From an uncultured Lachnospiraceae bacterium (lineage in GTDB: Bacteria; Bacillota; Clostridia; Lachnospirales; Lachnospiraceae), in NCBI GenBank assembly GCA_947576945.1, contig CANPTH010000011.1, positions 1 to 64,000 on the forward strand: a stretch of 64,000 bases of DNA, in the 5' to 3' direction. The position numbers were made by a program, and so were the translations under genes. The notes beneath the pieces are model-generated. The model had not been told where the DNA came from and did not search any database. It was given only the letters and a program-made list of their open reading frames with translations. Below are positions 1-64,000 of the stretch, piece after piece. Numbering within the stretch: the stretch's first letter is position 1; each line of letters starts with the position of its first letter.

Positions 1-159
1 TTGTTTCCAGTACTTTCGGGACATATTGCCTTGTAACTTGTAAACTTACGCTAGTATATATCGGTACTATCCTTCTTTTACGTAACCCATCTATGAAAGT
101 AGTATTATTCCACTGCACTCCTCTATAAGAAACAAATATAAGTTCATCATACATGTTTC

Positions 160-184
160 GTAAGCGTCAAACCGTAAGCGTCAA
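160..184 (+). repeat. Direct repeat GTAAGCGTCAA, two copies 14 bp apart
   Basis: GTAAGCGTCAA occurs at 160-170 and again at 174-184. The arrangement suggests a nested or duplicated IS66 terminal repeat. Confidence 0.7.
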
Positions 185-232
185 ATAAGAACGTGTAGTG
201 AAATATGTAGCTTTCTCCTGTAAACTTAGGGT

Positions 233-264
233 TAGAGTTTTTAGTGTTCACTCCAAAAACTCTA
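233..264 (+). repeat. Perfect 10-bp inverted repeat upstream of the IS66 tnpA-like gene
   Basis: TAGAGTTTTT at 233-242 pairs exactly with AAAAACTCTA at 255-264 across a 12-nt loop. It ends about 24 bp before the tnpA-like start codon. It could form a hairpin in the leader that limits read-in transcription or translation of the transposon gene; this role is inferred. Confidence 0.55.
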
Positions 265-287
265 AATCCAAGTAAAGGAGAATCCCC

Positions 288-617
288 ATGGACATTTCCA
301 CTTTAACTCCAGATAAGCAGGTGAAACTGCAGTACTGGCTGGACGTGATCCGGCAATGCAGAGCCTCCGGCCTGACAAACCAGGCATGGTGCGAACAGCA
401 TGATATCTCTTTAAAAAGCTATTATTACTGGATTGCAAAGATCCGGAAGCTGGCGCTTGAGGAACTGCCCCGAAAGAGTCATGGATACAGGCCGGTCATG
501 GAGCAGACTGCGTTGATGCCGGATGCGGCTCCGGAATTATTCGAGAAGTTTTGTATAAAAACTGATGTTTACCGGACTTCAGATAATTCTTCTCAGATAA
601 TAATATACTATCTGTGA
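288..617 (+). CDS. tnpA: IS66-family accessory protein TnpA-like, C-terminally truncated
   Basis: The first 80 or so residues match the small IS66 OrfA protein: an opening MDISTLTPDKQVKL, then WCEQHDISLKSYYYW, a helix-turn-helix-like segment placed as in this family. IS66 elements normally carry tnpA, tnpB and a large tnpC transposase; only this first gene is present. The last 25 residues do not look like the usual hydrophobic C-terminal end and run into unrelated sequence, so the gene is probably cut off near base 540. A ribosome-binding site AAAGGAG lies about 8 bases before the ATG. It is likely non-functional for transposition. Confidence 0.75.
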   Translation: MDISTLTPDKQVKLQYWLDVIRQCRASGLTNQAWCEQHDISLKSYYYWIAKIRKLALEELPRKSHGYRPVMEQTALMPDAAPELFEKFCIKTDVYRTSDNSSQIIIYYL

Positions 618-648
618 GCATCTTACCAATCCAAATTTCTCCATGTAT

Positions 649-680
649 CAAAAAGCCCTCCGAACATATCGAAAGGCTTT
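649..680 (-). terminator. Rho-independent terminator of the 52-codon gene
   Basis: On the minus strand AAAGCC and GGCTTT form a stem closed by a 14-16 nt loop and followed by a run of five T. It begins just after the stop of the small gene at 685-843. Confidence 0.6.
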
Positions 681-684
681 CACT

Positions 685-843
685 TTATTTTTTCTCTTTT
701 TTGAGGACTCCCAAAGATCTTAAAGCCGCCGCTTTTCTTTCTGACTCAGGACAGATCCTTACTCTTCCACCATATGGTTTTATCACATCACTTGCCACAC
801 AAGTGTCTTTTCTTGTCACATAAATTGGCATTTTGAACTTCAT
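685..843 (-). CDS. Small basic protein of 52 residues, unknown function
   Basis: An open frame of 52 codons begins at an ATG preceded by AGGAGG at a spacing of about 5 bases. It ends in TAA just before a hairpin terminator and has a recognisable promoter upstream, so it is a free-standing small gene rather than a chance frame. The product starts MKFKMPIYVTRKDTC, has two cysteines, contains KPYGGRVRICPESER and ends in a lysine-rich tail (LKKEKK). There is no signal peptide or membrane segment. I do not recognise a family. Its position between an IS66 remnant and the end of the polysaccharide operon gives no clear hint of function. Confidence 0.6.
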   Translation of the reverse strand: MKFKMPIYVTRKDTCVASDVIKPYGGRVRICPESERKAAALRSLGVLKKEKK

Positions 844-881
844 CAGAGCCTCCTCTCCAGTCAAATACAGCCTAATAGACT

Positions 882-910
882 ACTATATTTTAACATAAAA
901 GTCAATCCAA
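882..910 (-). promoter_or_regulatory. Sigma-A-type promoter of the 52-codon gene
   Basis: On the minus strand TTGGAT (905-910) and TATAGT (882-887) are separated by exactly 17 bases, about 40 bases before the ATG at 843. Bases 911-1070 contain no further gene and are strongly AT-rich. Confidence 0.5.
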
Positions 911-1070
911 CTGCAAAAATTTATTCAAAAAAAGCTTAATATTCATTTTCTCCATTTTTACCTAATATACACCTTCCTATTTAGTAAAAATAAATATAAA
1001 AACTTCCATTTTTTATCTATAATATGATTTGATCAATCAAAGTGTACTCATATTTCCTGCCTGCTTCCTA

Positions 1071-3095
1071 TCATTCAATCACCCGAACCACATTCTCTTT
1101 CTTCGCCAGCAGCTTTCCCGGCGCCTTCGGATATCCCAACGCTATCGCCGCCCACACAATATGTTGTCCTGGTATCTGGTAACTGTTCAGCAGCTCCCTG
1201 ATCTCCGGCTCATCGGATAATGTCATGAGTGGATTGAGCCACACCGACCCAAGTCCGTAAGACCACGCCGCCAGCATCATATTTTCTGCCGCGCAGGAAG
1301 CGTCCTGTATACCGTCTTTATTCCTGCGGTCATTGGAAACAAGAATCAATACCTTAGGGTTCTCAAACCCATAAAAATGCACTTTTGCCTCCTCTGCCTT
1401 TACCCGGGTAATCTCTTTCAACTGCTGAATCTTATCCTGCGACTTCAACACCGTAAATCTCCATGTCTGCATATTATGTCCTGATGGCGCATAGTATCCT
1501 GTCTTAATGATCATATCCAGTATCCTGCCATCAACAGGCTGATCGGTAAAACTCCGTACACTCCGTCTCGCAAGAAGATTACAGATCACAGGATTCATGA
1601 GATCCATATTGTTCCGCTCTGTATACATTCTATGCAATGCTTTTCTATCTAATTTCTTCATCTGGTTTCGTGGAAGTTCATCTACCTGTATATATTCCTG
1701 CGGAAGCTTATACTTTTCCAGACGAGTCGCCAGATATTTCACCAGTGCATCCTCCTCGATCATACCGCTCTCGGCCACCACATATAATACCGGCACCTGT
1801 CCAACGATTCCTTCCGGATCATACACCCCGATGCATGCACATTCTTTAATTTCCTCATACTCCTGTGCAGCATTCTCCACCTCGATCGGAGATACCTTCT
1901 CGCCGCCTACATTAATGATATCATCAGCACGTCCGAGCATATAGACAAAGCCATCAGTATCTATATAAATCAAATCGTTAGTATACAGCCAGTCATTCCG
2001 AATCGCATCCTGCGTTAATTCCGGTTCATTCCAATATCCTTCCATACGCATTCTACCGCGCAGGATCATTCTTCCTGCAGTATCAATGTCTTTTGCCGCC
2101 ACTTCATTCCCATCAGGATCTACTGCCTTTACTTCAATTTCGTCCAAAGGTCTGCCAATCGATGCGGCCTTATCCGGATATCTCGTAAGATCCAAAAAGA
2201 CTGCACCACCGGTCTCTGTAGACCCCCATGTATTAAACAGCTGCGTATCCGGTAATAATGTAAGCAGCTTCTTCTTCATATCCACGCTCACAGAACCAGC
2301 TCCAAATTCTATATAACGCAGCTGCCCAATGATTGATGCAAACTGATCCTGCATCTGTCTGTATATGACTTCCATTGAAGCCGGCACGCAGACCATAGCC
2401 GTACAATGATGCTGCTCTATATTTTTCTCAATCTCTTTTGCAAAAGTAAAGCCGTTCTGCAATACCACTGTTGCACCAAGATACAAAGTTGCGCGCAGTA
2501 CCCGCATTCCAAAAGAATGATTCAGAGGCAATGGATTCAAAACGACATCTTCCCCACACATACGGATGCCATTACATGTATTTAACATATTCGCATAGAC
2601 ACAACGGTAACTCAACATCGCGCCCTTCGGCTTTCCCGTAGTCCCCGTTGTAAAGAGCAGCTCACATAACTGCTCCTCATCCGGTTTTACATAACCAATA
2701 TGCACCTGTTCCTGCAATGACTCCTCATAAATCTGTTTAAAAGAAACGACCTTAACTTCCTCCGGCATTTTCTTACCGTCTGCCAGAAAGATATCTGCCT
2801 GCGTCATTTTCCAGATATCATGTATGCTATCCGGCTTCGCATATTTATCAATCGCAACTGTAACAGCCCCGATATATTGAATGGCTAAGAGACCCACAAT
2901 ATACTCCGGTTTGGAAACCGCATTGAGCATAACCCGATGTCCCTTCTCTATTCCCATACCATAAAGAATAGACGCCATCCCTTCAATCCTCTTTTTCAAT
3001 TCACCATAGGTTACAATGATATTTTTGAAGCAAACAGCCTTTTTCTCTGGCTGCGTGTTACCATATACCAATACCTTCTCTACTAATGTTTCCAT
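1071..3095 (-). CDS. Adenylating acyl ligase fused to a nitroreductase-family flavin domain
   Basis: Residues about 1-490 are an ANL-family adenylate-forming enzyme. Core motifs are visible: TTGTTGKPKG, the P-loop-like A3 motif near residue 150; WGSTETGG near 290; GRADDIINVGGEKVSP near 390-400; and a terminal lysine region, LPRNQMKKLDRKAL, near 475-488. Residues about 500-674 are a nitroreductase-like FMN domain (ARRSVRSF, YYAPSGHNMQTWRF, and a final ALGYP segment). The gene directly follows a carrier protein and an MBOAT gene. The ligase therefore probably loads an acid onto that carrier, as DltA does for DltC. What the flavin domain does (oxidation or reduction of the carrier-bound acyl group) is unknown. 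I place the start at the second ATG (3095) because GGGAG lies 5-6 bases before it; an upstream ATG at 3107 lacks such a site. It is the last gene of the long leftward polysaccharide operon. Confidence 0.85.
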   Translation of the reverse strand: METLVEKVLVYGNTQPEKKAVCFKNIIVTYGELKKRIEGMASILYGMGIEKGHRVMLNAVSKPEYIVGLLAIQYIGAVTVAIDKYAKPDSIHDIWKMTQADIFLADGKKMPEEVKVVSFKQIYEESLQEQVHIGYVKPDEEQLCELLFTTGTTGKPKGAMLSYRCVYANMLNTCNGIRMCGEDVVLNPLPLNHSFGMRVLRATLYLGATVVLQNGFTFAKEIEKNIEQHHCTAMVCVPASMEVIYRQMQDQFASIIGQLRYIEFGAGSVSVDMKKKLLTLLPDTQLFNTWGSTETGGAVFLDLTRYPDKAASIGRPLDEIEVKAVDPDGNEVAAKDIDTAGRMILRGRMRMEGYWNEPELTQDAIRNDWLYTNDLIYIDTDGFVYMLGRADDIINVGGEKVSPIEVENAAQEYEEIKECACIGVYDPEGIVGQVPVLYVVAESGMIEEDALVKYLATRLEKYKLPQEYIQVDELPRNQMKKLDRKALHRMYTERNNMDLMNPVICNLLARRSVRSFTDQPVDGRILDMIIKTGYYAPSGHNMQTWRFTVLKSQDKIQQLKEITRVKAEEAKVHFYGFENPKVLILVSNDRRNKDGIQDASCAAENMMLAAWSYGLGSVWLNPLMTLSDEPEIRELLNSYQIPGQHIVWAAIALGYPKAPGKLLAKKENVVRVIE

Positions 3096-3164
3096 CTTAT
3101 CTCCCATTCATACAGAAGTCAGTTCTCCCAAAAAGAGGTTCTGACAAGCCCTATTCATATTCAC

Positions 3165-3392
3165 CTACGCCTGCAGACGCTGCACCATCGCCGCCATTGC
3201 ATCAATAGAATTGAAATTCTCCGGTATGATTTCCTCATAAGGAATCTCTATGCCATACTCCATACTGAGTGTTCCAATCACAGATACGATTGTAAGGGAA
3301 TCTAAAATACCATCATCCACCAATTCCTCCGATGCCGTAAAATCAATCTCCGGATTCTCCGCTGATAATAATTGTAACAGTTCTTCTCTCAT
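3165..3392 (-). CDS. Acyl carrier protein (DltC-like)
   Basis: A 75-residue acidic four-helix carrier. The phosphopantetheine attachment serine sits in DDGILDSLTIV near residue 32, the usual D-S-L motif. A good ribosome-binding site (AGAGGAGA) precedes the ATG. It lies between the MBOAT gene and the ligase-nitroreductase gene, so it most likely receives the activated acyl group from the ligase and presents it to the membrane acyltransferase. This layout parallels dltA-dltB-dltC-dltD, although the acid need not be alanine. A carrier for lipid or polyketide synthesis is less likely, because no such genes are nearby. Confidence 0.88.
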   Translation of the reverse strand: MREELLQLLSAENPEIDFTASEELVDDGILDSLTIVSVIGTLSMEYGIEIPYEEIIPENFNSIDAMAAMVQRLQA

Positions 3393-3431
3393 TAAAAGAA
3401 TCTCCTCTCTCTTCGTTTATTTCATCATACA

Positions 3432-5006
3432 TTAAAAGTTCCCATAGATAAAATCGCTTGCATTATAACCTGAACCATACATTCCAAATATCAGAATTGC
3501 AAAGAATGCCCCATAGTATACGAGCCATCGCAGTACAATATTTCTGCTGGCGATCATTTCTCTTACAGACCCGCACTCCTGCAATATACTGACTCGTCGT
3601 ACGATTAACAGGCCAATAATAACAACACACCAGTCTTTATAGTCAATACCCATGCCATACAGTGTTCCATCCCAGAATATCCAGGGATTAAAACTGCGGA
3701 ATATCTGCCTGACTGCTATGACTGTATTAGATACTGAGCCAGGAGCTGTAAGTAACCTTCCGCCTGCAAAAACAAAAAACGTTCTCACCATTTGAAACAC
3801 CCGATATGACTTTGTAGTCATATCAATATGCAGGATTTCTGCAAGCCTCTTATACTGACCTGCAAATACCGTTGCGCAAATAATGATCACCCCATAATAC
3901 AGACCCCATATAATATAATCCAGGCCCGTTCCGTGCCATATCCCTGTTAAAAGCCAGACAATCAGCAGCGGAATCACTGTATTGACTATCTTGGCAGGTT
4001 CTTTGCCAAATTTATTCCTGATCTTAGTAATCAGCTTGATCAGCCATTTAGAAACTGCAACCGGCATATATACATAATCCTTAAACCATGTCCCCAGTGT
4101 GATATGCCATCTGCGCCAAAACTCCGCCGTACTTGTCGAGAAAAATGGATGTTGAAAATTTCGATCTAATGAAATGCCAAAAATTTGCGATGCGCCACAA
4201 ACAATATCCATACAGCCTGAAAAGTCCATATATAGCTGGAAAACCGAAGCAAAAACAGCGATCAGTACTACCAATCCTTCATAAGATCTCAGACTGCCAA
4301 AAACCTGCGAAGTATAAAGAGCAAGCCTGTCCGCTAAAATCATTTTCTTCGCATAACCATATAACATCAGCTGCATGCCGAAACACACCTGCTTATAATC
4401 AAAGGTATGCTCTTTGAACAGTTCCTTTTCTAAGCGGTTATAACGCGCGATCGGCCCCTGAACAATCTGCGGAAAATACAATACACAAAGTAAAAATTTA
4501 AAATAATTACTGATAGGTTTTGTCTTTCGCCAATAAACATCCAGAAGATATCCTACAGAAGAAAATGTATAATAAGATATTCCAAGAGGTACAATCACCT
4601 CAAAAGAGATTGGATAGGAAAACAGGTTCCATATTGCATCTTCCAGCATTATGGCATATTTACAATAAGCAAGTACACCAATAACCAAACATAATGATGG
4701 AAGCAAATAAATATTTCGGCATTTACGTTTTTGTCTTGCCAGCATCGCAGCCTTTTCCTTACCGCCTGGTTCCTGCTCTGCAATTTCCCGCTCCATTCTG
4801 TTATACTGACGACTAATTGCACATGATGCTGTCCAGATAAGCAGAGATGTAACTATGACAATCAAAAGCTTATCATAGCCCGCACATAAATAGAAAACAC
4901 TGCTTGCCAGCAGCAGTATACACCATCTGATACGGTCTGGAAGTAAGTAATAGAGCAGCGTTATGATGATAAGAAATAAAATAAATACAATTGATAAATA
5001 CGACAT
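3432..5006 (-). CDS. MBOAT-family membrane O-acyltransferase (DltB/AlgI-like)
   Basis: A multi-spanning membrane protein of 524 residues. The MBOAT signature is clear: EFWRRWHITLGTWFKDYVY contains one conserved histidine region, and LLTGIWHGTGLDYIIWGLYYG contains the catalytic histidine about 70 residues later. Proteins of this family pass an acyl group across the membrane to an extracellular acceptor, usually together with an SGNH partner. That partner is probably the protein encoded at 6492-8561. The start is placed at ATG 5006, with GAGGAAGG 8 bases upstream; a GTG two codons earlier is too close to the ribosome-binding site. About 40 bp separate it from the carrier-protein gene, consistent with one transcript. 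Confidence 0.9.
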   Translation of the reverse strand: MSYLSIVFILFLIIITLLYYLLPDRIRWCILLLASSVFYLCAGYDKLLIVIVTSLLIWTASCAISRQYNRMEREIAEQEPGGKEKAAMLARQKRKCRNIYLLPSLCLVIGVLAYCKYAIMLEDAIWNLFSYPISFEVIVPLGISYYTFSSVGYLLDVYWRKTKPISNYFKFLLCVLYFPQIVQGPIARYNRLEKELFKEHTFDYKQVCFGMQLMLYGYAKKMILADRLALYTSQVFGSLRSYEGLVVLIAVFASVFQLYMDFSGCMDIVCGASQIFGISLDRNFQHPFFSTSTAEFWRRWHITLGTWFKDYVYMPVAVSKWLIKLITKIRNKFGKEPAKIVNTVIPLLIVWLLTGIWHGTGLDYIIWGLYYGVIIICATVFAGQYKRLAEILHIDMTTKSYRVFQMVRTFFVFAGGRLLTAPGSVSNTVIAVRQIFRSFNPWIFWDGTLYGMGIDYKDWCVVIIGLLIVRRVSILQECGSVREMIASRNIVLRWLVYYGAFFAILIFGMYGSGYNASDFIYGNF

Positions 5007-5119
5007 CAGCACTGCCTTCCTCTTTCATAATGTATTTTATTGACCTCTCTGGTAAAATTGTAAACGCAATCCCTTATGATACGCATGTTAAAAAATATCA
5101 CAAACAAACCGGATAGAAA

Positions 5120-6362
5120 TTATTCAAAACAAATTCCTGACAAAATGAAATCAATCCCCAAATTCCTTTGATCTGGTGTACCCATTAAGTCGCAGGGCCG
5201 CCATATATAAGATGTTTTTATACACAAATCCAATACTGAATCCTGTATCAATTCAGAATTAACTGAAATTTCCCATGTTCCATAAATATCACATATATTT
5301 TGCTTTAGTACTTCGCAATCTTTTAGATATATGATCACTTCATATACTTTGTCAAGCCCAAGTACTTCCTGCGGCAACCTATACGGAATCAGCAACTTTT
5401 CTGCATCTTCAGTTACCAGCAGCCTTATCTTACTCTCCGTAGCAGAAGTCCAAACATGTTTTACATTTATATCATCCTCTTCTTTATGAAAACCGCTTAT
5501 CAATTCGTACATTTGATAATTCAATACTCCCCAGTTATCCTTTTGCACTGCAAGGCAATATTTTGCAGGGTGGTTCGCCACAAACCGCAGGCCTAATCTC
5601 AAGGGATTATATAGCATTTCTGATATTGCAGGTTCAAAAAACATCCCTTGGGTTACATCGTCTCTAACAAAAAAAGCATTGCACCCATTTAGATTTGTAC
5701 CTACTAATGCATATCCCTTTTTTCTCCCCATTTCTTCAAGCGCTTTTAAAGATGCTCCATGCCAATCACTTCCATCCCAAACATGGTTCCGATCATATGC
5801 CTGCTTCCAAAACAGATCCGGCGGAAACTTCCCATTATATTCTATAACGACGACCCGCGGAAGGACATCAGAAATTGCTTCCCAAACATAAATATCATTC
5901 CCATCAATATCTATAGATAATAAATCAACTCCAAAATCCCCCCCCCGTATATTTTGCAAGAAGCTTATTAATATTTTCTCTTGTCACAAAAGAATTCATA
6001 ATCTGCAACTGGCCATTATCAATGACGGGGCGAAATTTCATACGAATTTCTTTACAATACTCATCTGAGCCTTCAATCCATAGTCCGTTCCAGCCGTAAA
6101 ATAACAGTAAATGGCTATTGCATTCTAAACCGTTTTGAACACCAAATTCTATAAAAGTCTTGTTTGTTGCCCCAATTCTCCTGAATATCTCATGAATTAT
6201 CCCATCCTCATCATTCTGAGAATAAACCTTATAGCCATAGGCTTCCAAGGACTTTGGATCCTGCATCCTCTCACGTGTCAACTCATCCCAGCAAGAGCCA
6301 CCTTCTATAACTCCTGAAAACCTCAAATTATCTGCCGTTTTCTTCCTCATAATGTCATACAT
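5120..6362 (-). CDS. Methyltransferase-like (FkbM-type fold) protein, frame OFF at a G9 tract; probably phase-variable
   Basis: Two overlapping frames together encode one protein. The N-terminal part runs from 6362 (ATG with GGAGG five bases upstream) into a nine-G tract at 5946-5938 and stops shortly after (GGGFWS). The C-terminal part opens with GGDFGVDLLSIDIDGNDIYV, the expected continuation. With 8 or 11 G the frames join as a 413-residue protein; with the 9 G seen here translation ends after about 145 residues. The N-terminal half has FIEFGVQNGLECNSHLLL and a following acidic segment that look like a SAM-binding Rossmann fold; the C-terminal half has VVVIEYNGKFPPDLF. I infer a sugar or polysaccharide methyltransferase-like role; the substrate is unknown. 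It lies between the MBOAT gene and its SGNH partner. The junction sequence is observed; reversible switching is inferred. Confidence 0.75.
5938..5946 (-). repeat. Poly-G tract, G9, out of frame
   Basis: Nine C on the plus strand, nine G in the coding strand, at about codon 139 of the methyltransferase-like gene. Loss of one G restores the reading frame. Confidence 0.9.
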
Positions 6363-6491
6363 TCCTCCATTCAAATTACTTATCGCAAAAACAATCTGCG
6401 TGAGATCTCCTGTCAGTAAGCGTAATATCATGTCCCATGATTATGTAAAATACCTTTATACTCCTGATTCACATTATAGATATCAACAATA

Positions 6492-8561
6492 TCAATATAC
6501 GGAAACACTCGTGTCAAATACTGCCGTATCAACAACCATTTTCAGCACCGTATCATATACTACAATGTTGATTCCTCTTGTATTAGGAGAATATTCCACA
6601 CCATCTATAACAATAGACGAACGACACTCTTCAGAATCCATTCCACCACTTTTAAGAGTGTGGCCTATATATCGTAATGAAATTGGTGTTTTATCATGAT
6701 TCTTCATCTCGTATACGATCTGCCCGCTATTTACCACCGCCAGATAAGAATCCCGGTATCCTAAGTCAGACAGCGCATATAACCCATAATCAGCCAGCCG
6801 CGCCCTTGCTTCCGTGTCCAATGCTCCTGCCGCTTCATCCATAACTGACATATAGATAATATAATCCTCTTTCCAGTATGAAGAAAAATAAGAAAATATT
6901 CCATTTTCTGCCATATTATGTTTCAAGTATTCAGCTATTCTTTGGTTTTCACATCTTCGATTATATAAGTAAAGTTTTTGAAGTTCTGCTGATAATTCGA
7001 AATAGTCCTTTCCCAGTTTCGTCTCATTATCTAATGCATTGGCCAAATTTTCCCCATCTCTTACACTCGATAAATAGGTATCGAAATAAGTCGTATCTAT
7101 AACTTTTTCTAAGCTATTATCATATATTACAATGTTTAACCCCCTTTGATCTTTTGCGTATTCAATTCCATCAATTAAGCAGGATGCGTTATTAGCTAAT
7201 CCCCCACTTTCCAAAGCATAGTCAGTTCCTCCAACTAATTCTCCGCTATGGGAAAGTACTGTCGGCTCTGTAACAACATCCACTGCACTCTTTCTTCGTT
7301 CATGGCTAACTTTCCCTTGATCGACCACTGCAAGATAGGAATCCCGAAAGTCTAATGCAGCAAGTTCTGCTAATCCCATCACAGCAAAACGCTCTCTTTG
7401 TTCCTGTGTAAGTCTACTTGCCGCATCATCCTTTGCCATCACGAAAATCGTATAGTTTTTATTTTGCATCGCTACAGATAAATAATCACTCGGATCAGTC
7501 ATCTCCTTAATTTGTATCACGTCACTCACCAATGCATGATATTTATCCAACTGCTCAGCCATATAAGAATACTTTTCATTCTCACGTACATCCATAAGTT
7601 GATAATTGGTTTTCAGATAGTCCCCGATATAAGCCGTTATTTTTTTTGCCCCGTAATAATTTGCATGGTACGCATCTGTAGAATCAACTGCCCAATTATA
7701 TCCAATATCGCCTAATAACGGTTCAAAGGAAAAATCCAACAACTCCAGTCCATGCGCTTCCGCCAAGTCCTTTACAGTATTATGCTCTGAAGGCTGCCAT
7801 GAGGCTAACCTGACTAACACTAAGTTCAGTTCATTCGTATCGCAAAAATCAACTATTCTTTCAAAATAGTCTATTCCCTCGGCAATTAACTCTTGCTTCT
7901 CATCACTATTTACATAAAAAGACGGTATTAGCAACGGTTCATTTGAATCCAGATATCTTTCATTCGTAAAGTTATAGCCTCTTACACAGACATTTGGTAA
8001 ATATCTTGCTATTTGAAAATCTATATCATTCATAGACTTCCATCTGTCATGATACGCATACAACGGCAAAAGATTGGCTATTGTTTCTCTGAAATTATTG
8101 GAATAATCTTTGACTGCATTGTATTTGACCGAAGAAAACTCCATTCCTTCTATTGCTTTCCGATAAAATGCAGAATCCTGAATATATCTCAATGCTGATA
8201 CATCAAGAACGACTGTCGATAATGTTTCTGCATGTTTTCTATACGCTTCTTTTATCCAATAATAGGATGCCATCAGCGGTTGTTGCTCTGTCCCAAAATT
8301 ATAGGCACAAATACCATAATTCTCATACAATTCCATTGGTGATATAGAATTTACCACGCAGCTTGTTCCAAAAAAGGCCACTTCTATCGTATCTTTCGGT
8401 TCTTCATAAAACCCACGCACTGTATCATAATTATTCCAATCCATCCATACCGGTTGGGCTAAAAAATTAAATCCCATAAATAATAGAACTAAAATAAATA
8501 GCCATAGAAATGCTTTGACGATTTCTCGGAAATTGACTCTCATAACCGCATCCCCTATCAT
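6492..8561 (-). CDS. SGNH-family acyltransferase-like protein with two C-terminal ILEI/FAM3-like domains
   Basis: A 689-residue protein with one N-terminal membrane anchor (residues about 17-33). The next 300 residues look like the SGNH partner proteins of MBOAT systems (DltD, AlgJ/AlgX). The nucleophile block is FFGTSCV (near 63-69) and the Asp/His block is DAYHANYYGAKK (near 296-307). The last 330 residues contain two copies of a module with the hallmarks of the ILEI (FAM3/PANDER, also POMGNT1 stem) domain. These are RGLNIVIYD...VIDTTYFDTY and RGINIVVYD...VVDTAVFDTS, each paired with a DEAA-type strand and an FRDSYLAVV or YRDSYLAVV segment. Such domains bind carbohydrate in POMGNT1. The start overlaps the wzx stop (ATGA); an alternative ATG at 8543 has a better AGGGGA site. 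It probably delivers the acyl group from the MBOAT to extracellular glycan. Confidence 0.8.
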   Translation of the reverse strand: MIGDAVMRVNFREIVKAFLWLFILVLLFMGFNFLAQPVWMDWNNYDTVRGFYEEPKDTIEVAFFGTSCVVNSISPMELYENYGICAYNFGTEQQPLMASYYWIKEAYRKHAETLSTVVLDVSALRYIQDSAFYRKAIEGMEFSSVKYNAVKDYSNNFRETIANLLPLYAYHDRWKSMNDIDFQIARYLPNVCVRGYNFTNERYLDSNEPLLIPSFYVNSDEKQELIAEGIDYFERIVDFCDTNELNLVLVRLASWQPSEHNTVKDLAEAHGLELLDFSFEPLLGDIGYNWAVDSTDAYHANYYGAKKITAYIGDYLKTNYQLMDVRENEKYSYMAEQLDKYHALVSDVIQIKEMTDPSDYLSVAMQNKNYTIFVMAKDDAASRLTQEQRERFAVMGLAELAALDFRDSYLAVVDQGKVSHERRKSAVDVVTEPTVLSHSGELVGGTDYALESGGLANNASCLIDGIEYAKDQRGLNIVIYDNSLEKVIDTTYFDTYLSSVRDGENLANALDNETKLGKDYFELSAELQKLYLYNRRCENQRIAEYLKHNMAENGIFSYFSSYWKEDYIIYMSVMDEAAGALDTEARARLADYGLYALSDLGYRDSYLAVVNSGQIVYEMKNHDKTPISLRYIGHTLKSGGMDSEECRSSIVIDGVEYSPNTRGINIVVYDTVLKMVVDTAVFDTSVSVY

Positions 8562-9796
8562 ATTCTTACATTACGATTCAAATATATGGCCAGAACTACC
8601 ATTGTTAAAATCATCGCTATTGCCATTATAAAAGGAATGCCACCTATTTCGACTTTCATCACTAATATCCATGCAATCGCCATGATCCCTGTAACAGCAG
8701 TTGCCAACGCAAAAACTTTCGTTAAATCAGTCGCCAAAATATACTGATAGAACACCCAAAATGCTCCCAATACGACCGAAAAGAAAGTACACGGTAAAAT
8801 ATATTCTGTTGCTCCTCTATACGACTCTCCATATAAAAATGGAATAATCCATCCTCCTAAAATATAGAAACAACCCCCATACAAAACAGACATACCTAAG
8901 GTAATAGTCTCAGCCAGTATCAATAATGTATTGCACTTTCTTTTCTCATCTTTCGCGGTTGCCATTTTAGGCAAAATTATTGTCGCAATCGGTGTCGATA
9001 CTAAAAAAACGCTGATTTTAGATAATGCAATCGTTACAGAATATGCTCCCACTTCTGTCTCACTACAATACAGGTTTCCGAGCAAAAGATCTCCATTGTT
9101 CATATAAAGCGAAAGAATCAGATTTAATAAAAGTATCCAAACATATTGCTTTAAAATACTCTTATTAACCTGAGTCTTATTCTCATTTAATGAAATGCGA
9201 ATTGATCGGCTCAATTTTCTCAGCATCAAAATAACACACACAGTTTCAGCTATAACAAATCCGATCATCGTGGCAACGAAACCAACTCCAAAATTACCCA
9301 AAATTACACTTATTATTAATTTTATAAGATACAAAGAAATCCCAATTTTTCCAAGTAATTCAAAATCCTGCTCTCCTTGTGCAAAGCCAATAGATATTGT
9401 ATAAATGTTATTTAAAAAAATCAAAGTAGAAAATAAAACTATTTCTACCACTCCAGTAAAATGAAAATACTGCATCAATTTATCAATACATACAACCAGC
9501 AAACCTAATTCGATAATATTAATAAACCCAAAAACTTTCATTATACTTGTTATGTCTCTTTTTCTATTCTCAGAATTGCCTGCTAATAAAGTACACGCAA
9601 TCACCTGTAAAGGTATCACAAAAGTAGCGGCATTGGTGACAAACGCCTGAAGAGTTGTCGCAATTCCATAATCCCCAACTGAAAATATTCTTCCCCACGC
9701 TATTAAAGTTATAAAGTTTAATACCGATGCAATAATAGACATATACGTATATCTTACAGAGGGGATTCTTAATAACTCCTTTATTTTTTCTATCAT
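8558..9796 (-). CDS. wzx: Wzx-like polysaccharide flippase (MATE/MVF-type)
   Basis: About 412 residues with 12 or so predicted membrane segments and the profile of the oligosaccharide flippase family. It has an N-terminal RIPSVRYTYMSIIASVLNF stretch followed by repeated hydrophobic helices with small polar loops, and it ends in a short tail. It would move lipid-linked oligosaccharide units or single lipid-linked sugars across the membrane. ATG 9796 is preferred, with AAGGAG 9 bases upstream; a TTG two codons earlier is too close. It sits in a cluster that also carries an ABC exporter (wzm/wzt), so it may serve a second polysaccharide or side-chain precursors. No clear Wzy polymerase was recognised. 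A degraded copy of its 5' end lies at 10856-10972. Confidence 0.85.
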   Translation of the reverse strand: MIEKIKELLRIPSVRYTYMSIIASVLNFITLIAWGRIFSVGDYGIATTLQAFVTNAATFVIPLQVIACTLLAGNSENRKRDITSIMKVFGFINIIELGLLVVCIDKLMQYFHFTGVVEIVLFSTLIFLNNIYTISIGFAQGEQDFELLGKIGISLYLIKLIISVILGNFGVGFVATMIGFVIAETVCVILMLRKLSRSIRISLNENKTQVNKSILKQYVWILLLNLILSLYMNNGDLLLGNLYCSETEVGAYSVTIALSKISVFLVSTPIATIILPKMATAKDEKRKCNTLLILAETITLGMSVLYGGCFYILGGWIIPFLYGESYRGATEYILPCTFFSVVLGAFWVFYQYILATDLTKVFALATAVTGIMAIAWILVMKVEIGGIPFIMAIAMILTMVVLAIYLNRNVRI

Positions 9797-9822
9797 AAAC
9801 AAACAATTTCTCCTTGCACAGA

Positions 9823-10842
9823 CTATTTCCCATAGCTGGCGTTTTTACACTCTCTTCCTGTAATCTTCATAATTCCCAAAATAACTATCTGTACACAAAC
9901 ATAATATAAATAAATAAAATGTAGAAGAAAGCTTACATCTTTATATATAAAGGACAGTCTAATACTATCTAACAACGGCAGTGGAAAAAATAAAGCATAA
10001 AAGCAAAATAGTATTTTCCTTTTCTTCATCCTGTCAGACATTTTTTCTTTTGATGAAAAACCACTTTCTTCTTTATGAAATAGATTATTAATGACTCTAA
10101 ATTTAAGTTTAGATAAATACACTTTAAAAGATGAACTGCAGTTGTGTAATATATCATCTCCTCTTATACATCCACAAAGCTTTGTATCTGATATGATCTG
10201 ATCATATGCCTTGCAGGTAAATTCTATTGAAGCATAAATATCCGGATATTTTTCTTTCATATAATCAAGCGAAAGCGTTGAAGTAGCGCTATCCGCCAAC
10301 GGATATATGTCCCCCGGTTCAAATTTCATAATCGTATACTTACCTTCTTCACTGATAACATGATTACGATATGTATGATATTTATCAACCTTAGTCCGAT
10401 AAATAAAATATGAAAAAGGGTCACCCAATATATTCATATACTCTGCTGCAATACCACAAATTCCTTTTCGCCCCCCCCCAGAATATTTATTAGGAATCAA
10501 CACCTTTAATTCCGGATGACTTTTTAAAAATTCCATTTTATCCTGCAATTGTGTACAATAAGAAAACTCTTCATCAGAATCCATCCGCACAACATAATGT
10601 CCCGTGGCCTGACTTGTCCCTATCGCTTTTGCATACTCCGGTAGGCGCCGTGGATTACTATATATGATAGCTCCATATCTCTGTGCAATTTCCCGTGTTC
10701 TGTCCGTAGAACCGCCATCCACTACAAGAATCTCCACTTCATCTTGATTCACGGATTGTCTCCGAATTGACTGCAATGTGTATTCAAGCGTATGTTCCGA
10801 ATTATATGTTGCAATAATGATTGAAAAGAAAGGTTGTCCCAT
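9823..10842 (-). CDS. Glycosyltransferase family 2, copy A of a tandem pair, with in-frame G9 tract
   Basis: A GT-A fold enzyme: it opens with QPFFSIIIATYNSEHTLEY, has VVDGGSTDRTREIA for nucleotide binding and a DxD-like RMDSDEEF near residue 93. The C-terminal 70 residues hold one or two hydrophobic segments that suggest membrane association. A nine-G tract at about codon 122 encodes GGG within NKYSGGGRKG; the gene is in frame here, but one extra G leads to a stop some 20 codons later. The protein is almost identical to the next gene upstream (10974-11993), with differences only near the ends. The start at 10842 is the second ATG (MKMGQ), with AAGGAG 7 bases before it. The donor and acceptor sugars cannot be read from the sequence. 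Confidence 0.85.
   Translation of the reverse strand: MGQPFFSIIIATYNSEHTLEYTLQSIRRQSVNQDEVEILVVDGGSTDRTREIAQRYGAIIYSNPRRLPEYAKAIGTSQATGHYVVRMDSDEEFSYCTQLQDKMEFLKSHPELKVLIPNKYSGGGRKGICGIAAEYMNILGDPFSYFIYRTKVDKYHTYRNHVISEEGKYTIMKFEPGDIYPLADSATSTLSLDYMKEKYPDIYASIEFTCKAYDQIISDTKLCGCIRGDDILHNCSSSFKVYLSKLKFRVINNLFHKEESGFSSKEKMSDRMKKRKILFCFYALFFPLPLLDSIRLSFIYKDVSFLLHFIYLYYVCVQIVILGIMKITGRECKNASYGK
10471..10479 (-). repeat. Poly-G tract, G9, in frame (GT2 copy A)
   Basis: Nine consecutive C on the plus strand, encoding glycines in the GT2 copy A. Confidence 0.9.
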
Positions 10843-10855
10843 TTTCATACTCCTT

Positions 10856-10972
10856 CTAAAGTCATAAAATTTAATACCGATACGTAATAGACAAATATGT
10901 ATGTCTTACATCAAGAAATTTTATTAACTTCTTTATTTTTCTATCATAAGCAAACAACTTCTCCTTACGTAC
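10856..10972 (-). pseudogene. Degenerate 5' fragment of the wzx gene between the two GT2 copies
   Basis: This stretch aligns base for base, at roughly three quarters identity by eye, with the start region of wzx (about 9715-9830). The match includes the AAGGAG site, the ATGATAGAAAA start and the downstream TAATACCGAT string (plus strand). One A is missing, so the frame reads MIEK and then stops. It is what remains of wzx from a tandem duplication of the unit (GT2 plus wzx 5' end). It has no coding function, although it still supplies spacer sequence before the next ribosome-binding site. Confidence 0.8.
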
Positions 10973-10973
10973 G

Positions 10974-11993
10974 CTATTTCCCATAGCTGGCGTTTTTACA
11001 TTCTCTTCCTGTAACCTTCATAATTCCCAAAATAACTATCTGTACACAAACATAATATAAATAAATAAAATGTAGAAGAAAGCTTACATCTTTATATATA
11101 AAGGACAGTCTAATACTATCTAACAACGGCAGTGGAAAAAATAAAGCATAAAAGCAAAATAGTATTTTCCTTTTCTTCATCCTGTCAGACATTTTTTCTT
11201 TTGATGAAAAACCACTTTCTTCTTTATGAAATAGATTATTAATGACTCTAAATTTAAGTTTAGATAAATACACTTTAAAAGATGAACTGCAGTTGTGTAA
11301 TATATCATCTCCTCTTATACATCCACAAAGCTTTGTATCTGATATGATCTGATCATATGCCTTGCAGGTAAATTCTATTGAAGCATAAATATCCGGATAT
11401 TTTTCTTTCATATAATCAAGCGAAAGCGTTGAAGTAGCGCTATCCGCCAACGGATATATGTCCCCCGGTTCAAATTTCATAATCGTATACTTACCTTCTT
11501 CACTGATAACATGATTACGATATGTATGATATTTATCAACCTTAGTCCGATAAATAAAATATGAAAAAGGGTCACCCAATATATTCATATACTCTGCTGC
11601 AATACCACAAATTCCTTTTCGCCCCCCCCCAGAATATTTATTAGGAATCAACACCTTTAATTCCGGATGACTTTTTAAAAATTCCATTTTATCCTGCAAT
11701 TGTGTACAATAAGAAAACTCTTCATCAGAATCCATCCGCACAACATAATGTCCCGTGGCCTGACTTGTCCCTATCGCTTTTGCATACTCCGGTAGGCGCC
11801 GTGGATTACTATATATGATAGCTCCATATCTCTGTGCAATTTCCCGTGTTCTGTCCGTAGAACCGCCATCCACTACAAGAATCTCCACTTCATCTTGATT
11901 CACGGATTGTCTCCGAATTGACTGCAATGTGTATTCAAGTGTACGTTCCGAATTATATGTCGCAATAATGATCGAAAAAAAAGGTTGTATCAT
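10974..11993 (-). CDS. Glycosyltransferase family 2, copy B of a tandem pair, with in-frame G9 tract
   Basis: This is the upstream twin of the gene at 9823-10842, 1151 bp away. The encoded proteins differ only near the ends: G versus I at residue 4, H versus R near 18, and I versus V near the C-terminus. The central 900 or more bases look identical, synonymous sites included. The same GT-A motifs and the same nine-G tract at about codon 122 are present, so this copy too is currently ON. The start at 11993 is the second ATG, preceded by GAGGAT. Two switchable copies of one enzyme would allow dosage or redundancy effects; alternatively the pair is simply a recent duplication. Confidence 0.85.
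   Translation of the reverse strand: MIQPFFSIIIATYNSERTLEYTLQSIRRQSVNQDEVEILVVDGGSTDRTREIAQRYGAIIYSNPRRLPEYAKAIGTSQATGHYVVRMDSDEEFSYCTQLQDKMEFLKSHPELKVLIPNKYSGGGRKGICGIAAEYMNILGDPFSYFIYRTKVDKYHTYRNHVISEEGKYTIMKFEPGDIYPLADSATSTLSLDYMKEKYPDIYASIEFTCKAYDQIISDTKLCGCIRGDDILHNCSSSFKVYLSKLKFRVINNLFHKEESGFSSKEKMSDRMKKRKILFCFYALFFPLPLLDSIRLSFIYKDVSFLLHFIYLYYVCVQIVILGIMKVTGRECKNASYGK
11622..11630 (-). repeat. Poly-G tract, G9, in frame (GT2 copy B)
   Basis: Nine consecutive C on the plus strand at the position equivalent to the tract in copy A. Confidence 0.9.
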
Positions 11994-12009
11994 TTTCATA
12001 TCCTCTTCA

Positions 12010-14277
12010 CTAGATTAAAATATTTGTCATCATTTTATTTACATCAACTTCTAAATATCTTCTTGTGAATTCATAAGAACTTTCTCGTATATGCATATAT
12101 AAGTCACTATCTTCAAGTGTAAGCTTCATCTGCTCATATACTCCCAAAGCTGACTTTTCCCTGCAAACATAACCAGCTTTTCCATTATCTACAGCATCTA
12201 TCAACCCCGCAGAGTTAAAGACAATACTTGGTGTTCCTACATAAGCAGCCTCAGAAATTGGTATTCCCCAGCCTTCTCTGTTTGATGGGAAAACCAGGGC
12301 TTTAGCTCTGCTTAAAGATTTTAATTTCTCCTCTTCTGACACATATCCTGCAAATATTATATCTGCATCTCCATATTCTTTATCTCTTTGATCCGCATCA
12401 TATTCTTTAGGTTCAAAAAACACTAACTGATACTTTTCACAAATTGGCAATAGCCTATTCTGGATATATTCTTTGTCTTTTTTTCCAAAAATAATCAATT
12501 GTACTTTAACATACTCTCTTTTTAAAAGACCAAGTGCCTCAACTGCAAAATCTATACCTTTATACTTCGCATACCTACCTACATATACATATTGAGGTAT
12601 AACCGATTTATCCAAAAAGCATTTAGGATCCCACGGATCTATTTTCATTATAATCGGTATAATAAACACTTTATCTCCATGAAATCCAACATTAATCAAA
12701 TCATTCTTTGTAGACTCAGATTCTGTAATTGTAATATCATTCTTATTTAACCTTAGCAAGGTGTTTTCTAACATTTTCCCTATCTTATTAAAAGGAAACG
12801 TCATATTAATATCCCAAATATCCCGTGTTAATTGGTATATAAGAAATATTCTCTTACATTTTTTTACCCAAAAAGGTGTAAAAAATCGATGCGTATTGCA
12901 TTGATCAATCACAAAATCAAAATCGGCTCTATGCTTTTTATAATATCTAATTGCAAACGGGATGACAGTATATATATTGCCGTGACGTATATACATAATA
13001 TCATCAATGCACTCCCTTTCCTGAAGATTTTCATACAAAGGAGATATATGTGTAATAGAATATAAATTAGAATCTAAGCTTTTAAACATCGCATGCGTGT
13101 TTACCTCAGCTCCTCCTGCACCCGGCGACCTAATATCTCTCCAAGACAATGCTAAGATTCTGATTTTTGCATGACTTGACCTTTTATCAGCGTATCTACG
13201 ATAATACTGGAAGGATGTCCCTTCTGCCCCCCCACCGTATTTATGCATGCCAACCGAGTCCACAAATGTTCTGATATCTGAAGCTTTTCCATTAAACAAT
13301 CTTGCATTTTTCCCAATTCCCTCATACCGTTCCGTTGTTTTTCGCATAATCAAACAAGGCTTATTCATATAAAACAGTTCTTCCTGATTGCTTCCACCAT
13401 CCGTAATCACAAAAGACGCATTCTGCAATAATTTCATAAAATCAAAATAATCTACTCTTGGCTGCAAGATAATATTACTATTTGATCTTAAATTATCCAT
13501 TAAGCCAAACTTTACGAATGCGTTCTTTGTAATCTCATGAAGAATAATAACACATTTATACTTTTTTGCCGCCTCTATAATCTCTTTTGTAACATCACAT
13601 ACAAAAGCCCGATTTGCCAGATTCTCCTGTCTGTGCATTACAAATACAAAATATGTTTGATTCAGTATTTCTCCAATATTACTTTTTACCGGAATCGCTT
13701 CGGAAAACCTGAGACTATCCAGCAACGTATTCTGCTGAGTATTTATTACTTTTCCTTTTACATTCTTTAGATTCTGTACGGATGTATCTCCTGGTGCAAA
13801 ATGCAGTCTTGCCATTTTGCTTGTGATCAATCTATCAATCTCTTCCGGAAATGGATTCAACAGATTATGTGATCTGAGCCCTGCTTCCACATGGCATATC
13901 TGCATACCAAATTTTTTCCCCAGCATCGCTCCCATCATAGTCGATACCGTATCACCATGCACAATTAAATAAGCTTCTCTGAGATTTGTTTCTCCAAATT
14001 GATTCTTGATTAAATTGGCTGCCTTTCTTTTGGTTCTCCAAAACCAATTCAATAGCCCCGCTGCGCTCTTAACTATATCGCATTCCTGGGACAATTCTAA
14101 AATACTTCCATTTAAATTGATATATTCCAATATCCTGCTCTTCTTCAGATCATTCTGCCCCGATGCAATTATATGACACAAGATGCCTCGCTCTTGGCAC
14201 TCCATGATCACTGGAAATATCTTGATCAATTCTGCCTCTGTTCCTATAAAAAAATATATTGGTTTTACAATTTCCAT
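12010..14277 (-). CDS. UDP-GlcNAc 2-epimerase-like domain fused to a GT4 glycosyltransferase
   Basis: A 755-residue two-domain protein. Residues about 1-345 resemble WecB/MnaA non-hydrolysing UDP-GlcNAc 2-epimerase: HVEAGLRSHNLLNPFPEEID, MHRQENL and DGGSNQEE stand in the expected order. Residues about 372-755 are a GT-B enzyme of family GT4, with GAGGAEVNTHAMF near its start, YVGRYAKYKGIDFAVEAL, and a donor-site EGWGIPISEAA segment. The linker HKYGGGAEG is encoded by a seven-G tract at 13227-13233. A gain or loss of one G there would end the protein shortly after the epimerase domain. The epimerase could supply UDP-ManNAc for the attached transferase; this coupling is inferred. The two parts are separate genes in most organisms, so the fusion is unusual. 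The opening residues (FFIGTEAELIKIFPVI) fit the family's N-terminal strand. Confidence 0.82.
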   Translation of the reverse strand: MEIVKPIYFFIGTEAELIKIFPVIMECQERGILCHIIASGQNDLKKSRILEYINLNGSILELSQECDIVKSAAGLLNWFWRTKRKAANLIKNQFGETNLREAYLIVHGDTVSTMMGAMLGKKFGMQICHVEAGLRSHNLLNPFPEEIDRLITSKMARLHFAPGDTSVQNLKNVKGKVINTQQNTLLDSLRFSEAIPVKSNIGEILNQTYFVFVMHRQENLANRAFVCDVTKEIIEAAKKYKCVIILHEITKNAFVKFGLMDNLRSNSNIILQPRVDYFDFMKLLQNASFVITDGGSNQEELFYMNKPCLIMRKTTERYEGIGKNARLFNGKASDIRTFVDSVGMHKYGGGAEGTSFQYYRRYADKRSSHAKIRILALSWRDIRSPGAGGAEVNTHAMFKSLDSNLYSITHISPLYENLQERECIDDIMYIRHGNIYTVIPFAIRYYKKHRADFDFVIDQCNTHRFFTPFWVKKCKRIFLIYQLTRDIWDINMTFPFNKIGKMLENTLLRLNKNDITITESESTKNDLINVGFHGDKVFIIPIIMKIDPWDPKCFLDKSVIPQYVYVGRYAKYKGIDFAVEALGLLKREYVKVQLIIFGKKDKEYIQNRLLPICEKYQLVFFEPKEYDADQRDKEYGDADIIFAGYVSEEEKLKSLSRAKALVFPSNREGWGIPISEAAYVGTPSIVFNSAGLIDAVDNGKAGYVCREKSALGVYEQMKLTLEDSDLYMHIRESSYEFTRRYLEVDVNKMMTNILI
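13227..13233 (-). repeat. Short poly-G tract, G7, at the domain junction of the epimerase-GT4 fusion
   Basis: Seven G in the coding strand at codons about 349-351. It is shorter than the nine-G tracts nearby and so likely to be more stable. Confidence 0.7.
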
Positions 14278-14349
14278 CTCGTTATGTTTTCCTTTAAAAT
14301 ATGATTTAATAATGAGCTATTGCATTTCTGCTTGCCCCTGATAGCGAAG

Positions 14350-15237
14350 TTATATCGCATATAATACTGTTTCTGAAATTTTTTGTGCATGATGTCTTAT
14401 ATAAAACTTATATCCTAAATCCCAATTTGCAATTAATTCTATGAGTCTTAACATATCTTCATCGCTATGATAAATACATATAGCTAATTTAGGTCTATTC
14501 TTCTTAATTGTATTTTGCGCACCTATTAATGCCTCATACTCACTCCCTTCTATATCCATTTTAATAAAGGTCGCATCCCTACATTCCTCTACATTATCAA
14601 TCGCTCTTGCCCTCATCCTAATTATCTTTTTTTCATTACTTTCAGTTTTGTTACATACACTACTGGAACTCCCCTCTCCCATACTAAAAGATACTTCTGT
14701 ATCAGAAGACCAGCATGCTGAAGGAATTACAAAAATACGTTCCCCCTTCCGCCTAATCGCTGATACATTTTTTTCATCCGGTTCAAAAGCTACTATTTTT
14801 TTATACTTCTTATGTGTAAACCTTAAAAAACTTTCAATAGTATCGCCGTTATATGCCCCGCAATCTATAAATACTTCCTTAGGTGTTAATTGCACTATAT
14901 CCTGAGGGAAATACTGATCTCGTCTGTTATACTGCGGCCTCATCCGCCAATCATGTGTTACTCTATATTCTATACATTGTCTAAATACATATTTTGAAGC
15001 ATTATCCTCTAACATCTTTTCTATTCGTTGGATTCTTTCTTCATTTTCAGCAAAAAATTTTTCTGCTCTTTTCATATCATCAGTAGGATTTTTTCTATCA
15101 CATTCATATGATAAATGATTCCATATTTTCACTGCACCCGAGGCATACAACAAATTAACCAGCTTCCTTCCTCCCCCCCCCTTCTGCAATTTTATAATAA
15201 TATTCCAAATTTTTTCATCTACTTTTTCGATTTTCAT
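14350..15237 (-). CDS. FkbM-family methyltransferase with an in-frame G9 tract near its start
   Basis: A 295-residue protein. The FkbM methyltransferase domain spans about residues 120-290: VFIDCGAYNGDTIESFLRF is the SAM-binding motif I, VAFEPDEKN follows, and FIKMDIEGSEYEALIGA is the characteristic motif near residue 230. The start is placed at ATG 15237 because GGCGGAGA precedes it by about 6 bases; an upstream ATG at 15276 lacks a site. Codons about 19-22 contain a nine-G tract coding glycines. The gene is in frame here, but with 8 or 10 G it would stop within about 20 codons of the tract. The likely role is O-methylation of a sugar in the surface polysaccharide; the position methylated is unknown. 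Confidence 0.88.
   Translation of the reverse strand: MKIEKVDEKIWNIIIKLQKGGGGRKLVNLLYASGAVKIWNHLSYECDRKNPTDDMKRAEKFFAENEERIQRIEKMLEDNASKYVFRQCIEYRVTHDWRMRPQYNRRDQYFPQDIVQLTPKEVFIDCGAYNGDTIESFLRFTHKKYKKIVAFEPDEKNVSAIRRKGERIFVIPSACWSSDTEVSFSMGEGSSSSVCNKTESNEKKIIRMRARAIDNVEECRDATFIKMDIEGSEYEALIGAQNTIKKNRPKLAICIYHSDEDMLRLIELIANWDLGYKFYIRHHAQKISETVLYAI
15173..15181 (-). repeat. Poly-G tract, G9, in frame (FkbM methyltransferase)
   Basis: Nine C on the plus strand, close to the start of the methyltransferase gene, where any slip abolishes nearly the whole product. Confidence 0.9.
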
Positions 15238-15342
15238 TTCAATCTCCGCCTTTCTACAAATAACCCTGAATTCCATTTTTTCACAATTTCTTCTAAATAA
15301 TCACTTCGACGAATACAACTAATCACATTTAATATAATACCG

Positions 15343-16313
15343 TTAATACAAACTTTTTAAAATACCTATTTTTGAAGATAGCTTTATAAAAACACCTGAA
15401 ATAATTACAGTAACAGTCAGAACCACTACAAATCGTACCACCGAGTTTCCTACCTTATCCTTCATTATATTTATCACAAAAGGATGCACTAGCCAAATTA
15501 AAGTACTTAATTTTCTCACCGTCAACGCTGTTTTTGTCTCAACGCTTACATTATATGCAAAAACAAATATCAATGCTGATAAGGGAATTGTTGAAATCAA
15601 AACATTTATATCCGCCCCTAAATTGTATATTTTTGCAATATATATTTCAAAAGCTTCAAATATAAAACATATAACAATTATAGTACATATTTTCAATTTA
15701 TAATTAGTATAATTTCTTACCCTTTTGAGTGACTCTTTATGTTCATTAAAATAATTACCTAAGCTTATATAAAAGCATCCAAACAGAATACCATCTCTGG
15801 TGGTATAATCAAAAATATGATAATGATATTTCAAAATAGTTCTCTGCAAAAAGCAGGCTATTGGATTTACATTGGAGTATGTATCTCCAAAGAGAGCGAA
15901 TATATACATAAGCATTGTCAATATACATACCCAAAAAGGAGATATAACTTTATTTAACATAACGCATACAGTTATACTTAGTATCATGGACGGAAAATAC
16001 CAAAATGCAGGAATAATACCATCAAACATTACTTTCTTAATAAACCATGAATTTATTACCTGTTTCCCATAAATGGCATAAAACATTGTCCAAACCAAAT
16101 ACATTACTAATATTCTAACAAGCCATCCCCCCCCCGCATAAAGAACCCATTACAAATAAAAAAGAAGGGAATACACCATCTAAATGCTATATTAATAACC
16201 CACATATCAGCAATACTGCTATATGTCCACAAAATACCTGAATGAGACATCAGCACCAGTACAGCAGCGATTACTTTAACTACATCAACTGCGCTTAGTT
16301 TATCTCTTCTCAT
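15343..16313 (-). CDS. Acyltransferase-3 family membrane protein (OafA-like), frame OFF at a G9 tract; probably phase-variable
   Basis: The N-terminal frame (from 16313) encodes the typical start of an acyltransferase-3 protein: AVDVVKVIAAVLVLMSHSG with the conserved histidine, then IPFFFICNGFFM. It enters a nine-G tract and stops (GGDGLLEY). The remaining membrane segments are in another frame from about 16125 to 15343. With 10 or 7 G the two join through RGGGWLVRILVMYLVW as a 323-residue protein with about ten membrane helices, the expected size and topology. At 9 G the product is a truncated peptide of about 68 residues. Such enzymes O-acetylate or O-acylate sugars of O-antigens, teichoic acids or lipid-linked precursors. 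A site AAGGA precedes the ATG. The frameshift is observed; reversible switching is inferred. Confidence 0.8.
16127..16135 (-). repeat. Poly-G tract, G9, out of frame (acyltransferase-3)
   Basis: Nine C on the plus strand at about codon 60 of the acyltransferase. One added G restores the frame. Confidence 0.9.
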
Positions 16314-16344
16314 CCTTTAATTTCCTTTCTGATTTGTGCGTGAC

Positions 16345-17283
16345 TTAATCATTAATCTCCAAACTTGTTTCCTTGATGATATAAGCTGGTCGCCCTTTTA
16401 CTTCAATATATATTTTGGAAAGATACTCACCGATTACACCAAGAAGAAAAATGATCATTCCTCCAAGAAACAGCATTATAATTATAATAGACGCATACCC
16501 AGTCTTTGCAGAATCTGAAGATAATGCCGACACAAAAACAAACAATGCATAAGTAAATGCGATAAACATGACTGCAATTCCTATTACACTTGCCATACGA
16601 AGAGGCGTTACTGAAAAAGCTGTTATGCCACTGATCGCATAATTAAATAAACCTTTAAAAGACCATTTTGACTCTCCAGCAATACGTTCTACATTTTCAT
16701 ACTCAATATAGGTCTTATTAAATCCAACCCAATTAAAAATCCCTTTTGTAAACCGCTCCCTTTCATGGAGTAGCAAAACAGCATTTACCATCTGTCTTGT
16801 CATCAAACAAAAATCTGTACTCCCTTGCACAACCTCTATCGATGTTATTAAATTCATGAACCGATAAAACAACCTGGATAATTTCCGACGTACTAATCCC
16901 TCTCCTTTACGATTTGCTCTTCTAGCCATGCAACAATCATAACCTGCTTCAACTTCCTTTAACATTCGGGGAATCAACTCAGGCGGATGCTGCAGATCCG
17001 CATCCATAACTACCACATAATCACCAGTTGAATAAGAGAGACCTGCCAATATTCCGGCCTCCTTCCCAAAATTCCGAGCAAAAGATATATAATTTATGTT
17101 CTTATTTTCATTACATAGAGTCTTTATTAGTTCAAGTGTTTTATCTTTGCTCCCATCATTCACATAAATTAAAGAGTATTCTAATTCCGATACATGCTGA
17201 AATATTTTCTCAATATGTCGTTGAAATATTTCCAGACTATCTTCTTCATTATAACAAGGTACAATAATGTCAATTTTTTTCAT
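16345..17283 (-). CDS. GtrB-like polyprenyl-phosphate glycosyltransferase (GT2, DPM1-like)
   Basis: 312 residues with a GT-A domain: IDIIVPCYNEEDSLEIF at the start, YVNDGSKDKTLELI, and the metal site VMDADLQHPPELIP near residue 95. Two C-terminal hydrophobic hairpins (about 230-300) match the bactoprenol glucosyltransferase GtrB layout. Such enzymes charge undecaprenyl phosphate with a single sugar on the cytoplasmic side. A GT-C-like membrane protein then transfers it outside, and the next downstream gene (17330-19615 lies upstream on this strand) is a good candidate for that partner. A GtrA-type small flippase was not seen. The gene would therefore add side-chain sugars to the exported polymer. 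Confidence 0.87.
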   Translation of the reverse strand: MKKIDIIVPCYNEEDSLEIFQRHIEKIFQHVSELEYSLIYVNDGSKDKTLELIKTLCNENKNINYISFARNFGKEAGILAGLSYSTGDYVVVMDADLQHPPELIPRMLKEVEAGYDCCMARRANRKGEGLVRRKLSRLFYRFMNLITSIEVVQGSTDFCLMTRQMVNAVLLLHERERFTKGIFNWVGFNKTYIEYENVERIAGESKWSFKGLFNYAISGITAFSVTPLRMASVIGIAVMFIAFTYALFVFVSALSSDSAKTGYASIIIIMLFLGGMIIFLLGVIGEYLSKIYIEVKGRPAYIIKETSLEIND

Positions 17284-17329
17284 TCATTTATCCCTTTTTG
17301 TTTATAATACATTATTGAATAAAGCCGCT

Positions 17330-19615
17330 TTATCTTTGCCACTCAACACTATCTCTTGGTTCTTCTATCATCCTGGTAACTACAATTTTTTCAACCGTTA
17401 TTTCTGTATCACCTGTATTAAATGTTCTAAATTCTACATTCTCGCTATCTGTAGCAAAAGATACATAATACTTCACATAATTATTATTCCGCTCTTCAAA
17501 ATCAAGTTCAACGTTTATTTCACTCTCAACACAATCAAAGCTTGCATCATTAAGGCTAGTACCATAAATCTCAACCGAATATTGTCCGGCCGCTAACGTA
17601 TCGTATGGCCCATACTGGCATGTGTCTTTGGTTAAAATAAATTCGTTTGAAACGGGTTCGGCAGATGTTGTGTAAAGGCTCTCAGCACTATATATTTTCA
17701 TTCGCATATACTCATATAAGTATTTTTCCTTAAGGTCTTCAACTTCTTCTATAGAATATGTCCTTGATAGTTTATTGGTCATGTTCTCCAGCGAATAATA
17801 AGCCCAAGTACCACTATCATGAATAGCAACAGGAACTCCCAACATTTCACCTAATTTTTCCAATTGCATATCTAACTGTTCTGCTTCATATCCTCCATAA
17901 TATATTGCAATCCCTGAAAAACCCACAATAGACGCTATCTCTACCTGCGTTTCCACATCCATATGTTCTAACCAATTTAGCCAACGCTCACCTGCCTCTC
18001 CAGCTTTACTGCATACTGACCAATTAGATGTACTAGAATGTATAAATAATAACTGATCATTATAGTCTGTATAAATACCGTCTTTTGTATATGAAATTGC
18101 CGCTTGTTGGGCATTCATAACTGGAAACACTAAAATATTGGCGTCATTACCTTCATAGTTTTCTATTTCTCTGACAAATTTTGCATCATTATAATATTGC
18201 TTCTTTAATCCATCTCCTTGCTCTCCTGTATATTTTATTTCTAGCGATGTCTGGTCAAAAATTCCCAATCCCAATATTAGAAAGCATAACAAATACGCTG
18301 CAACTGCCTTTACATTTTTTCTATGTTCCATCCAAAAACAGAAATCCTGTAGTAAACTCATGCTGACAATTATTCCTACAGCACCGATAAAGTATGAAAA
18401 TCTATTATAGCATCTTAAATTGTAATTTATAAATCCAACAATAACCCCCAATCCGCCAACTGTAGATACAAGAAATAAAAATAACTCTATTTTCCCATGC
18501 ATCTCATACTTTAGCAGGAATTTCTCTTTTGAAAAGAAACAGGCCAACAGAGCAATAAGAAAACCGATGGTCATAATCATGCCTAAAGAAGCAGTCCCAT
18601 TTTCATTAACTAACAAGAATGTAGAATCATATAGTTCTCTCAATTTCGCCAGAAATGGTATTCTATGATCACTTATTGGTAAAATATACTGTATTAGTTT
18701 TCCCGCATAAAATTCAACATCACTAAACCACCTTGTGACAATATTCACCTCTTCAATACAAGGATCAAATCTATTTGCTACTATTTGAGGCAAATATACA
18801 AGCAATATACAAGCAATCTCTACAAAAACATATTGAACATAGTAATATAAATGTCGTAATTGTTTTTTTGTTATAGAGGAATATACTGCACAAAATGTTA
18901 AAAGCATTAGGGAAAAAATCCCATAATATATTGTACAAAATGTTACAACTGCCAAAAAGAGTAATCCCAAATTCTGATCTCTGCTATTGCTCCTCATCAG
19001 TTCTTTTCTTGTAAGCTTTTGTTTTAAAATGTATTCTGTTTTGCACATTTTACCTGTAAATAAGTTCATTGCCACCACGATGATTAACGGTATTGCAAAG
19101 CAACTTCCTACATAAATATGTCCCTCGCCTCTTTGATAATGTCCAGGTATAAACGCATAAAGAATCGCTCCAATAACAGAAAATTTTTTCATTATACCCA
19201 TTTTTCTTAACATATAGTATGTGAAAGTACCATATAAGCCATAAGAAAGGATATAATAAATATTTATTCCATAACCTACACTTTTTGTAATTCTTGCAAT
19301 AGAAAACATAATTGCATTAGGTATCATACCATCCATCAGTGTACGCCACATGTTTGTATGAAATGGAACTCCCAGTCCCTCAAAATTCCACCAAATCTCC
19401 TCTCTCAATACCGATTTAATCATGATAAGTAATCCACTCACATCTCCCGAATAGGATAATGGAATATTCAAATCCATATTCCATATATGAGAAACTATAC
19501 AGAAAATTACAATTGCAAGCATACCTGTACACAAAGATACAACTATTTCACATTTATTCATATGCCAATTATCATTATCAACATTACACATTACCGGCAC
19601 CTCACACATAAGCAT
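17330..19615 (-). CDS. Large multi-spanning membrane protein, probable GT-C or YfhO-like glycosyltransferase
   Basis: 761 residues. The first 480 or so contain about eleven to twelve hydrophobic helices. The first extracytoplasmic loop carries SYSGDVSGLL, an acidic loop in the position where GT-C enzymes keep a catalytic aspartate. The last 250 residues form a soluble, probably extracytoplasmic domain. The overall profile resembles YfhO-family and GtrC-type proteins that transfer a lipid-linked sugar to cell-surface polymer. It is encoded immediately before a GtrB-like enzyme, 46 bp apart, which supports a two-protein side-chain glycosylation system. I cannot assign the sugar. The start may be at 19615 or two codons later, which has better spacing to AAGGA. 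Confidence 0.68.
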   Translation of the reverse strand: MLMCEVPVMCNVDNDNWHMNKCEIVVSLCTGMLAIVIFCIVSHIWNMDLNIPLSYSGDVSGLLIMIKSVLREEIWWNFEGLGVPFHTNMWRTLMDGMIPNAIMFSIARITKSVGYGINIYYILSYGLYGTFTYYMLRKMGIMKKFSVIGAILYAFIPGHYQRGEGHIYVGSCFAIPLIIVVAMNLFTGKMCKTEYILKQKLTRKELMRSNSRDQNLGLLFLAVVTFCTIYYGIFSLMLLTFCAVYSSITKKQLRHLYYYVQYVFVEIACILLVYLPQIVANRFDPCIEEVNIVTRWFSDVEFYAGKLIQYILPISDHRIPFLAKLRELYDSTFLLVNENGTASLGMIMTIGFLIALLACFFSKEKFLLKYEMHGKIELFLFLVSTVGGLGVIVGFINYNLRCYNRFSYFIGAVGIIVSMSLLQDFCFWMEHRKNVKAVAAYLLCFLILGLGIFDQTSLEIKYTGEQGDGLKKQYYNDAKFVREIENYEGNDANILVFPVMNAQQAAISYTKDGIYTDYNDQLLFIHSSTSNWSVCSKAGEAGERWLNWLEHMDVETQVEIASIVGFSGIAIYYGGYEAEQLDMQLEKLGEMLGVPVAIHDSGTWAYYSLENMTNKLSRTYSIEEVEDLKEKYLYEYMRMKIYSAESLYTTSAEPVSNEFILTKDTCQYGPYDTLAAGQYSVEIYGTSLNDASFDCVESEINVELDFEERNNNYVKYYVSFATDSENVEFRTFNTGDTEITVEKIVVTRMIEEPRDSVEWQR

Positions 19616-19645
19616 TTCTTCCTTGATTTTCTTATATCAAATAGT

Positions 19646-20536
19646 TTATCCCCTGATCCACCCGGCCCACTTCTGCCGATACTCATCAGCACTCATTCCT
19701 TCATTTTGGATAAACAACTGCTGCATAAGAATCACATCGCCTATCCCTGACTCTAACGCTACAGTCTCCATCGGTTTTACACTAAACCTTAGCAGTTCTT
19801 TTGCGGCATTATAGCGTCTTCTGCTGATATACTCCTCTAAACTTATGCCATATGCCCCCCTAAAAGCCGTCCCAATATCTGCCACAATTTTTCCAAACTC
19901 ATTTGATACAAGTTCGAGTACATTTTTCTCAGCGTACTGTTCATTAATGAATTCTCTCATCTCTGCAATAATAAGTTTTTCCTGCTCATCCTCAAGCACT
20001 GCAGAATCTGCAACACATTTAAAAGCTTTGTTCAACAGATGCATAAGCTGTTCACCGCATACAAGCTCTGACAAGATACTTTTTTCGCGCTGGCAAGCCA
20101 TAATATCTTTAATAACTTCAAAAAACTCGTCTGTATTCTCAACATGGAATATGGATAAAGAATTATTCAATTTAACAAATAATTCATAAAAAGCTCTCGC
20201 ACCTCTTCCATTAAAATGTACCCAAGCAAGTTTCCATGCATCTTTTTCATCACTTATGTGCTCATAATGTCCCATACAGTCAATCCACGCACAGTCACCT
20301 TTCGCAACATTTATACCTCTGCTACCAATTGTCAAAGTACCCTTTCCTTCCAAAACCACTAAGATCAGAAAGGAATCCAGATTTTCTCTTATACATCTAT
20401 GTGGCTGCAAGCTCTCTAAATGCCCCACCTCCTGCACATACAGCAGATTGTTTCTTGCGAAACTGCCCGGCGTGTGAAGATATCTTTCAGATTTCGTCAT
20501 AGCTACCGTTGTGTAAATGTCTTCTCTTCTTAACAT
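19646..20536 (-). CDS. AraC-family transcriptional regulator
   Basis: 296 residues. The N-terminal half is a cupin-like sensor with GKGTLTIGSRGINVAKGD and the family-typical AWKLAWVHFNG near residue 105. The C-terminal 90 residues form the double helix-turn-helix region: EYISRRRYNAAKELLRFS, then ALESGIGDVILMQQLFIQN and GMSADEYRQKW at the very end. It lies inside the polysaccharide operon, between rmd and the large membrane protein. It may therefore regulate the cluster or sense a sugar, but no operator could be identified. The second helix-turn-helix is less canonical than usual (GIGDVILMQQ instead of the common GFSDPNYFSR type). Confidence 0.85.
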   Translation of the reverse strand: MLRREDIYTTVAMTKSERYLHTPGSFARNNLLYVQEVGHLESLQPHRCIRENLDSFLILVVLEGKGTLTIGSRGINVAKGDCAWIDCMGHYEHISDEKDAWKLAWVHFNGRGARAFYELFVKLNNSLSIFHVENTDEFFEVIKDIMACQREKSILSELVCGEQLMHLLNKAFKCVADSAVLEDEQEKLIIAEMREFINEQYAEKNVLELVSNEFGKIVADIGTAFRGAYGISLEEYISRRRYNAAKELLRFSVKPMETVALESGIGDVILMQQLFIQNEGMSADEYRQKWAGWIRG

Positions 20537-20556
20537 TGCATACCTCCTGCTGATGC

Positions 20557-21495
20557 TCAGCTATTCATACGCCAGTAATCCAACGTCTCGCGTATCGTCT
20601 GCTCTACTGGTATTACAGGCTTCCAACCTGTCAGAGTGTTCAATTTGGTAATATCTGCTTCAATAATCGGAACATCCACCGGTCGTATCTTATTTGGATC
20701 TGTTTCGACTCTTATTTCCCTGTCGGACATGGCAACCACTTTATTAAGAATCTGCCGAATCTCCTGAGCATTGCCACTCCCTACATTATAAGTCTCGCCA
20801 GCCTCCCCCACTTGAATCAGCTTCACATAAGCCCGGACAACATCCCGAACATCTGTAAAATCCCGTTTTGCTGCCAAATTGCCCACCTTAATTACCGGCT
20901 CTCTTATCCCCTTTTCAATTTCCGCGACTTGTCTGCAGAAATCCGATACAACAAAAAGAGAAGCCTGTCCAGGTCCGATATGGTTAAAGGCTCTTACCAT
21001 CATTAAATCCATGTCATATGCCTTTGAATAGATACTTCCGATCATGTTCTGACATGCCTTCGTTGCCGCATAAATATTGCCAGGACGCAATGCATTGTCT
21101 TCGGAAATAGGTGTTTCTTCAGGTTTGATATGCCCATACTCTTCTCCGGAACCAATCAGTAAGAGACGCGGTTTATAAAAAAGATCTCTGACAGCATCCA
21201 TCACATTAATGGATCCTTTAATGTTCACGTCTATAGTCAGTAACGGATTTTTCCATGCAACTCCCACAGAACTCTGCGCTGCCAAATGGAATATATAATC
21301 GGGCTGTATCTCATACAAAATATTGACAACAGCCTCCTTATCCAAAATATCCAAATCATATACCTTGGCAAATTCTCCGACAAGGATCTCATGTGGAAGT
21401 TTTGTTGCATATGCAACGATCCCATTATCATTCAGTTCTCTGATCAGATAATCACCTACAAAACCTGCAGCCCCTATCACCAATGCCTTCTTCAT
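20557..21495 (-). CDS. rmd: GDP-6-deoxy-D-lyxo-4-hexulose (GDP-4-keto-6-deoxymannose) reductase
   Basis: 312-residue short-chain dehydrogenase of the extended type. The Rossmann motif GAAGFVGDYLI is at residues 8-18 and the catalytic YAATK is near residue 140, with IGSGEEYGHIK before it. Directly upstream is gmd, so the pair makes GDP-D-rhamnose from GDP-mannose: Gmd forms the 4-keto intermediate and Rmd reduces it. The alternative, a GDP-fucose synthase (WcaG), is less likely because that family has a different active-site and C-terminal profile, but I cannot exclude it without alignment. The downstream genes encode the transferases and exporter expected for a D-rhamnose polymer. Confidence 0.82.
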   Translation of the reverse strand: MKKALVIGAAGFVGDYLIRELNDNGIVAYATKLPHEILVGEFAKVYDLDILDKEAVVNILYEIQPDYIFHLAAQSSVGVAWKNPLLTIDVNIKGSINVMDAVRDLFYKPRLLLIGSGEEYGHIKPEETPISEDNALRPGNIYAATKACQNMIGSIYSKAYDMDLMMVRAFNHIGPGQASLFVVSDFCRQVAEIEKGIREPVIKVGNLAAKRDFTDVRDVVRAYVKLIQVGEAGETYNVGSGNAQEIRQILNKVVAMSDREIRVETDPNKIRPVDVPIIEADITKLNTLTGWKPVIPVEQTIRETLDYWRMNS

Positions 21496-21515
21496 TCTCT
21501 ATACCTCTCTGCAGC

Positions 21516-22574
21516 TTATTGATCTTCTGCTTTCCTGATCGCCGCATCTCTCTTCGCGAGTTTACGGTCATGTTCTGCCATAATTCTGACTAATTCTTCA
21601 TAAGAAGTCTTCTGAGGATTCCAGCCAAGCACAGTCCGCGCTTTTGTCGGATCTCCCAGCAGATTATCTACATCAGTAGGCCTGAACCATGCCGGATTAA
21701 CACAAACCAGCATTTTCCCAGTTGTTTTATCATACCCCTTTTCATTCACGCCCTCGCCTTCCCAGCGAATCTCTATGCCATTTGCCATGAATGCTTTTTC
21801 TGTAAAGTCTCTTACAGTATGCTGTTTTCCAGTCGCAATTACAAAATCTTCTGGTTCTCTATGCTGCATAATTAGCCACATACACTCCACGTAATCTTTT
21901 GCATAACCCCAGTCACGCAATGAATCCATATTGCCCAGTTCCAGATGATCCTGTAAGCCTTCAGCAATTCGACCAGCAGCCAGCGTAATTTTTCTTGTTA
22001 CGAAATTTTCACCGCGTCGCTCTGATTCATGATTAAACAGAATACCATTCACTGCAAACATCCCATAAGCATCTCGGTACTCTTTAGTAATCCAAAAGCC
22101 ATATTGCTTCGCAACAGCATACGGACTATATGGATGAAACGGTGTTGTCTCCTTCTGTGGTATTTCTTCTACCTTTCCATACAATTCAGATGTAGAAGCC
22201 TGATAAAATTTTGTTTTTTTCTCCATACCGAGAATACGCACTGCTTCCAACAATCGCAACACCCCCAACGCGTCGACATCGCCAGAATATTCCGGAGCAT
22301 CAAAAGACACCTGCACATGTGACTGTGCTGCCAGATTATAGATTTCATCCGGTTTTACCTCTGCTACAATATTTGTGAGTGATGACATATCGGACAAATC
22401 TCCATCATGCAACGTGATCCTTCCCGCTTCAAGCAAATGATCGATCCGCGATGTATTTGAAATGGATGCACGCCTGACAATTCCATGCACCTCGTATCCT
22501 TTCTCCAGCAAAAACTCCGCCAGATATGATCCATCCTGTCCTGTTATCCCTGTAATAAGAACTCTTCTCATCAT
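21516..22574 (-). CDS. gmd: GDP-mannose 4,6-dehydratase
   Basis: About 352 residues, the normal length. The NADP-binding motif [20 protein letters not shown] is at the N-terminus. STSELYGK and [10 protein letters not shown] hold the catalytic Thr/Glu and Tyr-Lys pairs. [17 protein letters not shown] is the Gmd-specific signature near residue 190. The reaction converts GDP-D-mannose to GDP-4-keto-6-deoxy-D-mannose. The start is taken at ATG 22574, following AAGGA; an in-frame GTG at 22601 precedes that site. It overlaps nothing and is 20 bp from rmd, implying co-translation. GDP-mannose itself must come from manA/manB/manC genes elsewhere. Confidence 0.93.
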
Positions 22575-22605
22575 TCCACTATCCTTTCTATTTTTGTCCA
22601 CAATC

Positions 22606-23787
22606 TTAATCCCTAAACAAAAAATCTTTTATTTGATTCACAATATCTTCACTATCATATTCTTTTTTAATATACTCTTTGGCACATTCCTCTATACGCT
22701 CTCTATATTGAGGATTTCTTATATAATAAAGAAGTCTATCTGTCAATTCTTCATTAAGCTTGTCCAAACAAACCTTTATAACACAAGTTTCTGGAAGCTC
22801 TGAAAACCATCCGCCATCATTAATAATACATGCTTTACCTTTTTGCAGAATCCTAAGCATCGCTCCGGAAGTTTCTCCCATCGAAGGATATCTAAGATTA
22901 ATAATTATATCCGAATATTCAATGAAGCTATTAAATTCATCCAAGTCAACATAGCCAGTTTTGATTACTAATCTCCCATCAACATAAGAATCAACATAGA
23001 TTCCTTCTCCAACCATCACATAACAGACTTTCTGTTCAATTTCTGCCGATATTTTTTTAACTACTTCACAAATACTATGATTCATTTTAGTCGGTGCAAT
23101 ATATCCAAATGACGATATAATCATTGTATTAGGTGGAATATGATATTTACTCATCAGATATTCCTTTGGAACTATTTTTGCCTCTTTGTCAATCTGGGGA
23201 ATCATATTTATTTTTGCGACATTTTCTTTGTCGACAAACCCACTATCTAATAGCTTATTATACGAATACCATGAATGTACCATTATTTTATTTTTTGATT
23301 TAATCAATTCATTGTTAAACGAGAAACGCTCTGCAAGATTTTTCTGTTCCAATAAATTGATATGATTATCTTTAACTGCCATTTTTATTTTAAAAAAATT
23401 CTCCATTCCTTCTTCTTGAAATACTTTGGAATAAAGCGTCCCCCGTGATTGATAATATCCAACAAATAAATAATATAAAATGAAATCATGGAGAATTATC
23501 ATCCCTGGATACTGTAGGCACGTTTCATATATGTACTCATGAAAATATGGATTATTTCCAATATTGTAAATAATATAATCATAACTGCTAAAATCAATTT
23601 GATCACATCCATGTTTAACAACTTTACACTGTGTTGCCAAATTACTATTATTCATTTCATAGTTATCAATATAAATGGTTATATCAAATTTTTTCTTCAA
23701 TGCGGCCGCCAATATTTCTGAGTAATCAGAAATACCACTTCTCACTGGCCCCATAGGACTGACATATAGTAATGACGGTTTTCCCAT
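22606..23787 (-). CDS. GT4-type glycosyltransferase
   Basis: 393 residues with a GT-B architecture. The N-terminal domain opens with [20 protein letters not shown], the usual acceptor-domain glycine loop. The C-terminal domain has [15 protein letters not shown] and a donor-binding [18 protein letters not shown] in place of the classical E-x7-E segment. It is encoded just upstream of gmd with a gap of about 30 bp, and with the next three genes forms a block of GT-B enzymes. In ABC-exporter pathways for D-rhamnan or mannan, several such enzymes (WbpX, WbpY, WbpZ in Pseudomonas) build adaptor and repeat units. I assign it to this group by context only. Confidence 0.82.
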
Positions 23788-23800
23788 TTTCTTGACCTTT

Positions 23801-24844
23801 CTATCCCAACAGTTTTTCTATTACATAATCCCAACTAATATTTTTCTCAATCATTGTATGATACCCATTTTCACCCATTTGGCGAGACAATTCTCTATTC
23901 TCATACCATTCATCAAAAATTTGTGCAACCTTCTTGGGATTCTCTGATGTAATATATCCATTAATTTGATCTTGAACAAATTCCAATGGTCCCCCAGCGT
24001 CCTCATGTACAATGACTGGTTTCCTTGAAAAGAAACTTTCTAATGTAATATATCCGTAATCTTCATCATATGCCCCAAAATAAACTCCAAGACAATTTGC
24101 ATAGTAATCAATTTTTTCCTCCTCAGAAATGAATCCGACTAATTTGACCTTGTTATGCAAATTATTCGTTTCGATAATTTTATGAATATATGCAATCTCT
24201 TTTTCTGAACCCGATCCAGCTATCACTGCCTTAACATCACTCTTAGTATATTTCATTGCCTCCACTAATACTCTTTGACGCTTCATCACATCAATTCGGC
24301 TTGCATAAAATATATAATCACCATAGGAACAACACTTCAATTTCTCATAATTTAATGGCGGATGATAAAGTGCTTCCGCTGAAATTCCGTTGTATTTCAT
24401 TAACCGGTTTGCAGTATTTTGTGCATTTGTAAAAATATGTTCTGCCTCACTAATATATTTATTATCAGAATCCATGATTAATTGACGAACTTTATCTCCA
24501 TTTGCAAAATTGTCCAAATCGCCAAACTTAGTTCCCCATAAATCATATGCTTGTCTATGTTGATGCAATAACCATAAAACTTTATGCTCATGCTTCACAT
24601 AATACGCTGGAAATTTCATGGCTATAACTTTATCAATCTTCTCTCCATTTACTTCCGTTAAATCCATCATCCTTCCCATCATCATACAATCCACAATTTT
24701 TTCTGCTGGATACCATTTGAAAGGTATGGTGACAACATCTACACAATATCCTCTTTTAACAAGCTCATTCTTTAGCATATTCACATGAATTTCTGCTCCA
24801 CCAGTGATAAATGGAACCTGAACAGTAGCAATCGCAATCTTCAC
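23801..24844 (-). CDS. GT4-family glycosyltransferase
   Basis: About 347 residues. N-terminal TVQVPFITGGAEIHVNMLKN is the standard GT4 acceptor-domain loop with GGAE. The C-terminal half carries YASRIDVMKRQRVLVEAM, then YGYITLESFFSRKPVIVHED, the E-x7-E-like donor site. The start is set at GTG 24844: AGGAGG lies 9 bases upstream, and the GTG overlaps the stop of the preceding gene as GTGA. This indicates translational coupling. An upstream ATG in the same frame would lie inside the previous gene. The transferred sugar is probably D-rhamnose or mannose by context, which is inference. Confidence 0.85.
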   Translation of the reverse strand: MKIAIATVQVPFITGGAEIHVNMLKNELVKRGYCVDVVTIPFKWYPAEKIVDCMMMGRMMDLTEVNGEKIDKVIAMKFPAYYVKHEHKVLWLLHQHRQAYDLWGTKFGDLDNFANGDKVRQLIMDSDNKYISEAEHIFTNAQNTANRLMKYNGISAEALYHPPLNYEKLKCCSYGDYIFYASRIDVMKRQRVLVEAMKYTKSDVKAVIAGSGSEKEIAYIHKIIETNNLHNKVKLVGFISEEEKIDYYANCLGVYFGAYDEDYGYITLESFFSRKPVIVHEDAGGPLEFVQDQINGYITSENPKKVAQIFDEWYENRELSRQMGENGYHTMIEKNISWDYVIEKLLG

Positions 24845-25938
24845 GTTTCCAATCCTCCTAAAACCTCTGAACAAAAACTCAAAAATTTTTTCTTAATTTG
24901 TTCATAGCAAAATCGTGACTCATAATTTCTTTTACCAATTCTTGCGTAGTAATCAATAAATCTCTTATCTTCATACATTACATGAATCGCCGCCGCATAT
25001 TCTCTCAAATCATCATTCAGCAAAACTCCTCCATCCCCACACGTATCCGTAACTGCACATGCATTTAATGCAATTATTGGAAGATAGAAATTCTGTGCTT
25101 CCAAAATAGGAACGCAAAAACCTTCATGTTCACTAGTACATATAAAAATATCACTTCCCAAATAGTATGACATCAGTGTGCTATCTGTAACTTCACCTAT
25201 AAATTCAATATTGTCTTCAAGCCCATAACATTTTATTAAATTAAGCAATTTCTCATTGTATCCTTTTATCTGATCATCAAACTTCCCAACAATACGTAAT
25301 TTGGCATTTCTTTTATAATTGATCAAATAGATTCTTAACACCTCAATCAAAAATATATGTCCCTTATTAGGTGCTATACGACCTACAAATAATAAATTTA
25401 TATCTTCAGCGTCTATAAGCAAATTTAAAATCGCAGGATCTGGTATATTCTTCTTCCATTCGTCTATCTTATGCAATGGTGGACATATATGTAGATTTTC
25501 TCTGCAAATATCAGTTAAATCCTGTCCATTATATTCTGAATCACAAAGCCATTTACATTCCTTATATTTCTTTTGAAATCTCGATGTCTGTTCACGACCT
25601 TGTAAGCATTGATTATAATGAAATTGATTGTATGATTTAAAAAACATTTCAGGAGTAATATTATGATAACGAATAGCAAATCTGCATTCTGCCATATCTA
25701 ATAGCTCTTCACCTTCTTTCCAATAGACACTATGATGATAAAATATGAAATTACTTTTATCTTTTATCATAGTTTCAACATATTCTCTGCCTATATACTG
25801 CAAATTTTGGTTAAGACAATTATTGGCATACACATAACATTTTTTTCCACATTCCACCAGAATTTCATACATCTTTTCAATATCATTTCCAATTGCATCG
25901 TGTTGTGCCACTGTCTGATGCAGAAATATCACCTTCAT
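24841..25938 (-). CDS. GT4-family glycosyltransferase
   Basis: 365 residues in a GT-B fold. The C-terminal donor domain shows LLFVGRIAPNKGHIFLIEVL and CTSEHEGFCVPILEAQNFY, which contains the E-x7-E catalytic/donor motif. The N-terminal domain begins MKVIFLHQTVAQHDAIGND and contains FYHHSVYW and RYHNITP. Similar proteins are found among mannosyl- and rhamnosyltransferases of O-antigen clusters. It ends in a four-base GTGA overlap with the following gene and starts 11 bp after the DUF4214-like gene, so the three are translated from one message. Linkage type cannot be predicted from sequence alone. Confidence 0.85.
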   Translation of the reverse strand: MKVIFLHQTVAQHDAIGNDIEKMYEILVECGKKCYVYANNCLNQNLQYIGREYVETMIKDKSNFIFYHHSVYWKEGEELLDMAECRFAIRYHNITPEMFFKSYNQFHYNQCLQGREQTSRFQKKYKECKWLCDSEYNGQDLTDICRENLHICPPLHKIDEWKKNIPDPAILNLLIDAEDINLLFVGRIAPNKGHIFLIEVLRIYLINYKRNAKLRIVGKFDDQIKGYNEKLLNLIKCYGLEDNIEFIGEVTDSTLMSYYLGSDIFICTSEHEGFCVPILEAQNFYLPIIALNACAVTDTCGDGGVLLNDDLREYAAAIHVMYEDKRFIDYYARIGKRNYESRFCYEQIKKKFLSFCSEVLGGLET

Positions 25939-25948
25939 ATTTATGCTC

Positions 25949-26521
25949 CTATTTTTGATTCGCTTTTTTTCTTCTCAGTAAATACTTCCCTGTAATTTTT
26001 ACTGGTATTCGCCCACCCTCAAATGAATTATTAAATATATAAATCATATCTAGTCGATCACATTCATGACTCGTTAAAATAGTTAAGTTATGTTTATATC
26101 CTTCTGCATCTGCCTCTCGGTTAAGAAACACTTGATATAATTCCTTGATAAATTCCTCATCATTCAATCTAAATAAACGATTAATCCGTACCTTTTTTTG
26201 CGGTCGAAGATAAAGGTACATTTTTTTAATCAAAGGCCTGACTATATTTTTGTAAATACCGATTCTATATAAAAAGGTATCTATTTTTAAAGCTACTTTA
26301 TCCACTTTACTTTTAATTTTCCAAAATAGATCTACAAATACTTTCCTGATTTTGAAATAGTAATTTGTTCTGCCGCGTATTCGTAGATGCTGTGCTTCCT
26401 CTTTAATTAAATATTCAAATTCTTTCGATAATTCGTAATCTAAATTATCGCAAATCTCCAAACTGTTATTTTCCATAATCATTTTATGATTTCTATCAAT
26501 TAGTCTATCTATACTTTCCAT
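25949..26521 (-). CDS. DUF4214-like domain protein, possible scaffold in the glycosylation cluster
   Basis: 190 residues. Residues about 135-190 read LNDEEFIKELYQVFLNREAD followed by EGYKHNLTILTS, matching the pattern of DUF4214 (a short helical domain often found beside or fused to glycosyltransferases). The first 130 residues are charged and helical, with basic segments (RKVFVDLFWKIKSKVDKVAL) that could rest on the membrane. There is no signal peptide. It stands between the coiled-coil methyltransferase and a GT4 gene, so a role in assembling the polymerisation complex is a reasonable guess; function is not established. Confidence 0.65.
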   Translation of the reverse strand: MESIDRLIDRNHKMIMENNSLEICDNLDYELSKEFEYLIKEEAQHLRIRGRTNYYFKIRKVFVDLFWKIKSKVDKVALKIDTFLYRIGIYKNIVRPLIKKMYLYLRPQKKVRINRLFRLNDEEFIKELYQVFLNREADAEGYKHNLTILTSHECDRLDMIYIFNNSFEGGRIPVKITGKYLLRRKKANQK

Positions 26522-26603
26522 AAATGCTTCATCTCCTACATGGCTTCCATCAAATTACTATTGCAATTTATTCAATATATAATATTACTCTATAATTCGA
26601 ATG

Positions 26604-27938
26604 TTATTTCTTCGCAACTATTGCATAATCTTGGCTTCCAAACAGCATATGTTCCACCTTCTGCATTGCATCATTAAACTCTTCCATATTTTCCTGTTCT
26701 ATTGGTGGTATAGTAATTTGAGGCTTACTCGTAGCTGTATATATAATCTCAATTTCTCTAAACCCTACTTTTTGCAATATATATTGCATAGTAAGTGGAT
26801 GTATTGGTTTATCGTGAGAAGGATCAATATAAAAAGAATTTGTAAAAATAGATAATGATTGGGGATTCGGAGTTTCCAGTACCATATAAGCTCCATCTAC
26901 TAATTTGTCATATGCTACTTCACACAACGTAACCAACTGCTGCGTCGAAATATGTTCAACCAATTGTGCTGCAAATATTCCTCCAACTTTCTGCTGGTTC
27001 CTTAAAAACTCAATCGCATCAGCTTGAGTCGCTCTCAACTTCTTAAGTCGACACATCTCAACAAATTCTTCGTATAAGTCGACCCCATGTGCATCTACAC
27101 CATTCTCATTTAATAATTCTAAGAATTCTCCTCTTCCACACCCTAAATCAATTACATTTTCACATCCTATGAAATATTTCACATAGCATTCCTGTGTTTC
27201 TCGAATACGTTGTATAGATCCTCGAAAATGATTCTCAAAATCAAAATAATCAATCCCTGAATACACATTCTCTGTCATCATAGAAATATCATGTTTTGCT
27301 TCTAAATCATCAGCTTTCGAAGTATCTCGATAACAATATTGTGCATTTTTTTCCTTTTCAAGCATAATCAACTTTACTTTTTGCATTTCCATTTGTGAAT
27401 TAAGTATATCTATCGATGTATTATTGTTTCTTAAATTTTCTATCAACTTTTCATATTCTTGAAGCATACTATTCAAATTACGTACATTCTCTGCTACTAC
27501 CTCATATCCTGCAACTATCTTATTCAGATTACGTACATTCTCTGCTACTGCTTCCTGAACTTCCATAGCAGCATTCAGATTACGTACATTCTCTGCTACT
27601 ACCTCATATCCTGCGACTATCTTATTCAGATTACGTACATTCTCCGCTACTGCTTCCTGAACTTCCATAGCAGCATTCAGATTACGTACATTCTCTGCTA
27701 CTACCTCATATCCTGCGACTATCTTATTCAGATTACGTACATTCTCCGCTACTGCTTCCTGAACTTCCATAGCAACATTCAGATTACGTACATTCTCTGC
27801 TACTGCTTCATATCCTGCAACAATTTTATACAAATTCTGTACATTTTCTTCCAATTGCCATTCTCTATTGCTCAGTGCTTCTGATTCTTCGCTGAACAAT
27901 TTTAATATATAGTTTTTCAACTTCTTTTCCAATTTCAT
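26604..27938 (-). CDS. Chain-terminating methyltransferase with tandem-repeat coiled coil (WbdD/WsaE-like)
   Basis: 444 residues. An N-terminal basic amphipathic segment (about 1-20) could bind the membrane. Residues about 31-166 are eight 17-residue units beginning ENVRNLN, alternating KIVAGYEVVA and AAMEVQEAVA endings, predicted to form a long helix or coiled coil. Residues about 240-444 are a class I SAM methyltransferase: ENVIDLGCGRGEFLELL is motif I, followed by HGVDLYEEFVEMC and LVEHISTQQL. In E. coli O8/O9a, WbdD joins a methyltransferase to a coiled coil whose length sets polymer length. In Geobacillus, WsaE caps an S-layer rhamnan with a methyl group recognised by the Wzt C-domain. 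No kinase domain is visible here, so termination would be by methyl alone. The order (coil first, enzyme last) is reversed relative to WbdD. It lies between GT4 genes and downstream of wzm-wzt. Confidence 0.82.
   Translation of the reverse strand: MKLEKKLKNYILKLFSEESEALSNREWQLEENVQNLYKIVAGYEAVAENVRNLNVAMEVQEAVAENVRNLNKIVAGYEVVAENVRNLNAAMEVQEAVAENVRNLNKIVAGYEVVAENVRNLNAAMEVQEAVAENVRNLNKIVAGYEVVAENVRNLNSMLQEYEKLIENLRNNNTSIDILNSQMEMQKVKLIMLEKEKNAQYCYRDTSKADDLEAKHDISMMTENVYSGIDYFDFENHFRGSIQRIRETQECYVKYFIGCENVIDLGCGRGEFLELLNENGVDAHGVDLYEEFVEMCRLKKLRATQADAIEFLRNQQKVGGIFAAQLVEHISTQQLVTLCEVAYDKLVDGAYMVLETPNPQSLSIFTNSFYIDPSHDKPIHPLTMQYILQKVGFREIEIIYTATSKPQITIPPIEQENMEEFNDAMQKVEHMLFGSQDYAIVAKK
27441..27848 (-). 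repeat. Eight 51-bp tandem repeats (102-bp higher-order unit) coding for the coiled coil
   Basis: Each 51-bp unit contains the plus-strand string ATTCAGATTACGTACATTCT or a close variant. Two 51-bp types alternate, and the inner 102-bp pairs are nearly identical. Since 51 is a multiple of three, unit gain or loss keeps the frame and changes helix length by 17 residues. Confidence 0.92.
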
Positions 27939-27943
27939 AAACT

Positions 27944-29134
27944 CTATTCCTCATTTCCGACCATTTCCTTAAAGCTACCCACCAGAACAGCCTCTAATTT
28001 CTCACCAGCCTTTTCCCAAGTATGTTTCTCTGCCCATTCTTGCCCAAATGACGATAATCTTCTTCTCTCTTCTTTATCTTCAAGTAACTGACTAATCCTA
28101 CTGCTTAAATCTACACTATCCCCACACCGAAAACTTCTCGCCGCTTCACCTACAGTTTCTAAGAGAGCCTCCGCATCAGAAACAATAACCGGTGTACCAC
28201 ACGCCATCGCCTCCAGCGGTGGAATCCCAAACCCTTCATATAAAGAAGGAAATACAAACAACACTGCACCTGACATTAAAGCTGCACTGTCAGCATCTTC
28301 AATATATCCTGTAAATACAATCTGATCTTTTAATCCAAAATCTGAAACCATTTGAAACAACTGCTCATACATCCATCCTCTTTTACCTGCGATCACTAAC
28401 GTAGGGAGATCATCCTTTTGCTCTGTCAAAAAATGATATGCTTCTATCAAAAGTGCTATATTTTTTCTCGGTTCCAGCGTTCCCATATAAAGGATATAAT
28501 CGCTTTCTATCCCGTACTTTCTCCTAACCGCATCGATCTGTTCCGCTCTGATCCTCCCATTATATTTCTTACAGTCAACTCCGCATGGCACGACATGTAT
28601 TTTATTACTGTCTATCCCCAAATATTTCTCTATCTCTTTCTTTGAAAACTCAGATATCGTAATGATCACATCAGATCTTTCGCAATAAAGTGGAAGTTTT
28701 TCATCAAGCCACTTTAAAGCTAATTCATCTACCGTCTCTGGAAAAACTTTATAGTTTACATCATATACATAATCTGCAACCTTGGTGCCTACACCAAATG
28801 GCACCTGGTACTCAAAAAACAACGTAGCATCATTTCTCCTGCCGAATAGAAAAAAGTAAGGTATTTTAAATCTTTCAAATAATTTGGCATATAAACTATA
28901 AGTCATCCACCAACAGATCTTAATCCTACAGCCCTGCTTTTTATAACGCTTTATGATCTTCCAACATCTATACATCAAAAAGTCCACAAAATTAATCTGT
29001 ATATCAAAATTTCTGTTCTTTACAAGTTCATCGATCAAATACTGTGCTGTCTGCCCTACCCCTGTCTTTTCACTTTGCAATAATACGTGACCGTCGATTG
29101 CAAGCCTGTATCTTCTGGTTCTATCGACTTCCAT
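27944..29134 (-). CDS. GT4-family glycosyltransferase (mannosyl/rhamnosyltransferase-like)
   Basis: 396 residues, GT-B fold, close to the classical GT4 pattern: [20 protein letters not shown] at the N-terminus, then [35 protein letters not shown], and [20 protein letters not shown] with the E-x7-E donor site near residue 290. The final tail is helical. Such proteins polymerise mannan or rhamnan in ABC-dependent clusters (WbdA, WbpX, WsaF neighbourhoods). It overlaps the upstream gene by 14 bp and is 5 bp from the coiled-coil methyltransferase gene, so the elongating transferase and the presumed terminator are translated side by side. Confidence 0.88.
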
Positions 29135-31034
29135 AATGCTCCTTATCTATTGCTGTTATAAGCCTACGGTATAGTTGATATGTCCTCGGAAAGCTCGAAA
29201 TACATTTCCTAATTAATCTTTCTCGTCTTACACTGATTTTTCCTTTTACAACATACTTGTCCTCGCCTTGATACCGTTTTAAATATTTCCATCTGCGTTC
29301 TAACCGAACAGTATCCAGTTCTTTCCTCTGCATGCTTTCAATCCATATATCTAACTCCCCTGCCATTTCCTGCCAGCTTCTTATTCCCGCTGGTTTTTCA
29401 CTGCAGTTATCCTCAAAATCGTTATCTGTCAAAATCATCTTTAATTCTTCTAACCGTCTGTAAGTAATAATCCGTTCTCTATATTCCCGGAGCAATTCTT
29501 TTAACTCCAAATTAACCTGTGTATCACTGACAATAATCTTCTTTCTATATACGACAGCGTCATACAGCGTTAATCCAAAACCTTCATAAACACTTGGGAA
29601 AATAATACATTTAGATCCGGCGATCATTTGATTTAAAATTCCCTGATCAAGCCATCCTGAAACATACCCATAAATACGTTTCGATTTATGATAATACCCT
29701 TCTGTCTTCAATCCGATCACAATAAAATTCTCTTTGATATCTTTAAGAACATTGAGCACTGGTTCTATCATTTTATGTCTATAGGCATTTCCGATAACAA
29801 TAAAATAGTCTCCTGTCTTAAACGGAATTGTCTTTCCTTCTGTTCCTGCATCCGACAATACTTTATCCGAAGCCAAATAAATATAACCTGTGCAAACATC
29901 TGCATTCTGTACTTCATCATGAAAAAAACTCACGATATCATTCTTTGAAAACCGGCTTATGGACAACATTAAATCCGCATACTCGATTGAATCACGAAAT
30001 AACTCAAATCTACCCTTGTCATTTCTACACAAATAATGACTTCTCAGCGATATGATATCCAACATACAGACGCAATATTTTAAACAACACTTATTGATAA
30101 GATCCATATGTTCCGCATCCAGTATCTGTGAAACAACATAGCCTAGACAAAATGTGTTGTGCTTCGCTGTTTCCGGATAATACACATTAGGGTACTTATC
30201 TGAAAGTTTATAAAATTCATCTGTATTTCTCTTGACCAATATGCTGATCTCATATTTCTCATGATAACTATCCCAAAAGGCTGCCAACAGTTTTAAGGCA
30301 TAATTCGCTGTCCCATTGAACGAAGACGGAACTTCATATAAACTGAAAAGCAGACTCGGTTTGCATTCTTTGTACTGTGCAAGTTCTTTAGCAAAATGTT
30401 CGACTGCGCTTTCTGCACGCTTATAATATATTTCTTCTATCTCCTGTATATAAGGATACCTTCTCTGTATGATATCCCTGCCATTCTTCATGCTCTCCTC
30501 TGCACTGATCTCATCATCACTCCACCAATTTACTCTTACAGTACTCCACCCATATTGGTTAAATCTCAAACTAAAATCCAGCAGCGCATTCCGTATATTG
30601 TGAAAACTTTCATCAAGCAGTCCAAACCTTTCAAACATTTCTGCTTTGATCAATACTGGCAATGACTCTATATATGGTATAACCTTATACTCACTTAAAT
30701 ATTCTGTGACCCTCCCATATTGTGCTCTGGTCAATCTACTAATTCCCTGTGAATGCATATTTAGTGGCACTACTGCGCCATGCCTTTCACAAGAATGTAA
30801 AATCTCCAACATCTTGCCAAGAAAATCTAGTTCATCAATCTGATTTTCACAGATAACAAGTAAATCTGAAATCTGTTCATTGTCCTTTATAATCCTGTTG
30901 ATCAGATTAACCTGTGACAGACAAACCGATGCTATTTCAACGACTTGAATATCTTCTGACTCGTTCACCATACTGTCTCTTTGAAGATTCTGCTTATCGG
31001 AAATAATAATAATCAGTATATCCGCCTGCTTCAC
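29121..31034 (-). CDS. Two-domain glycosyltransferase: degenerate GT2-like N-terminus plus GT4 C-terminus
   Basis: 637 residues. The N-terminal 210 resemble the C-terminal half of a GT-A enzyme: VPLNMHSQGI, then LPVLIKAEMFERFGLLDESF, as seen in rhamnosyltransferases of the GT2 group. The usual N-terminal DxD half is reduced or altered. Residues about 225-637 form a GT-B enzyme with SSFNGTANYALKLL, YFIVIGNAYRHKMIEPVL and FPSVYEGFGLTLYDAVVYRK. Multi-domain transferases that make alternating linkages are common in homopolymer O-antigen pathways. It follows wzt and precedes another GT4 gene in the same message. Whether the N-terminal domain is catalytic is uncertain. Confidence 0.78.
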   Translation of the reverse strand: MKQADILIIIISDKQNLQRDSMVNESEDIQVVEIASVCLSQVNLINRIIKDNEQISDLLVICENQIDELDFLGKMLEILHSCERHGAVVPLNMHSQGISRLTRAQYGRVTEYLSEYKVIPYIESLPVLIKAEMFERFGLLDESFHNIRNALLDFSLRFNQYGWSTVRVNWWSDDEISAEESMKNGRDIIQRRYPYIQEIEEIYYKRAESAVEHFAKELAQYKECKPSLLFSLYEVPSSFNGTANYALKLLAAFWDSYHEKYEISILVKRNTDEFYKLSDKYPNVYYPETAKHNTFCLGYVVSQILDAEHMDLINKCCLKYCVCMLDIISLRSHYLCRNDKGRFELFRDSIEYADLMLSISRFSKNDIVSFFHDEVQNADVCTGYIYLASDKVLSDAGTEGKTIPFKTGDYFIVIGNAYRHKMIEPVLNVLKDIKENFIVIGLKTEGYYHKSKRIYGYVSGWLDQGILNQMIAGSKCIIFPSVYEGFGLTLYDAVVYRKKIIVSDTQVNLELKELLREYRERIITYRRLEELKMILTDNDFEDNCSEKPAGIRSWQEMAGELDIWIESMQRKELDTVRLERRWKYLKRYQGEDKYVVKGKISVRRERLIRKCISSFPRTYQLYRRLITAIDKEHYGSR

Positions 31035-31107
31035 CGTCTTTGTTCTCCATTTATATATATACTGTCTCCATCGTAAATCTGCATATTAGAAGTTGTATCC
31101 ATTATGT

Positions 31108-32451
31108 TCATCCTAACTCCCACTCATGCTCGATTCTGGATAATCCTACGTCATCCTTTGTCGTAAAAAACTCTACTCTCTTAGCTTCCCGATAATAATC
31201 AATCGGCAGTCCCATACCTGACTCAATTGCAAAGTCTAATGTATACTGTCCAGGCATCAAATTGACATTCTTCAGTACAAGACAGACCACCCCATCTTTT
31301 TCAAGGCTGAATTCATCTAACTTGTCTATACGAGTATTAGAACCATATACCTGTACCCCATCAGTCCTGAAAACCCCAATTCCGATCACCGCGTCTTCAA
31401 CCTTTTGCTTTACATGGTAATGAAGCTTTACTGTCACATTCTTACCGGTCTCAAAGAGAGTACTGTCCACACCATTCTCATCAAGCAGTTCAATCTCCTG
31501 CAAGCGAGCCATACCATTCCCCCAACGCTTCTTATTTTTCTTAATTGCCTCCTCAGAAGATATGGTTGTTAAATCATCTTCACAATCAGCTTTATCTTCA
31601 TTTACAGACGTATCCCTTGGCAAAGCGTTTTCGCCTGATACGTCTGTTTTCAACGCTTCTTTTTCTCTCTTCTTTTTCTGCCGTATTGCCTCATGCTGCG
31701 CATTTTCCAGCCGCTTCGTTCCCATATAGTCAAGATATATTGGATGAACCTCCCTGGGGGAACCTTCTGCCATGATTTTTCCATCGTGAATCCAAATACT
31801 CCGTTCACACACCTGTTCTATTTGGCCCAGCGAATGTGACACAATCACAATGGTCGTTCCTTCTGCCTTAATCTCTTTCAATCGATTAAAACATTTTGAT
31901 TGAAAATTAGCATCACCAACTGCAAGTATTTCATCAATCAGCAATATATCCGCATCAACATTGATCGCCACGGAAAAGGCAAGCCTCATATACATTCCTG
32001 ATGAATATGTTCTTACCGGGTTGTCAATATAATGTTCCAGCTCTGAAAAAGCAATAATATCATCAATTCTCTTGGCAATTTCATCTCTGGTAAGTCCAAA
32101 AATTGCCGCATTGATATAAATATTTTCCCTACCGCTCATATCCGGATGAAATCCTGCACCCAACTCAAGAAGACTGGACACTCTCCCTCTCATCCTTATG
32201 CTACCACTATCCGGATAAATAATTTTCGTTAAAAGTTTTAATGTAGTACTTTTTCCACAGCCGTTTTGCCCGATAAGACCAATAGCCTCACCTTTGCCGA
32301 CTGTAAAACTGATTCCCTTCAGAACCTCATGTATTTCATATTTTCTCCTGTTCGCAAATAAAACCATCTCTTTAAGCATATAGCCTTTGTCTTTATATAC
32401 CTTAAAGCTCTTTCTGACATCATTTACTTCTATTACATTTTCCGGTTTCAT
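31108..32451 (-). CDS. wzt: Polysaccharide ABC exporter ATPase with C-terminal carbohydrate-binding domain (Wzt)
   Basis: 447 residues. The ATPase domain (1-245) shows Walker A GLIGQNGCGKSTTLKLL near 58-74, signature YSSGMYMRLAFSVA and Walker B ILLIDEILAVGD. After a charged linker (about 250-300), the last 140 residues form a beta-rich domain (ELLDENGVDSTLFETGKNVT, then GVFRTDGVQVYGSNTR) typical of Wzt_C. In E. coli O9a this domain recognises the modified terminal sugar before export. The presence of a long Wzt together with a candidate methyltransferase terminator fits that pathway. The start codon immediately follows the wzm stop (TAAATG). Confidence 0.93.
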   Translation of the reverse strand: MKPENVIEVNDVRKSFKVYKDKGYMLKEMVLFANRRKYEIHEVLKGISFTVGKGEAIGLIGQNGCGKSTTLKLLTKIIYPDSGSIRMRGRVSSLLELGAGFHPDMSGRENIYINAAIFGLTRDEIAKRIDDIIAFSELEHYIDNPVRTYSSGMYMRLAFSVAINVDADILLIDEILAVGDANFQSKCFNRLKEIKAEGTTIVIVSHSLGQIEQVCERSIWIHDGKIMAEGSPREVHPIYLDYMGTKRLENAQHEAIRQKKKREKEALKTDVSGENALPRDTSVNEDKADCEDDLTTISSEEAIKKNKKRWGNGMARLQEIELLDENGVDSTLFETGKNVTVKLHYHVKQKVEDAVIGIGVFRTDGVQVYGSNTRIDKLDEFSLEKDGVVCLVLKNVNLMPGQYTLDFAIESGMGLPIDYYREAKRVEFFTTKDDVGLSRIEHEWELG

Positions 32452-33228
32452 TTACATTCCCTCCGAGAACCCTCTTTTCAACCGTCCGAAGGCCAACACA
32501 CCCACCGTCATGAAAAACACACCCATAAACGTTGCTAATCCCAATGTTGATATATCAGGTATCCGCTGATAATACATGATGTCCCTGAAGCACTCTATAA
32601 CAGAAGTCATGGGATTAAAGCGAAACACAGTACGAAGTTCTTCCGGTACTACATCCAGTCCATACATAACCGGCGTTAAGAACTGCCAGGCCATGGTCAA
32701 TATTTCCATAATATACTGTAAATCCCTAAAATATACATCAAGCGCTGACATCAGCATTGTAATCCCCAGCGCTAATAAATATTCTATAAAAATAACAAGT
32801 GGAAGATATAAGATCGCTACCAGATTAATCCCATGTCCGGAAAGAATCAGTACCGCAAACACAATTAACAACGAAAGCAACATATTTACCAATAGATACG
32901 TCACATGGGCAATTGGCAATATCTCCCTGGGAAAATAAATTTTATTCACCATGTTTCTTTGATCCCATATGCATCCTGTACCCGATGCAACTGAGCCACT
33001 AAAAAACACCCATGGAACAAGTGCAGTAAACAGAAACAGATAATATTTGTCATACCCCGATTTCATAATTACACTGAATACCAGCGTATACACTCCAAGC
33101 TGAAGCAATGGAATCAGAAACGTCCATAAGAAACCAAGTACTGATCCTTTATATCTTCCTCTTAGGCTCTTTCTGACTAAGCTAAAAAGCATCTCTCTAT
33201 AATTGTACAATTCTTTTATCAGATTCAT
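32452..33228 (-). CDS. wzm: Polysaccharide ABC exporter permease (Wzm)
   Basis: 258 residues with six hydrophobic helices of the ABC-2 type. LRGRYKGSVLGFLWTFLIPL near residue 25 is the typical Wzm/TagG entry motif. YLLALGITMLMSALDVYFRD and FNPMTSVIECFRDIMYY follow in the canonical positions. With Wzt it exports completed polymer attached to a polyprenyl carrier. It is the first large gene of the leftward operon; only a 38-codon frame precedes it. TagG (teichoic acid export) is a related alternative, but the long Wzt and the gmd/rmd genes favour polysaccharide export. Confidence 0.92.
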   Translation of the reverse strand: MNLIKELYNYREMLFSLVRKSLRGRYKGSVLGFLWTFLIPLLQLGVYTLVFSVIMKSGYDKYYLFLFTALVPWVFFSGSVASGTGCIWDQRNMVNKIYFPREILPIAHVTYLLVNMLLSLLIVFAVLILSGHGINLVAILYLPLVIFIEYLLALGITMLMSALDVYFRDLQYIMEILTMAWQFLTPVMYGLDVVPEELRTVFRFNPMTSVIECFRDIMYYQRIPDISTLGLATFMGVFFMTVGVLAFGRLKRGFSEGM

Positions 33229-33237
33229 TATTACTTC

Positions 33238-33354
33238 CTATCCAGCATACTTACACATAATTTTTATAAAATATATTATATTGGCGATATTATTAAGCCA
33301 TTTCTTTGTGCTCTTCTCTTGAGCTGATATATTTCTACAAAAAACCTTTTTCAT
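33238..33354 (-). CDS. Possible 38-codon leader peptide upstream of wzm
   Basis: An ATG frame of 38 codons begins MKKVFCRNISAQEKSTKKW, rich in lysine, with a hydrophobic stretch NIANIIYFIKIM. GAGGAG lies 10 bases before the ATG. The TAG stop overlaps the AGGAAG site of wzm, so its translation could be coupled to wzm. It could equally be a chance frame in AT-rich DNA. The rest of 33229-33722 contains an inverted repeat and otherwise nothing I can name; no convincing promoter pair was found, although TATAAG near 33418-33423 is possible. Confidence 0.3.
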   Translation of the reverse strand: MKKVFCRNISAQEKSTKKWLNNIANIIYFIKIMCKYAG

Positions 33355-33503
33355 TCTACTACATCTCCTCGGACAATTGCCTTTTTAGAGTTATTTACAC
33401 TATTCCACATAATTCCTATGCCTTATAAGCAGAAATGATGTATGAAAATTCCCTCACATTGCTCCAACGCCAGGCAAATCATGAAACAAATGCCCAAATA
33501 TGA

Positions 33504-33537
33504 ATATCCATCATATCAACAAATGTATGACGGATAT
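33504..33537 (-). repeat. Inverted repeat in the upstream region of the wzm operon
   Basis: ATATCCATCATA (504-515 of the 33 kb block) pairs with TATGACGGATAT at 33526-33537, with one mismatch and a 10-nt loop. It may be an operator or an RNA hairpin in the operon leader. Confidence 0.45.
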
Positions 33538-33722
33538 CTATAACCTTATTTTAGATACTACAATTTTTAATTGGAAAAATGCTATTTATTATACTCCCTG
33601 TTTTCTTTTGCTACAAAAAGAAAAATCCTGCAGTACTTACCATCATTACAGGCAAAACCACAAGATTTTATATACTCACTTCTCAAATCAAGCATTGTAC
33701 ATGAAAAACAATAACTAAAAAT

Positions 33723-34685
33723 TCAAATCTTCTCATTTAGGCAACGCATCCTCTTCCACCCAAACCACACCGCATGCAGTATATACCCTTTAAGAAGCCT
33801 CAGATATGCCCACCAGTATCTTTTCTCCTTAAAGAATGCCATCCGCTCTCTTTGCGCGCTCAGATTCTGCCGTATATTCTCTGCCATAATGTCTCTGTCC
33901 GTAAGGCTGCCCGGTCTGCTGCGATAGAAGTAAAGCCGCTTTGAAGTCAATGCTATTCTGGCTGCGTTTTGTACGATCAGATGGCTGACCGTGATATCTT
34001 CATCCCTTCTATGGGAAGGATAGCGGATCCTGCGTTTGTTCTGACCGCCACTGAAGACGCTCTTATGATAAAGCTTATTCCAGACTACCGTCTCATATTG
34101 TTTGTATCTGCCATGCCATTGCCGCAGCATTTTCTCTGCATCCATACAGACTTCCCATAGGGCATGCTCATCTCCACGCAGGATATCCCCTGACTCATAC
34201 CTCTGCAGTTCCCCATCCTTTCCTCTCACAAAAGCACACGCCGCTATATCTGCAGAATGTCTCACCAGCAGTTGATACAGTTCTTCTATATAAAAAGGAG
34301 ACACCACGTCATCACCATCCACGAAGGCAATATATTCCCCCTGCGCACGATCTAAACCTGTGTTTCGTGCGGCGGACGGGCCGCCATTGGTCTGATGAAT
34401 CACCTGCACCCTGCTGTCTTTATGCGTATATACATCACACAGCTCTGCCGCCCCGTCACCGCTGCCATCATCCACCAGAATAATTTCCAGATTTGTATAA
34501 GTTTGCCGCAGTAACGACTCTACACACGCCCCAATATAATCATATACATTATATACCGGCACAATAATACTTACTAAAGGGCCTTTTTTCCTGTCTTTTG
34601 CTCTTTCCTCTGTTCTTTCTCTTTCCATCTCCATCCACACCTTTACACATACATTATACGCCCCAGGCACAATCAACGGCTCCAT
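33723..34685 (-). CDS. Glycosyltransferase family 2
   Basis: 320 residues. The GT-A core begins near residue 38 with PLVSIIVPVYNVYDYIGACV, followed by IILVDDGSGDGAAELCD and the DxD-type FVDGDDVVSPFY near residue 120. The C-terminal third (about 190-320) is basic and holds the usual RDEDITVSHLIVQNA and a hydrophobic tail. The ATG at 34634 may be the true start, because the residues before it do not belong to the family domain and the ATG has a better site. It is transcribed divergently from a second GT2 gene at 34846. It could add side residues to cell-surface glycan; no specific activity is predictable. Confidence 0.85.
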   Translation of the reverse strand: MEPLIVPGAYNVCVKVWMEMERERTEERAKDRKKGPLVSIIVPVYNVYDYIGACVESLLRQTYTNLEIILVDDGSGDGAAELCDVYTHKDSRVQVIHQTNGGPSAARNTGLDRAQGEYIAFVDGDDVVSPFYIEELYQLLVRHSADIAACAFVRGKDGELQRYESGDILRGDEHALWEVCMDAEKMLRQWHGRYKQYETVVWNKLYHKSVFSGGQNKRRIRYPSHRRDEDITVSHLIVQNAARIALTSKRLYFYRSRPGSLTDRDIMAENIRQNLSAQRERMAFFKEKRYWWAYLRLLKGYILHAVWFGWKRMRCLNEKI

Positions 34686-34732
34686 TGCTCCAGCCTTTAT
34701 GAAATCACTTACCTATAAACAAATAAGAACAG

Positions 34733-34761
34733 TTGTCGAAAAACCTGTCCTGTGATAAGAT
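34733..34761 (+). promoter_or_regulatory. Probable promoter of the rightward GT2 gene
   Basis: TTGTCG (34733-34738) and TAAGAT (34756-34761) are 17 bases apart. TATAAT at 34790-34795 is another candidate -10 without a good -35. Use of either would place the first in-frame ATG (34798) at or near the transcript start. Confidence 0.4.
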
Positions 34762-34845
34762 GACTCCATAGAAGAATCCTCTTTTCTTCTATAATACATG
34801 AAAGCAGAAAATATACAACGCAAACTATATTTTACGGTGATCAAA

Positions 34846-36063
34846 ATGAACCCAGAGCAGAATACAGATCAGTATCATGAGAAGAATACTACACAGAATC
34901 ATAAGCAGCAGATCAATCAGATCAGCAATCAGCGCAGTGCAGCTAATGCTCCTGAATTAAGTATTATCATACCAGTCTATAACGGAGAACACTACATCGA
35001 GAATACGGTTCGCAGTGTCCTTAACTCTTCCTGGCATGATCTGGAAATTCTGCTGATTGATGACGGCTCCGCTGACAGCTCTCTTGCAATCTGCACCAGA
35101 CTGGCCGACGCAGATGCGCGGATCAAAGTATATCACAAACCAAATGGTGGAATTGCTGACGCCAGAAATTATGGACTCGCTCATGCTGCCGGCGATCATA
35201 TCAGCTTCTGTGATCAGGATGATGAAGTTCACGAAGATATGTATCACAAAATGCTGGAACGCATAGCGATTGACGACAGCCAGGCGGCCATATGCGGCTG
35301 TTACAGGCAGAAAAAGAGCGGTGAATGTGTTGTCTTTGAGAAATATACGGATGACGTGTTTGAGGGGCCTCAAATAAGGCAGAAACTGCTCCTGCCGATG
35401 CTTTTCAAGGGCTTTGCGATACACGGCAATGATCAGATCAGCATATATCCTACCATATGGAACTGCATCATATCCAGACAGTTAATCACAGATAAGAAGA
35501 TGCGCTTTAACAGCTTCGTCAATTATGAAGATGATCTCATTATGCTGTTGCAGCTTCTTTTACAGGCTGAGCGAATTTCTACACTATCAGATATCCTGTA
35601 TTATTGGAATACGAATATCCATTCCGAGCTGCATCACAGTGCCTCCAGATATATTCCTGACTTAGCGTCAAAGCAGCAGAACCTGACAGACTATGTCTCA
35701 GGCAATCTCATCAATCACGAAATATCACCTGCGATCACGGCGCAATACATCTATGTGCAGCATTGCCGTAATGCATTGCTGCAGCTGGACAATACGGCAG
35801 CGCTTAATGCCCATAGTTTCTTCCACAAAACAAAAGAATTGCGTACCTGTAACAGTATTCGCTACATACAATCCTCTCCCCGGCTTGTAAAGCCTGCCAA
35901 AGGCTTTGTCCGCAATACTGTTCTCATACCAATGCTGTGCAAAAATCATGTTGCTGCCGCATATTACTTAAATCGGCTGCTCAATGCCCTTCGCTCCTTT
36001 GTCGAGAAATACCAGATCACCGAAATACTGGAAAGAAAACTGAAAAGCAGAAAATACCGGTAA
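34846..36063 (+). CDS. Glycosyltransferase family 2
   Basis: 405 residues from the preferred ATG, which has GGTGA five bases upstream; an ATG 16 codons earlier lacks a site. After a polar, asparagine- and glutamine-rich N-terminus of about 35 residues, the GT-A domain starts at ELSIIIPVYNGEHYIENTV. IDDGSADSSLAICTRL and the DxD-like FCDQDDEVHEDMY follow. A central EDDLIMLLQLLLQAERIST corresponds to the EDD acceptor-site motif of GT2 enzymes. It is the only large rightward gene between 0.6 and 46 kb and runs toward a convergent XRE regulator 23 bp away. The GC content is a little higher than in the operon to its left. Confidence 0.85.
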   Translation: MNPEQNTDQYHEKNTTQNHKQQINQISNQRSAANAPELSIIIPVYNGEHYIENTVRSVLNSSWHDLEILLIDDGSADSSLAICTRLADADARIKVYHKPNGGIADARNYGLAHAAGDHISFCDQDDEVHEDMYHKMLERIAIDDSQAAICGCYRQKKSGECVVFEKYTDDVFEGPQIRQKLLLPMLFKGFAIHGNDQISIYPTIWNCIISRQLITDKKMRFNSFVNYEDDLIMLLQLLLQAERISTLSDILYYWNTNIHSELHHSASRYIPDLASKQQNLTDYVSGNLINHEISPAITAQYIYVQHCRNALLQLDNTAALNAHSFFHKTKELRTCNSIRYIQSSPRLVKPAKGFVRNTVLIPMLCKNHVAAAYYLNRLLNALRSFVEKYQITEILERKLKSRKYR

Positions 36064-36085
36064 ATAGTCAGCTGTCACCCGGCCT

Positions 36086-36433
36086 TCAGGCATCCTCACT
36101 ATTTAAAAAATTTATAAAGCTCAACAATTCCTTCCGTTTATTTTTCTTGACCTTCTGCATATCATACAACACTTTATACACGGTAACGTTTTCATAATAA
36201 ATACTCATAAGGTTTGTATTGCCGAAGTAACTTGTTTCCATCCCCAGAAGATAATCCGCACTTACACGGTACAATCTCGCCAAAGCAGACAATACCGTTG
36301 TGGGTATCGCACACCGTCCGCTTTCGTAGCTTTGATAGCACTGCTGTGAAACATTTAAATAAGCTGCAACCTGCTTTTGTGTCATATCATGATCGTCTCG
36401 CAAATCCCTTATTACTTCGCGTAATTCTTTCAT
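36086..36433 (-). CDS. XRE-family helix-turn-helix regulator
   Basis: 115 residues. The first 65 form a Cro/C1-type domain: LREVIRDLRDDHDMTQKQVA and YLNVSQQCYQSYESGRCAIP, with the recognition helix near residues 28-40, then TTVLSALARLYRVSADYLLG. The C-terminal 50 are charged and may mediate oligomerisation. Small XRE proteins of this type are frequent in mobile or surface-variation loci. Upstream are three copies of a TTGTTG/CAACAA-type sequence that could be its operators. It ends near a convergent GT2 gene. Its regulatory targets are unknown. Confidence 0.85.
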   Translation of the reverse strand: MKELREVIRDLRDDHDMTQKQVAAYLNVSQQCYQSYESGRCAIPTTVLSALARLYRVSADYLLGMETSYFGNTNLMSIYYENVTVYKVLYDMQKVKKNKRKELLSFINFLNSEDA

Positions 36434-36459
36434 CTTTCTTATCCTTTGCTTCTCTTTTT

Positions 36460-36595
36460 GTTGTTGAAAAAATTATCGCACAACATAAAATAGTAGTTTA
36501 GAAAAATACACGAATAGTAATAATAAATTTATTTCTACAACAAATTGTTGTTATATTTAACCTCTATTTCACCGAAACATTAAATTTTCAACAAC
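36460..36595 (-). promoter_or_regulatory. Candidate operator sites for the XRE regulator
   Basis: GTTGTTGAAAA at 36460-36470 is mirrored by TTTTCAACAAC at 36585-36595. Between them lies a perfect odd palindrome, ACAACAAATTGTTGT, at 36537-36551. The cluster sits upstream of the XRE gene and downstream of a GT4 gene. Autoregulation is inferred. Confidence 0.45.
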
Positions 36596-36661
36596 ATATC
36601 TATACTAATATACATACTACATAAAGGTCACACAGATTTGTATCTATCAATATCATTCTTC

Positions 36662-37822
36662 TTATTCAATAGATTTTCCTGATTTATGATCCATAAAACC
36701 TGCGACCACTTCTCCCATCCGTTCCCACGAAAACCGCTTCGATTCCTTCCTGATATTCTCAACCATACACTGTTCCATGTCGCTCTCATAGAACCTGCAC
36801 ACGGCTCTGGCTATCTCCGGCGGATTCTCCGGCTCCACCACATATCCGGTTCTTCCGTCATCCACCACATCCGGCAAGCCGCCCACGCTTGTCACGATCA
36901 CCGGTTTCGCGAATCCGTAAGCAATCTGTACAATACCACTCTGCGTTGCTGATACATAAGGCAATACCACCAGGTCCGCAGCCGTGAAATACTGCTCCAC
37001 ATCTCTGTCCGGCGTATAAGTATCCACGATATTGACATATTCTGCTATCCCGAGTCTGCTGATTAATTCCCTGTATTCTTCTCTGTCCGCGCCAAACTCT
37101 CCCACCACCCAGAGCTGTACCTGTCCCCCCAGCCGGCTGACAATCTCCGGCAGCGCCTGCAGCAGATATTTCAACCCTTTATACGCTCTGACATAGCCAA
37201 AGAACAGCAATACTCTCTTGCCCTTCTCTATCTCCAGCCTGTCACGTGCCTGCTCTTTACTGATGCCCTCAAAGCAAAAAGCATTATACGTCGGATGGGG
37301 TGTCACTACATAGTCCGGATTCTCCTTGATCTGCGTCAATTCCTTTCCCTCTTCTCTGGCATGTACAATATAATGCTTACCATGCTTCAGCACCAGTCTC
37401 GTAAGCAGTTTATCCATCGGAAATCTTTCATGCGGAAAGACGTTATGGCATACAAACACAAGATTCTGTTTCCCCATAAAACGCTCCAGCAGGAAATAGC
37501 AGGGCGCAAAGTATGGATGCCACCACTGGATCAGTACCATATCCGGCCTCTGACACCTGATATAATATGCTGTTCTGATAATGTTAAACGGGTTAGCCGT
37601 ATGCAGCATATATTTAGCGGCATCTATCTTAAAGCTGTCATTGCTGTAATCCTTCTGCTCCTTATGGAATAAAAACTTCGGATACTGCATCTTATAGGAC
37701 AACATCTCTACATCATTATGTTTCATTAGTTCCCGGTACATCAGCCCTGTATAATGAGAGATTCCCCCCTTATAAGGATAAACAGGCCCGATCATAATGA
37801 TTCTCTTATGCTGCTTATTCAT
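36662..37822 (-). CDS. GT4-family glycosyltransferase
   Basis: 386 residues, GT-B fold. IIMIGPVYPYKGGISHYTGL at the N-terminus supplies the acceptor-domain GG loop. VLLFFGYVRAYKGLKYLLQA, LPYVSATQSGIVQIAYGFAK and VTSVGGLPDVVDDGRTGYVV form the donor-binding half; the second of these occupies the E-x7-E place but lacks the first glutamate (SATQSGIVQIA). The protein resembles sugar transferases found in polysaccharide clusters outside the main operon. It has its own leader with a long hairpin (37866-37905) and is followed by the XRE control region. The target glycan is unknown. Confidence 0.83.
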   Translation of the reverse strand: MNKQHKRIIMIGPVYPYKGGISHYTGLMYRELMKHNDVEMLSYKMQYPKFLFHKEQKDYSNDSFKIDAAKYMLHTANPFNIIRTAYYIRCQRPDMVLIQWWHPYFAPCYFLLERFMGKQNLVFVCHNVFPHERFPMDKLLTRLVLKHGKHYIVHAREEGKELTQIKENPDYVVTPHPTYNAFCFEGISKEQARDRLEIEKGKRVLLFFGYVRAYKGLKYLLQALPEIVSRLGGQVQLWVVGEFGADREEYRELISRLGIAEYVNIVDTYTPDRDVEQYFTAADLVVLPYVSATQSGIVQIAYGFAKPVIVTSVGGLPDVVDDGRTGYVVEPENPPEIARAVCRFYESDMEQCMVENIRKESKRFSWERMGEVVAGFMDHKSGKSIE

Positions 37823-37865
37823 ATTTCCCGATATTCCCCTTTCTGTTTCCTTTATGCCGATGGCA

Positions 37866-37905
37866 GAAATAGGATAGTATTCCTAATGGAATATTATCCT
37901 ATTTC
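37866..37905 (-). repeat. 18-bp inverted repeat with 4-nt loop upstream of the GT4 gene
   Basis: GAAATAGGATAGTATTCC (37866-37883) is followed by TAAT and by the near-perfect complement to 37905 (one mismatch). It lies about 45 bp before the GT4 start and after the stop of the gene at 37962. There is no T-run, so it is not a standard terminator. It may be an operator, a leader hairpin or a small repeat element. Confidence 0.6.
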
Positions 37906-37961
37906 TTATAAATGTTCAATTGCTGAAGAAACATTTGAGGAAACAATTTTTCAAAAAAGTT

Positions 37962-38717
37962 TCATGAGGATATAATTGCCTTAGAGGAACCTTTCTGTAC
38001 GGAATCGTTTTTTGAATTAAATTCTTCCAGAAACCATATGACTGTATATTTAAACTTTTTCTTTTGAAACCTTATGCCTCTGCCGATAAATATGAGTCCC
38101 ATGATGATACACACTATAATCATCCATAGATTATCAGCATCGCAAAAGCGCCATGTGAAAAATGCCCCAATGAACAATGCGCCGGCCACATTTTTGTATA
38201 AAACCTGCGCCGATGCATAATTATGTATTCTCTTATATTTATCAATTCCCTGAATGCAGCCATACATATACTGTATATATTCCTTTTCCAGTGTCGCCTT
38301 CTCCATGCCTTTCTTAAACTTATCGCTCCCGCTCTTTACACCGGACTTTACCAAGGCTTCTTCGATCTCTGCATTCCATATATTTGTACATTTCTTTCCT
38401 TTTCCTTTCGTCAGGAAATTTATTATCCTGCCGAAAATAACACCAACTGTTTTAGGGCATTTTTGTTTTAAAACACTTAGAAGCCATTTACATACTCTCC
38501 ATACCCATGTCATTATCTCTGATAACACAATTCCAACCAGATAGCTTGTTAAAAAAAAGACAAAATACCCAAAACCCTCGCTGTCACTCCACCAGCCTGG
38601 ATCAATGCTCATCTCCGCCTGTCCCGCTCCATAGGAAACCAAAATCATCAGCACACTCCCTGGAAGTAAATAGCCCAATATATCATACAAAGTTATTTTC
38701 TCCAACACTGCGCCCAT
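37962..38717 (-). CDS. Uncharacterised membrane protein with N- and C-terminal helix pairs
   Basis: 251 residues from ATG 38717, chosen because GAGAGGGGA precedes it; an upstream in-frame ATG at 38840 has no site. It begins MGAVLEKITLYDILGYLLPG, then one helix (about 16-32), a second (about 50-75), a cytoplasmic charged segment with TKGKGKKCTNIWNAEIEEAL, and two more helices (about 185-225). The opening YDILGYLLPG pattern recurs in many uncharacterised bacterial membrane proteins. I do not recognise a function. It lies alone between a surface protein gene and a GT4 gene. A link to defence or glycosylation cannot be shown. Confidence 0.6.
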   Translation of the reverse strand: MGAVLEKITLYDILGYLLPGSVLMILVSYGAGQAEMSIDPGWWSDSEGFGYFVFFLTSYLVGIVLSEIMTWVWRVCKWLLSVLKQKCPKTVGVIFGRIINFLTKGKGKKCTNIWNAEIEEALVKSGVKSGSDKFKKGMEKATLEKEYIQYMYGCIQGIDKYKRIHNYASAQVLYKNVAGALFIGAFFTWRFCDADNLWMIIVCIIMGLIFIGRGIRFQKKKFKYTVIWFLEEFNSKNDSVQKGSSKAIISS

Positions 38718-38921
38718 TTCTGATCCCCTCTCTTTCTCTATCTTCCAACCCTTATAATCTTCTTTGGATCTCCACGCGTGTCTGATCTCGAATTTATTTA
38801 CATAAAAATGCAGGTTTTTGAAACGTAGATATTTTACCATAGTTCCTGCAAATTTGCAATAGAATCCAACTACAATAATAGAAATTTACGCTAATCTATA
38901 TACTGCACGATATACAAAGCT

Positions 38922-38953
38922 GAACCCCTTCAAGCCAAAGCCTGAAGGGGTTC
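38922..38953 (-). terminator. Strong hairpin terminator after the BIG2 surface-protein gene
   Basis: GAACCCCTTCA (38922-38932) and TGAAGGGGTTC (38943-38953) form a perfect 11-bp stem with a 10-nt loop, about 45 bp past the stop codon. The following T-run is poor, but stem stability is high. Confidence 0.7.
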
Positions 38954-38997
38954 TAACCCGCATTAATATAATCTAATTTTAAATAGATTTGCTCAAA

Positions 38998-41499
38998 TTA
39001 TTTAACCTTAACGGTAAGAGTTGCTTTCTTTCCGTCAGATGTTGTAGCGGTAATCTTAACTGTACCCGCTTTAATCGGGGTAACTGTATTACCAATAAGC
39101 TGAACAACGCCCTTCTTACTTACAGTATACGTAACAGGCGCTACGCCATCTTCACCGGCAGTAACAAAGTCTGTTGCTCCCTTAACCTTAACCTTAGCAT
39201 TGACAGTAACGGAATCACTCGTAGTAGTCAACTCAAGTTTTGCCTCTTTCGTCTTACCGTCAGCTTTAACAAACTGAACTTTATCGCTTGGCTTAACAAC
39301 AGTCAATGTGATACTGGACTTAACACCAGCCTCTACCAATGTTGCAGTTACTGTAATCTTATCACCAACTTTATATCCGCCTTTTTTAAGCTTAAGCTTA
39401 CCGCTCTTGATATCAGCTTCGGCAACCTGTGTCGTTGTACCATCAGCTGCATGCATATGTGTAGCTGTCCACTTAATATCCTTAGTCTTGCTTGTTGTGC
39501 CTTTAGACAGTGCAGCCTTGATGGTAATTGTCTGATTCTTATCAGTAGCTGCAATGCCTTTGTTCTTCGTGCTCAGTACCAAAGATGTTGCAGGAACCGT
39601 AACGTTAGCCTTAAAGCTCGTTTTGATTGCTACGTACTTACTTCCCTTCTTAGTAGAACCGCTGATGGAGATAGTCGGTTTACCCTTCTTCACTGCTGCA
39701 ACCGTACCGCTGCCATTATTGTTTCCTTTTGCAGTCGCCAGCTTTTCACTGCTGGATGCCCAGTTCAGCACTGTCGCTACCGGTGTTCCATCCGGCAATT
39801 CTGTTGTTTCCTTATTATCTATCATTGCTGTAGCAACAACCTTATACGTCCTTGACTTTTTAACTGCAATCGTCTGTTCCTTGCCTTTTATTACTGTCGA
39901 CACCTTACCATTAACACTCTTCACAGCGGCAATTGTATTATTCTGACTCATATTGGAATAAACTGTAATTGAAGTAACATCCATCTGTGTCACATCAAAT
40001 TCTACAGTCTTAGCCGTCAATGCTTTCGCTGCTGCATATCCGGTCTCGCCCGCCTTACCAATTTTCTTGGCATTGGTAGCAGAAAGCTTAATCTTCGTAA
40101 CATTCTTAAGATCCGGCTTGATCGTCAAAACGCCTTTGGAGTTTACAGAAGCCACTTTCTTCATATCCTTAGCTAATGTTCCCTCAGCATCCACGAACTC
40201 CCATTTCAGAGCCGTCTCTGTAAAGTTCAAATTGCTTGTGCTTGCTGCGTCTTTACCATAATACTGTTCAGTACTTAACTTTAATGTCTGTCCGGAATAT
40301 AACTGCTTTGTATCCACATCAATTTCAAAGCCGGTCATATTTGCTTTCACAGTAACGCTTAACGTTGCTTTCTTACCGCTTGACGTCTGAACTGTAATCG
40401 TCGCCTTACCTACTTTGTGAGCAACCAGCTCCACTTGTGTATCTGCCGTCACATTCTTGCCGCCTACTACAGAAACGATATCCGTCTTCTTGGAAGACCA
40501 TGTCACTTTATCTGTGCAAGGAGAATCCGCTTCCTTTGCTGTTAATTTTGCATAAAAATTCTGTTTAGTATTATCATCATTTACCAGCCAGGGATATGAC
40601 TTAATTGCAGTTGATGTTCCGGCTTTAAAAATTTCAACCTTTTTAGCCGGATTTGCTTTTCTGATCTCAATATCATACTTCTCTGATTTTACACGATCAC
40701 CCAAAGCAACAATTGACACTGTCTCTCCCGCTTTCTTGGCATTCAGCTTCAGAACGCCGTTCTTCAGGGTTGCATTCTTCGTACCGGCTACGATCTCATA
40801 AGTAACTACATCAGTAGCTGTATCCGGAGTCATTACCAGATAATCATTCAGATTCAGGGAAACTCCTGCATATGCATCTTCACGCAGTTCATCTGCAAAA
40901 TCCAGATCTGATGCAAACTGTGTAACGGATACATTGGCTGCCGCAGAGATATGAATGTTATGTCTGTTATCATCCAGGCTTACGGTAACGGTAGTCTTAC
41001 CGCCTCCCTTCGCTACTACAGTCATCTCATCCACTATACCCTTTGTCGCCGGATCCTTGCCCTTCAAATTATTAAGAGCAACAACATTGTTATCGCCGGA
41101 TTTCCATTTCAAAGCTTTTCTGAATTCTGCATCAAGCTCTTCATTCTTCTGGCCATCCCAGATGATGTCAGCCGTTAAAACTTTTGTCTCCTGATTCGCA
41201 GGATCATAAGCGCCGGTCATCTCCATCTTGAGATCCGTCTCGCTCAGAACAATACCCAGAATCTTTGATTCATTGTCCAGAATACTTGTACCAGTACTTG
41301 TAATGGTATTGGTTGTTGTTACAGTACCCGTCCGGGTATCTTGGCTGCCATCCTCAATGACATTCCCCCAGCCGTCTTCGACCTTATACACATCCCGAAG
41401 ACCTGCCGCAGATGCTGTCAACGGAGTAGCTACCAGCATAGATGCTGCCAATGCCCACACCATTGCTTTTTTAGCAATCGCTAAACATTTCTTTCTCAT
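38998..41499 (-). CDS. Secreted surface protein with bacterial Ig-like (BIG2) domains, possible S-layer-type protein
   Basis: About 833 residues. A classical signal peptide starts MRKKCLAIAKKAMVWALAAS and ends at an ASA-type site after TPLTASAAG. The rest is beta-rich and repetitive. Segments such as VGKATITVQTSSGKKATLSV and VKITATTSDGKKATLTVKVK (the C-terminus) follow the BIG2 pattern, and several more divergent copies lie between. There is no LPXTG motif, SLH domain or C-terminal anchor, so attachment must be non-covalent or by another protein. Threonine, serine and lysine are abundant and cysteine nearly absent. The start at 41499 follows GGAGGA; an upstream ATG overlaps that site. With its strong promoter and terminator it is probably made in large amounts. 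It may be a glycoprotein acceptor or an S-layer-like coat; this is inference. Confidence 0.85.
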   Translation of the reverse strand: MRKKCLAIAKKAMVWALAASMLVATPLTASAAGLRDVYKVEDGWGNVIEDGSQDTRTGTVTTTNTITSTGTSILDNESKILGIVLSETDLKMEMTGAYDPANQETKVLTADIIWDGQKNEELDAEFRKALKWKSGDNNVVALNNLKGKDPATKGIVDEMTVVAKGGGKTTVTVSLDDNRHNIHISAAANVSVTQFASDLDFADELREDAYAGVSLNLNDYLVMTPDTATDVVTYEIVAGTKNATLKNGVLKLNAKKAGETVSIVALGDRVKSEKYDIEIRKANPAKKVEIFKAGTSTAIKSYPWLVNDDNTKQNFYAKLTAKEADSPCTDKVTWSSKKTDIVSVVGGKNVTADTQVELVAHKVGKATITVQTSSGKKATLSVTVKANMTGFEIDVDTKQLYSGQTLKLSTEQYYGKDAASTSNLNFTETALKWEFVDAEGTLAKDMKKVASVNSKGVLTIKPDLKNVTKIKLSATNAKKIGKAGETGYAAAKALTAKTVEFDVTQMDVTSITVYSNMSQNNTIAAVKSVNGKVSTVIKGKEQTIAVKKSRTYKVVATAMIDNKETTELPDGTPVATVLNWASSSEKLATAKGNNNGSGTVAAVKKGKPTISISGSTKKGSKYVAIKTSFKANVTVPATSLVLSTKNKGIAATDKNQTITIKAALSKGTTSKTKDIKWTATHMHAADGTTTQVAEADIKSGKLKLKKGGYKVGDKITVTATLVEAGVKSSITLTVVKPSDKVQFVKADGKTKEAKLELTTTSDSVTVNAKVKVKGATDFVTAGEDGVAPVTYTVSKKGVVQLIGNTVTPIKAGTVKITATTSDGKKATLTVKVK

Positions 41500-41541
41500 T
41501 GTATCTCTCTCCTCCATTTAGATTTATTAACGCTAGTACTA

Positions 41542-41570
41542 AGTATAAGATACTTTCATAAAATTAGCAA
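41542..41570 (-). promoter_or_regulatory. Promoter of the BIG2 surface-protein gene
   Basis: On the minus strand TTGCTA (41565-41570) and TATACT (41542-41547) are separated by 17 bases. The site is about 40 bases before the start codon region. Confidence 0.65.
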
Positions 41571-41694
41571 GTGCTGTCTTTTCAAAAATACAATTTTGTA
41601 TAATATGATGCTTTTTTCTTCTATACCTGTGCATATTTCCAAAGGTGCAATACAAAATCACCAATTTTATCCCAGCGGCCTGCTATTCTGCGCC

Positions 41695-42726
41695 TTATAC
41701 TTCCGTGCCGTCTATGACGGCGTTTTGTCCAGTCAAATCCCCTTTGTCATCGCCTCCTTTTTCTACCGGTCTGCCTTCCGGATCAAGTAAACCCAATTCC
41801 AGTTTCTTTACCCGATACTGTATATCTTCAAGCAGTTTACGGTTTGCTGATATGATATCCGCCTGCAGTCCGGTCACGATCGTCTGACTTCCTATAATAA
41901 TCATCATCGTGGCAAGGATCAGGGACTGGATATGGCCGTTCCCGCTTCCCCGAAAGAAATAGAAGAGGAACCTGATCCCGATAGCAATACCCGCCAGCAT
42001 GGCGGTACTTCCGAGAAGGAAAAATATTTTAAGAGGTTTGTACATCAGTACTGCCCTCAGGATCGTCAACATCGACTTCTTGACATAGTCAAAGATGGAA
42101 TGCATTAATCTGGATTTACGCAGCTCCGGATTCGTATTGATCGGTACGGACGTTATCGCCATCTTGTTCCTGCCCGCCTGCACGATAGTCTCTAATGTAT
42201 AGGTGTATTCATTATGTACATTGACCCGCATCGCAGCCTTTCTGCTGTATGCACGAAATCCACTGGGCGCATCCGGTATATTTGTCCTGGAGGCCAGCCG
42301 CACTACATAACTTCCGAAACGCTGCAGTTTCTTTTTAATATAGGAAAACTCCGTTATCTCGTCAATCGGCCTCTCGCCGATTACAATGTCTGCCTCCCGG
42401 TCCAGAATCGGCCGAATCAGCTTCTCGATATCCGCCCCACAGTACTGGTTGTCTGCGTCCGTATTAACGATGATATCCGCTCCGTGACGCAGTGCAAGGT
42501 CAATTCCTGCCAGAAAGCCTTTGGCCAGCCCCAGATTGCGCTTAAAGTGTACGATATAGTTCACGCCCCAGTTCAACGCCACCTGCTCCGTATCATCGCT
42601 GCTGCCGTCATTGATAACCAGATATTCTATCTCGTCTACGCCCTTGATTTGCCTTGGCAGCTCGTTGAGCGCAATCTCCAATGTCTCTGCCTCGTTATAG
42701 CATGGTATCTGAATGATCAGTTTCAT
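41695..42726 (-). CDS. Polyprenyl-phosphate-type GT2 glycosyltransferase (DPM1-like)
   Basis: 343 residues from ATG 42726, with AGGAGG 7 bases upstream. It starts MKLIIQIPCYNEAETLEIAL; VINDGSSDDTEQVALNWGVN and the metal site IVNTDADNQYCG (near residue 95) follow. Two membrane helices lie near residues 230-290, as in polyprenyl-phosphate mannosyl or glucosyl synthases. It would attach a sugar to undecaprenyl phosphate for use by the membrane protein encoded just upstream (42753-44876). The extended C-terminal tail is charged (DPEGRPVEKGGDDKGD). The pair resembles the second GT2/GT-C set in the window. Confidence 0.87.
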   Translation of the reverse strand: MKLIIQIPCYNEAETLEIALNELPRQIKGVDEIEYLVINDGSSDDTEQVALNWGVNYIVHFKRNLGLAKGFLAGIDLALRHGADIIVNTDADNQYCGADIEKLIRPILDREADIVIGERPIDEITEFSYIKKKLQRFGSYVVRLASRTNIPDAPSGFRAYSRKAAMRVNVHNEYTYTLETIVQAGRNKMAITSVPINTNPELRKSRLMHSIFDYVKKSMLTILRAVLMYKPLKIFFLLGSTAMLAGIAIGIRFLFYFFRGSGNGHIQSLILATMMIIIGSQTIVTGLQADIISANRKLLEDIQYRVKKLELGLLDPEGRPVEKGGDDKGDLTGQNAVIDGTEV

Positions 42727-42752
42727 CGGATGCCTCCTGCCATTTCCTTTTC

Positions 42753-44876
42753 TTATTTCGTATGGGTTTCCCATCTTTCGGCCAGTTCCTGGTTCTTATT
42801 GATTGCCAGTACATACCAGCCGAGCCTCATTATCGTCTCACATTTTTCCGGAACCACAGCTCCTTCTGCATCCCAGAAATAATCCTTCATGACATAGAAG
42901 GCGTCCTCCTCGAAGGAGACATCCTCTATAGCAGTCACCGTGACCGGCAGATCCATCAGCATGTACTGCAAGGCTCCCGGATTCCTGTCATTAACCGAAT
43001 CACATATATAGTAGACAGGTTCCCCCTGTCCCAGGATCTTGATCCAATCCGTCATCTGTACAAAGGGTTCCGCCTGCTTTTCATTTCTGACCACCACATA
43101 GGCGTCTACAATCGTCCTGCCGAGATAAGACCATGCCGCCACCGGAATCAACAGCGCCAATGCCGTCCTCACTGCCGTCATCTTTGGAAACCGCTCTCGC
43201 AAAGGCTTCAGCAGCAGCATAAAATATGCGATCAGTGGAACAATATATCCCTGTAACGCTTCCACCTTCCCATGAGGAACCTCATAATTCCATACCACTC
43301 TGCCAAACATAACACAATGGGCAAGTTCAAACTCCTTCCTCTGCAGTTCGTCCCATGCATACTGGCACAGTTTCCCGCCCAATATATATAATATCATGTA
43401 AATAACCACCGAACGTATCCATTTTTTGTCATTGAGAAGACGATAAAACCCGTACAGGAGCACAAACCCCAGGACAAATTCCGTATATCTGCCATTCACC
43501 AGATCATCATTCTTATAAAGCCCTTCTTTATAAATAGAACTGACCATAAAGGTACTGAACCAGGCAAACAGCAGACCCAGAAACCATATCCGCTCCTTCC
43601 ACTGATCAGACGGCATACATCCGTCAGCTTTATCGGCCTGCGGCACATCGCTTATAACCTGTCTGTTATTGAAAACAGCGGCCAGCCGTTTAATATGCTC
43701 TTTGAGCAGCAGGAATCCGTTTTCAAACAATCCATATATTCCCCAACAGACCACCAGCCCCGTCGCAGATGCCATATAATACCATTTGCCCGTCATGCTG
43801 ATCCCAAGGCGGATCAATCCGTTTACAGAAAGAAGATTCCTGAGCACGCCCCATTGACCGGAAAAGTCATTTGTTCCCAGTCGGTTGGCGGCATTAATCT
43901 CTTCTTCTGTCAGAACTGTGCCGCTTCTGATCTTCATATACAGGATACATGCCGCAGCGCCTGCCGCCAGAAAGGCCAGCGCTATCCTGCTCCTTCCCTT
44001 CTCCATTAACCACAACAGAACAAGCAATACTATTCCCATTAACAGGAACAGCAAAGAATTCTTAGTCAGCGCATATCCAGCGATCGTCTTCCACCCGGCC
44101 TGCTCTCCTCCCAGATAGTTCACGCCCTGCAGATTCCCTTTGATCATGGCATGTACCAGACTGTATAAATACATACTCCCAAGGAAGGCCGCTGTATCGC
44201 ACATCCTGTTACGGCGCATGAGCCGCATATACAGCACCATCAGCCCTGCCGTTACGACGATCCCCAGCGCTCTTTGGTGCACCGTAAAGATATAGAAGGA
44301 AACCAATGCAAACGCAACATGATTTCCAATCCCAGGCCTGTCCACCACACGCATCATCACATAAAGAAATACCCAGAAAAAAAGCACCAGTGTACACTCG
44401 GTCCATGTAATATGCGCATACACAATATAAGAAGAATATGTAAAAACCGTAAAACAGGCCGCTGTCCTGACCAGCTCGTTCATCCCTGTCAGATATCTTT
44501 TCGCAAGCTTAAGCGCCAGAATATAACTCACCACCAGAAATCCGGCATTCATCATCACTGCCGCCCGGTACATCGTATCCCAGCTCCAGTTAAACAATTC
44601 GGAAAGCATCCGAACCGGTATCAGCAGCAGGCTGTATCCATAAGAATAATAGGAGATCCTTCCGGTCACCGAAGTCCAGTCAATACCCATAAAGAAGGCG
44701 CTGTTCGACCAATATCCGACCTCATCATTAAAAAGAATCGGCTGGCCAATATCCGACAGCCTGTAAGTTGCCAGCAAAAAAATCACCAGTGCCAGAAAGC
44801 ACTGTAACAATTGCAGATAATGACCCCGCAGAAAGTGATTCAAATATTGTATATCTTGCAAAATCCTTTTCTTCAT
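42753..44876 (-). CDS. GT-C-type integral membrane glycosyltransferase
   Basis: 707 residues with about a dozen hydrophobic helices and a final soluble segment of about 110 residues. The first outer loop carries FNDEVGYWSNSAFFMGIDW, an acidic DE pair where GT-C enzymes such as ArnT and PMT hold their catalytic aspartate/glutamate. TWTECTLVLFFWVFLYVMMR is one of the conserved middle helices. It probably uses the lipid-linked sugar made by the adjacent GT2 enzyme, 26 bp downstream, to glycosylate an exported protein or polymer. The BIG2 protein encoded nearby is one possible substrate, but this is speculation. A good promoter lies 160 bp upstream. Confidence 0.72.
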   Translation of the reverse strand: MKKRILQDIQYLNHFLRGHYLQLLQCFLALVIFLLATYRLSDIGQPILFNDEVGYWSNSAFFMGIDWTSVTGRISYYSYGYSLLLIPVRMLSELFNWSWDTMYRAAVMMNAGFLVVSYILALKLAKRYLTGMNELVRTAACFTVFTYSSYIVYAHITWTECTLVLFFWVFLYVMMRVVDRPGIGNHVAFALVSFYIFTVHQRALGIVVTAGLMVLYMRLMRRNRMCDTAAFLGSMYLYSLVHAMIKGNLQGVNYLGGEQAGWKTIAGYALTKNSLLFLLMGIVLLVLLWLMEKGRSRIALAFLAAGAAACILYMKIRSGTVLTEEEINAANRLGTNDFSGQWGVLRNLLSVNGLIRLGISMTGKWYYMASATGLVVCWGIYGLFENGFLLLKEHIKRLAAVFNNRQVISDVPQADKADGCMPSDQWKERIWFLGLLFAWFSTFMVSSIYKEGLYKNDDLVNGRYTEFVLGFVLLYGFYRLLNDKKWIRSVVIYMILYILGGKLCQYAWDELQRKEFELAHCVMFGRVVWNYEVPHGKVEALQGYIVPLIAYFMLLLKPLRERFPKMTAVRTALALLIPVAAWSYLGRTIVDAYVVVRNEKQAEPFVQMTDWIKILGQGEPVYYICDSVNDRNPGALQYMLMDLPVTVTAIEDVSFEEDAFYVMKDYFWDAEGAVVPEKCETIMRLGWYVLAINKNQELAERWETHTK

Positions 44877-45032
44877 AATTAATCTGTATGCCGCTCCGCA
44901 CTATGCCGCTTCAAGGCACCTCAAATCAACACAGAAATGCCCTTTGCACCAAATATTCTCTATTTCTGTCTTCATATTCCCTTTATTTCACTGGCTGCAC
45001 TGTGCTGAATCAGCTGTGTGCAAGTATGATTC

Positions 45033-45060
45033 ATTATAGCAGATTGCTCTCCAAAGTCAA
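45033..45060 (-). promoter_or_regulatory. Promoter of the GT-C/GT2 pair
   Basis: On the minus strand TTGACT (45055-45060) and TATAAT (45033-45038) are separated by 16 bases. The predicted transcript begins about 150 bases before the start codon at 44876. Confidence 0.65.
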
Positions 45061-45134
45061 ATACAAATACATGCCGGCCACTGTCACTCCATCCTGCCAT
45101 GGACTGCTCATGGCCGCATTTCCGGCTTCCTGCG

Positions 45135-45953
45135 CTACAGAAGCCCGGCAATCTCCCTGACCGAATCAAAGATCAGATGCGGCTTCACCTCAGACCGCCC
45201 TACGTCTTCCATCTCTGCCTCTCCACTTAACACAAGCACGCTCTTTAATCCATTATTTCTCCCTGCCGCAATATCCGTATAGAGGCGGTCACCTACCATC
45301 GCAATCTTCTCTCTTGACGTATGTACTCTGGTCGCCAGATACGCTATGATATCTTCGTTTGGCTTGCCGATGACTCGGTCCGGCCAGCGGAACGCAGAGG
45401 CATGGATAAACGCATGAATAGCCCCTGCGTCTGGTATAAATCCTGTCTCCGTAGGGCAGTTATAATCCGGATGTGTCGCCAGATAGGGAAGGCCTGCCCT
45501 GACATGATCACATACCCGGCACATTTTCTGATAATCAAGAGATGTGTCAAATGCCGTCACCACCACGTCCGGCTGTTCCTCCTCCAGCACAATGCCGGCC
45601 TGCAGAAATTCCTCCCGCAGAAGCGGATTCCCCAGCAGGAATACCCTGGCCCCAGGGAAATGCTGCTGCAGATAATAGATGGTAGCCTGTCCGGAAGTAA
45701 CAATCTTATCCTCGCTCACCTCTAATCCCATCCGGTGCAGCTTCTCCACATAAACCGCCGCATTCCTGGACGAATTATTTGTCACAAATACATAATTTCT
45801 TCCCGTCTCTTCAATCCTGTGTAAAAAATCCAACGCGCCGTCGATCCACTGTTCTCCCAGATAGATCGTCCCATCCATATCCAGCGCAAAACACTGCACT
45901 TCGTCTAAAATATGTTCCTGATCCTCGTTAACTGCCGGTATCTGTAACTGCAT
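45135..45953 (-). CDS. HAD superfamily hydrolase, subfamily IIA (NagD-like phosphatase)
   Basis: 272 residues. All HAD motifs are visible: FALDMDGTIYLGE (nucleophile, near residue 26), VTNNSSRN (motif II), GKPNEDIIAYLA (motif III lysine, near residue 195) and MVGDRLYTDIAAGRNNGLK (motif IV). The NagD-type C2 cap occupies the middle. Enzymes of this group dephosphorylate nucleotides, p-nitrophenyl phosphate or glycolytic side products; the natural substrate is unknown. It is transcribed separately from the glycosyltransferase pair, and its upstream region is repeat-rich (45985-46086). Confidence 0.9.
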   Translation of the reverse strand: MQLQIPAVNEDQEHILDEVQCFALDMDGTIYLGEQWIDGALDFLHRIEETGRNYVFVTNNSSRNAAVYVEKLHRMGLEVSEDKIVTSGQATIYYLQQHFPGARVFLLGNPLLREEFLQAGIVLEEEQPDVVVTAFDTSLDYQKMCRVCDHVRAGLPYLATHPDYNCPTETGFIPDAGAIHAFIHASAFRWPDRVIGKPNEDIIAYLATRVHTSREKIAMVGDRLYTDIAAGRNNGLKSVLVLSGEAEMEDVGRSEVKPHLIFDSVREIAGLL

Positions 45954-45984
45954 CGTTCTTTTTATCCTTTCCTGTCCTGTCTTT

Positions 45985-46086
45985 CTGTATTTTCCTGTTC
46001 TTTCTATACACTCATGCTTTTTCTATACGCTTACTGTCTTTCCATACATTCCTGCCGTCTCTATACGTTATCTGTCTTTTCTATTC
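45985..46086 (-). repeat. Degenerate 19-bp tandem repeats upstream of the HAD gene
   Basis: On the plus strand the string CTATAC or a variant recurs at intervals of 19, 19, 19 and 20 bases (ending near 46009, 46028, 46047, 46066, 46086). The intervening parts are pyrimidine-rich. Bases 45954-46463 (510 bp) contain this repeat and the structured element below, and no convincing gene. Confidence 0.55.
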
Positions 46087-46190
46087 GCTTACGCCTGCGC
46101 TTCCCGCCACTGTACAGCCTTCGGCTTCCGCTTAACTTTTCCAATTTATTATAGCACGCCTTTTCAATTTATGGTAATCTATTCTTACAG

Positions 46191-46399
46191 AAATTTGTTC
46201 CAACTGTGCGGTTGCAATCCAATAATCTGTCTGTATGCCATTTATGGCAATACAGACAGGTAATTGGATTAGCAACCCACTTCCAAATGAGTAAAACGCG
46301 GATGCGTAAGCAGACGCAGGAGTGCTTAAGCACGGGTTTTACGAATGCGGAAGTCAGGTTGGATGCTCTTTGGAGCATTCAACCGCACAGGTGGAATTT
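46191..46399 (+). ncRNA. Candidate structured RNA or small mobile element with four nested stems
   Basis: An outer stem pairs CCAACTGTGCGGTTG (46200-46214) with 46380-46394, 14 of 15 positions. Inside it AATCCAAT (46216-46223) pairs with ATTGGATT (46263-46270), enclosing CTGTCTGTAT (46227-46236) paired with ATACAGACAG (46250-46259). A second arm pairs GTAAAAC (46291-46297) with GTTTTAC (46336-46342) around a TGCGT/ACGCA hairpin. A third arm is ATGCTC/GAGCAT (46363-46378). The layout is that of a multi-branched RNA of about 200 nt, 65 bases upstream of the DUF6062 gene. The strand is assumed. A MITE-like element is the main alternative. Confidence 0.5.
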
Positions 46400-46463
46400 G
46401 TTATGTCGGTTGTGAATGGCATAACTGCCCTGATAAAATTTACATATTGAAAGAAGGTATTTC

Positions 46464-47225
46464 ATGAAAGAGAAACTATACACCATCCCCTTAAACGACG
46501 CTATGAACGCAGGCGACGAATGTCCCTTCTGTTTTATCGAGCGCAACGTGGAACAGGATCTTCTGGACTTCGTTCTCGGCTCAGGCTCTTCCTACATGGA
46601 AAGCGACATCCGTGAGCAGACTGATCAGGCCGGATTCTGCCGGGAACATTTCAAGAAAATGTTTGATTATGGCAATACCCTTGGCAATGCATGGATCCTG
46701 AAAACACATTATGTGCAGATGAACCGTGAGATGCAGCAGCAGTTCCGCAATTTTAAACCGGGCAGGACATCTCTGAAAGACAGGTTCCGGAAACAGACCG
46801 AACGGCAGAACCCCATCGGTATCTGGACTGCAGAGAAGGAACGCTCCTGTTATATCTGTAAACGCTATGCCGACACTTATGAACGCTATCTGGACACTTT
46901 CTTTGTTATGTACAGGAAAGACCAGGAATTCCGCGATAAAGTCAGGAACAGCAAGGGCTTCTGCCTGCATCATTTCGGAGATTTATGCGAAGGAGCCGAC
47001 AGCCGGCTGAACGATAAGGAGAAATCAGAATTCTATGATATGGTCTTCCCGCTCATGGAACAGAACATGGCAAGACTTGCCGAAGATGTGTCCTGGCTGG
47101 TGGAGAAATTCGACTACCGCAACAAAGATGCCGACTGGAAGAATTCCAAAGACGCCATCCAGCGCGGTATGCAGAAATTAAAGGGCGGCTATCCTGCAGA
47201 CCCGCCTTACAAGATGAACAAATAG
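46464..47225 (+). CDS. DUF6062-like protein with CxxC motifs
   Basis: 253 residues, cytosolic. The N-terminal region has ECPFCFIERNVEQDLLDFVL, the middle has SCYICKRYADTYERYL, and FCREHF and FCLHHF each supply a Cys-x2-His pair. The arrangement of two CxxC and two CxxH-type pairs suggests metal binding or redox chemistry. Proteins of this type are widespread in Lachnospiraceae and remain uncharacterised. The start codon follows AAGAAGG at a proper distance. It is transcribed rightward, opposite to most of the window, with the structured element at 46191-46399 in its leader region. Confidence 0.75.
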   Translation: MKEKLYTIPLNDAMNAGDECPFCFIERNVEQDLLDFVLGSGSSYMESDIREQTDQAGFCREHFKKMFDYGNTLGNAWILKTHYVQMNREMQQQFRNFKPGRTSLKDRFRKQTERQNPIGIWTAEKERSCYICKRYADTYERYLDTFFVMYRKDQEFRDKVRNSKGFCLHHFGDLCEGADSRLNDKEKSEFYDMVFPLMEQNMARLAEDVSWLVEKFDYRNKDADWKNSKDAIQRGMQKLKGGYPADPPYKMNK

Positions 47226-47264
47226 ACCGGGCAGGGAAGAGTTTCCCCCTGCGCATAAAAAGAA

Positions 47265-47291
47265 GGAGAATGCATAGCGTGTGCATTCTCC
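47265..47291 (-). terminator. Rho-independent terminator of the acidic small protein gene
   Basis: GGAGAATGCA (47265-47274) pairs with TGCATTCTCC (47282-47291). On the minus strand the stem is followed by TTCTTTTTAT. A second hairpin (GCAGGG/CCCTGC near 47231-47252) serves the opposite strand. Confidence 0.7.
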
Positions 47292-47350
47292 CTGACATGA
47301 AGCCCTATTAAAGCAGCGTCCTTTGCTGCCCCTGCAGAACCTTCTGCAGT

Positions 47351-47734
47351 CTACATCGCATCCATGGAACCGTCGCTGTCATCATCATCAAAGAACTCTT
47401 CCACCTTGACTTCCGTCTTCTCAGCCGCTTCCTTGACTTTATCGGTCACTTCCTTCGCTGCGCCTACGATCTTATCCGTCGCCTCTGCCTTGGCCGCATC
47501 AAGCCCCTCTTTAAAGTCTTCCGCCTTCTCCAGGTCAAGATCTACATAGTTACGATCCGTATCCCTTGGATTCTCCTCCTCGTCCAAATCGTCATCGAAA
47601 TCGTCAAAGTCATCGTCGTCGTCAAAATCATCATCTACAGAAGTATCTTTATTCTGCAAACAATAGTAAACACCTGCTGCAACGGCTCCGAGAGCAGCTG
47701 TCACCATCAAAAACCTACCAAATTTTTTCGCCAT
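47351..47734 (-). CDS. Small membrane-anchored acidic protein
   Basis: 127 residues. One N-terminal hydrophobic segment (FLMVTAALGAVAAGVYYCLQ, about 8-27) is followed by a run of aspartates in DDDFDDDDDFDDFDDDLDE and an amphipathic helix with KEVTDKVKEAAEKTEVKVEE near the C-terminus. The layout resembles YtxH-type membrane-anchored helical proteins of Firmicutes, though the aspartate stretch is unusual. It may bind cations or positively charged partners at the membrane face. An AAAGGAG site precedes the ATG. It is a single-gene unit with its own terminator, divergent from the TetR gene. Confidence 0.65.
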   Translation of the reverse strand: MAKKFGRFLMVTAALGAVAAGVYYCLQNKDTSVDDDFDDDDDFDDFDDDLDEEENPRDTDRNYVDLDLEKAEDFKEGLDAAKAEATDKIVGAAKEVTDKVKEAAEKTEVKVEEFFDDDDSDGSMDAM

Positions 47735-47882
47735 GAATGTTCTCCTTTCAGCGTCTCTTATACCATTATATTAATACTATTTTCCCAAAATGAAAAGGGA
47801 ATATGTATAAAATTTTTTTAAAAAACCACACCACTACATCTTGTGTCTTAAAATTTTCCGGGAACTAGTTTTTTTCATAACA

Positions 47883-47911
47883 TTGAATCCGGCGCCTTTT
47901 TATGCTATATT
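47883..47911 (+). promoter_or_regulatory. Promoter of the TetR-family gene
   Basis: TTGAAT (47883-47888) and TATATT (47906-47911) are separated by 17 bases, about 136 bases before the start codon. The rest of the 312-bp divergent region 47735-48046 is AT-rich near the leftward gene and shows no clear operator. Confidence 0.5.
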
Positions 47912-48046
47912 GAAGTCCGACCAGTAAAGTCAATTATGTAGTAACGACAAGTCTGATGGCGATCTGCCCGCTGCAGGATATGAGAAACTTTTGCCGTTGT
48001 CTGCAGAACGGCGCTTTGTATAACAGAATGATAAACGGAGTAGGTA

Positions 48047-48652
48047 ATGAACGAGAAATTTTTTGACTTAAAGAAAGAAAAGCAGGACCGTATGATCAAT
48101 GCGGCGCTGAAGGTATTTGCCACCAAAAGCTACAAACATGCAAGCACGGATGATATTGTCGTGGAAGCCGGCATCAGCAAAGGCCTCCTTTTTCACTATT
48201 TCGGGAGTAAACTTGGCCTCTACACGTTTCTATACGATTACAGCACCCGCTTTATGAAGCTGGAATTGACTACCGGAGTCCTTTCCTCCGCCGACGACTA
48301 TTTCGAAATCCGAAAGCAGATGGAATTCGCCAAAATGCAGGTACTCCGGAACTACCCTTATATGCAGCGTTTCCTGGAAAGCTGCGCCGCCGAGAATGTC
48401 AACGAGGCGCTGATGGCCACCGAGAAACAACGGAATGTCCTCTCGGACATCTATGCCGTTCTGAAGAACCAGGCTGACCGCAGCCGCTTCTTGGCGGATG
48501 TCTCCTTCGAAAAGCTCGACGCAATGCTGGACTATACGATCAGCGGGCTGATGAACACCCATTTTCGTGAGGCTTCTTTCCAGCCGGAGATGTTGTACGA
48601 AGAGGTTGTATCTTATTTCAACATGATGAAGAAGATTACATATAAACCTTAG
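48047..48652 (+). CDS. TetR/AcrR-family transcriptional regulator
   Basis: 201 residues. The N-terminal helix-turn-helix is standard: RMINAALKVFATKSYKHAST, then DDIVVEAGISKGLLFHYFGS with the recognition helix near residues 36-45. The remaining helices form the ligand-binding domain, which has no diagnostic motif. GGAGTAGGTA precedes the ATG. It faces a convergent MocR gene on its right and a divergent small-protein gene on its left. It may control one of these or itself; no ligand can be inferred. Confidence 0.88.
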   Translation: MNEKFFDLKKEKQDRMINAALKVFATKSYKHASTDDIVVEAGISKGLLFHYFGSKLGLYTFLYDYSTRFMKLELTTGVLSSADDYFEIRKQMEFAKMQVLRNYPYMQRFLESCAAENVNEALMATEKQRNVLSDIYAVLKNQADRSRFLADVSFEKLDAMLDYTISGLMNTHFREASFQPEMLYEEVVSYFNMMKKITYKP

Positions 48653-48697
48653 AATACGCGGCATGGTCATTCGCAGGGACTCTACATAGCCCTGCCG

Positions 48698-50107
48698 TCA
48701 CAGCCAGGCTTCCCGCAGCAGGGCCATCCCCTTCCCGATCTCCTCCGGCGACAGCGCTGCATACCCCAGGATCAGCATTGCCGCCGTGCCGCCGCTCTCT
48801 TTCATTCTGAAATCCCGCATTCGATAAACCTTTACTCCGGCCTCCTGTGCCGTTCGCGCCAGCTCTTCTTCGCTTCGGCCCATCCGATCCGTCAGGATCA
48901 CATGCAGGCCGGCGTTACTTCCGGATATTCTGAATGCCTTTCTGAAAGCTCTAAGCTCCGTCAGCAGCAGATCATGCTTCATGCGGTATTGTTTCCGCAT
49001 CTTATTCAGATACCGCTCAAAATAACCGTCCTGTATAAATTCATTGAGGATCGTCTGATCGATCCGCGACACGGTAGAGGAATAGAATCCGCATGCCTCC
49101 CGGTAGCGCGTAAGCAGCGGATAAGGCAGCACCATATAGCTGATACGGATCGCCGGTGCGATGGCCTTGGAGAAGGTTCCGATGTAGACCACATTTCCGT
49201 TACGGTCAGACGCCTGGAGAGACGGAAGCGGCTTACCCTTAAAGCGGAACTCGCTGTCATAGTCGTCCTCGATCAGATAACGTCCCTCCTGCTCCGCCGC
49301 CCACTTGAGCAGCTCCATTCTTCTGCCGATGGGCATGGATATCCCCGTTGGATATTGATGGGCGGGCATCACGTATGCCACCTGCGCGTCCGTATGCCTG
49401 AGACATTCCACACTGATCCCATTCTCATCCATGGGGACAAAGGTGACCGGATATGCACAGGATTGAAAAATCCGATACGCTTTGGCATAAGTGGGATCCT
49501 CCATTGCCACATGCACATGCCGTCCGAGAATTTTTTCCAGCAAAAGGAGCAGGTAATCGTTCCCTGCTCCTACAATAACCTGTTCCGGCTCACAGTTAAC
49601 CCCGCGCGCGCCATGCAGATACCGGCAGATCGTCGTTCGAAGCGACAGATCTCCCTGCGGCTCTCCCAGTGAAAACATATCGCTGTTGGCATCTACGAGA
49701 ATACTCTTCGTGATCTTCTTCCACGTGGCATATGGAAAAAAATGCATATCAATAGCATTCGGTGAAAAGTCATACTGCTCTGCTGTCTGGCGGCTCTGCT
49801 TACTGACTGTGCGCTTGTCACTTTTCTGGAAGGGGTCGATCACACACAGGCCTTCCACTGCGCAGACAAAGTACCCCTGCCTGGGTCTTGCCTCCAGATA
49901 GCCCTCAGACACAAGCTGTCCGTAAGCCATATCAACCGTCGTCCTGGATACCTGCAGGTCTTCCGCCAGAAGCCGTGCCGACGGCAGCTTCTCATCCTGC
50001 AGCAGACTTCCCTGTCTGATCTCGTCCCGGATATACTCATAAATCTGCTCATACAGCGTTCTATCGCTCTCCGGCTGCAGCTGAATATGGATCGGTAATT
50101 CTTTCAT
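48698..50107 (-). CDS. MocR-type regulator (GntR helix-turn-helix fused to aminotransferase domain)
   Basis: About 469 residues. The first 75 are a GntR-type winged helix: LYEQIYEYIRDEIRQGSLL and KLPSARLLAEDLQVSRTTVD. The rest is a class I aminotransferase fold. YLIEDDYDSEFRFKGKPLPS and YIGTFSKAIAPAIRISYMVL hold the PLP-binding aspartate and Schiff-base lysine (in TFSKAIAP). Members such as PdxR and GabR sense PLP or amino-acid ligands. No pdx genes are in this window, so the target cannot be named. ATG 50107 is used because an AAGGAGG site lies between it and the GTG at 50143. A GCAGGG/CCCTGC hairpin (48673-48695) lies between it and the convergent TetR gene. Confidence 0.9.
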   Translation of the reverse strand: MKELPIHIQLQPESDRTLYEQIYEYIRDEIRQGSLLQDEKLPSARLLAEDLQVSRTTVDMAYGQLVSEGYLEARPRQGYFVCAVEGLCVIDPFQKSDKRTVSKQSRQTAEQYDFSPNAIDMHFFPYATWKKITKSILVDANSDMFSLGEPQGDLSLRTTICRYLHGARGVNCEPEQVIVGAGNDYLLLLLEKILGRHVHVAMEDPTYAKAYRIFQSCAYPVTFVPMDENGISVECLRHTDAQVAYVMPAHQYPTGISMPIGRRMELLKWAAEQEGRYLIEDDYDSEFRFKGKPLPSLQASDRNGNVVYIGTFSKAIAPAIRISYMVLPYPLLTRYREACGFYSSTVSRIDQTILNEFIQDGYFERYLNKMRKQYRMKHDLLLTELRAFRKAFRISGSNAGLHVILTDRMGRSEEELARTAQEAGVKVYRMRDFRMKESGGTAAMLILGYAALSPEEIGKGMALLREAWL

Positions 50108-50175
50108 ATACAACCATGCCTCCTTCTCAGCATGCGGAATCACAGGACAGAACGCTGTACCGGCAACACAATCCG

Positions 50176-51036
50176 TTATTTCCTGACCGCACTCTTTTCT
50201 TTCATCCTGGCCATCACCATTTCCTTCAGATCCCGCGCCTTATCCTTCATCCGCGGATTAGAAGCCGACTGCAGGACTCCGGCAATCAATCTGCTGCTCA
50301 CATCATACTGTTCGAACCTCATGGCCGTTACGGCAATCAGATAATCCACGGTCGGCTCATCCATGCCGCACATGGGGAAGCTTTCCGATTGTCTGGCCGC
50401 CAGGAACCCATCCAGCGCATTGTGCAGGAATTCCGTCTCTTCCTCCTCACACAATTTCTTCTGCTCCTCATAATCCGGCAGGTTCTTGTCAAGACGCTCC
50501 GCCTTACCGCGCAGCAGCCATGCCGTCTTCAGGCAGATATATGCTTTCTCACTGGCTTTCGACTGCTTCACAATCGCATTCGCAAGCGCAAGCTTATAGC
50601 GTTCCAGCGCTTCATCATATGTATAAACTTCTTTGGTCTCCTTCTGCGGCTCAAAAGTAGCGGAAATCGTCTTCTTGATATTCTTCGCCTGCGGTGAAGT
50701 TACGAATTTAAAGAATCTGCTCAGCGCCGCGTACCCGCAGTACGGACACATGATAATATCATACTTCAGAAGATCAATCTGCTCATAGCGCGGTCTCAAA
50801 TCCAGATCGCTTCCGGATAATTTAGCCTTACCCACCTTCACTGTTCTGTTCTTGAATTCTTTGTCACAAATCGGGCAGGTACATGATTTATCAAAGAGGA
50901 AATCCTGTTCCTGCACCACCGCCGGCGCCGGCTTCCCATCTGTTCCGGCCTCTTCCTTCTTCGGCGCCTCGTACAACTCCATGTTCTCCAGTTTGCCCAA
51001 ACCAAAACGTGCTAATCCTGACAAAATTCCTGCCAT
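50176..51036 (-). CDS. DUF2225 family zinc-binding-type protein
   Basis: 286 residues. The family signature is two CxxC pairs: SCTCPICDKEFKNRTVKVGK near residue 51 and IIMCPYCGYAALSRFFK near residue 95. The C-terminal 150 residues are helical, TPR-like, with KAYICLKTAWLLRG and tandem DEALERYKLALANAI-type repeats. The family is common in Clostridia and Bacilli, and its role is not known. It lies between a MocR gene and glnS, with a 158-bp gap to glnS that contains no gene. The start ATG has AGGAGG upstream. Confidence 0.9.
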   Translation of the reverse strand: MAGILSGLARFGLGKLENMELYEAPKKEEAGTDGKPAPAVVQEQDFLFDKSCTCPICDKEFKNRTVKVGKAKLSGSDLDLRPRYEQIDLLKYDIIMCPYCGYAALSRFFKFVTSPQAKNIKKTISATFEPQKETKEVYTYDEALERYKLALANAIVKQSKASEKAYICLKTAWLLRGKAERLDKNLPDYEEQKKLCEEEETEFLHNALDGFLAARQSESFPMCGMDEPTVDYLIAVTAMRFEQYDVSSRLIAGVLQSASNPRMKDKARDLKEMVMARMKEKSAVRK

Positions 51037-51194
51037 AGTACATCCTCCTGCTCATGCATTATTATAGGTGACAATATCGGCAGTTTCTCTTCTGTTCTGC
51101 AAAGCTGTCGCACATGCCCCTGCAGAAACCGAATGCAGAACCCTGCCGTGTCATTCACCATATTCCATATATTTACTGCTTAACCCCATATGCC

Positions 51195-52910
51195 TTACGA
51201 CTGCTTCGGAAGCACATAAGAACTCTTCAAAGATACAATCCTGTTGAATACAGGCGCTTCCGGTCTGGAATCCTTACAGTCTACACAGAAAAATCCCTGT
51301 CTGACAAACTGGAAGCTGTCATACGCTTTGGCATCCTTAACGGAAGGTTCTATATAACATTCCTTCAGAACGATCAGCGAATTCGGATTGAGATTCAGGC
51401 TGCCGTCATCATTGTAAACGCCTTTCTCTTCATCGATGATATTCTCATACAGTCTGACTTCCGCCCGCACTGCATCCGCAGCGGATACCCAATGGATCGT
51501 TCCTTTCACTTTGCGGCCGTCCGGACTGTTTCCTCCCCTGGAGGCCGGATCATAAGTACAGTGCACCACTGTCACCTTACCGTCTTCATCCTTCTCGAAG
51601 CTGACACATTTCACGAAGTAAGCGCCCATCAGGCGAACCTCATTCCCCGGGAAGAGCCTGAAATACTTCTTCGGCGGTTCCTCCATAAAATCCTCTCTGT
51701 CGATATACAGCTCTCCGGAAAAGGGAACCTTACGCCTGCCCAGTTCTTCATTCTCGGGGTTATTCACGATTTCCAGCATCTCTGTCTGCCCCTGCGGGTA
51801 ATTATCGATCACCAGCTTCACGGGATCCAGCGCAGCCATCACACGCGGCCGTTTCATCTTCAAATCTTCCCGGATACAATACTCCAGCATGGAATACTCT
51901 GCCGAAGAATTTGCTTTGGACACCCCGCACAGATCCACAAAGAGCCTGATCGATTCCGGCGTAAATCCTCTTCTTCTCAGTGCCGCAATGGATACCATCC
52001 TGGGATCATCCCAGCCGTCTACCACACCGTCCTCCACCAGCTTCTTGATATATCTCTTACCCGTGACTACATTGGTCAAATACATTTTCGCAAACTCGAT
52101 CTGCTTCGGCGGATGCGGATACTCCAGTTCTTCTACCACCCAGTTATATAACGGTCTGTGATCCTCAAATTCCAACGTACAGATTGAGTGGGTAATGCCC
52201 TCAATGGCGTCTTCAATCGGGTGCGCATAATCATACATCGGATAAATGCACCATCTGTCTCCCGTATTCTGATGGGACAGATGCGCCACGCGGTACAGGA
52301 TCGGATCACGCATATTGATATTGGGCGATGCCATATCAATCTTAGCGCGAAGCGTCTTCTCCCCGTCTGCGTACTTCCCTTCCTTCATCTCCTCAAACAG
52401 ACTCAGATTCTCCTCTATGCTCCTGTCTCTGTTCGGGTCATTGATGCCCGGCTCTGTCAAAGTGCCGCGGTACTCCCGCATCTGTTCTGCGGACAGGTCT
52501 GAGACATAAGCCTTACCCTTCCTGATCAGCCTGACTGCGCCCTCATACATTTGTTCAAAATAGTCGGAAGCGAAGAAAAGTCTGTCTTCATAATCCGCTC
52601 CCAGCCACTTCACATCCTCTTTGATGGATTCAACGAATTCACTCTTCTCCTTTGTCGGATTCGTATCATCAAAACGAAGATTAAATTTACCGCCGTACTG
52701 TTCGGCCAGCCCTGCATTCAACAGAATGCTCTTCGCATGCCCGATATGCAGATATCCGTTTGGTTCAGGCGGAAATCTGGTATGCACGGTATCGCAGGTT
52801 CCTTCGGCAAGATCCTTATCGATAATCTGCTCGATAAAATTCCTGGATACCACTTCCTTCTCTTCTCTCTCCATTGTCTGTTCTGTCACATTCTTCTCAT
52901 TCTCACTCAT
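51195..52910 (-). CDS. glnS: Glutaminyl-tRNA synthetase
   Basis: 571 residues from ATG 52910 (GGGAGC precedes it). Class I motif HIGH is in [20 protein letters not shown]; the GlnRS-type sequence [17 protein letters not shown] follows. In the KMSKS region it reads [20 protein letters not shown], a variant of the usual VMSKR form, and then [20 protein letters not shown] as in GlnRS. The C-terminal 230 residues form the two beta barrels that read the anticodon. It charges tRNA-Gln with glutamine in the cytosol. Its presence indicates that this organism does not rely solely on the GatCAB route. It is monocistronic by spacing. Confidence 0.95.
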
Positions 52911-53106
52911 AGCTGCTCCCTGCGGCTGACCGTTTCTCATAACGATAACCGGCCGGCCTTCCTTCTTTCCTCTGGCCTATTCTGCGATCCATGGCAAACG
53001 ATCAGGGAACCCGCCGTTCTTCATGTCCATCGAAGGCAGACGTACACCAGCTATCCGTATTGTATCATAGCATGCTTCAAATAGGAAGAAAAAATGTAAA
53101 TTCCGC

Positions 53107-53754
53107 TTATCTGAACTTCTCCCGCATCGCCAGAAGCGTATCGATCTGTTCCTTCGTAAGCAGATTCTGCTTCCCCAAAAGCTTATCCGTGATCAGCAGG
53201 ATTCTGGCATAATGCTCCATGGATTCCAGCCGGTAGTATGCTGCGTACGGATCCTGCGCCCAGGTTACCGCGCCATGATTCGCAAGCAGGATTCCATGGT
53301 GCGTATGGCAGTAAGGTGCAATCACCTCCGGCACTTCTTTGCTTCCCAGCTCCGCATAGGGCGCGATGGGCACGTCTCCCAGGCTGATAATCGCCTCCGC
53401 CAGAACCGGCACGTCCAGCGGTATCCCGGCTATGGCATAGCAGGTGCATACCAGCGGGTGGGCGTGACATACGGAACGGATGGCATCATTCTCCTGATAG
53501 GCCCGCAGATGCATTTTCAATTCCGATGACGGCTTATAGGTTCCTGCCAGCAGATTACCATCCAGGTCTACCTTGACAAGCATTTTCTTCTTCATATATC
53601 CCTTAGAGACACCGGTAGGCGTCGCCCACACCTCGTTTTCTCCCGTCCTGACCGAAATATTCCCGTCATTGGCCGCCACAAATCCCCGCATATACATTCG
53701 CTGTCCGATGTCAATAATCGCCTTTTTGGCTTGTTTCTCCGATAAATATTCCAT
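53107..53754 (-). CDS. Class II aldolase (deoxypentulose-phosphate or fuculose-phosphate aldolase type)
   Basis: 215 residues. Zinc-binding histidines and the catalytic glutamate are visible: GNISVRTGENEVWATPTGVS near the start, SSELKMHLRAY with the glutamate, VCHAHPLVCTCYA with two histidines, and a third near THHGILLANHGAVTW. Such enzymes split L-fuculose-1-P, L-ribulose-5-P-like or 5-deoxyribulose-1-P to dihydroxyacetone phosphate and an aldehyde. It lies 87 bp downstream of an MtnA-like isomerase. In the DHAP shunt (DrdA/Ald2), these two enzymes recycle 5'-deoxyadenosine and methylthioadenosine ribosyl units. No kinase gene is adjacent, so a phosphorylase or kinase would have to act from elsewhere. 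Confidence 0.85.
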   Translation of the reverse strand: MEYLSEKQAKKAIIDIGQRMYMRGFVAANDGNISVRTGENEVWATPTGVSKGYMKKKMLVKVDLDGNLLAGTYKPSSELKMHLRAYQENDAIRSVCHAHPLVCTCYAIAGIPLDVPVLAEAIISLGDVPIAPYAELGSKEVPEVIAPYCHTHHGILLANHGAVTWAQDPYAAYYRLESMEHYARILLITDKLLGKQNLLTKEQIDTLLAMREKFR

Positions 53755-53841
53755 AATTTCTTCCCTCTGTTCCGTATTCTGTATTTACTCTGCGAAGCGC
53801 TGTCCAAAACCTCTTCTATTGCCAGGCGAAAGGCTGCTGTT

Positions 53842-54933
53842 TCAGACAGGCTTACGATTTCTGAAAACAGCCTGCAGCGACTCCGTATAGGGCGGCCTGG
53901 CAATCCCATATTCCGTAACGATTCCCGCAATCAAATCATGATCCGTCACATCAAATGCCGGATTATAAACTTTCACTCCCGCGGGCGCCATCGGTTTCTC
54001 ATACCACATATCAGTCACCTCATGGGCCGGACGCTGTTCGATCACGATCTCTGCTCCGGTAGGCGTATTCATATCGATGGTGGAAGTCGGTGCACAGACA
54101 TATACAGGTACGTGATATCTCTGGGCCACGGCCGCCACAACCGAAGTGCCGATCTTGTTGGCTGTATCCCCGTTGGCCGCCACACGGTCACAACCCACAA
54201 ATACCGCATTCACCCAGCCATTGCGCATAACCGCAGCAGACATATTATCACAGATCAGCGTTACATCCACTCCCGATGCATGCAGTTCATAGGCTGTCAG
54301 CCTTGCTCCCTGCAGCAGAGGCCGCGTCTCATCCGCAAACACACGGAAATGATACCCTCTCTCCTGCCCCAGGTAAACAGGCGCCGTCGCCGTACCGTAC
54401 CTGCACGTGGCCAGCTGCCCCGCATTGCAGTGTGTCAGGATGCCGTCTCCCGGCTTCACCAGTGTCAGCCCATACTCACCGATTGCTCTGCACACACGGA
54501 TATCCTCCTCCTTCATCGCCAGAGCCTCTTCCCGCAGCTTATCCTTGATCTCCGTCACCGGCAGCTCCCGGCCGGCTATACACACCTGCTCCATCCTGTT
54601 CAGCGCCCACGACAGATTTACCGCCGTCGGCCGTGCAGAATTCAGATACTCCTTCTGCCTGCAGAATTCCTGATAGAAAACATCGTATGCATCAGTCCGT
54701 ATCTGTTTCGCCAGCAGATAGATGCCGAAGGCCGCCGCCACACCGATAGCCGGCGCGCCGCGCACCTTTAACAGATAAATTGCTTCCCATATCTCCTCTC
54801 CGGTATGCAGGCTGATCAATTCTGCGCTTCCCGGCAGCTTCGTCTGATCCAGTATCACCAGCGCACTGTTCTCGTCATCCAGCTCCACCGTCTCGTACTC
54901 CATAATGCTTTTCTTTGCTTTTTCTTCACTCAT
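53842..54933 (-). CDS. mtnA: S-methyl-5-thioribose-1-phosphate isomerase-type enzyme
   Basis: 363 residues with the eIF2B-related fold. RGAPAIGVAAAFGIYLLAK near residue 55 binds the phosphate. GDGILTHCNAGQLATC holds the catalytic cysteine (near residue 164), and VFVGCDRVAANGDTANKIGT supplies the catalytic aspartate. TSTIDMNTPTG and PMAPAGVKVYNPAFDVT complete the signature. It interconverts 5-methylthioribose-1-P or 5-deoxyribose-1-P and the ribulose form. Its neighbour is a class II aldolase, a pairing that fits 5-deoxyribose salvage rather than full methionine salvage. Confidence 0.92.
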   Translation of the reverse strand: MSEEKAKKSIMEYETVELDDENSALVILDQTKLPGSAELISLHTGEEIWEAIYLLKVRGAPAIGVAAAFGIYLLAKQIRTDAYDVFYQEFCRQKEYLNSARPTAVNLSWALNRMEQVCIAGRELPVTEIKDKLREEALAMKEEDIRVCRAIGEYGLTLVKPGDGILTHCNAGQLATCRYGTATAPVYLGQERGYHFRVFADETRPLLQGARLTAYELHASGVDVTLICDNMSAAVMRNGWVNAVFVGCDRVAANGDTANKIGTSVVAAVAQRYHVPVYVCAPTSTIDMNTPTGAEIVIEQRPAHEVTDMWYEKPMAPAGVKVYNPAFDVTDHDLIAGIVTEYGIARPPYTESLQAVFRNRKPV

Positions 54934-55004
54934 AATCTTTTCTCCTGCTCTGTCATTTATTCGTACTCCTCATGTATCTCCCAGATACCCGCGGATCCCT
55001 GCCT

Positions 55005-56192
55005 CTACAGCATCAAATAATAAGTCACCGGAAACAGCTTCTCCAACACCGTAAAGATGGGCAGATAGGCTCCCAGCCTGATGAAGACCGGACCGCAGAT
55101 CAGACTGCCCATAGTCAGAATCGGCATTGCCGCCGCTATCATCTCCTGTCTGCGCAGCAGCTGTCTGAGCATGATACAATATACTATGATAATACACTGG
55201 TAAATCAGCAGATTCCTGCTCTCTCTGCCCCATACGGCCCCACTCCAGACAGTAAGCATTCTGTTGACGTTAAACTCAGAGCCGCAGTAACGCAGTCCGT
55301 CATAAAACCATTGACTTATCAGCGCCGCAGCCGAGATAAATATGGTGGAGATCCATATATTAACCAAACAGGTCAATATGTCCGGCGCCATACGGATAAA
55401 CCTCTTCTCCATTTTATCCCTTTCATATTCCAGCATACCACATAATCCACCCAGAAAAATAAGGACGGCAAACACCCCTTTCACCGGGAAAACCGCGGTA
55501 CTGCCCTGCTTATTGACAGTACCATCAGCGTCATTATTGACAGGGCCGTCAATATCGTTATCGTATTTTACAAGCATGTCATAATCAGATTGACTTATAG
55601 AGTCACCATAGAAATATTGAAATCGAAAGGTACTGTCATCCACAAGCCGTCTCTCATATGCATCCCTGGCAAAGGCTGCCGCAGTATCCGGAAATTGCCC
55701 CATATACCGCTCATAACATTCTTCTGCATACAGCCTGAAAATCACCCCGGCCAGCCGTTCCCTGGCGATTCCGGCTGCACTGCCGGAATCCGTCTCGAAA
55801 ACTGTAATGCTTTTCTGCCATGCACCGTCAAGTACTTTCTCCTCCAGATCCGATGCAATGACAAACCCGCAGTCAGCCTTACCGGCCGCCACATATCGCT
55901 CCACCGCGCCGCGCTCATCCAGATATACAAACCGCAGTATGCTGTCCGCTTCCTGTTCCGACAGCATGGCCATGATCGCTTCCTTCCATGCACCGTCTTC
56001 TATACACACCGCCACTGCCGTGCCGCTTTGTGCCTCATGTTCCATAAATCCTGCCGCATATCCCAGCAGCGGCATCAGTATAAACAGAGCCACATAAACA
56101 GGCTGCCGCCAGAGACGCCTGGCAAGAAGCCGGATCCAGAGCATATATTGTTTTACGCGGAAAACCTTTCCTTCTTTCACCTCGTTCACCAT
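55005..56192 (-). CDS. ABC-2-type transporter permease
   Basis: 395 residues. One N-terminal helix (residues about 30-48) is followed by an extracytoplasmic domain of about 200 residues, then five or so C-terminal helices, starting at AVFPVKGVFAVLIFLGGLCG. This is the ABC2_membrane_3 layout. The extracytoplasmic loop includes a short acidic repeat, DNDIDGPVNNDADGTVN. A good AAGGTGGG site precedes the ATG. It is the last gene of the ABC exporter unit and the companion of the permease at 56232. The substrate cannot be predicted; bacteriocin-immunity-like or lipid-type exporters share this layout. Confidence 0.82.
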   Translation of the reverse strand: MVNEVKEGKVFRVKQYMLWIRLLARRLWRQPVYVALFILMPLLGYAAGFMEHEAQSGTAVAVCIEDGAWKEAIMAMLSEQEADSILRFVYLDERGAVERYVAAGKADCGFVIASDLEEKVLDGAWQKSITVFETDSGSAAGIARERLAGVIFRLYAEECYERYMGQFPDTAAAFARDAYERRLVDDSTFRFQYFYGDSISQSDYDMLVKYDNDIDGPVNNDADGTVNKQGSTAVFPVKGVFAVLIFLGGLCGMLEYERDKMEKRFIRMAPDILTCLVNIWISTIFISAAALISQWFYDGLRYCGSEFNVNRMLTVWSGAVWGRESRNLLIYQCIIIVYCIMLRQLLRRQEMIAAAMPILTMGSLICGPVFIRLGAYLPIFTVLEKLFPVTYYLML

Positions 56193-56231
56193 GATCCCAC
56201 CTTACAGAATCCCAGATCCGCACAGTCAATG

Positions 56232-57503
56232 TTAATGTCCGGTTCCCCGTCCTCCTCCGCCACCGCGGACCAGGCATGCCGCTGTGCCGCACACGATCGT
56301 GTAGCAGCACAGTACCGCCATACACGCTTCCATCTCCATCACGCCACGGCCTGCAAGAAGGCCGCTCACCGCCCGCATCAGCCAGGTCGTCGGCAGCCAG
56401 GCGCCCACAGTTCTCACAGCCTGTGGCAAAAACATTGCCGGAACCAGACCGCCGGACAGATAAACCATTACCACCGAAAACACAAAGACCAGCAGAATTC
56501 CGCCCGTCCTGCTTCCCGCCAGGCTGTGTACCAGATAGATAAGGCTCGTAACCGTCATAATAATGGCAGCTGCCAGCTCCATCCTGACAGAACCCGGATA
56601 TCCGCCGCCTGTCACAAGATAATCCGCCGCCTCCTGCGGCCCAAACCTTACAAACATCCTGACCGACAGCCACAAAATACCGGCAAAAAGTCCTACGCAC
56701 AACATGCCGCAAATCCACTGACAAAACCCCTGCCAGATCTTCCCCGTCCCCGCTCTTTCCAGCTGTCTGCAAAATACCGGCGGTTCCCTGCGCACAACAG
56801 GATACATCGCCATACCGGCCAGCAGAAGAAACAGAATACTGCCGGAAGCCAGATAGAACTGCAGCACATTCACAGAACCGAATGCGGAAACCTTTTCATT
56901 ATGATACAGCGCCAGCCTGTCCAATGCAAAAGCCAGATTATAGCTGTCAATCCCGGCCTCCATCTGCGACAGCTGCTCTGTCAGCCCGAATGCGCGGGCA
57001 GTATCCCCTGCTGCATAGATCTGCGCCTGCGCCACGCGCAGAAGGCCCTCTCCGGATTCTGTCATTTCCCGGAATAAGAGGGCTTCCAGCCCCGCATTCT
57101 TTGGAAAGTAAATCTCCACCACAGGATTCACGCCGTTCATAATCCCTTCCAACAGGCCCGGCGGCAGCAGAACAAGCGCCGATACCTCGCCTTTTTCCAA
57201 CAGAGCGAAACCCTCCTGCTCCGTTGTCTGCCGGAAATGGCAGTACTGAGACACACTCTCTATATTCTCCACATATTGCAGCGCCATTTCAGTCATTGCC
57301 GTCATATCTTCCTGCACCGCCACCGCAATCTCTACCCGGACTGCCAGAGACTCACGTCCCATACTCCTGATACCGCCGAAAACCGCCATGGCTGTAAGAC
57401 TTAACAGCAGAATGATCTGCAGCAGCATAGGAGGAAGCAGTTTAACGGTTTTTTTGATTTCCATAGAAAGATATTGTAGTTTGTTCTGCAATTTATTTAC
57501 CAT
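56232..57503 (-). CDS. ABC-2-type transporter permease
   Basis: About 423 residues, ABC2_membrane_3 layout: one helix near residues 25-45 (LLPPMLLQIILLLSLTAMAV), a 190-residue outer domain, and six C-terminal helices beginning VLQFYLASGSILFLLLAGMA. It is homologous in plan to the permease at 55005, which lies 39 bp downstream, so the two likely form a heterodimer with the ATPase at 59694. The start is uncertain: ATG 57503 and GTG 57539 are both possible. The amino-terminal extension before the first helix is basic, as expected for a cytoplasmic end. Confidence 0.8.
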   Translation of the reverse strand: MVNKLQNKLQYLSMEIKKTVKLLPPMLLQIILLLSLTAMAVFGGIRSMGRESLAVRVEIAVAVQEDMTAMTEMALQYVENIESVSQYCHFRQTTEQEGFALLEKGEVSALVLLPPGLLEGIMNGVNPVVEIYFPKNAGLEALLFREMTESGEGLLRVAQAQIYAAGDTARAFGLTEQLSQMEAGIDSYNLAFALDRLALYHNEKVSAFGSVNVLQFYLASGSILFLLLAGMAMYPVVRREPPVFCRQLERAGTGKIWQGFCQWICGMLCVGLFAGILWLSVRMFVRFGPQEAADYLVTGGGYPGSVRMELAAAIIMTVTSLIYLVHSLAGSRTGGILLVFVFSVVMVYLSGGLVPAMFLPQAVRTVGAWLPTTWLMRAVSGLLAGRGVMEMEACMAVLCCYTIVCGTAACLVRGGGGGRGTGH

Positions 57504-57554
57504 ACCTCTCTCAGCTGTAAATTTGTAACCTTCCGGCACAAATCTTCATGCTGC

Positions 57555-57860
57555 TTATATTCGCCGGTCAGGCTCCCCCGCACTGATATCCGTATACATA
57601 TCCAGAAGCCCCACCGTCTCTGATGCAGGCCTGCCATACATATTACAGCATTTGTGTGAAACCTTCTTGGCTTCTTCCTCTTCCTCATCAAAGCTGACGC
57701 TCATCCGGTAAACACCCTGTGTAAATTCCGTATCCAGGTGCCGCATCACCTCGTCTATCATCGCCGCTTCTTCCGCACTGCCGTCCATTCTATTACCGTT
57801 CTTTGTATCAGTATTCTCTATGCTGCCGCTTTCTATCTTATCATGCTCTGTATGACTCAT
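57555..57860 (-). CDS. Small acidic protein in the ABC exporter unit
   Basis: 101 residues from ATG 57860, which has GGAGG five bases upstream; frames extending to 57953 lack a site. It is rich in aspartate and glutamate (SFDEEEEEAKKVSHKCC) and has a single CC pair, no signal peptide and no membrane segment. It may be a regulatory or adaptor protein of the neighbouring exporter. I do not recognise a family. Confidence 0.55.
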   Translation of the reverse strand: MSHTEHDKIESGSIENTDTKNGNRMDGSAEEAAMIDEVMRHLDTEFTQGVYRMSVSFDEEEEEAKKVSHKCCNMYGRPASETVGLLDMYTDISAGEPDRRI

Positions 57861-57999
57861 TAAAACCTCCATTCCTCTGCCTGGCCAATGCCAGGATGCT
57901 GCCACCCGGTATCTTTCTTTGATTACAGTTCTGATCCATATCCGGCCTCTCAACCTGCAGCCGCTCAGTTCCGGTCCCTCCCTGCGCAGCCATACTCTC

Positions 58000-59589
58000 T
58001 TACCATAAGGCGTTAAGCAGTTCGCCGTATGTATCGCTTATTTTATATAAAATGCCCAGCCAATCGCTTTCCGTCATCTCGAATAAAGCCGTCTTCTTCC
58101 CGACTTTGTGCATAACTTCATCTTCAAGCGGTTCCAACAGGATATCCCCGGTAATCTTAAACACTTCCTCCCCGCCAGTATAAAACTGCAGGCTCTCCAC
58201 TTCCAACTCCAGGCTCCGCCCTCTGACAATATCCTCCAGCTCCCCCTCAAGCACAAGCTCCAGATCCTCCTCATCATTCCACAGGGAAAGGCTCGTTGTG
58301 AAGGTGTCCCGAAGCGTGTCACTGTCCATGCTGTATTTCATCCGGAGTACAGAGTCCGCTTCCTCCATAAGCTCCGCTTCCACTTCCAGCCCGTAACTGT
58401 CACCTTTCCCGGACCGCTTACTCTGCAGGTACAGCGATCTGGCCACACCGTCTTCCCCCTCCACTGTTATCTCTCCCTGGACCTTTTCCGTGCTTTCCGA
58501 GTTCCCCAGAAAATGCAGGGATCCGCTCATTGCCGCCTTTCCGTCCAGCATTCTCACCGGTTCCGCGAACGTAATACTCTCGATCCGGTTCTGTCTATTG
58601 ATCTCAAAAAGCAGACAGATATCCGACGTGAGCAGTTTGTTATATGCCTGCCACCACTGGCCGCTTTCTGATGCTGCATAAACCGTATTGCTGCTTTCCA
58701 TAAATGCCCGGAGCAGACGTTCCATCTCCCTGACGGGAAATACTACGCGGTAAACTCCACGCTCCACCCGCTCCATAACCATAGTATCCCTGCATGCCTC
58801 GAGATCCGCGGCGTAACGCTCCGGAAAGTAGTTTTTGCTGACAATGTCCGGAAAAAGATCGATGGAGAAGTCCTCTAAATTGCTGCGTCCGGATAATCCC
58901 GCAAAAAAAGACGCATTATACTGACTGACTACATTTTCATTATTAACATATATATCTTCCAGAAAAAGCTCCGGTATGGAGAAGCAGAACGCCTCTTCAT
59001 CCGCATAGATATTCAAATGCGCAAATTCATAATTCATCATACTGATACTGGTATCTGCGCTCAGCTCTTTATCCTGCATATTCTTATAATACTCGGTATC
59101 AACACCGATCGTATTACCGATTAGTTCATCCGCTGTAAAATTAATCTGCGTACTTATATGGCCGCCTTCCTCTGCCAGCATCCAAAGCAGCTCCTCAATG
59201 CCAGCCTTCTCTGTAAGCGGATTCGCAGCCTCTTCCAGCTCTGCCGCCAGGTTCTGAACCGCTTTAGAAAGCCTGTAAGCAGGTGTGTTCCTGATATAGG
59301 CAATGCCGGTTCCAACACAGGCACAAAGCAAAAACGCCGCGCAGACTGCCGCCAGCAAAATCCTGAACTTAATTCTGTTATCTTTTGGAGGTGCGTACAT
59401 CTGTCCCTGCGCCTGGTATTTGTTTTGCTGTCTGGTATAAAAATTCAAATATCCCGGCCTCCGGTCAGTATTCCCGATATCCGGAATCGGTATCTCTTCG
59501 GGGATATAACGGCCATATGGATCATGCCGCTGCTCCTGTTTTGTCCCACCGCTTCTGAAATCCTCTTCTTTCTGACTGCCCGTATTCAT
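58000..59589 (-). CDS. Membrane-anchored lipid-domain-like extracytoplasmic protein, uncharacterised
   Basis: 529 residues. A polar, proline-rich cytoplasmic N-terminus (YGRYIPEEIPIPDIG) of about 75 residues is followed by a single helix, ILLAAVCAAFLLCACVGTGI, at residues 76-98. The remaining 430 residues are probably outside the membrane and consist of alternating strands and helices without recognisable enzymatic motifs. The plan resembles uncharacterised Clostridia proteins annotated as DUF6583-like, but I am not certain of the family. It lies in the ABC exporter unit between the ATPase and a small acidic protein. It could act as a sensor or substrate-binding partner of the exporter. Confidence 0.6.
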   Translation of the reverse strand: MNTGSQKEEDFRSGGTKQEQRHDPYGRYIPEEIPIPDIGNTDRRPGYLNFYTRQQNKYQAQGQMYAPPKDNRIKFRILLAAVCAAFLLCACVGTGIAYIRNTPAYRLSKAVQNLAAELEEAANPLTEKAGIEELLWMLAEEGGHISTQINFTADELIGNTIGVDTEYYKNMQDKELSADTSISMMNYEFAHLNIYADEEAFCFSIPELFLEDIYVNNENVVSQYNASFFAGLSGRSNLEDFSIDLFPDIVSKNYFPERYAADLEACRDTMVMERVERGVYRVVFPVREMERLLRAFMESSNTVYAASESGQWWQAYNKLLTSDICLLFEINRQNRIESITFAEPVRMLDGKAAMSGSLHFLGNSESTEKVQGEITVEGEDGVARSLYLQSKRSGKGDSYGLEVEAELMEEADSVLRMKYSMDSDTLRDTFTTSLSLWNDEEDLELVLEGELEDIVRGRSLELEVESLQFYTGGEEVFKITGDILLEPLEDEVMHKVGKKTALFEMTESDWLGILYKISDTYGELLNALW

Positions 59590-59693
59590 ACCTCTCCCCC
59601 TGTCTCACAATGCTTGTCACGTCCAAACCTCCCTGTGGGCGGAGGCGTCCTTATCCGCGCGGCATTCCCCTCCGGGAAACTGATCTGCCGATG

Positions 59694-60398
59694 TTACATT
59701 CTGCCCGTAAGCGCATCTCCACGCAGGCTGCGGTCTATCTGATGCAGTCTTCCTTCCTTCATTACATACAGGGCGCTGCACAGCTCCAGTTCGCTTTCTT
59801 CATGTGTCGTGATCACGACAGTGCCCCTGCGTTCCAGATATACCTGAAGATATCGGCGTATATCTTCCTTACAGATCAGGTCCAAAGCAGCGCTGGGTTC
59901 ATCCATAAGAAGCACCGGCGGCATGCCGGCCATCGCTATGCCGATGCTGACCCGCTTCTTCATACCGCCCGACAACCTGCTCACCCGCTTTGCAGAGAAT
60001 TCTCCCAGGCCCAGCAAACTTAAAAATCCCTGCTCCAGTTCGTTTTGAAGAGTCTTCTTATCCGGATACCACAAACGCAGATTGTCGTATACACTGAGTT
60101 CCGGAATCAGCGGATTCTCCTGAGGTACATAACCGGTCATCCTGCGAATCACTTCTCTGTTCCCATGCATCCTGCCGCTTCCCGCATCACTCCACGCCGT
60201 CTTGCCATAGTAAGATACCTGCCCTGATCTCGGTTTCAACGTTCCCGCCAAAATCGAAAGAAGCGTCGATTTCCCACAGCCGTTCGCACCGACGATCCCC
60301 ACACATTCTCCTCTTTGCGCTGCAAAGGACACACCCTGCAGAATCCGTTTCCTTCCGTATGCACTTGTCAGTTCTGTTACTGTAATCATATTTTCCAT
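59694..60398 (-). CDS. ABC transporter ATP-binding protein
   Basis: About 234 residues, a typical ATPase: Walker A CVGIVGANGCGKSTLLSILA near residue 36, the signature VSRLSGGMKKRVSIGIAMAG near 137 and Walker B VLLMDEPSAALDL. It contains YVPQENPLIPELSVYDNLRL as the Q-loop. It pairs with the two permeases at 55005 and 56232. ATG 60398 is used; a TTG at 60416 is an alternative. TGTGCTATTAT just upstream resembles an extended -10 element, so the transcript may start very close to the start codon. It is the first gene of its unit. Confidence 0.88.
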   Translation of the reverse strand: MENMITVTELTSAYGRKRILQGVSFAAQRGECVGIVGANGCGKSTLLSILAGTLKPRSGQVSYYGKTAWSDAGSGRMHGNREVIRRMTGYVPQENPLIPELSVYDNLRLWYPDKKTLQNELEQGFLSLLGLGEFSAKRVSRLSGGMKKRVSIGIAMAGMPPVLLMDEPSAALDLICKEDIRRYLQVYLERRGTVVITTHEESELELCSALYVMKEGRLHQIDRSLRGDALTGRM

Positions 60399-60430
60399 AG
60401 TTTCATAATAGCACAACTTTAAAATAAAGA

Positions 60431-60459
60431 AAACGCCTGGACAAGCTTCCCAGGCGTTT
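60431..60459. terminator. Bidirectional rho-independent terminator
   Basis: AAACGCCTGG (60431-60440) pairs perfectly with CCAGGCGTTT (60450-60459). It is followed by T-rich sequence on both strands. It separates the etf operon from the ABC exporter unit. Confidence 0.85.
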
Positions 60460-60508
60460 TTATCGTTTTTATAAGTTTCCTTTTCCGGGTTCGCGCAGCG
60501 AATCTCAT

Positions 60509-60537
60509 AAAGTTAATTTGCTTCGCAAATTAACTTT
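60509..60537 (-). terminator. Hairpin directly after etfA
   Basis: AAAGTTAATTTGC (60509-60521) pairs with GCAAATTAACTTT (60525-60537) across a 3-nt loop, immediately past the etfA stop codon. There is little T-run on the minus strand, so it may protect the mRNA end and work with the terminator at 60431-60459. Confidence 0.6.
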
Positions 60538-60539
60538 TA

Positions 60540-61586
60540 TTATTTTGCAGCCGCGATTTCCGCCTTCAATGCCTCTGTGAGCTTCGGCACGATCTTGTTC
60601 AGATCGCCTACAACGCCGTAATCAGCCACGTCGAAGATCGGTGCGTCCGCATCTTTGTTGATCGCAACGATGATATCGGACTCTTCCATACCTGCCACGT
60701 GCTGAATTGCACCGGAGATACCGATTGCAAAGTAAACGTTCGGACGAACGGTCTTACCGGTCTGTCCAACCTGCAGATCCTTCGGCTTCCAACCGGAATC
60801 CACTACTGCACGGGAGCAGCTTACTGTACCGCCGAGTACAGCCGCAAGATCCTCAAGAATCCTGAAGTTCTCCGGGCTTCCTACACCACGGCCGCCGGAT
60901 ACAAGAATCTTGGCATCCATGATATCCACTGTCTCCACTACGGACTTCACAATATCCAGGATCTCTACATACTTATTATCCGGTGTAAATCCGGGATTAA
61001 ACTCTTCTACGACAGCCTTAGCGCCCTTGATCGGTTCGATCTTCTGCATAACGCCTGCACGAACCGTAGCCATCTGCGGACGATTGTAAGGACATGCGAT
61101 GGTTGCGATGGTATTGCCGCCGAATGCAGGACGTGTCATCAGCAGCTGGTTATGTAACTGCTCCTGACCCGGAACTGCCTGCAGCGGGAAATCACCGATC
61201 TCCAGAACGGTACAGTCTGCTGTCAGACCGGTAGCCACTCTCGCGGATACCCTCGGGCCCAAGTCTCTGCCGATAGCGGTTGCGCCAACCAGCATGATCT
61301 CCGGTTTATACTTATCAATAACGGAAGACAGTGCATGTGCGTAAGGCTCTGTTCTGTAATCCTTCAGTTCCGGATCATCCACAACGATCACCTTGTCTGC
61401 ACCGTATTCTGCAAGCTGGTCAGCCAGTCCCTTTACTTCGGAACCGATCAACACAGCCGTTACATCTGTACTTAAATCTTTAGCCAGGTCTTTCGCTTTG
61501 CCGAGCAGTTCAAAAGCAATACTGCTGATCTCATTGTCTACCTGCTGCGCAAAGACATATACTCCCTTGTATTCTTCTAAATTCAT
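60540..61586 (-). CDS. etfA: Electron transfer flavoprotein, alpha subunit
   Basis: 348 residues starting MNLEEYKGVYVFAQQVDNE; GAGGC lies 6 bases before this ATG, whereas the frame extends upstream to 61676 without a site. The FAD-binding C-terminal domain is complete: SGGRGVGSPENFRILEDLAA, SRAVVDSGWKPKDLQVGQTG and YFAIGISGAIQHVAGM, ending with AINKDADAPIFDVADYGVVG. With EtfB it takes electrons from NADH and passes them to butyryl-CoA dehydrogenase and ferredoxin in a bifurcating complex. It follows etfB with a 140-bp gap that holds several small hairpins. Confidence 0.95.
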   Translation of the reverse strand: MNLEEYKGVYVFAQQVDNEISSIAFELLGKAKDLAKDLSTDVTAVLIGSEVKGLADQLAEYGADKVIVVDDPELKDYRTEPYAHALSSVIDKYKPEIMLVGATAIGRDLGPRVSARVATGLTADCTVLEIGDFPLQAVPGQEQLHNQLLMTRPAFGGNTIATIACPYNRPQMATVRAGVMQKIEPIKGAKAVVEEFNPGFTPDNKYVEILDIVKSVVETVDIMDAKILVSGGRGVGSPENFRILEDLAAVLGGTVSCSRAVVDSGWKPKDLQVGQTGKTVRPNVYFAIGISGAIQHVAGMEESDIIVAINKDADAPIFDVADYGVVGDLNKIVPKLTEALKAEIAAAK

Positions 61587-61601
61587 TATTTGCCTCTTTC
61601 T

Positions 61602-61668
61602 GCGCACTCTTTTTTTGCGCAAAGCCAAGTATGGCTTATAAGTTTGTGTTGAGTACGCGAAACACAAA
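61602..61668 (-). repeat. Three consecutive small hairpins between etfB and etfA
   Basis: GCGCA/TGCGC (61602-61606 and 61616-61620), AAGCC/GGCTT (61622-61626 and 61633-61637) and TTTGTGTT/AACACAAA (61643-61650 and 61661-61668). Possible mRNA-stabilising or processing region that could tune the EtfA to EtfB ratio. Confidence 0.45.
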
Positions 61669-61726
61669 TCCCGCAACTGATAAATTTCTGCGATTGTATC
61701 GGATGTCTGCTTTTCTTTCGCCGCTG

Positions 61727-62509
61727 TTAGATCACATGTTTTACTTTCAACTTGTCAACAATGTAGCTTACGGATTCATCAGTATCAAGCGTAACCTTTT
61801 CGCCGGCGCCTTTTCTTACCTTATCGGAAGCTTTAGCGATCTTGGTCGGTGAACCCTTAAGGCCCAGGTTAGCGTCATCTACATCTTTAAGGTCTGCTCT
61901 GCCCCATACGGTGAGTTCTTTCTTGTATGCGTCAAAGATGCCGCCCGGTGTCATGTAACGAGGCTCGTTCAGCTCAGAAAGCGCTGTGATCAGACAGGGC
62001 ATTTTAGCCTTTACAACATGATATCTGTCTTCGTACTGACGCTCAACGATCACGCTGTCGCCTTCTACTTTAATATTCTGCGCGTAAGAGATAACAGGAA
62101 TGTCCAGATGCTCGGAGATCTGAGGACCTACCTGAGCGGTATCACCGTCGATGGCCTGACGTCCTGTGATGATCAGGTCATACTCGAGATTTCTGATCGC
62201 GCCTGCCACTGTGGTGGAAGTAGCCCATGTATCTGCGCCGCCGAGTACTCTGTCGGTTACCAGGATACCCTTGTCTGCACCCATGGCCATAGCCTCGCGC
62301 AGTACCTCTTCCGCCTTCGGAAGCCCCATTGTCACAACCGTTACTTCCGCACCGTACTGATCTTTTAATCTGAGTGCCGCTTCCAGACCTGCTTTGTCAT
62401 CCGGGTTCATGATCGTAAGCATAGCGCCTCTGTCGAGTGTTCCGTCCGGATTAAACTTAACGCCGCCCTTTGTATCAGGAACCTGTTTAATACAAACAAC
62501 AATTTTCAT
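61727..62509 (-). CDS. etfB: Electron transfer flavoprotein, beta subunit
   Basis: 260 residues. It starts MKIVVCIKQVPDTKGGVKF and contains IMNPDDKAGLEAALRLKDQY, YDLIITGRQAIDGDTAQVGP and the family signature around SELNEPRYMTPGGIFDAYKK. It forms the heterodimer with EtfA that docks on butyryl-CoA dehydrogenase. In the bifurcating forms found in Clostridia, EtfB holds the second FAD. The stop lies 140 bp before the etfA start, which is unusually far for this pair. The gene is 65 bp downstream of bcd. Confidence 0.95.
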   Translation of the reverse strand: MKIVVCIKQVPDTKGGVKFNPDGTLDRGAMLTIMNPDDKAGLEAALRLKDQYGAEVTVVTMGLPKAEEVLREAMAMGADKGILVTDRVLGGADTWATSTTVAGAIRNLEYDLIITGRQAIDGDTAQVGPQISEHLDIPVISYAQNIKVEGDSVIVERQYEDRYHVVKAKMPCLITALSELNEPRYMTPGGIFDAYKKELTVWGRADLKDVDDANLGLKGSPTKIAKASDKVRKGAGEKVTLDTDESVSYIVDKLKVKHVI

Positions 62510-62574
62510 TGTATTTCTCTCCTTATTTTATTATTCTTTCACGTTTACTTCTACATGGCTTCTTCCGCAGTTCC

Positions 62575-63726
62575 TTATTTGAGCAGGGAACCGGAAATAA
62601 CCATACGCTGAACTTCGCTTGTTCCTTCATAGATCTCAGTAATCTTCGCGTCACGCATCATGCGCTCAACATCGTACTCTCTGATATAGCCATAACCGCC
62701 GTGGAGCTGAACAGCCTTGGTGGTTACTTCCATTGCAACTTCTGCAGCATATAATTTAGCCATAGCAGCTTCTACAGAGTAAACTTTCTGAGTAGCCTTT
62801 GCCATAGCAGCCTTGTAAACAAGCAGCTGTGCAGCCTGTACTTTCGTAGCCATGTCAGCCAGCTGGAACTGCGTATTCTGGAATGCGCCGATAGCCCTGC
62901 CGAACTGTTTTCTTTCTTTCACATAAGCGATGGTCGTCTCCAACGCGCCTTCTGCCAGACCAAGTGCCTGGGAAGCGATACCGATACGTCCGCCGTCCAG
63001 TGTGTGCATGGCAATACCGAAGCCCTTGCCCTGCTGTCCCAGCAGATTCTCCTTCGGGATACGGCAGTCTGTGAAGATCAGCTCGTATGTAGAAGATCCA
63101 CGGATACCCATCTTCTTCTCTTTCGTACCGAAGGTAAAGCCGGGTGTTCCCTTTTCCACGATAAAGGCGGAAATCTCCTTGGTCAATCTGCCGCGCTTCT
63201 CAACCGTGCCTGTAATTGCAAAGATAACATATACATCGGCTTCCTTACCATTGGTGATAAAGCACTTGGAACCGTTCAGTACCCACTCGTCGCCGTCCAG
63301 TACTGCCTTGGTCTGCTGTCCCTGTGCGTCTGTACCTGCACCAGGCTCTGTCAGGCCGAATGCGCCCAGCTTCTCACCCTTTGCAAGGGGGATCAGGTAT
63401 TTCTGCTTCTGCTCTTCTGTGCCGTATGTCATAATAGGGTCGCAGCAAAGAGAAGTGTGTGCAGATACGATAACGCCTGTGGTACCGCATACTTTAGACA
63501 GTTCCTCAACGCACATAGCGTAGGTCAAAGGATCGCATCCCTGTCCGCCGTATTCCTTAGGAACCGGAATTCCGAGGAATCCTAACTTCGCCATCTTCTC
63601 AACAGTCTCTCTCGGGAAAGCTTCTGTCTCGTCTACCTCCTGTGCAAGAGGTTTTACTTCTTTTTCAGCGAACTCTTTGAAAAGAGATCTCGCCATTTCA
63701 TGTTCTTTGCTTAAAGTAAAATCCAT
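62575..63726 (-). CDS. bcd: Butyryl-CoA (acyl-CoA) dehydrogenase
   Basis: 383 residues, full length for the family. GAFGLTEPGAGTDAQGQQTK and KCFITNGKEADVYVIFAIT form the FAD and substrate loops. QLHGGYGYIREYDVERMMRD precedes the catalytic glutamate in TEIYEGTSEVQRMVISG. It reduces crotonyl-CoA to butyryl-CoA, with electrons from EtfAB, in the butyrate pathway. The 3-hydroxybutyryl-CoA dehydrogenase gene lies upstream, cut by the window edge. The gene order hbd, bcd, etfB, etfA on one strand is common in butyrate-forming Lachnospiraceae. Confidence 0.95.
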   Translation of the reverse strand: MDFTLSKEHEMARSLFKEFAEKEVKPLAQEVDETEAFPRETVEKMAKLGFLGIPVPKEYGGQGCDPLTYAMCVEELSKVCGTTGVIVSAHTSLCCDPIMTYGTEEQKQKYLIPLAKGEKLGAFGLTEPGAGTDAQGQQTKAVLDGDEWVLNGSKCFITNGKEADVYVIFAITGTVEKRGRLTKEISAFIVEKGTPGFTFGTKEKKMGIRGSSTYELIFTDCRIPKENLLGQQGKGFGIAMHTLDGGRIGIASQALGLAEGALETTIAYVKERKQFGRAIGAFQNTQFQLADMATKVQAAQLLVYKAAMAKATQKVYSVEAAMAKLYAAEVAMEVTTKAVQLHGGYGYIREYDVERMMRDAKITEIYEGTSEVQRMVISGSLLK

Positions 63727-63861
63727 GATCTTTTATTCCTCCATGTTATTTAAGTTGCATGTAACAGCAGGCGCCGCGGCAGTACGCCGTCCTCTCCCTG
63801 CCGTTACGATCTCATATTAACCTCAGGATTCCTTTGCACGTCATCCTGATTCAACACGGAA

Positions 63862-63882
63862 AATGCCCGTATTCTGGGCATT
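63862..63882 (-). repeat. Small hairpin between hbd and bcd
   Basis: AATGCCC and GGGCATT enclose a 7-nt loop, with TTTTCC following on the minus strand. It may be a weak terminator or attenuator between hbd and bcd. The 228-bp gap holds further weak stems such as CAGCTTTCGCTG and no gene. Confidence 0.45.
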
Positions 63883-63954
63883 CTCCTAAACGAAGCTCCC
63901 TGCTTCTTCGCAAAGCAGCTTTCGCTGCAGATCTTAGAAGCACTGCTCGTTTTA

Positions 63955-64000
63955 TTATTTTTTGGAATAGTCGAAGAATCCGATGCCGGTCTTTCTGCCC
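63955..64000 (-). CDS. hbd: 3-hydroxybutyryl-CoA dehydrogenase, C-terminal end only (partial)
   Basis: Only the last 14 codons lie in the window, reading GRKTGIGFFDYSKK before TAA. This is the characteristic C-terminus of bacterial 3-hydroxybutyryl-CoA dehydrogenases (GRKTGKGFYDYSK pattern). The enzyme reduces acetoacetyl-CoA to 3-hydroxybutyryl-CoA before dehydration and the Bcd reaction. The position directly upstream of bcd supports the assignment. The rest of the gene is beyond the right edge. Confidence 0.85.
   Translation of the reverse strand, partial: GRKTGIGFFDYSKK

Follow-up and report, generated by a model that had tools for sequence, protein, structure and literature searches.

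Our analysis indicates, with a probability of roughly 85% as judged from sequence, that runs of about nine G in this Lachnospiraceae genome and its genus are contingency loci, subject to slipped-strand phase variation at several levels. The tracts occupy defined positions, exceed chance expectation, peak at one length and leave their genes in ON and OFF frames, and some of them hold a conserved place while differing in length between species. Such runs would gain or lose single bases through slipped-strand mispairing in replication, and the changes in length would switch genes reversibly within a clone. Campylobacter and Neisseria are the familiar examples of poly-G phase variation; the mechanism proposed here is of a known kind, in a lineage where it was unexpected, and no report of it in Clostridia or Lachnospiraceae appeared among the matches listed from the open-licence literature.

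The window (the whole 64-kb stretch of DNA analysed) contains five coding-strand G9 runs and one G7 run, appearing as C9 and C7 on the plus strand. Our run scan found each of them where the first-pass annotation had placed it, and no further G or C run of at least seven in the whole 64 kb (the annotation had claimed none of eight or more). By the window's own run statistics, 0.004-0.06 C9 runs per 64 kb are expected by chance on the plus strand, where five are observed, and at most 0.0004 G9 runs. The tracts and their genes are as follows.

5938..5946, minus strand: G9; OFF in the assembly, the frame shifting at the tract
5120..6431, minus strand: gene broken by this tract into 5925-6431 (upstream, 168 aa) and 5120-5959 (downstream, 279 aa)
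9823..10848, minus strand: GT2 glycosyltransferase copy 1, 341 aa (PF00535)
10471..10479, minus strand: G9 within GT2 copy 1; ON
10974..11999, minus strand: GT2 glycosyltransferase copy 2, in tandem, protein 99% identical to copy 1
11622..11630, minus strand: G9 within GT2 copy 2; ON
12010..14277, minus strand: 755-aa frame with an Epimerase_2 domain, then a glycosyltransferase group 1 domain
13227..13233, minus strand: G7, in frame, between the UDP-GlcNAc 2-epimerase and glycosyltransferase parts of the 755-aa frame
14350..15276, minus strand: FkbM-family methyltransferase, 308 aa (PF05050; TIGR01444)
15173..15181, minus strand: G9 close to the 5' end of the FkbM gene; ON
15343..16313, minus strand: acyltransferase-3 gene broken at its tract into 16107-16313 (upstream, with the start of PF01757) and 15343-16104 (downstream)
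16127..16135, minus strand: G9 within the acyltransferase-3 gene; assembled in the OFF state

The earlier count of two OFF and three ON genes was borne out, as the genes at 5938 and 16127 shift frame while those at 10471, 11622 and 15173 stay open through the tract. The claim that all five lie in polysaccharide-modifying genes stands for four (the two GT2 copies, the FkbM methyltransferase and the acyltransferase-3) but not for 5120-6431, neither piece of which matched a family (Pfam E≤1; NCBIfam E≤0.1). In the acyltransferase-3 gene the upstream piece scored above the Pfam cut-off for PF01757, and the downstream piece is the membrane part, its likeness to the NF033132 membrane domain falling far under the cut-off. 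The core D-rhamnose and export genes are tract-free, as had been stated: gmd (21516-22601) and the Wzt/ABC-2 genes (31108-33228) carry no G or C run of at least seven. Phase variation would toggle the frames of the two GT2 copies, the methyltransferase, the acyltransferase and the gene without a family match. The proposed total of up to 32 states is a matter of arithmetic only, since the five genes include a near-identical tandem pair and a switch may have polar effects. For none of the five G9 tracts did the relatives compared yield an orthologous tract; at genus level, where the search for window tract genes covered the GT2 gene alone, the sole relative found beyond the two copies (in G031, 39% identity) has no run of six or more.

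Only a single cluster is visible in the window; across the genome there are 39 G runs of at least nine (31 G9 and eight longer), together with three G8 and seven G7, so that the length distribution dips at eight before its peak at nine. Repeat tracts thus occur in excess over chance, a mark of simple-sequence-repeat phase variation. The one congener sampled carries 33 such runs, and the median among 167 other genomes of the family is 1 (maximum 23). Our tract table has 38 rows for the 39 runs, the window's GT2 pair being merged because its flanks are identical; for the relative G009 it includes 20 of 21 runs, the C73 run being seen only in L092.

Tracts within reading frames, which include surface-sugar, transport and sensor genes, are ON in 12 cases and OFF in 8 by a mechanical rule (the longest open frames either side of the tract), under which some OFF calls may represent two adjacent genes; this count includes the second GT2 copy and excludes L009 (a gene junction) and L033 (a ribosome-binding position). 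Other tracts lie in -35/-10 promoter spacers (four in this genome), at ribosome-binding positions and at one kinase/regulator junction. Tracts are thus placed where their length would change frame, promoter spacing or translation start; several fall into no class. The tracts at ribosome-binding positions and at the junction would likewise act as switches, with probable effects on translation and the cell surface. The idea that the tracts are confined to glycan decoration had to be given up, as regulators, solute-binding proteins, flagellin and giant secreted proteins also bear them.

The eight OFF frames could in principle be ordinary pseudogenes, broken by chance at a G run. At the same time, the frame change is located at the tract, with open frames beyond it reaching 1823 bases, and in a gene that is OFF in two species, differences downstream of the tract number 4/2/20 by codon position over 179 codons, mostly third positions, pointing to persisting constraint; simple gene decay is thus improbable in the extreme. 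A second selection comparison, on L013, covered just 26 codons.

Tracts upstream of genes are best seen in a family of giant secreted proteins, whose 23 matches correspond to 21 genes (L086 duplicates L074, and L089 duplicates L072). A run of G7 to G13 is present upstream in 20 of the 21, with no run in the upstream stretch examined for L075. In 17 the run lies in a promoter-like site, between a -35 and a -10 element with spacers of 16-22 bases (four of these have a weak -35); L077 has a G7, L079 a G9 outside a promoter-like place, and the sequence of L081 is masked upstream of the tract. The promoter pattern itself occurs 27 times in 18 of the 77 genus genomes, and the reversed control gave 0. 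A homopolymer between -35 and -10 is the Neisseria-type promoter-spacer arrangement, in which tract length would alter the spacing and, presumably, transcription. An anti-correlation between flank and tract length, hinted at in the pattern-limited set of promoters, was absent from the giant-protein set and was dropped.

These promoter tracts also bear on transcriptional slippage, by which DNA length would be fixed and RNA polymerase would slip, OFF genes still yielding some full-length product. G9 runs are plausible slippage sites, and the constraint on one OFF gene would fit. Slippage of this kind has been described for poly(A) tracts of Buchnera (PMC2831843). Tracts between -35 and -10 are untranscribed, however, and thus left unexplained, as are the length differences between species; we consider this reading highly improbable.

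Comparison of this genome with three close relatives revealed 17 orthologous tract groups that hold their position, with partners sought only among relatives' runs of at least eight (13 of the 39 tracts had one). Length differs in 7 of the 17 groups, one of them doubtful (for example, G10 versus G9 with flanks 97.8% identical), and is constant at nine in ten, one of which is the same in all four species. The L030 tract, examined at 30 loci, is G9 in two (this genome and G009, in frame in both) and G8 in three more distant ones; the 97% identical G099 orthologue has no tract, and no OFF state occurs among the 30. We therefore set L030 aside as a test of frame switching.

The constant groups raise the alternative that nothing switches: the tracts would be static sequence, either ordinary codons of glycine-rich linkers or part of a promoter type whose G run next to the -10 does not vary. 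The L030 tract agrees with this, lying in a linker rich in Gly and Ser and keeping the frame wherever it is seen, as do the static-looking promoters of another genus (G363), where all ten matches combine G7 with a spacer of 16 bases. Against it stand the peak at nine and the gap at eight, the eight OFF frames, the seven groups that differ in length and the span of giant-protein runs from 7 to 13, making it a very unlikely general account, although some of the tracts may be of this kind.

Alternatively, the lengths could be assembly or sequencing artefacts at homopolymers, with true lengths unlike the reference and OFF states representing errors. All assemblies compared are drafts (ours in 133 contigs), and one relative's L150 tract lies about 75 bases off a contig end, which we take to resemble adapter sequence. 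G runs are described as difficult to sequence (PMC9187656). Tract places nevertheless repeat between species, as many as four, whose genomes were assembled separately and whose flanks have diverged, and runs recur across nearly all of the giant-protein genes, whereas errors would not pick orthologous sites, so artefact is a very unlikely explanation; exact lengths may still be wrong even where the tracts are real. Slipped-strand phase variation, which the first-pass annotation had proposed, is the best-supported reading, given the genome-wide excess, the peak at nine, the placement, the mixed ON and OFF frames and the groups with differing length.

Among known systems, the Campylobacter poly-G phasome (PMC6321876) is similar in having dozens of runs per genome, mostly genic, with a peak at nine (52% 9G, 30% 10G) and mixed ON and OFF states; the present system differs in lineage, in keeping MutS1 and in its promoter-spacer and ribosome-binding placements. 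Neisseria fetA/porA (PMC5320596) share the -35/-10 homopolymer, and a single Neisseria genome combines transcriptional, translational and C-terminal switches, whereas here the tracts are sense-strand poly-G and would act on the promoters of a whole giant secreted-protein family. The pilus G tract of Bifidobacterium breve (PMC9187656), whose slippage was measured by deep sequencing, is likewise intragenic and OFF by frame in a Gram-positive gut commensal, but involves two pilus clusters, whereas the 39 runs of the present genome, known from its assembly, are spread over genes of many kinds. Clostridioides difficile (PMC11868660) offers a clostridial case in which invertible promoters switch regulators and surface traits, by site-specific inversion rather than, as proposed here, tract length.

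A wider proposal, to which we give even odds, is that a MutS-retaining genus runs a genus-wide poly-G phasome at four levels simultaneously: promoter spacing of giant-protein genes, ribosome-binding sites (one of them flagellin's), glycan, transport and sensor frames, and the kinase/regulator junction. If so, presumed commensal Clostridia would hedge their bets combinatorially over surface, motility and sugar uptake, and graded switching by a ribosome-binding-site tract would represent a mode absent from the portions of the comparison literature examined. More generally, if the tracts do switch, presumed commensal Clostridia would vary surface and nutrient uptake by means studied chiefly in mucosal pathogens, and reference genomes would misstate gene content, with OFF genes annotated as broken. 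Metagenomes could show which switches are ON in each host, under phage or immune pressure, and accurate long reads can report tract length, which makes the question directly testable.

Poly-G instability of the Campylobacter and Helicobacter type goes with loss of MutS mismatch repair, Campylobacter not being known to carry MutS1, in contrast to the present genome. MutS loss was considered as the cause of the proposed tract instability here and ruled out, as MutS1 scored above cut-off in 74 of the 77 genus genomes, this one among them, and the three genomes without it are 66-68% complete.

All tract positions in the window claimed by the first-pass annotation are correct:

5938, coding (-) strand, G9; the frame changes at the tract (OFF)
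10471, coding (-) strand, G9; the frame is open through the tract (ON)
11622, coding (-) strand, G9; ON
13227, coding (-) strand, G7
15173, coding (-) strand, G9; ON
16127, coding (-) strand, G9; OFF

The claimed two OFF and three ON genes were recovered, and elsewhere in the 64 kb every G or C run is shorter than seven, where the annotation had stated an absence of runs of eight or more; run statistics of the same 64-kb window predict 0.004-0.06 C9 windows, versus the five present. The assignment of the tracts to polysaccharide-modifying genes stands for two GT2 copies, an FkbM methyltransferase and an acyltransferase-3, but not for the fifth gene, whose pieces have no family match, while the core genes said to be tract-free (gmd and the Wzt/ABC-2 export genes) indeed carry none. 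The GT2 genes are a tandem duplication (window ~9704-12004; 97% DNA identity across 1154 bases, 99% between the proteins), and because the copies are nearly identical, recombination between them could also vary gene dose. Positions 12010-14277 form one 755-aa frame in which the G7 run stands between an epimerase and a glycosyltransferase portion; two genes may have been joined in frame at that run.

The whole genome (4,365,778 bases, 133 contigs) has 39 runs of at least nine (31 G9, 5 G10, 2 G11 and 1 G12), along with three of exactly eight and seven of exactly seven, a length peak at nine that is not produced by smooth chance decay. In a study of the Campylobacter phasome, 9G makes up 52% and 10G 30% of tract lengths (PMC6321876). 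Runs of at least nine are clustered most conspicuously in the window (five within 10 kb) and on contig C49 (five within ~9.3 kb); with 39 runs evenly spread, the Poisson probability of five in 10.2 kb is ~5e-8 per stretch. The second cluster (L025 6227-15561, on C49; G9-G11) lies in a glycan-type locus. GT2 genes occur there too, and its acyltransferase-3 is likewise split at a tract; several proteins of the locus have no Pfam match.

By a mechanical rule that takes in both GT2 copies and leaves out loci L009 and L033, 20 tracts lie within sense reading frames, 12 ON and 8 OFF. Genes with tracts in frame, shortly before the start codon or at a gene junction include the following.

Tract-bearing genes of the genome, by locus
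L021, in frame: GT2/methyltransferase
L013, in frame: FrhB-type with polysaccharide pyruvyl transferase
L013, in frame: DegT aminotransferase
L019, in frame, OFF: solute-binding protein
L030, in frame, ON: DUF3502 lipoprotein, probably of solute-binding type
L032, in frame: secreted protein
L031, in frame: histidine kinase
L034, in frame: protein ending in an AraC-like helix-turn-helix, judged from the translation
L033, 3-9 bases before the start codon: flagellin
L023, 3-9 bases before the start codon: XRE-like regulator, named from its sequence
L026, 3-9 bases before the start codon: DUF975 protein
L009, gene junction: kinase/response regulator

Four further tracts separate a TTGAC-type -35 from a -10 (L015, L017 and twice in L020; spacers 17-19). 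That of L015 has a solute-binding protein gene downstream, and those of L020 precede frames of 2899 aa and at least 1294 aa, both with signal-peptide-like starts. At L016 and L022 the coding strand is the C-rich one, and several tracts fit none of these classes.

No Pfam domain can be assigned with confidence to the 2899-aa protein (L020 4183-12882; best hit Big_2, E 0.022). A search with its N-terminal 240 aa gave 23 matches, which represent 21 genes spread over 13 of the 77 genus genomes. A G run lies upstream of all these genes but one (L075); its length is G7 in a single case and G9-G13 in the other nineteen. In 17 genes the tract sits between -35-like and -10-like elements with spacers of 16-22; the -35 is TTGAC in 13 and weaker in four, and two have TG between tract and -10. 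A separate search for TTGAC-N6-13-G7-TAWWAT, which is blind to spacers above 19, found 27 matches in 18 of the 77 genus genomes (reversed control, 0) and 54 spread over 29 of the 392 sampled genomes of the order (control, 0). All ten matches in G363, which like G463 belongs to another genus of the family, have G7 directly before the -10 and a constant 16-base spacer, and this uniformity suggests that a static form of the promoter exists.

At least one G9 occurs in 33 of 36 congeners of the first set searched. Comparison with three close relatives gave 17 cross-species groups of tracts in conserved places, in which 13 of the 39 tracts take part and none of those in the window. Length is constant at nine in ten groups and differs in seven:

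L023: 8/9/9/10
L026: 9/10/11
L120: 10/9/9
L009: 10/9, flanks 97.8% identical
L013, L020 and L168: 9/10 each

For L013 the difference is doubtful: the contig of the relative stops near the tract, in sequence resembling an adapter (L150, G009 contig C49), which we take to be an assembly artefact in the public genome. The longest run of the four genomes is a G17 (L179 1507, G099).

Tract placement, excess, length peak, ON/OFF frames and the conservation of some tracts in position with differing length together support slipped-strand switching, to which we give a probability of about 0.85. Replication slippage would alter tract length, which would affect expression and switch genes reversibly. The phenomenon is real, extends beyond the window and would act at several levels. 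In one gene OFF in two species, third codon positions account for most of the differences downstream of the tract (4/2/20 over 179 codons), which fits a gene that is ON part of the time. Of the 77 genus genomes, 74, this one included, have a MutS1 that scores above cut-off, so that the MutS-less type of poly-G instability does not apply and the tracts would have to be mutable despite MutS. In Neisseria, repeat tracts are mutable in spite of MutS.

The tracts of this genome have the sequence hallmarks of repeat-mediated phase variation and would work like those of the Campylobacter phasome (PMC6321876) and, at promoters, like the Neisseria promoter-spacer class (PMC5320596); the B. breve pilus G-tract (PMC9187656) is a precedent in a Gram-positive commensal. 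This would be a known kind of mechanism in a lineage, Clostridia or Lachnospiraceae, with no report of poly-G phase variation among the literature matches listed. Among the 392 order genomes sampled, where the genus is represented by this genome (39 runs) and one congener (33), the other 167 family genomes have a median of 1 and a maximum of 23. Beyond the family, some genomes equal or exceed these counts (G053, 95; G116, 45); a high count is therefore not unique to the genus, and other lineages of the order (G053, G116 and further genomes of other families) may share the trait.
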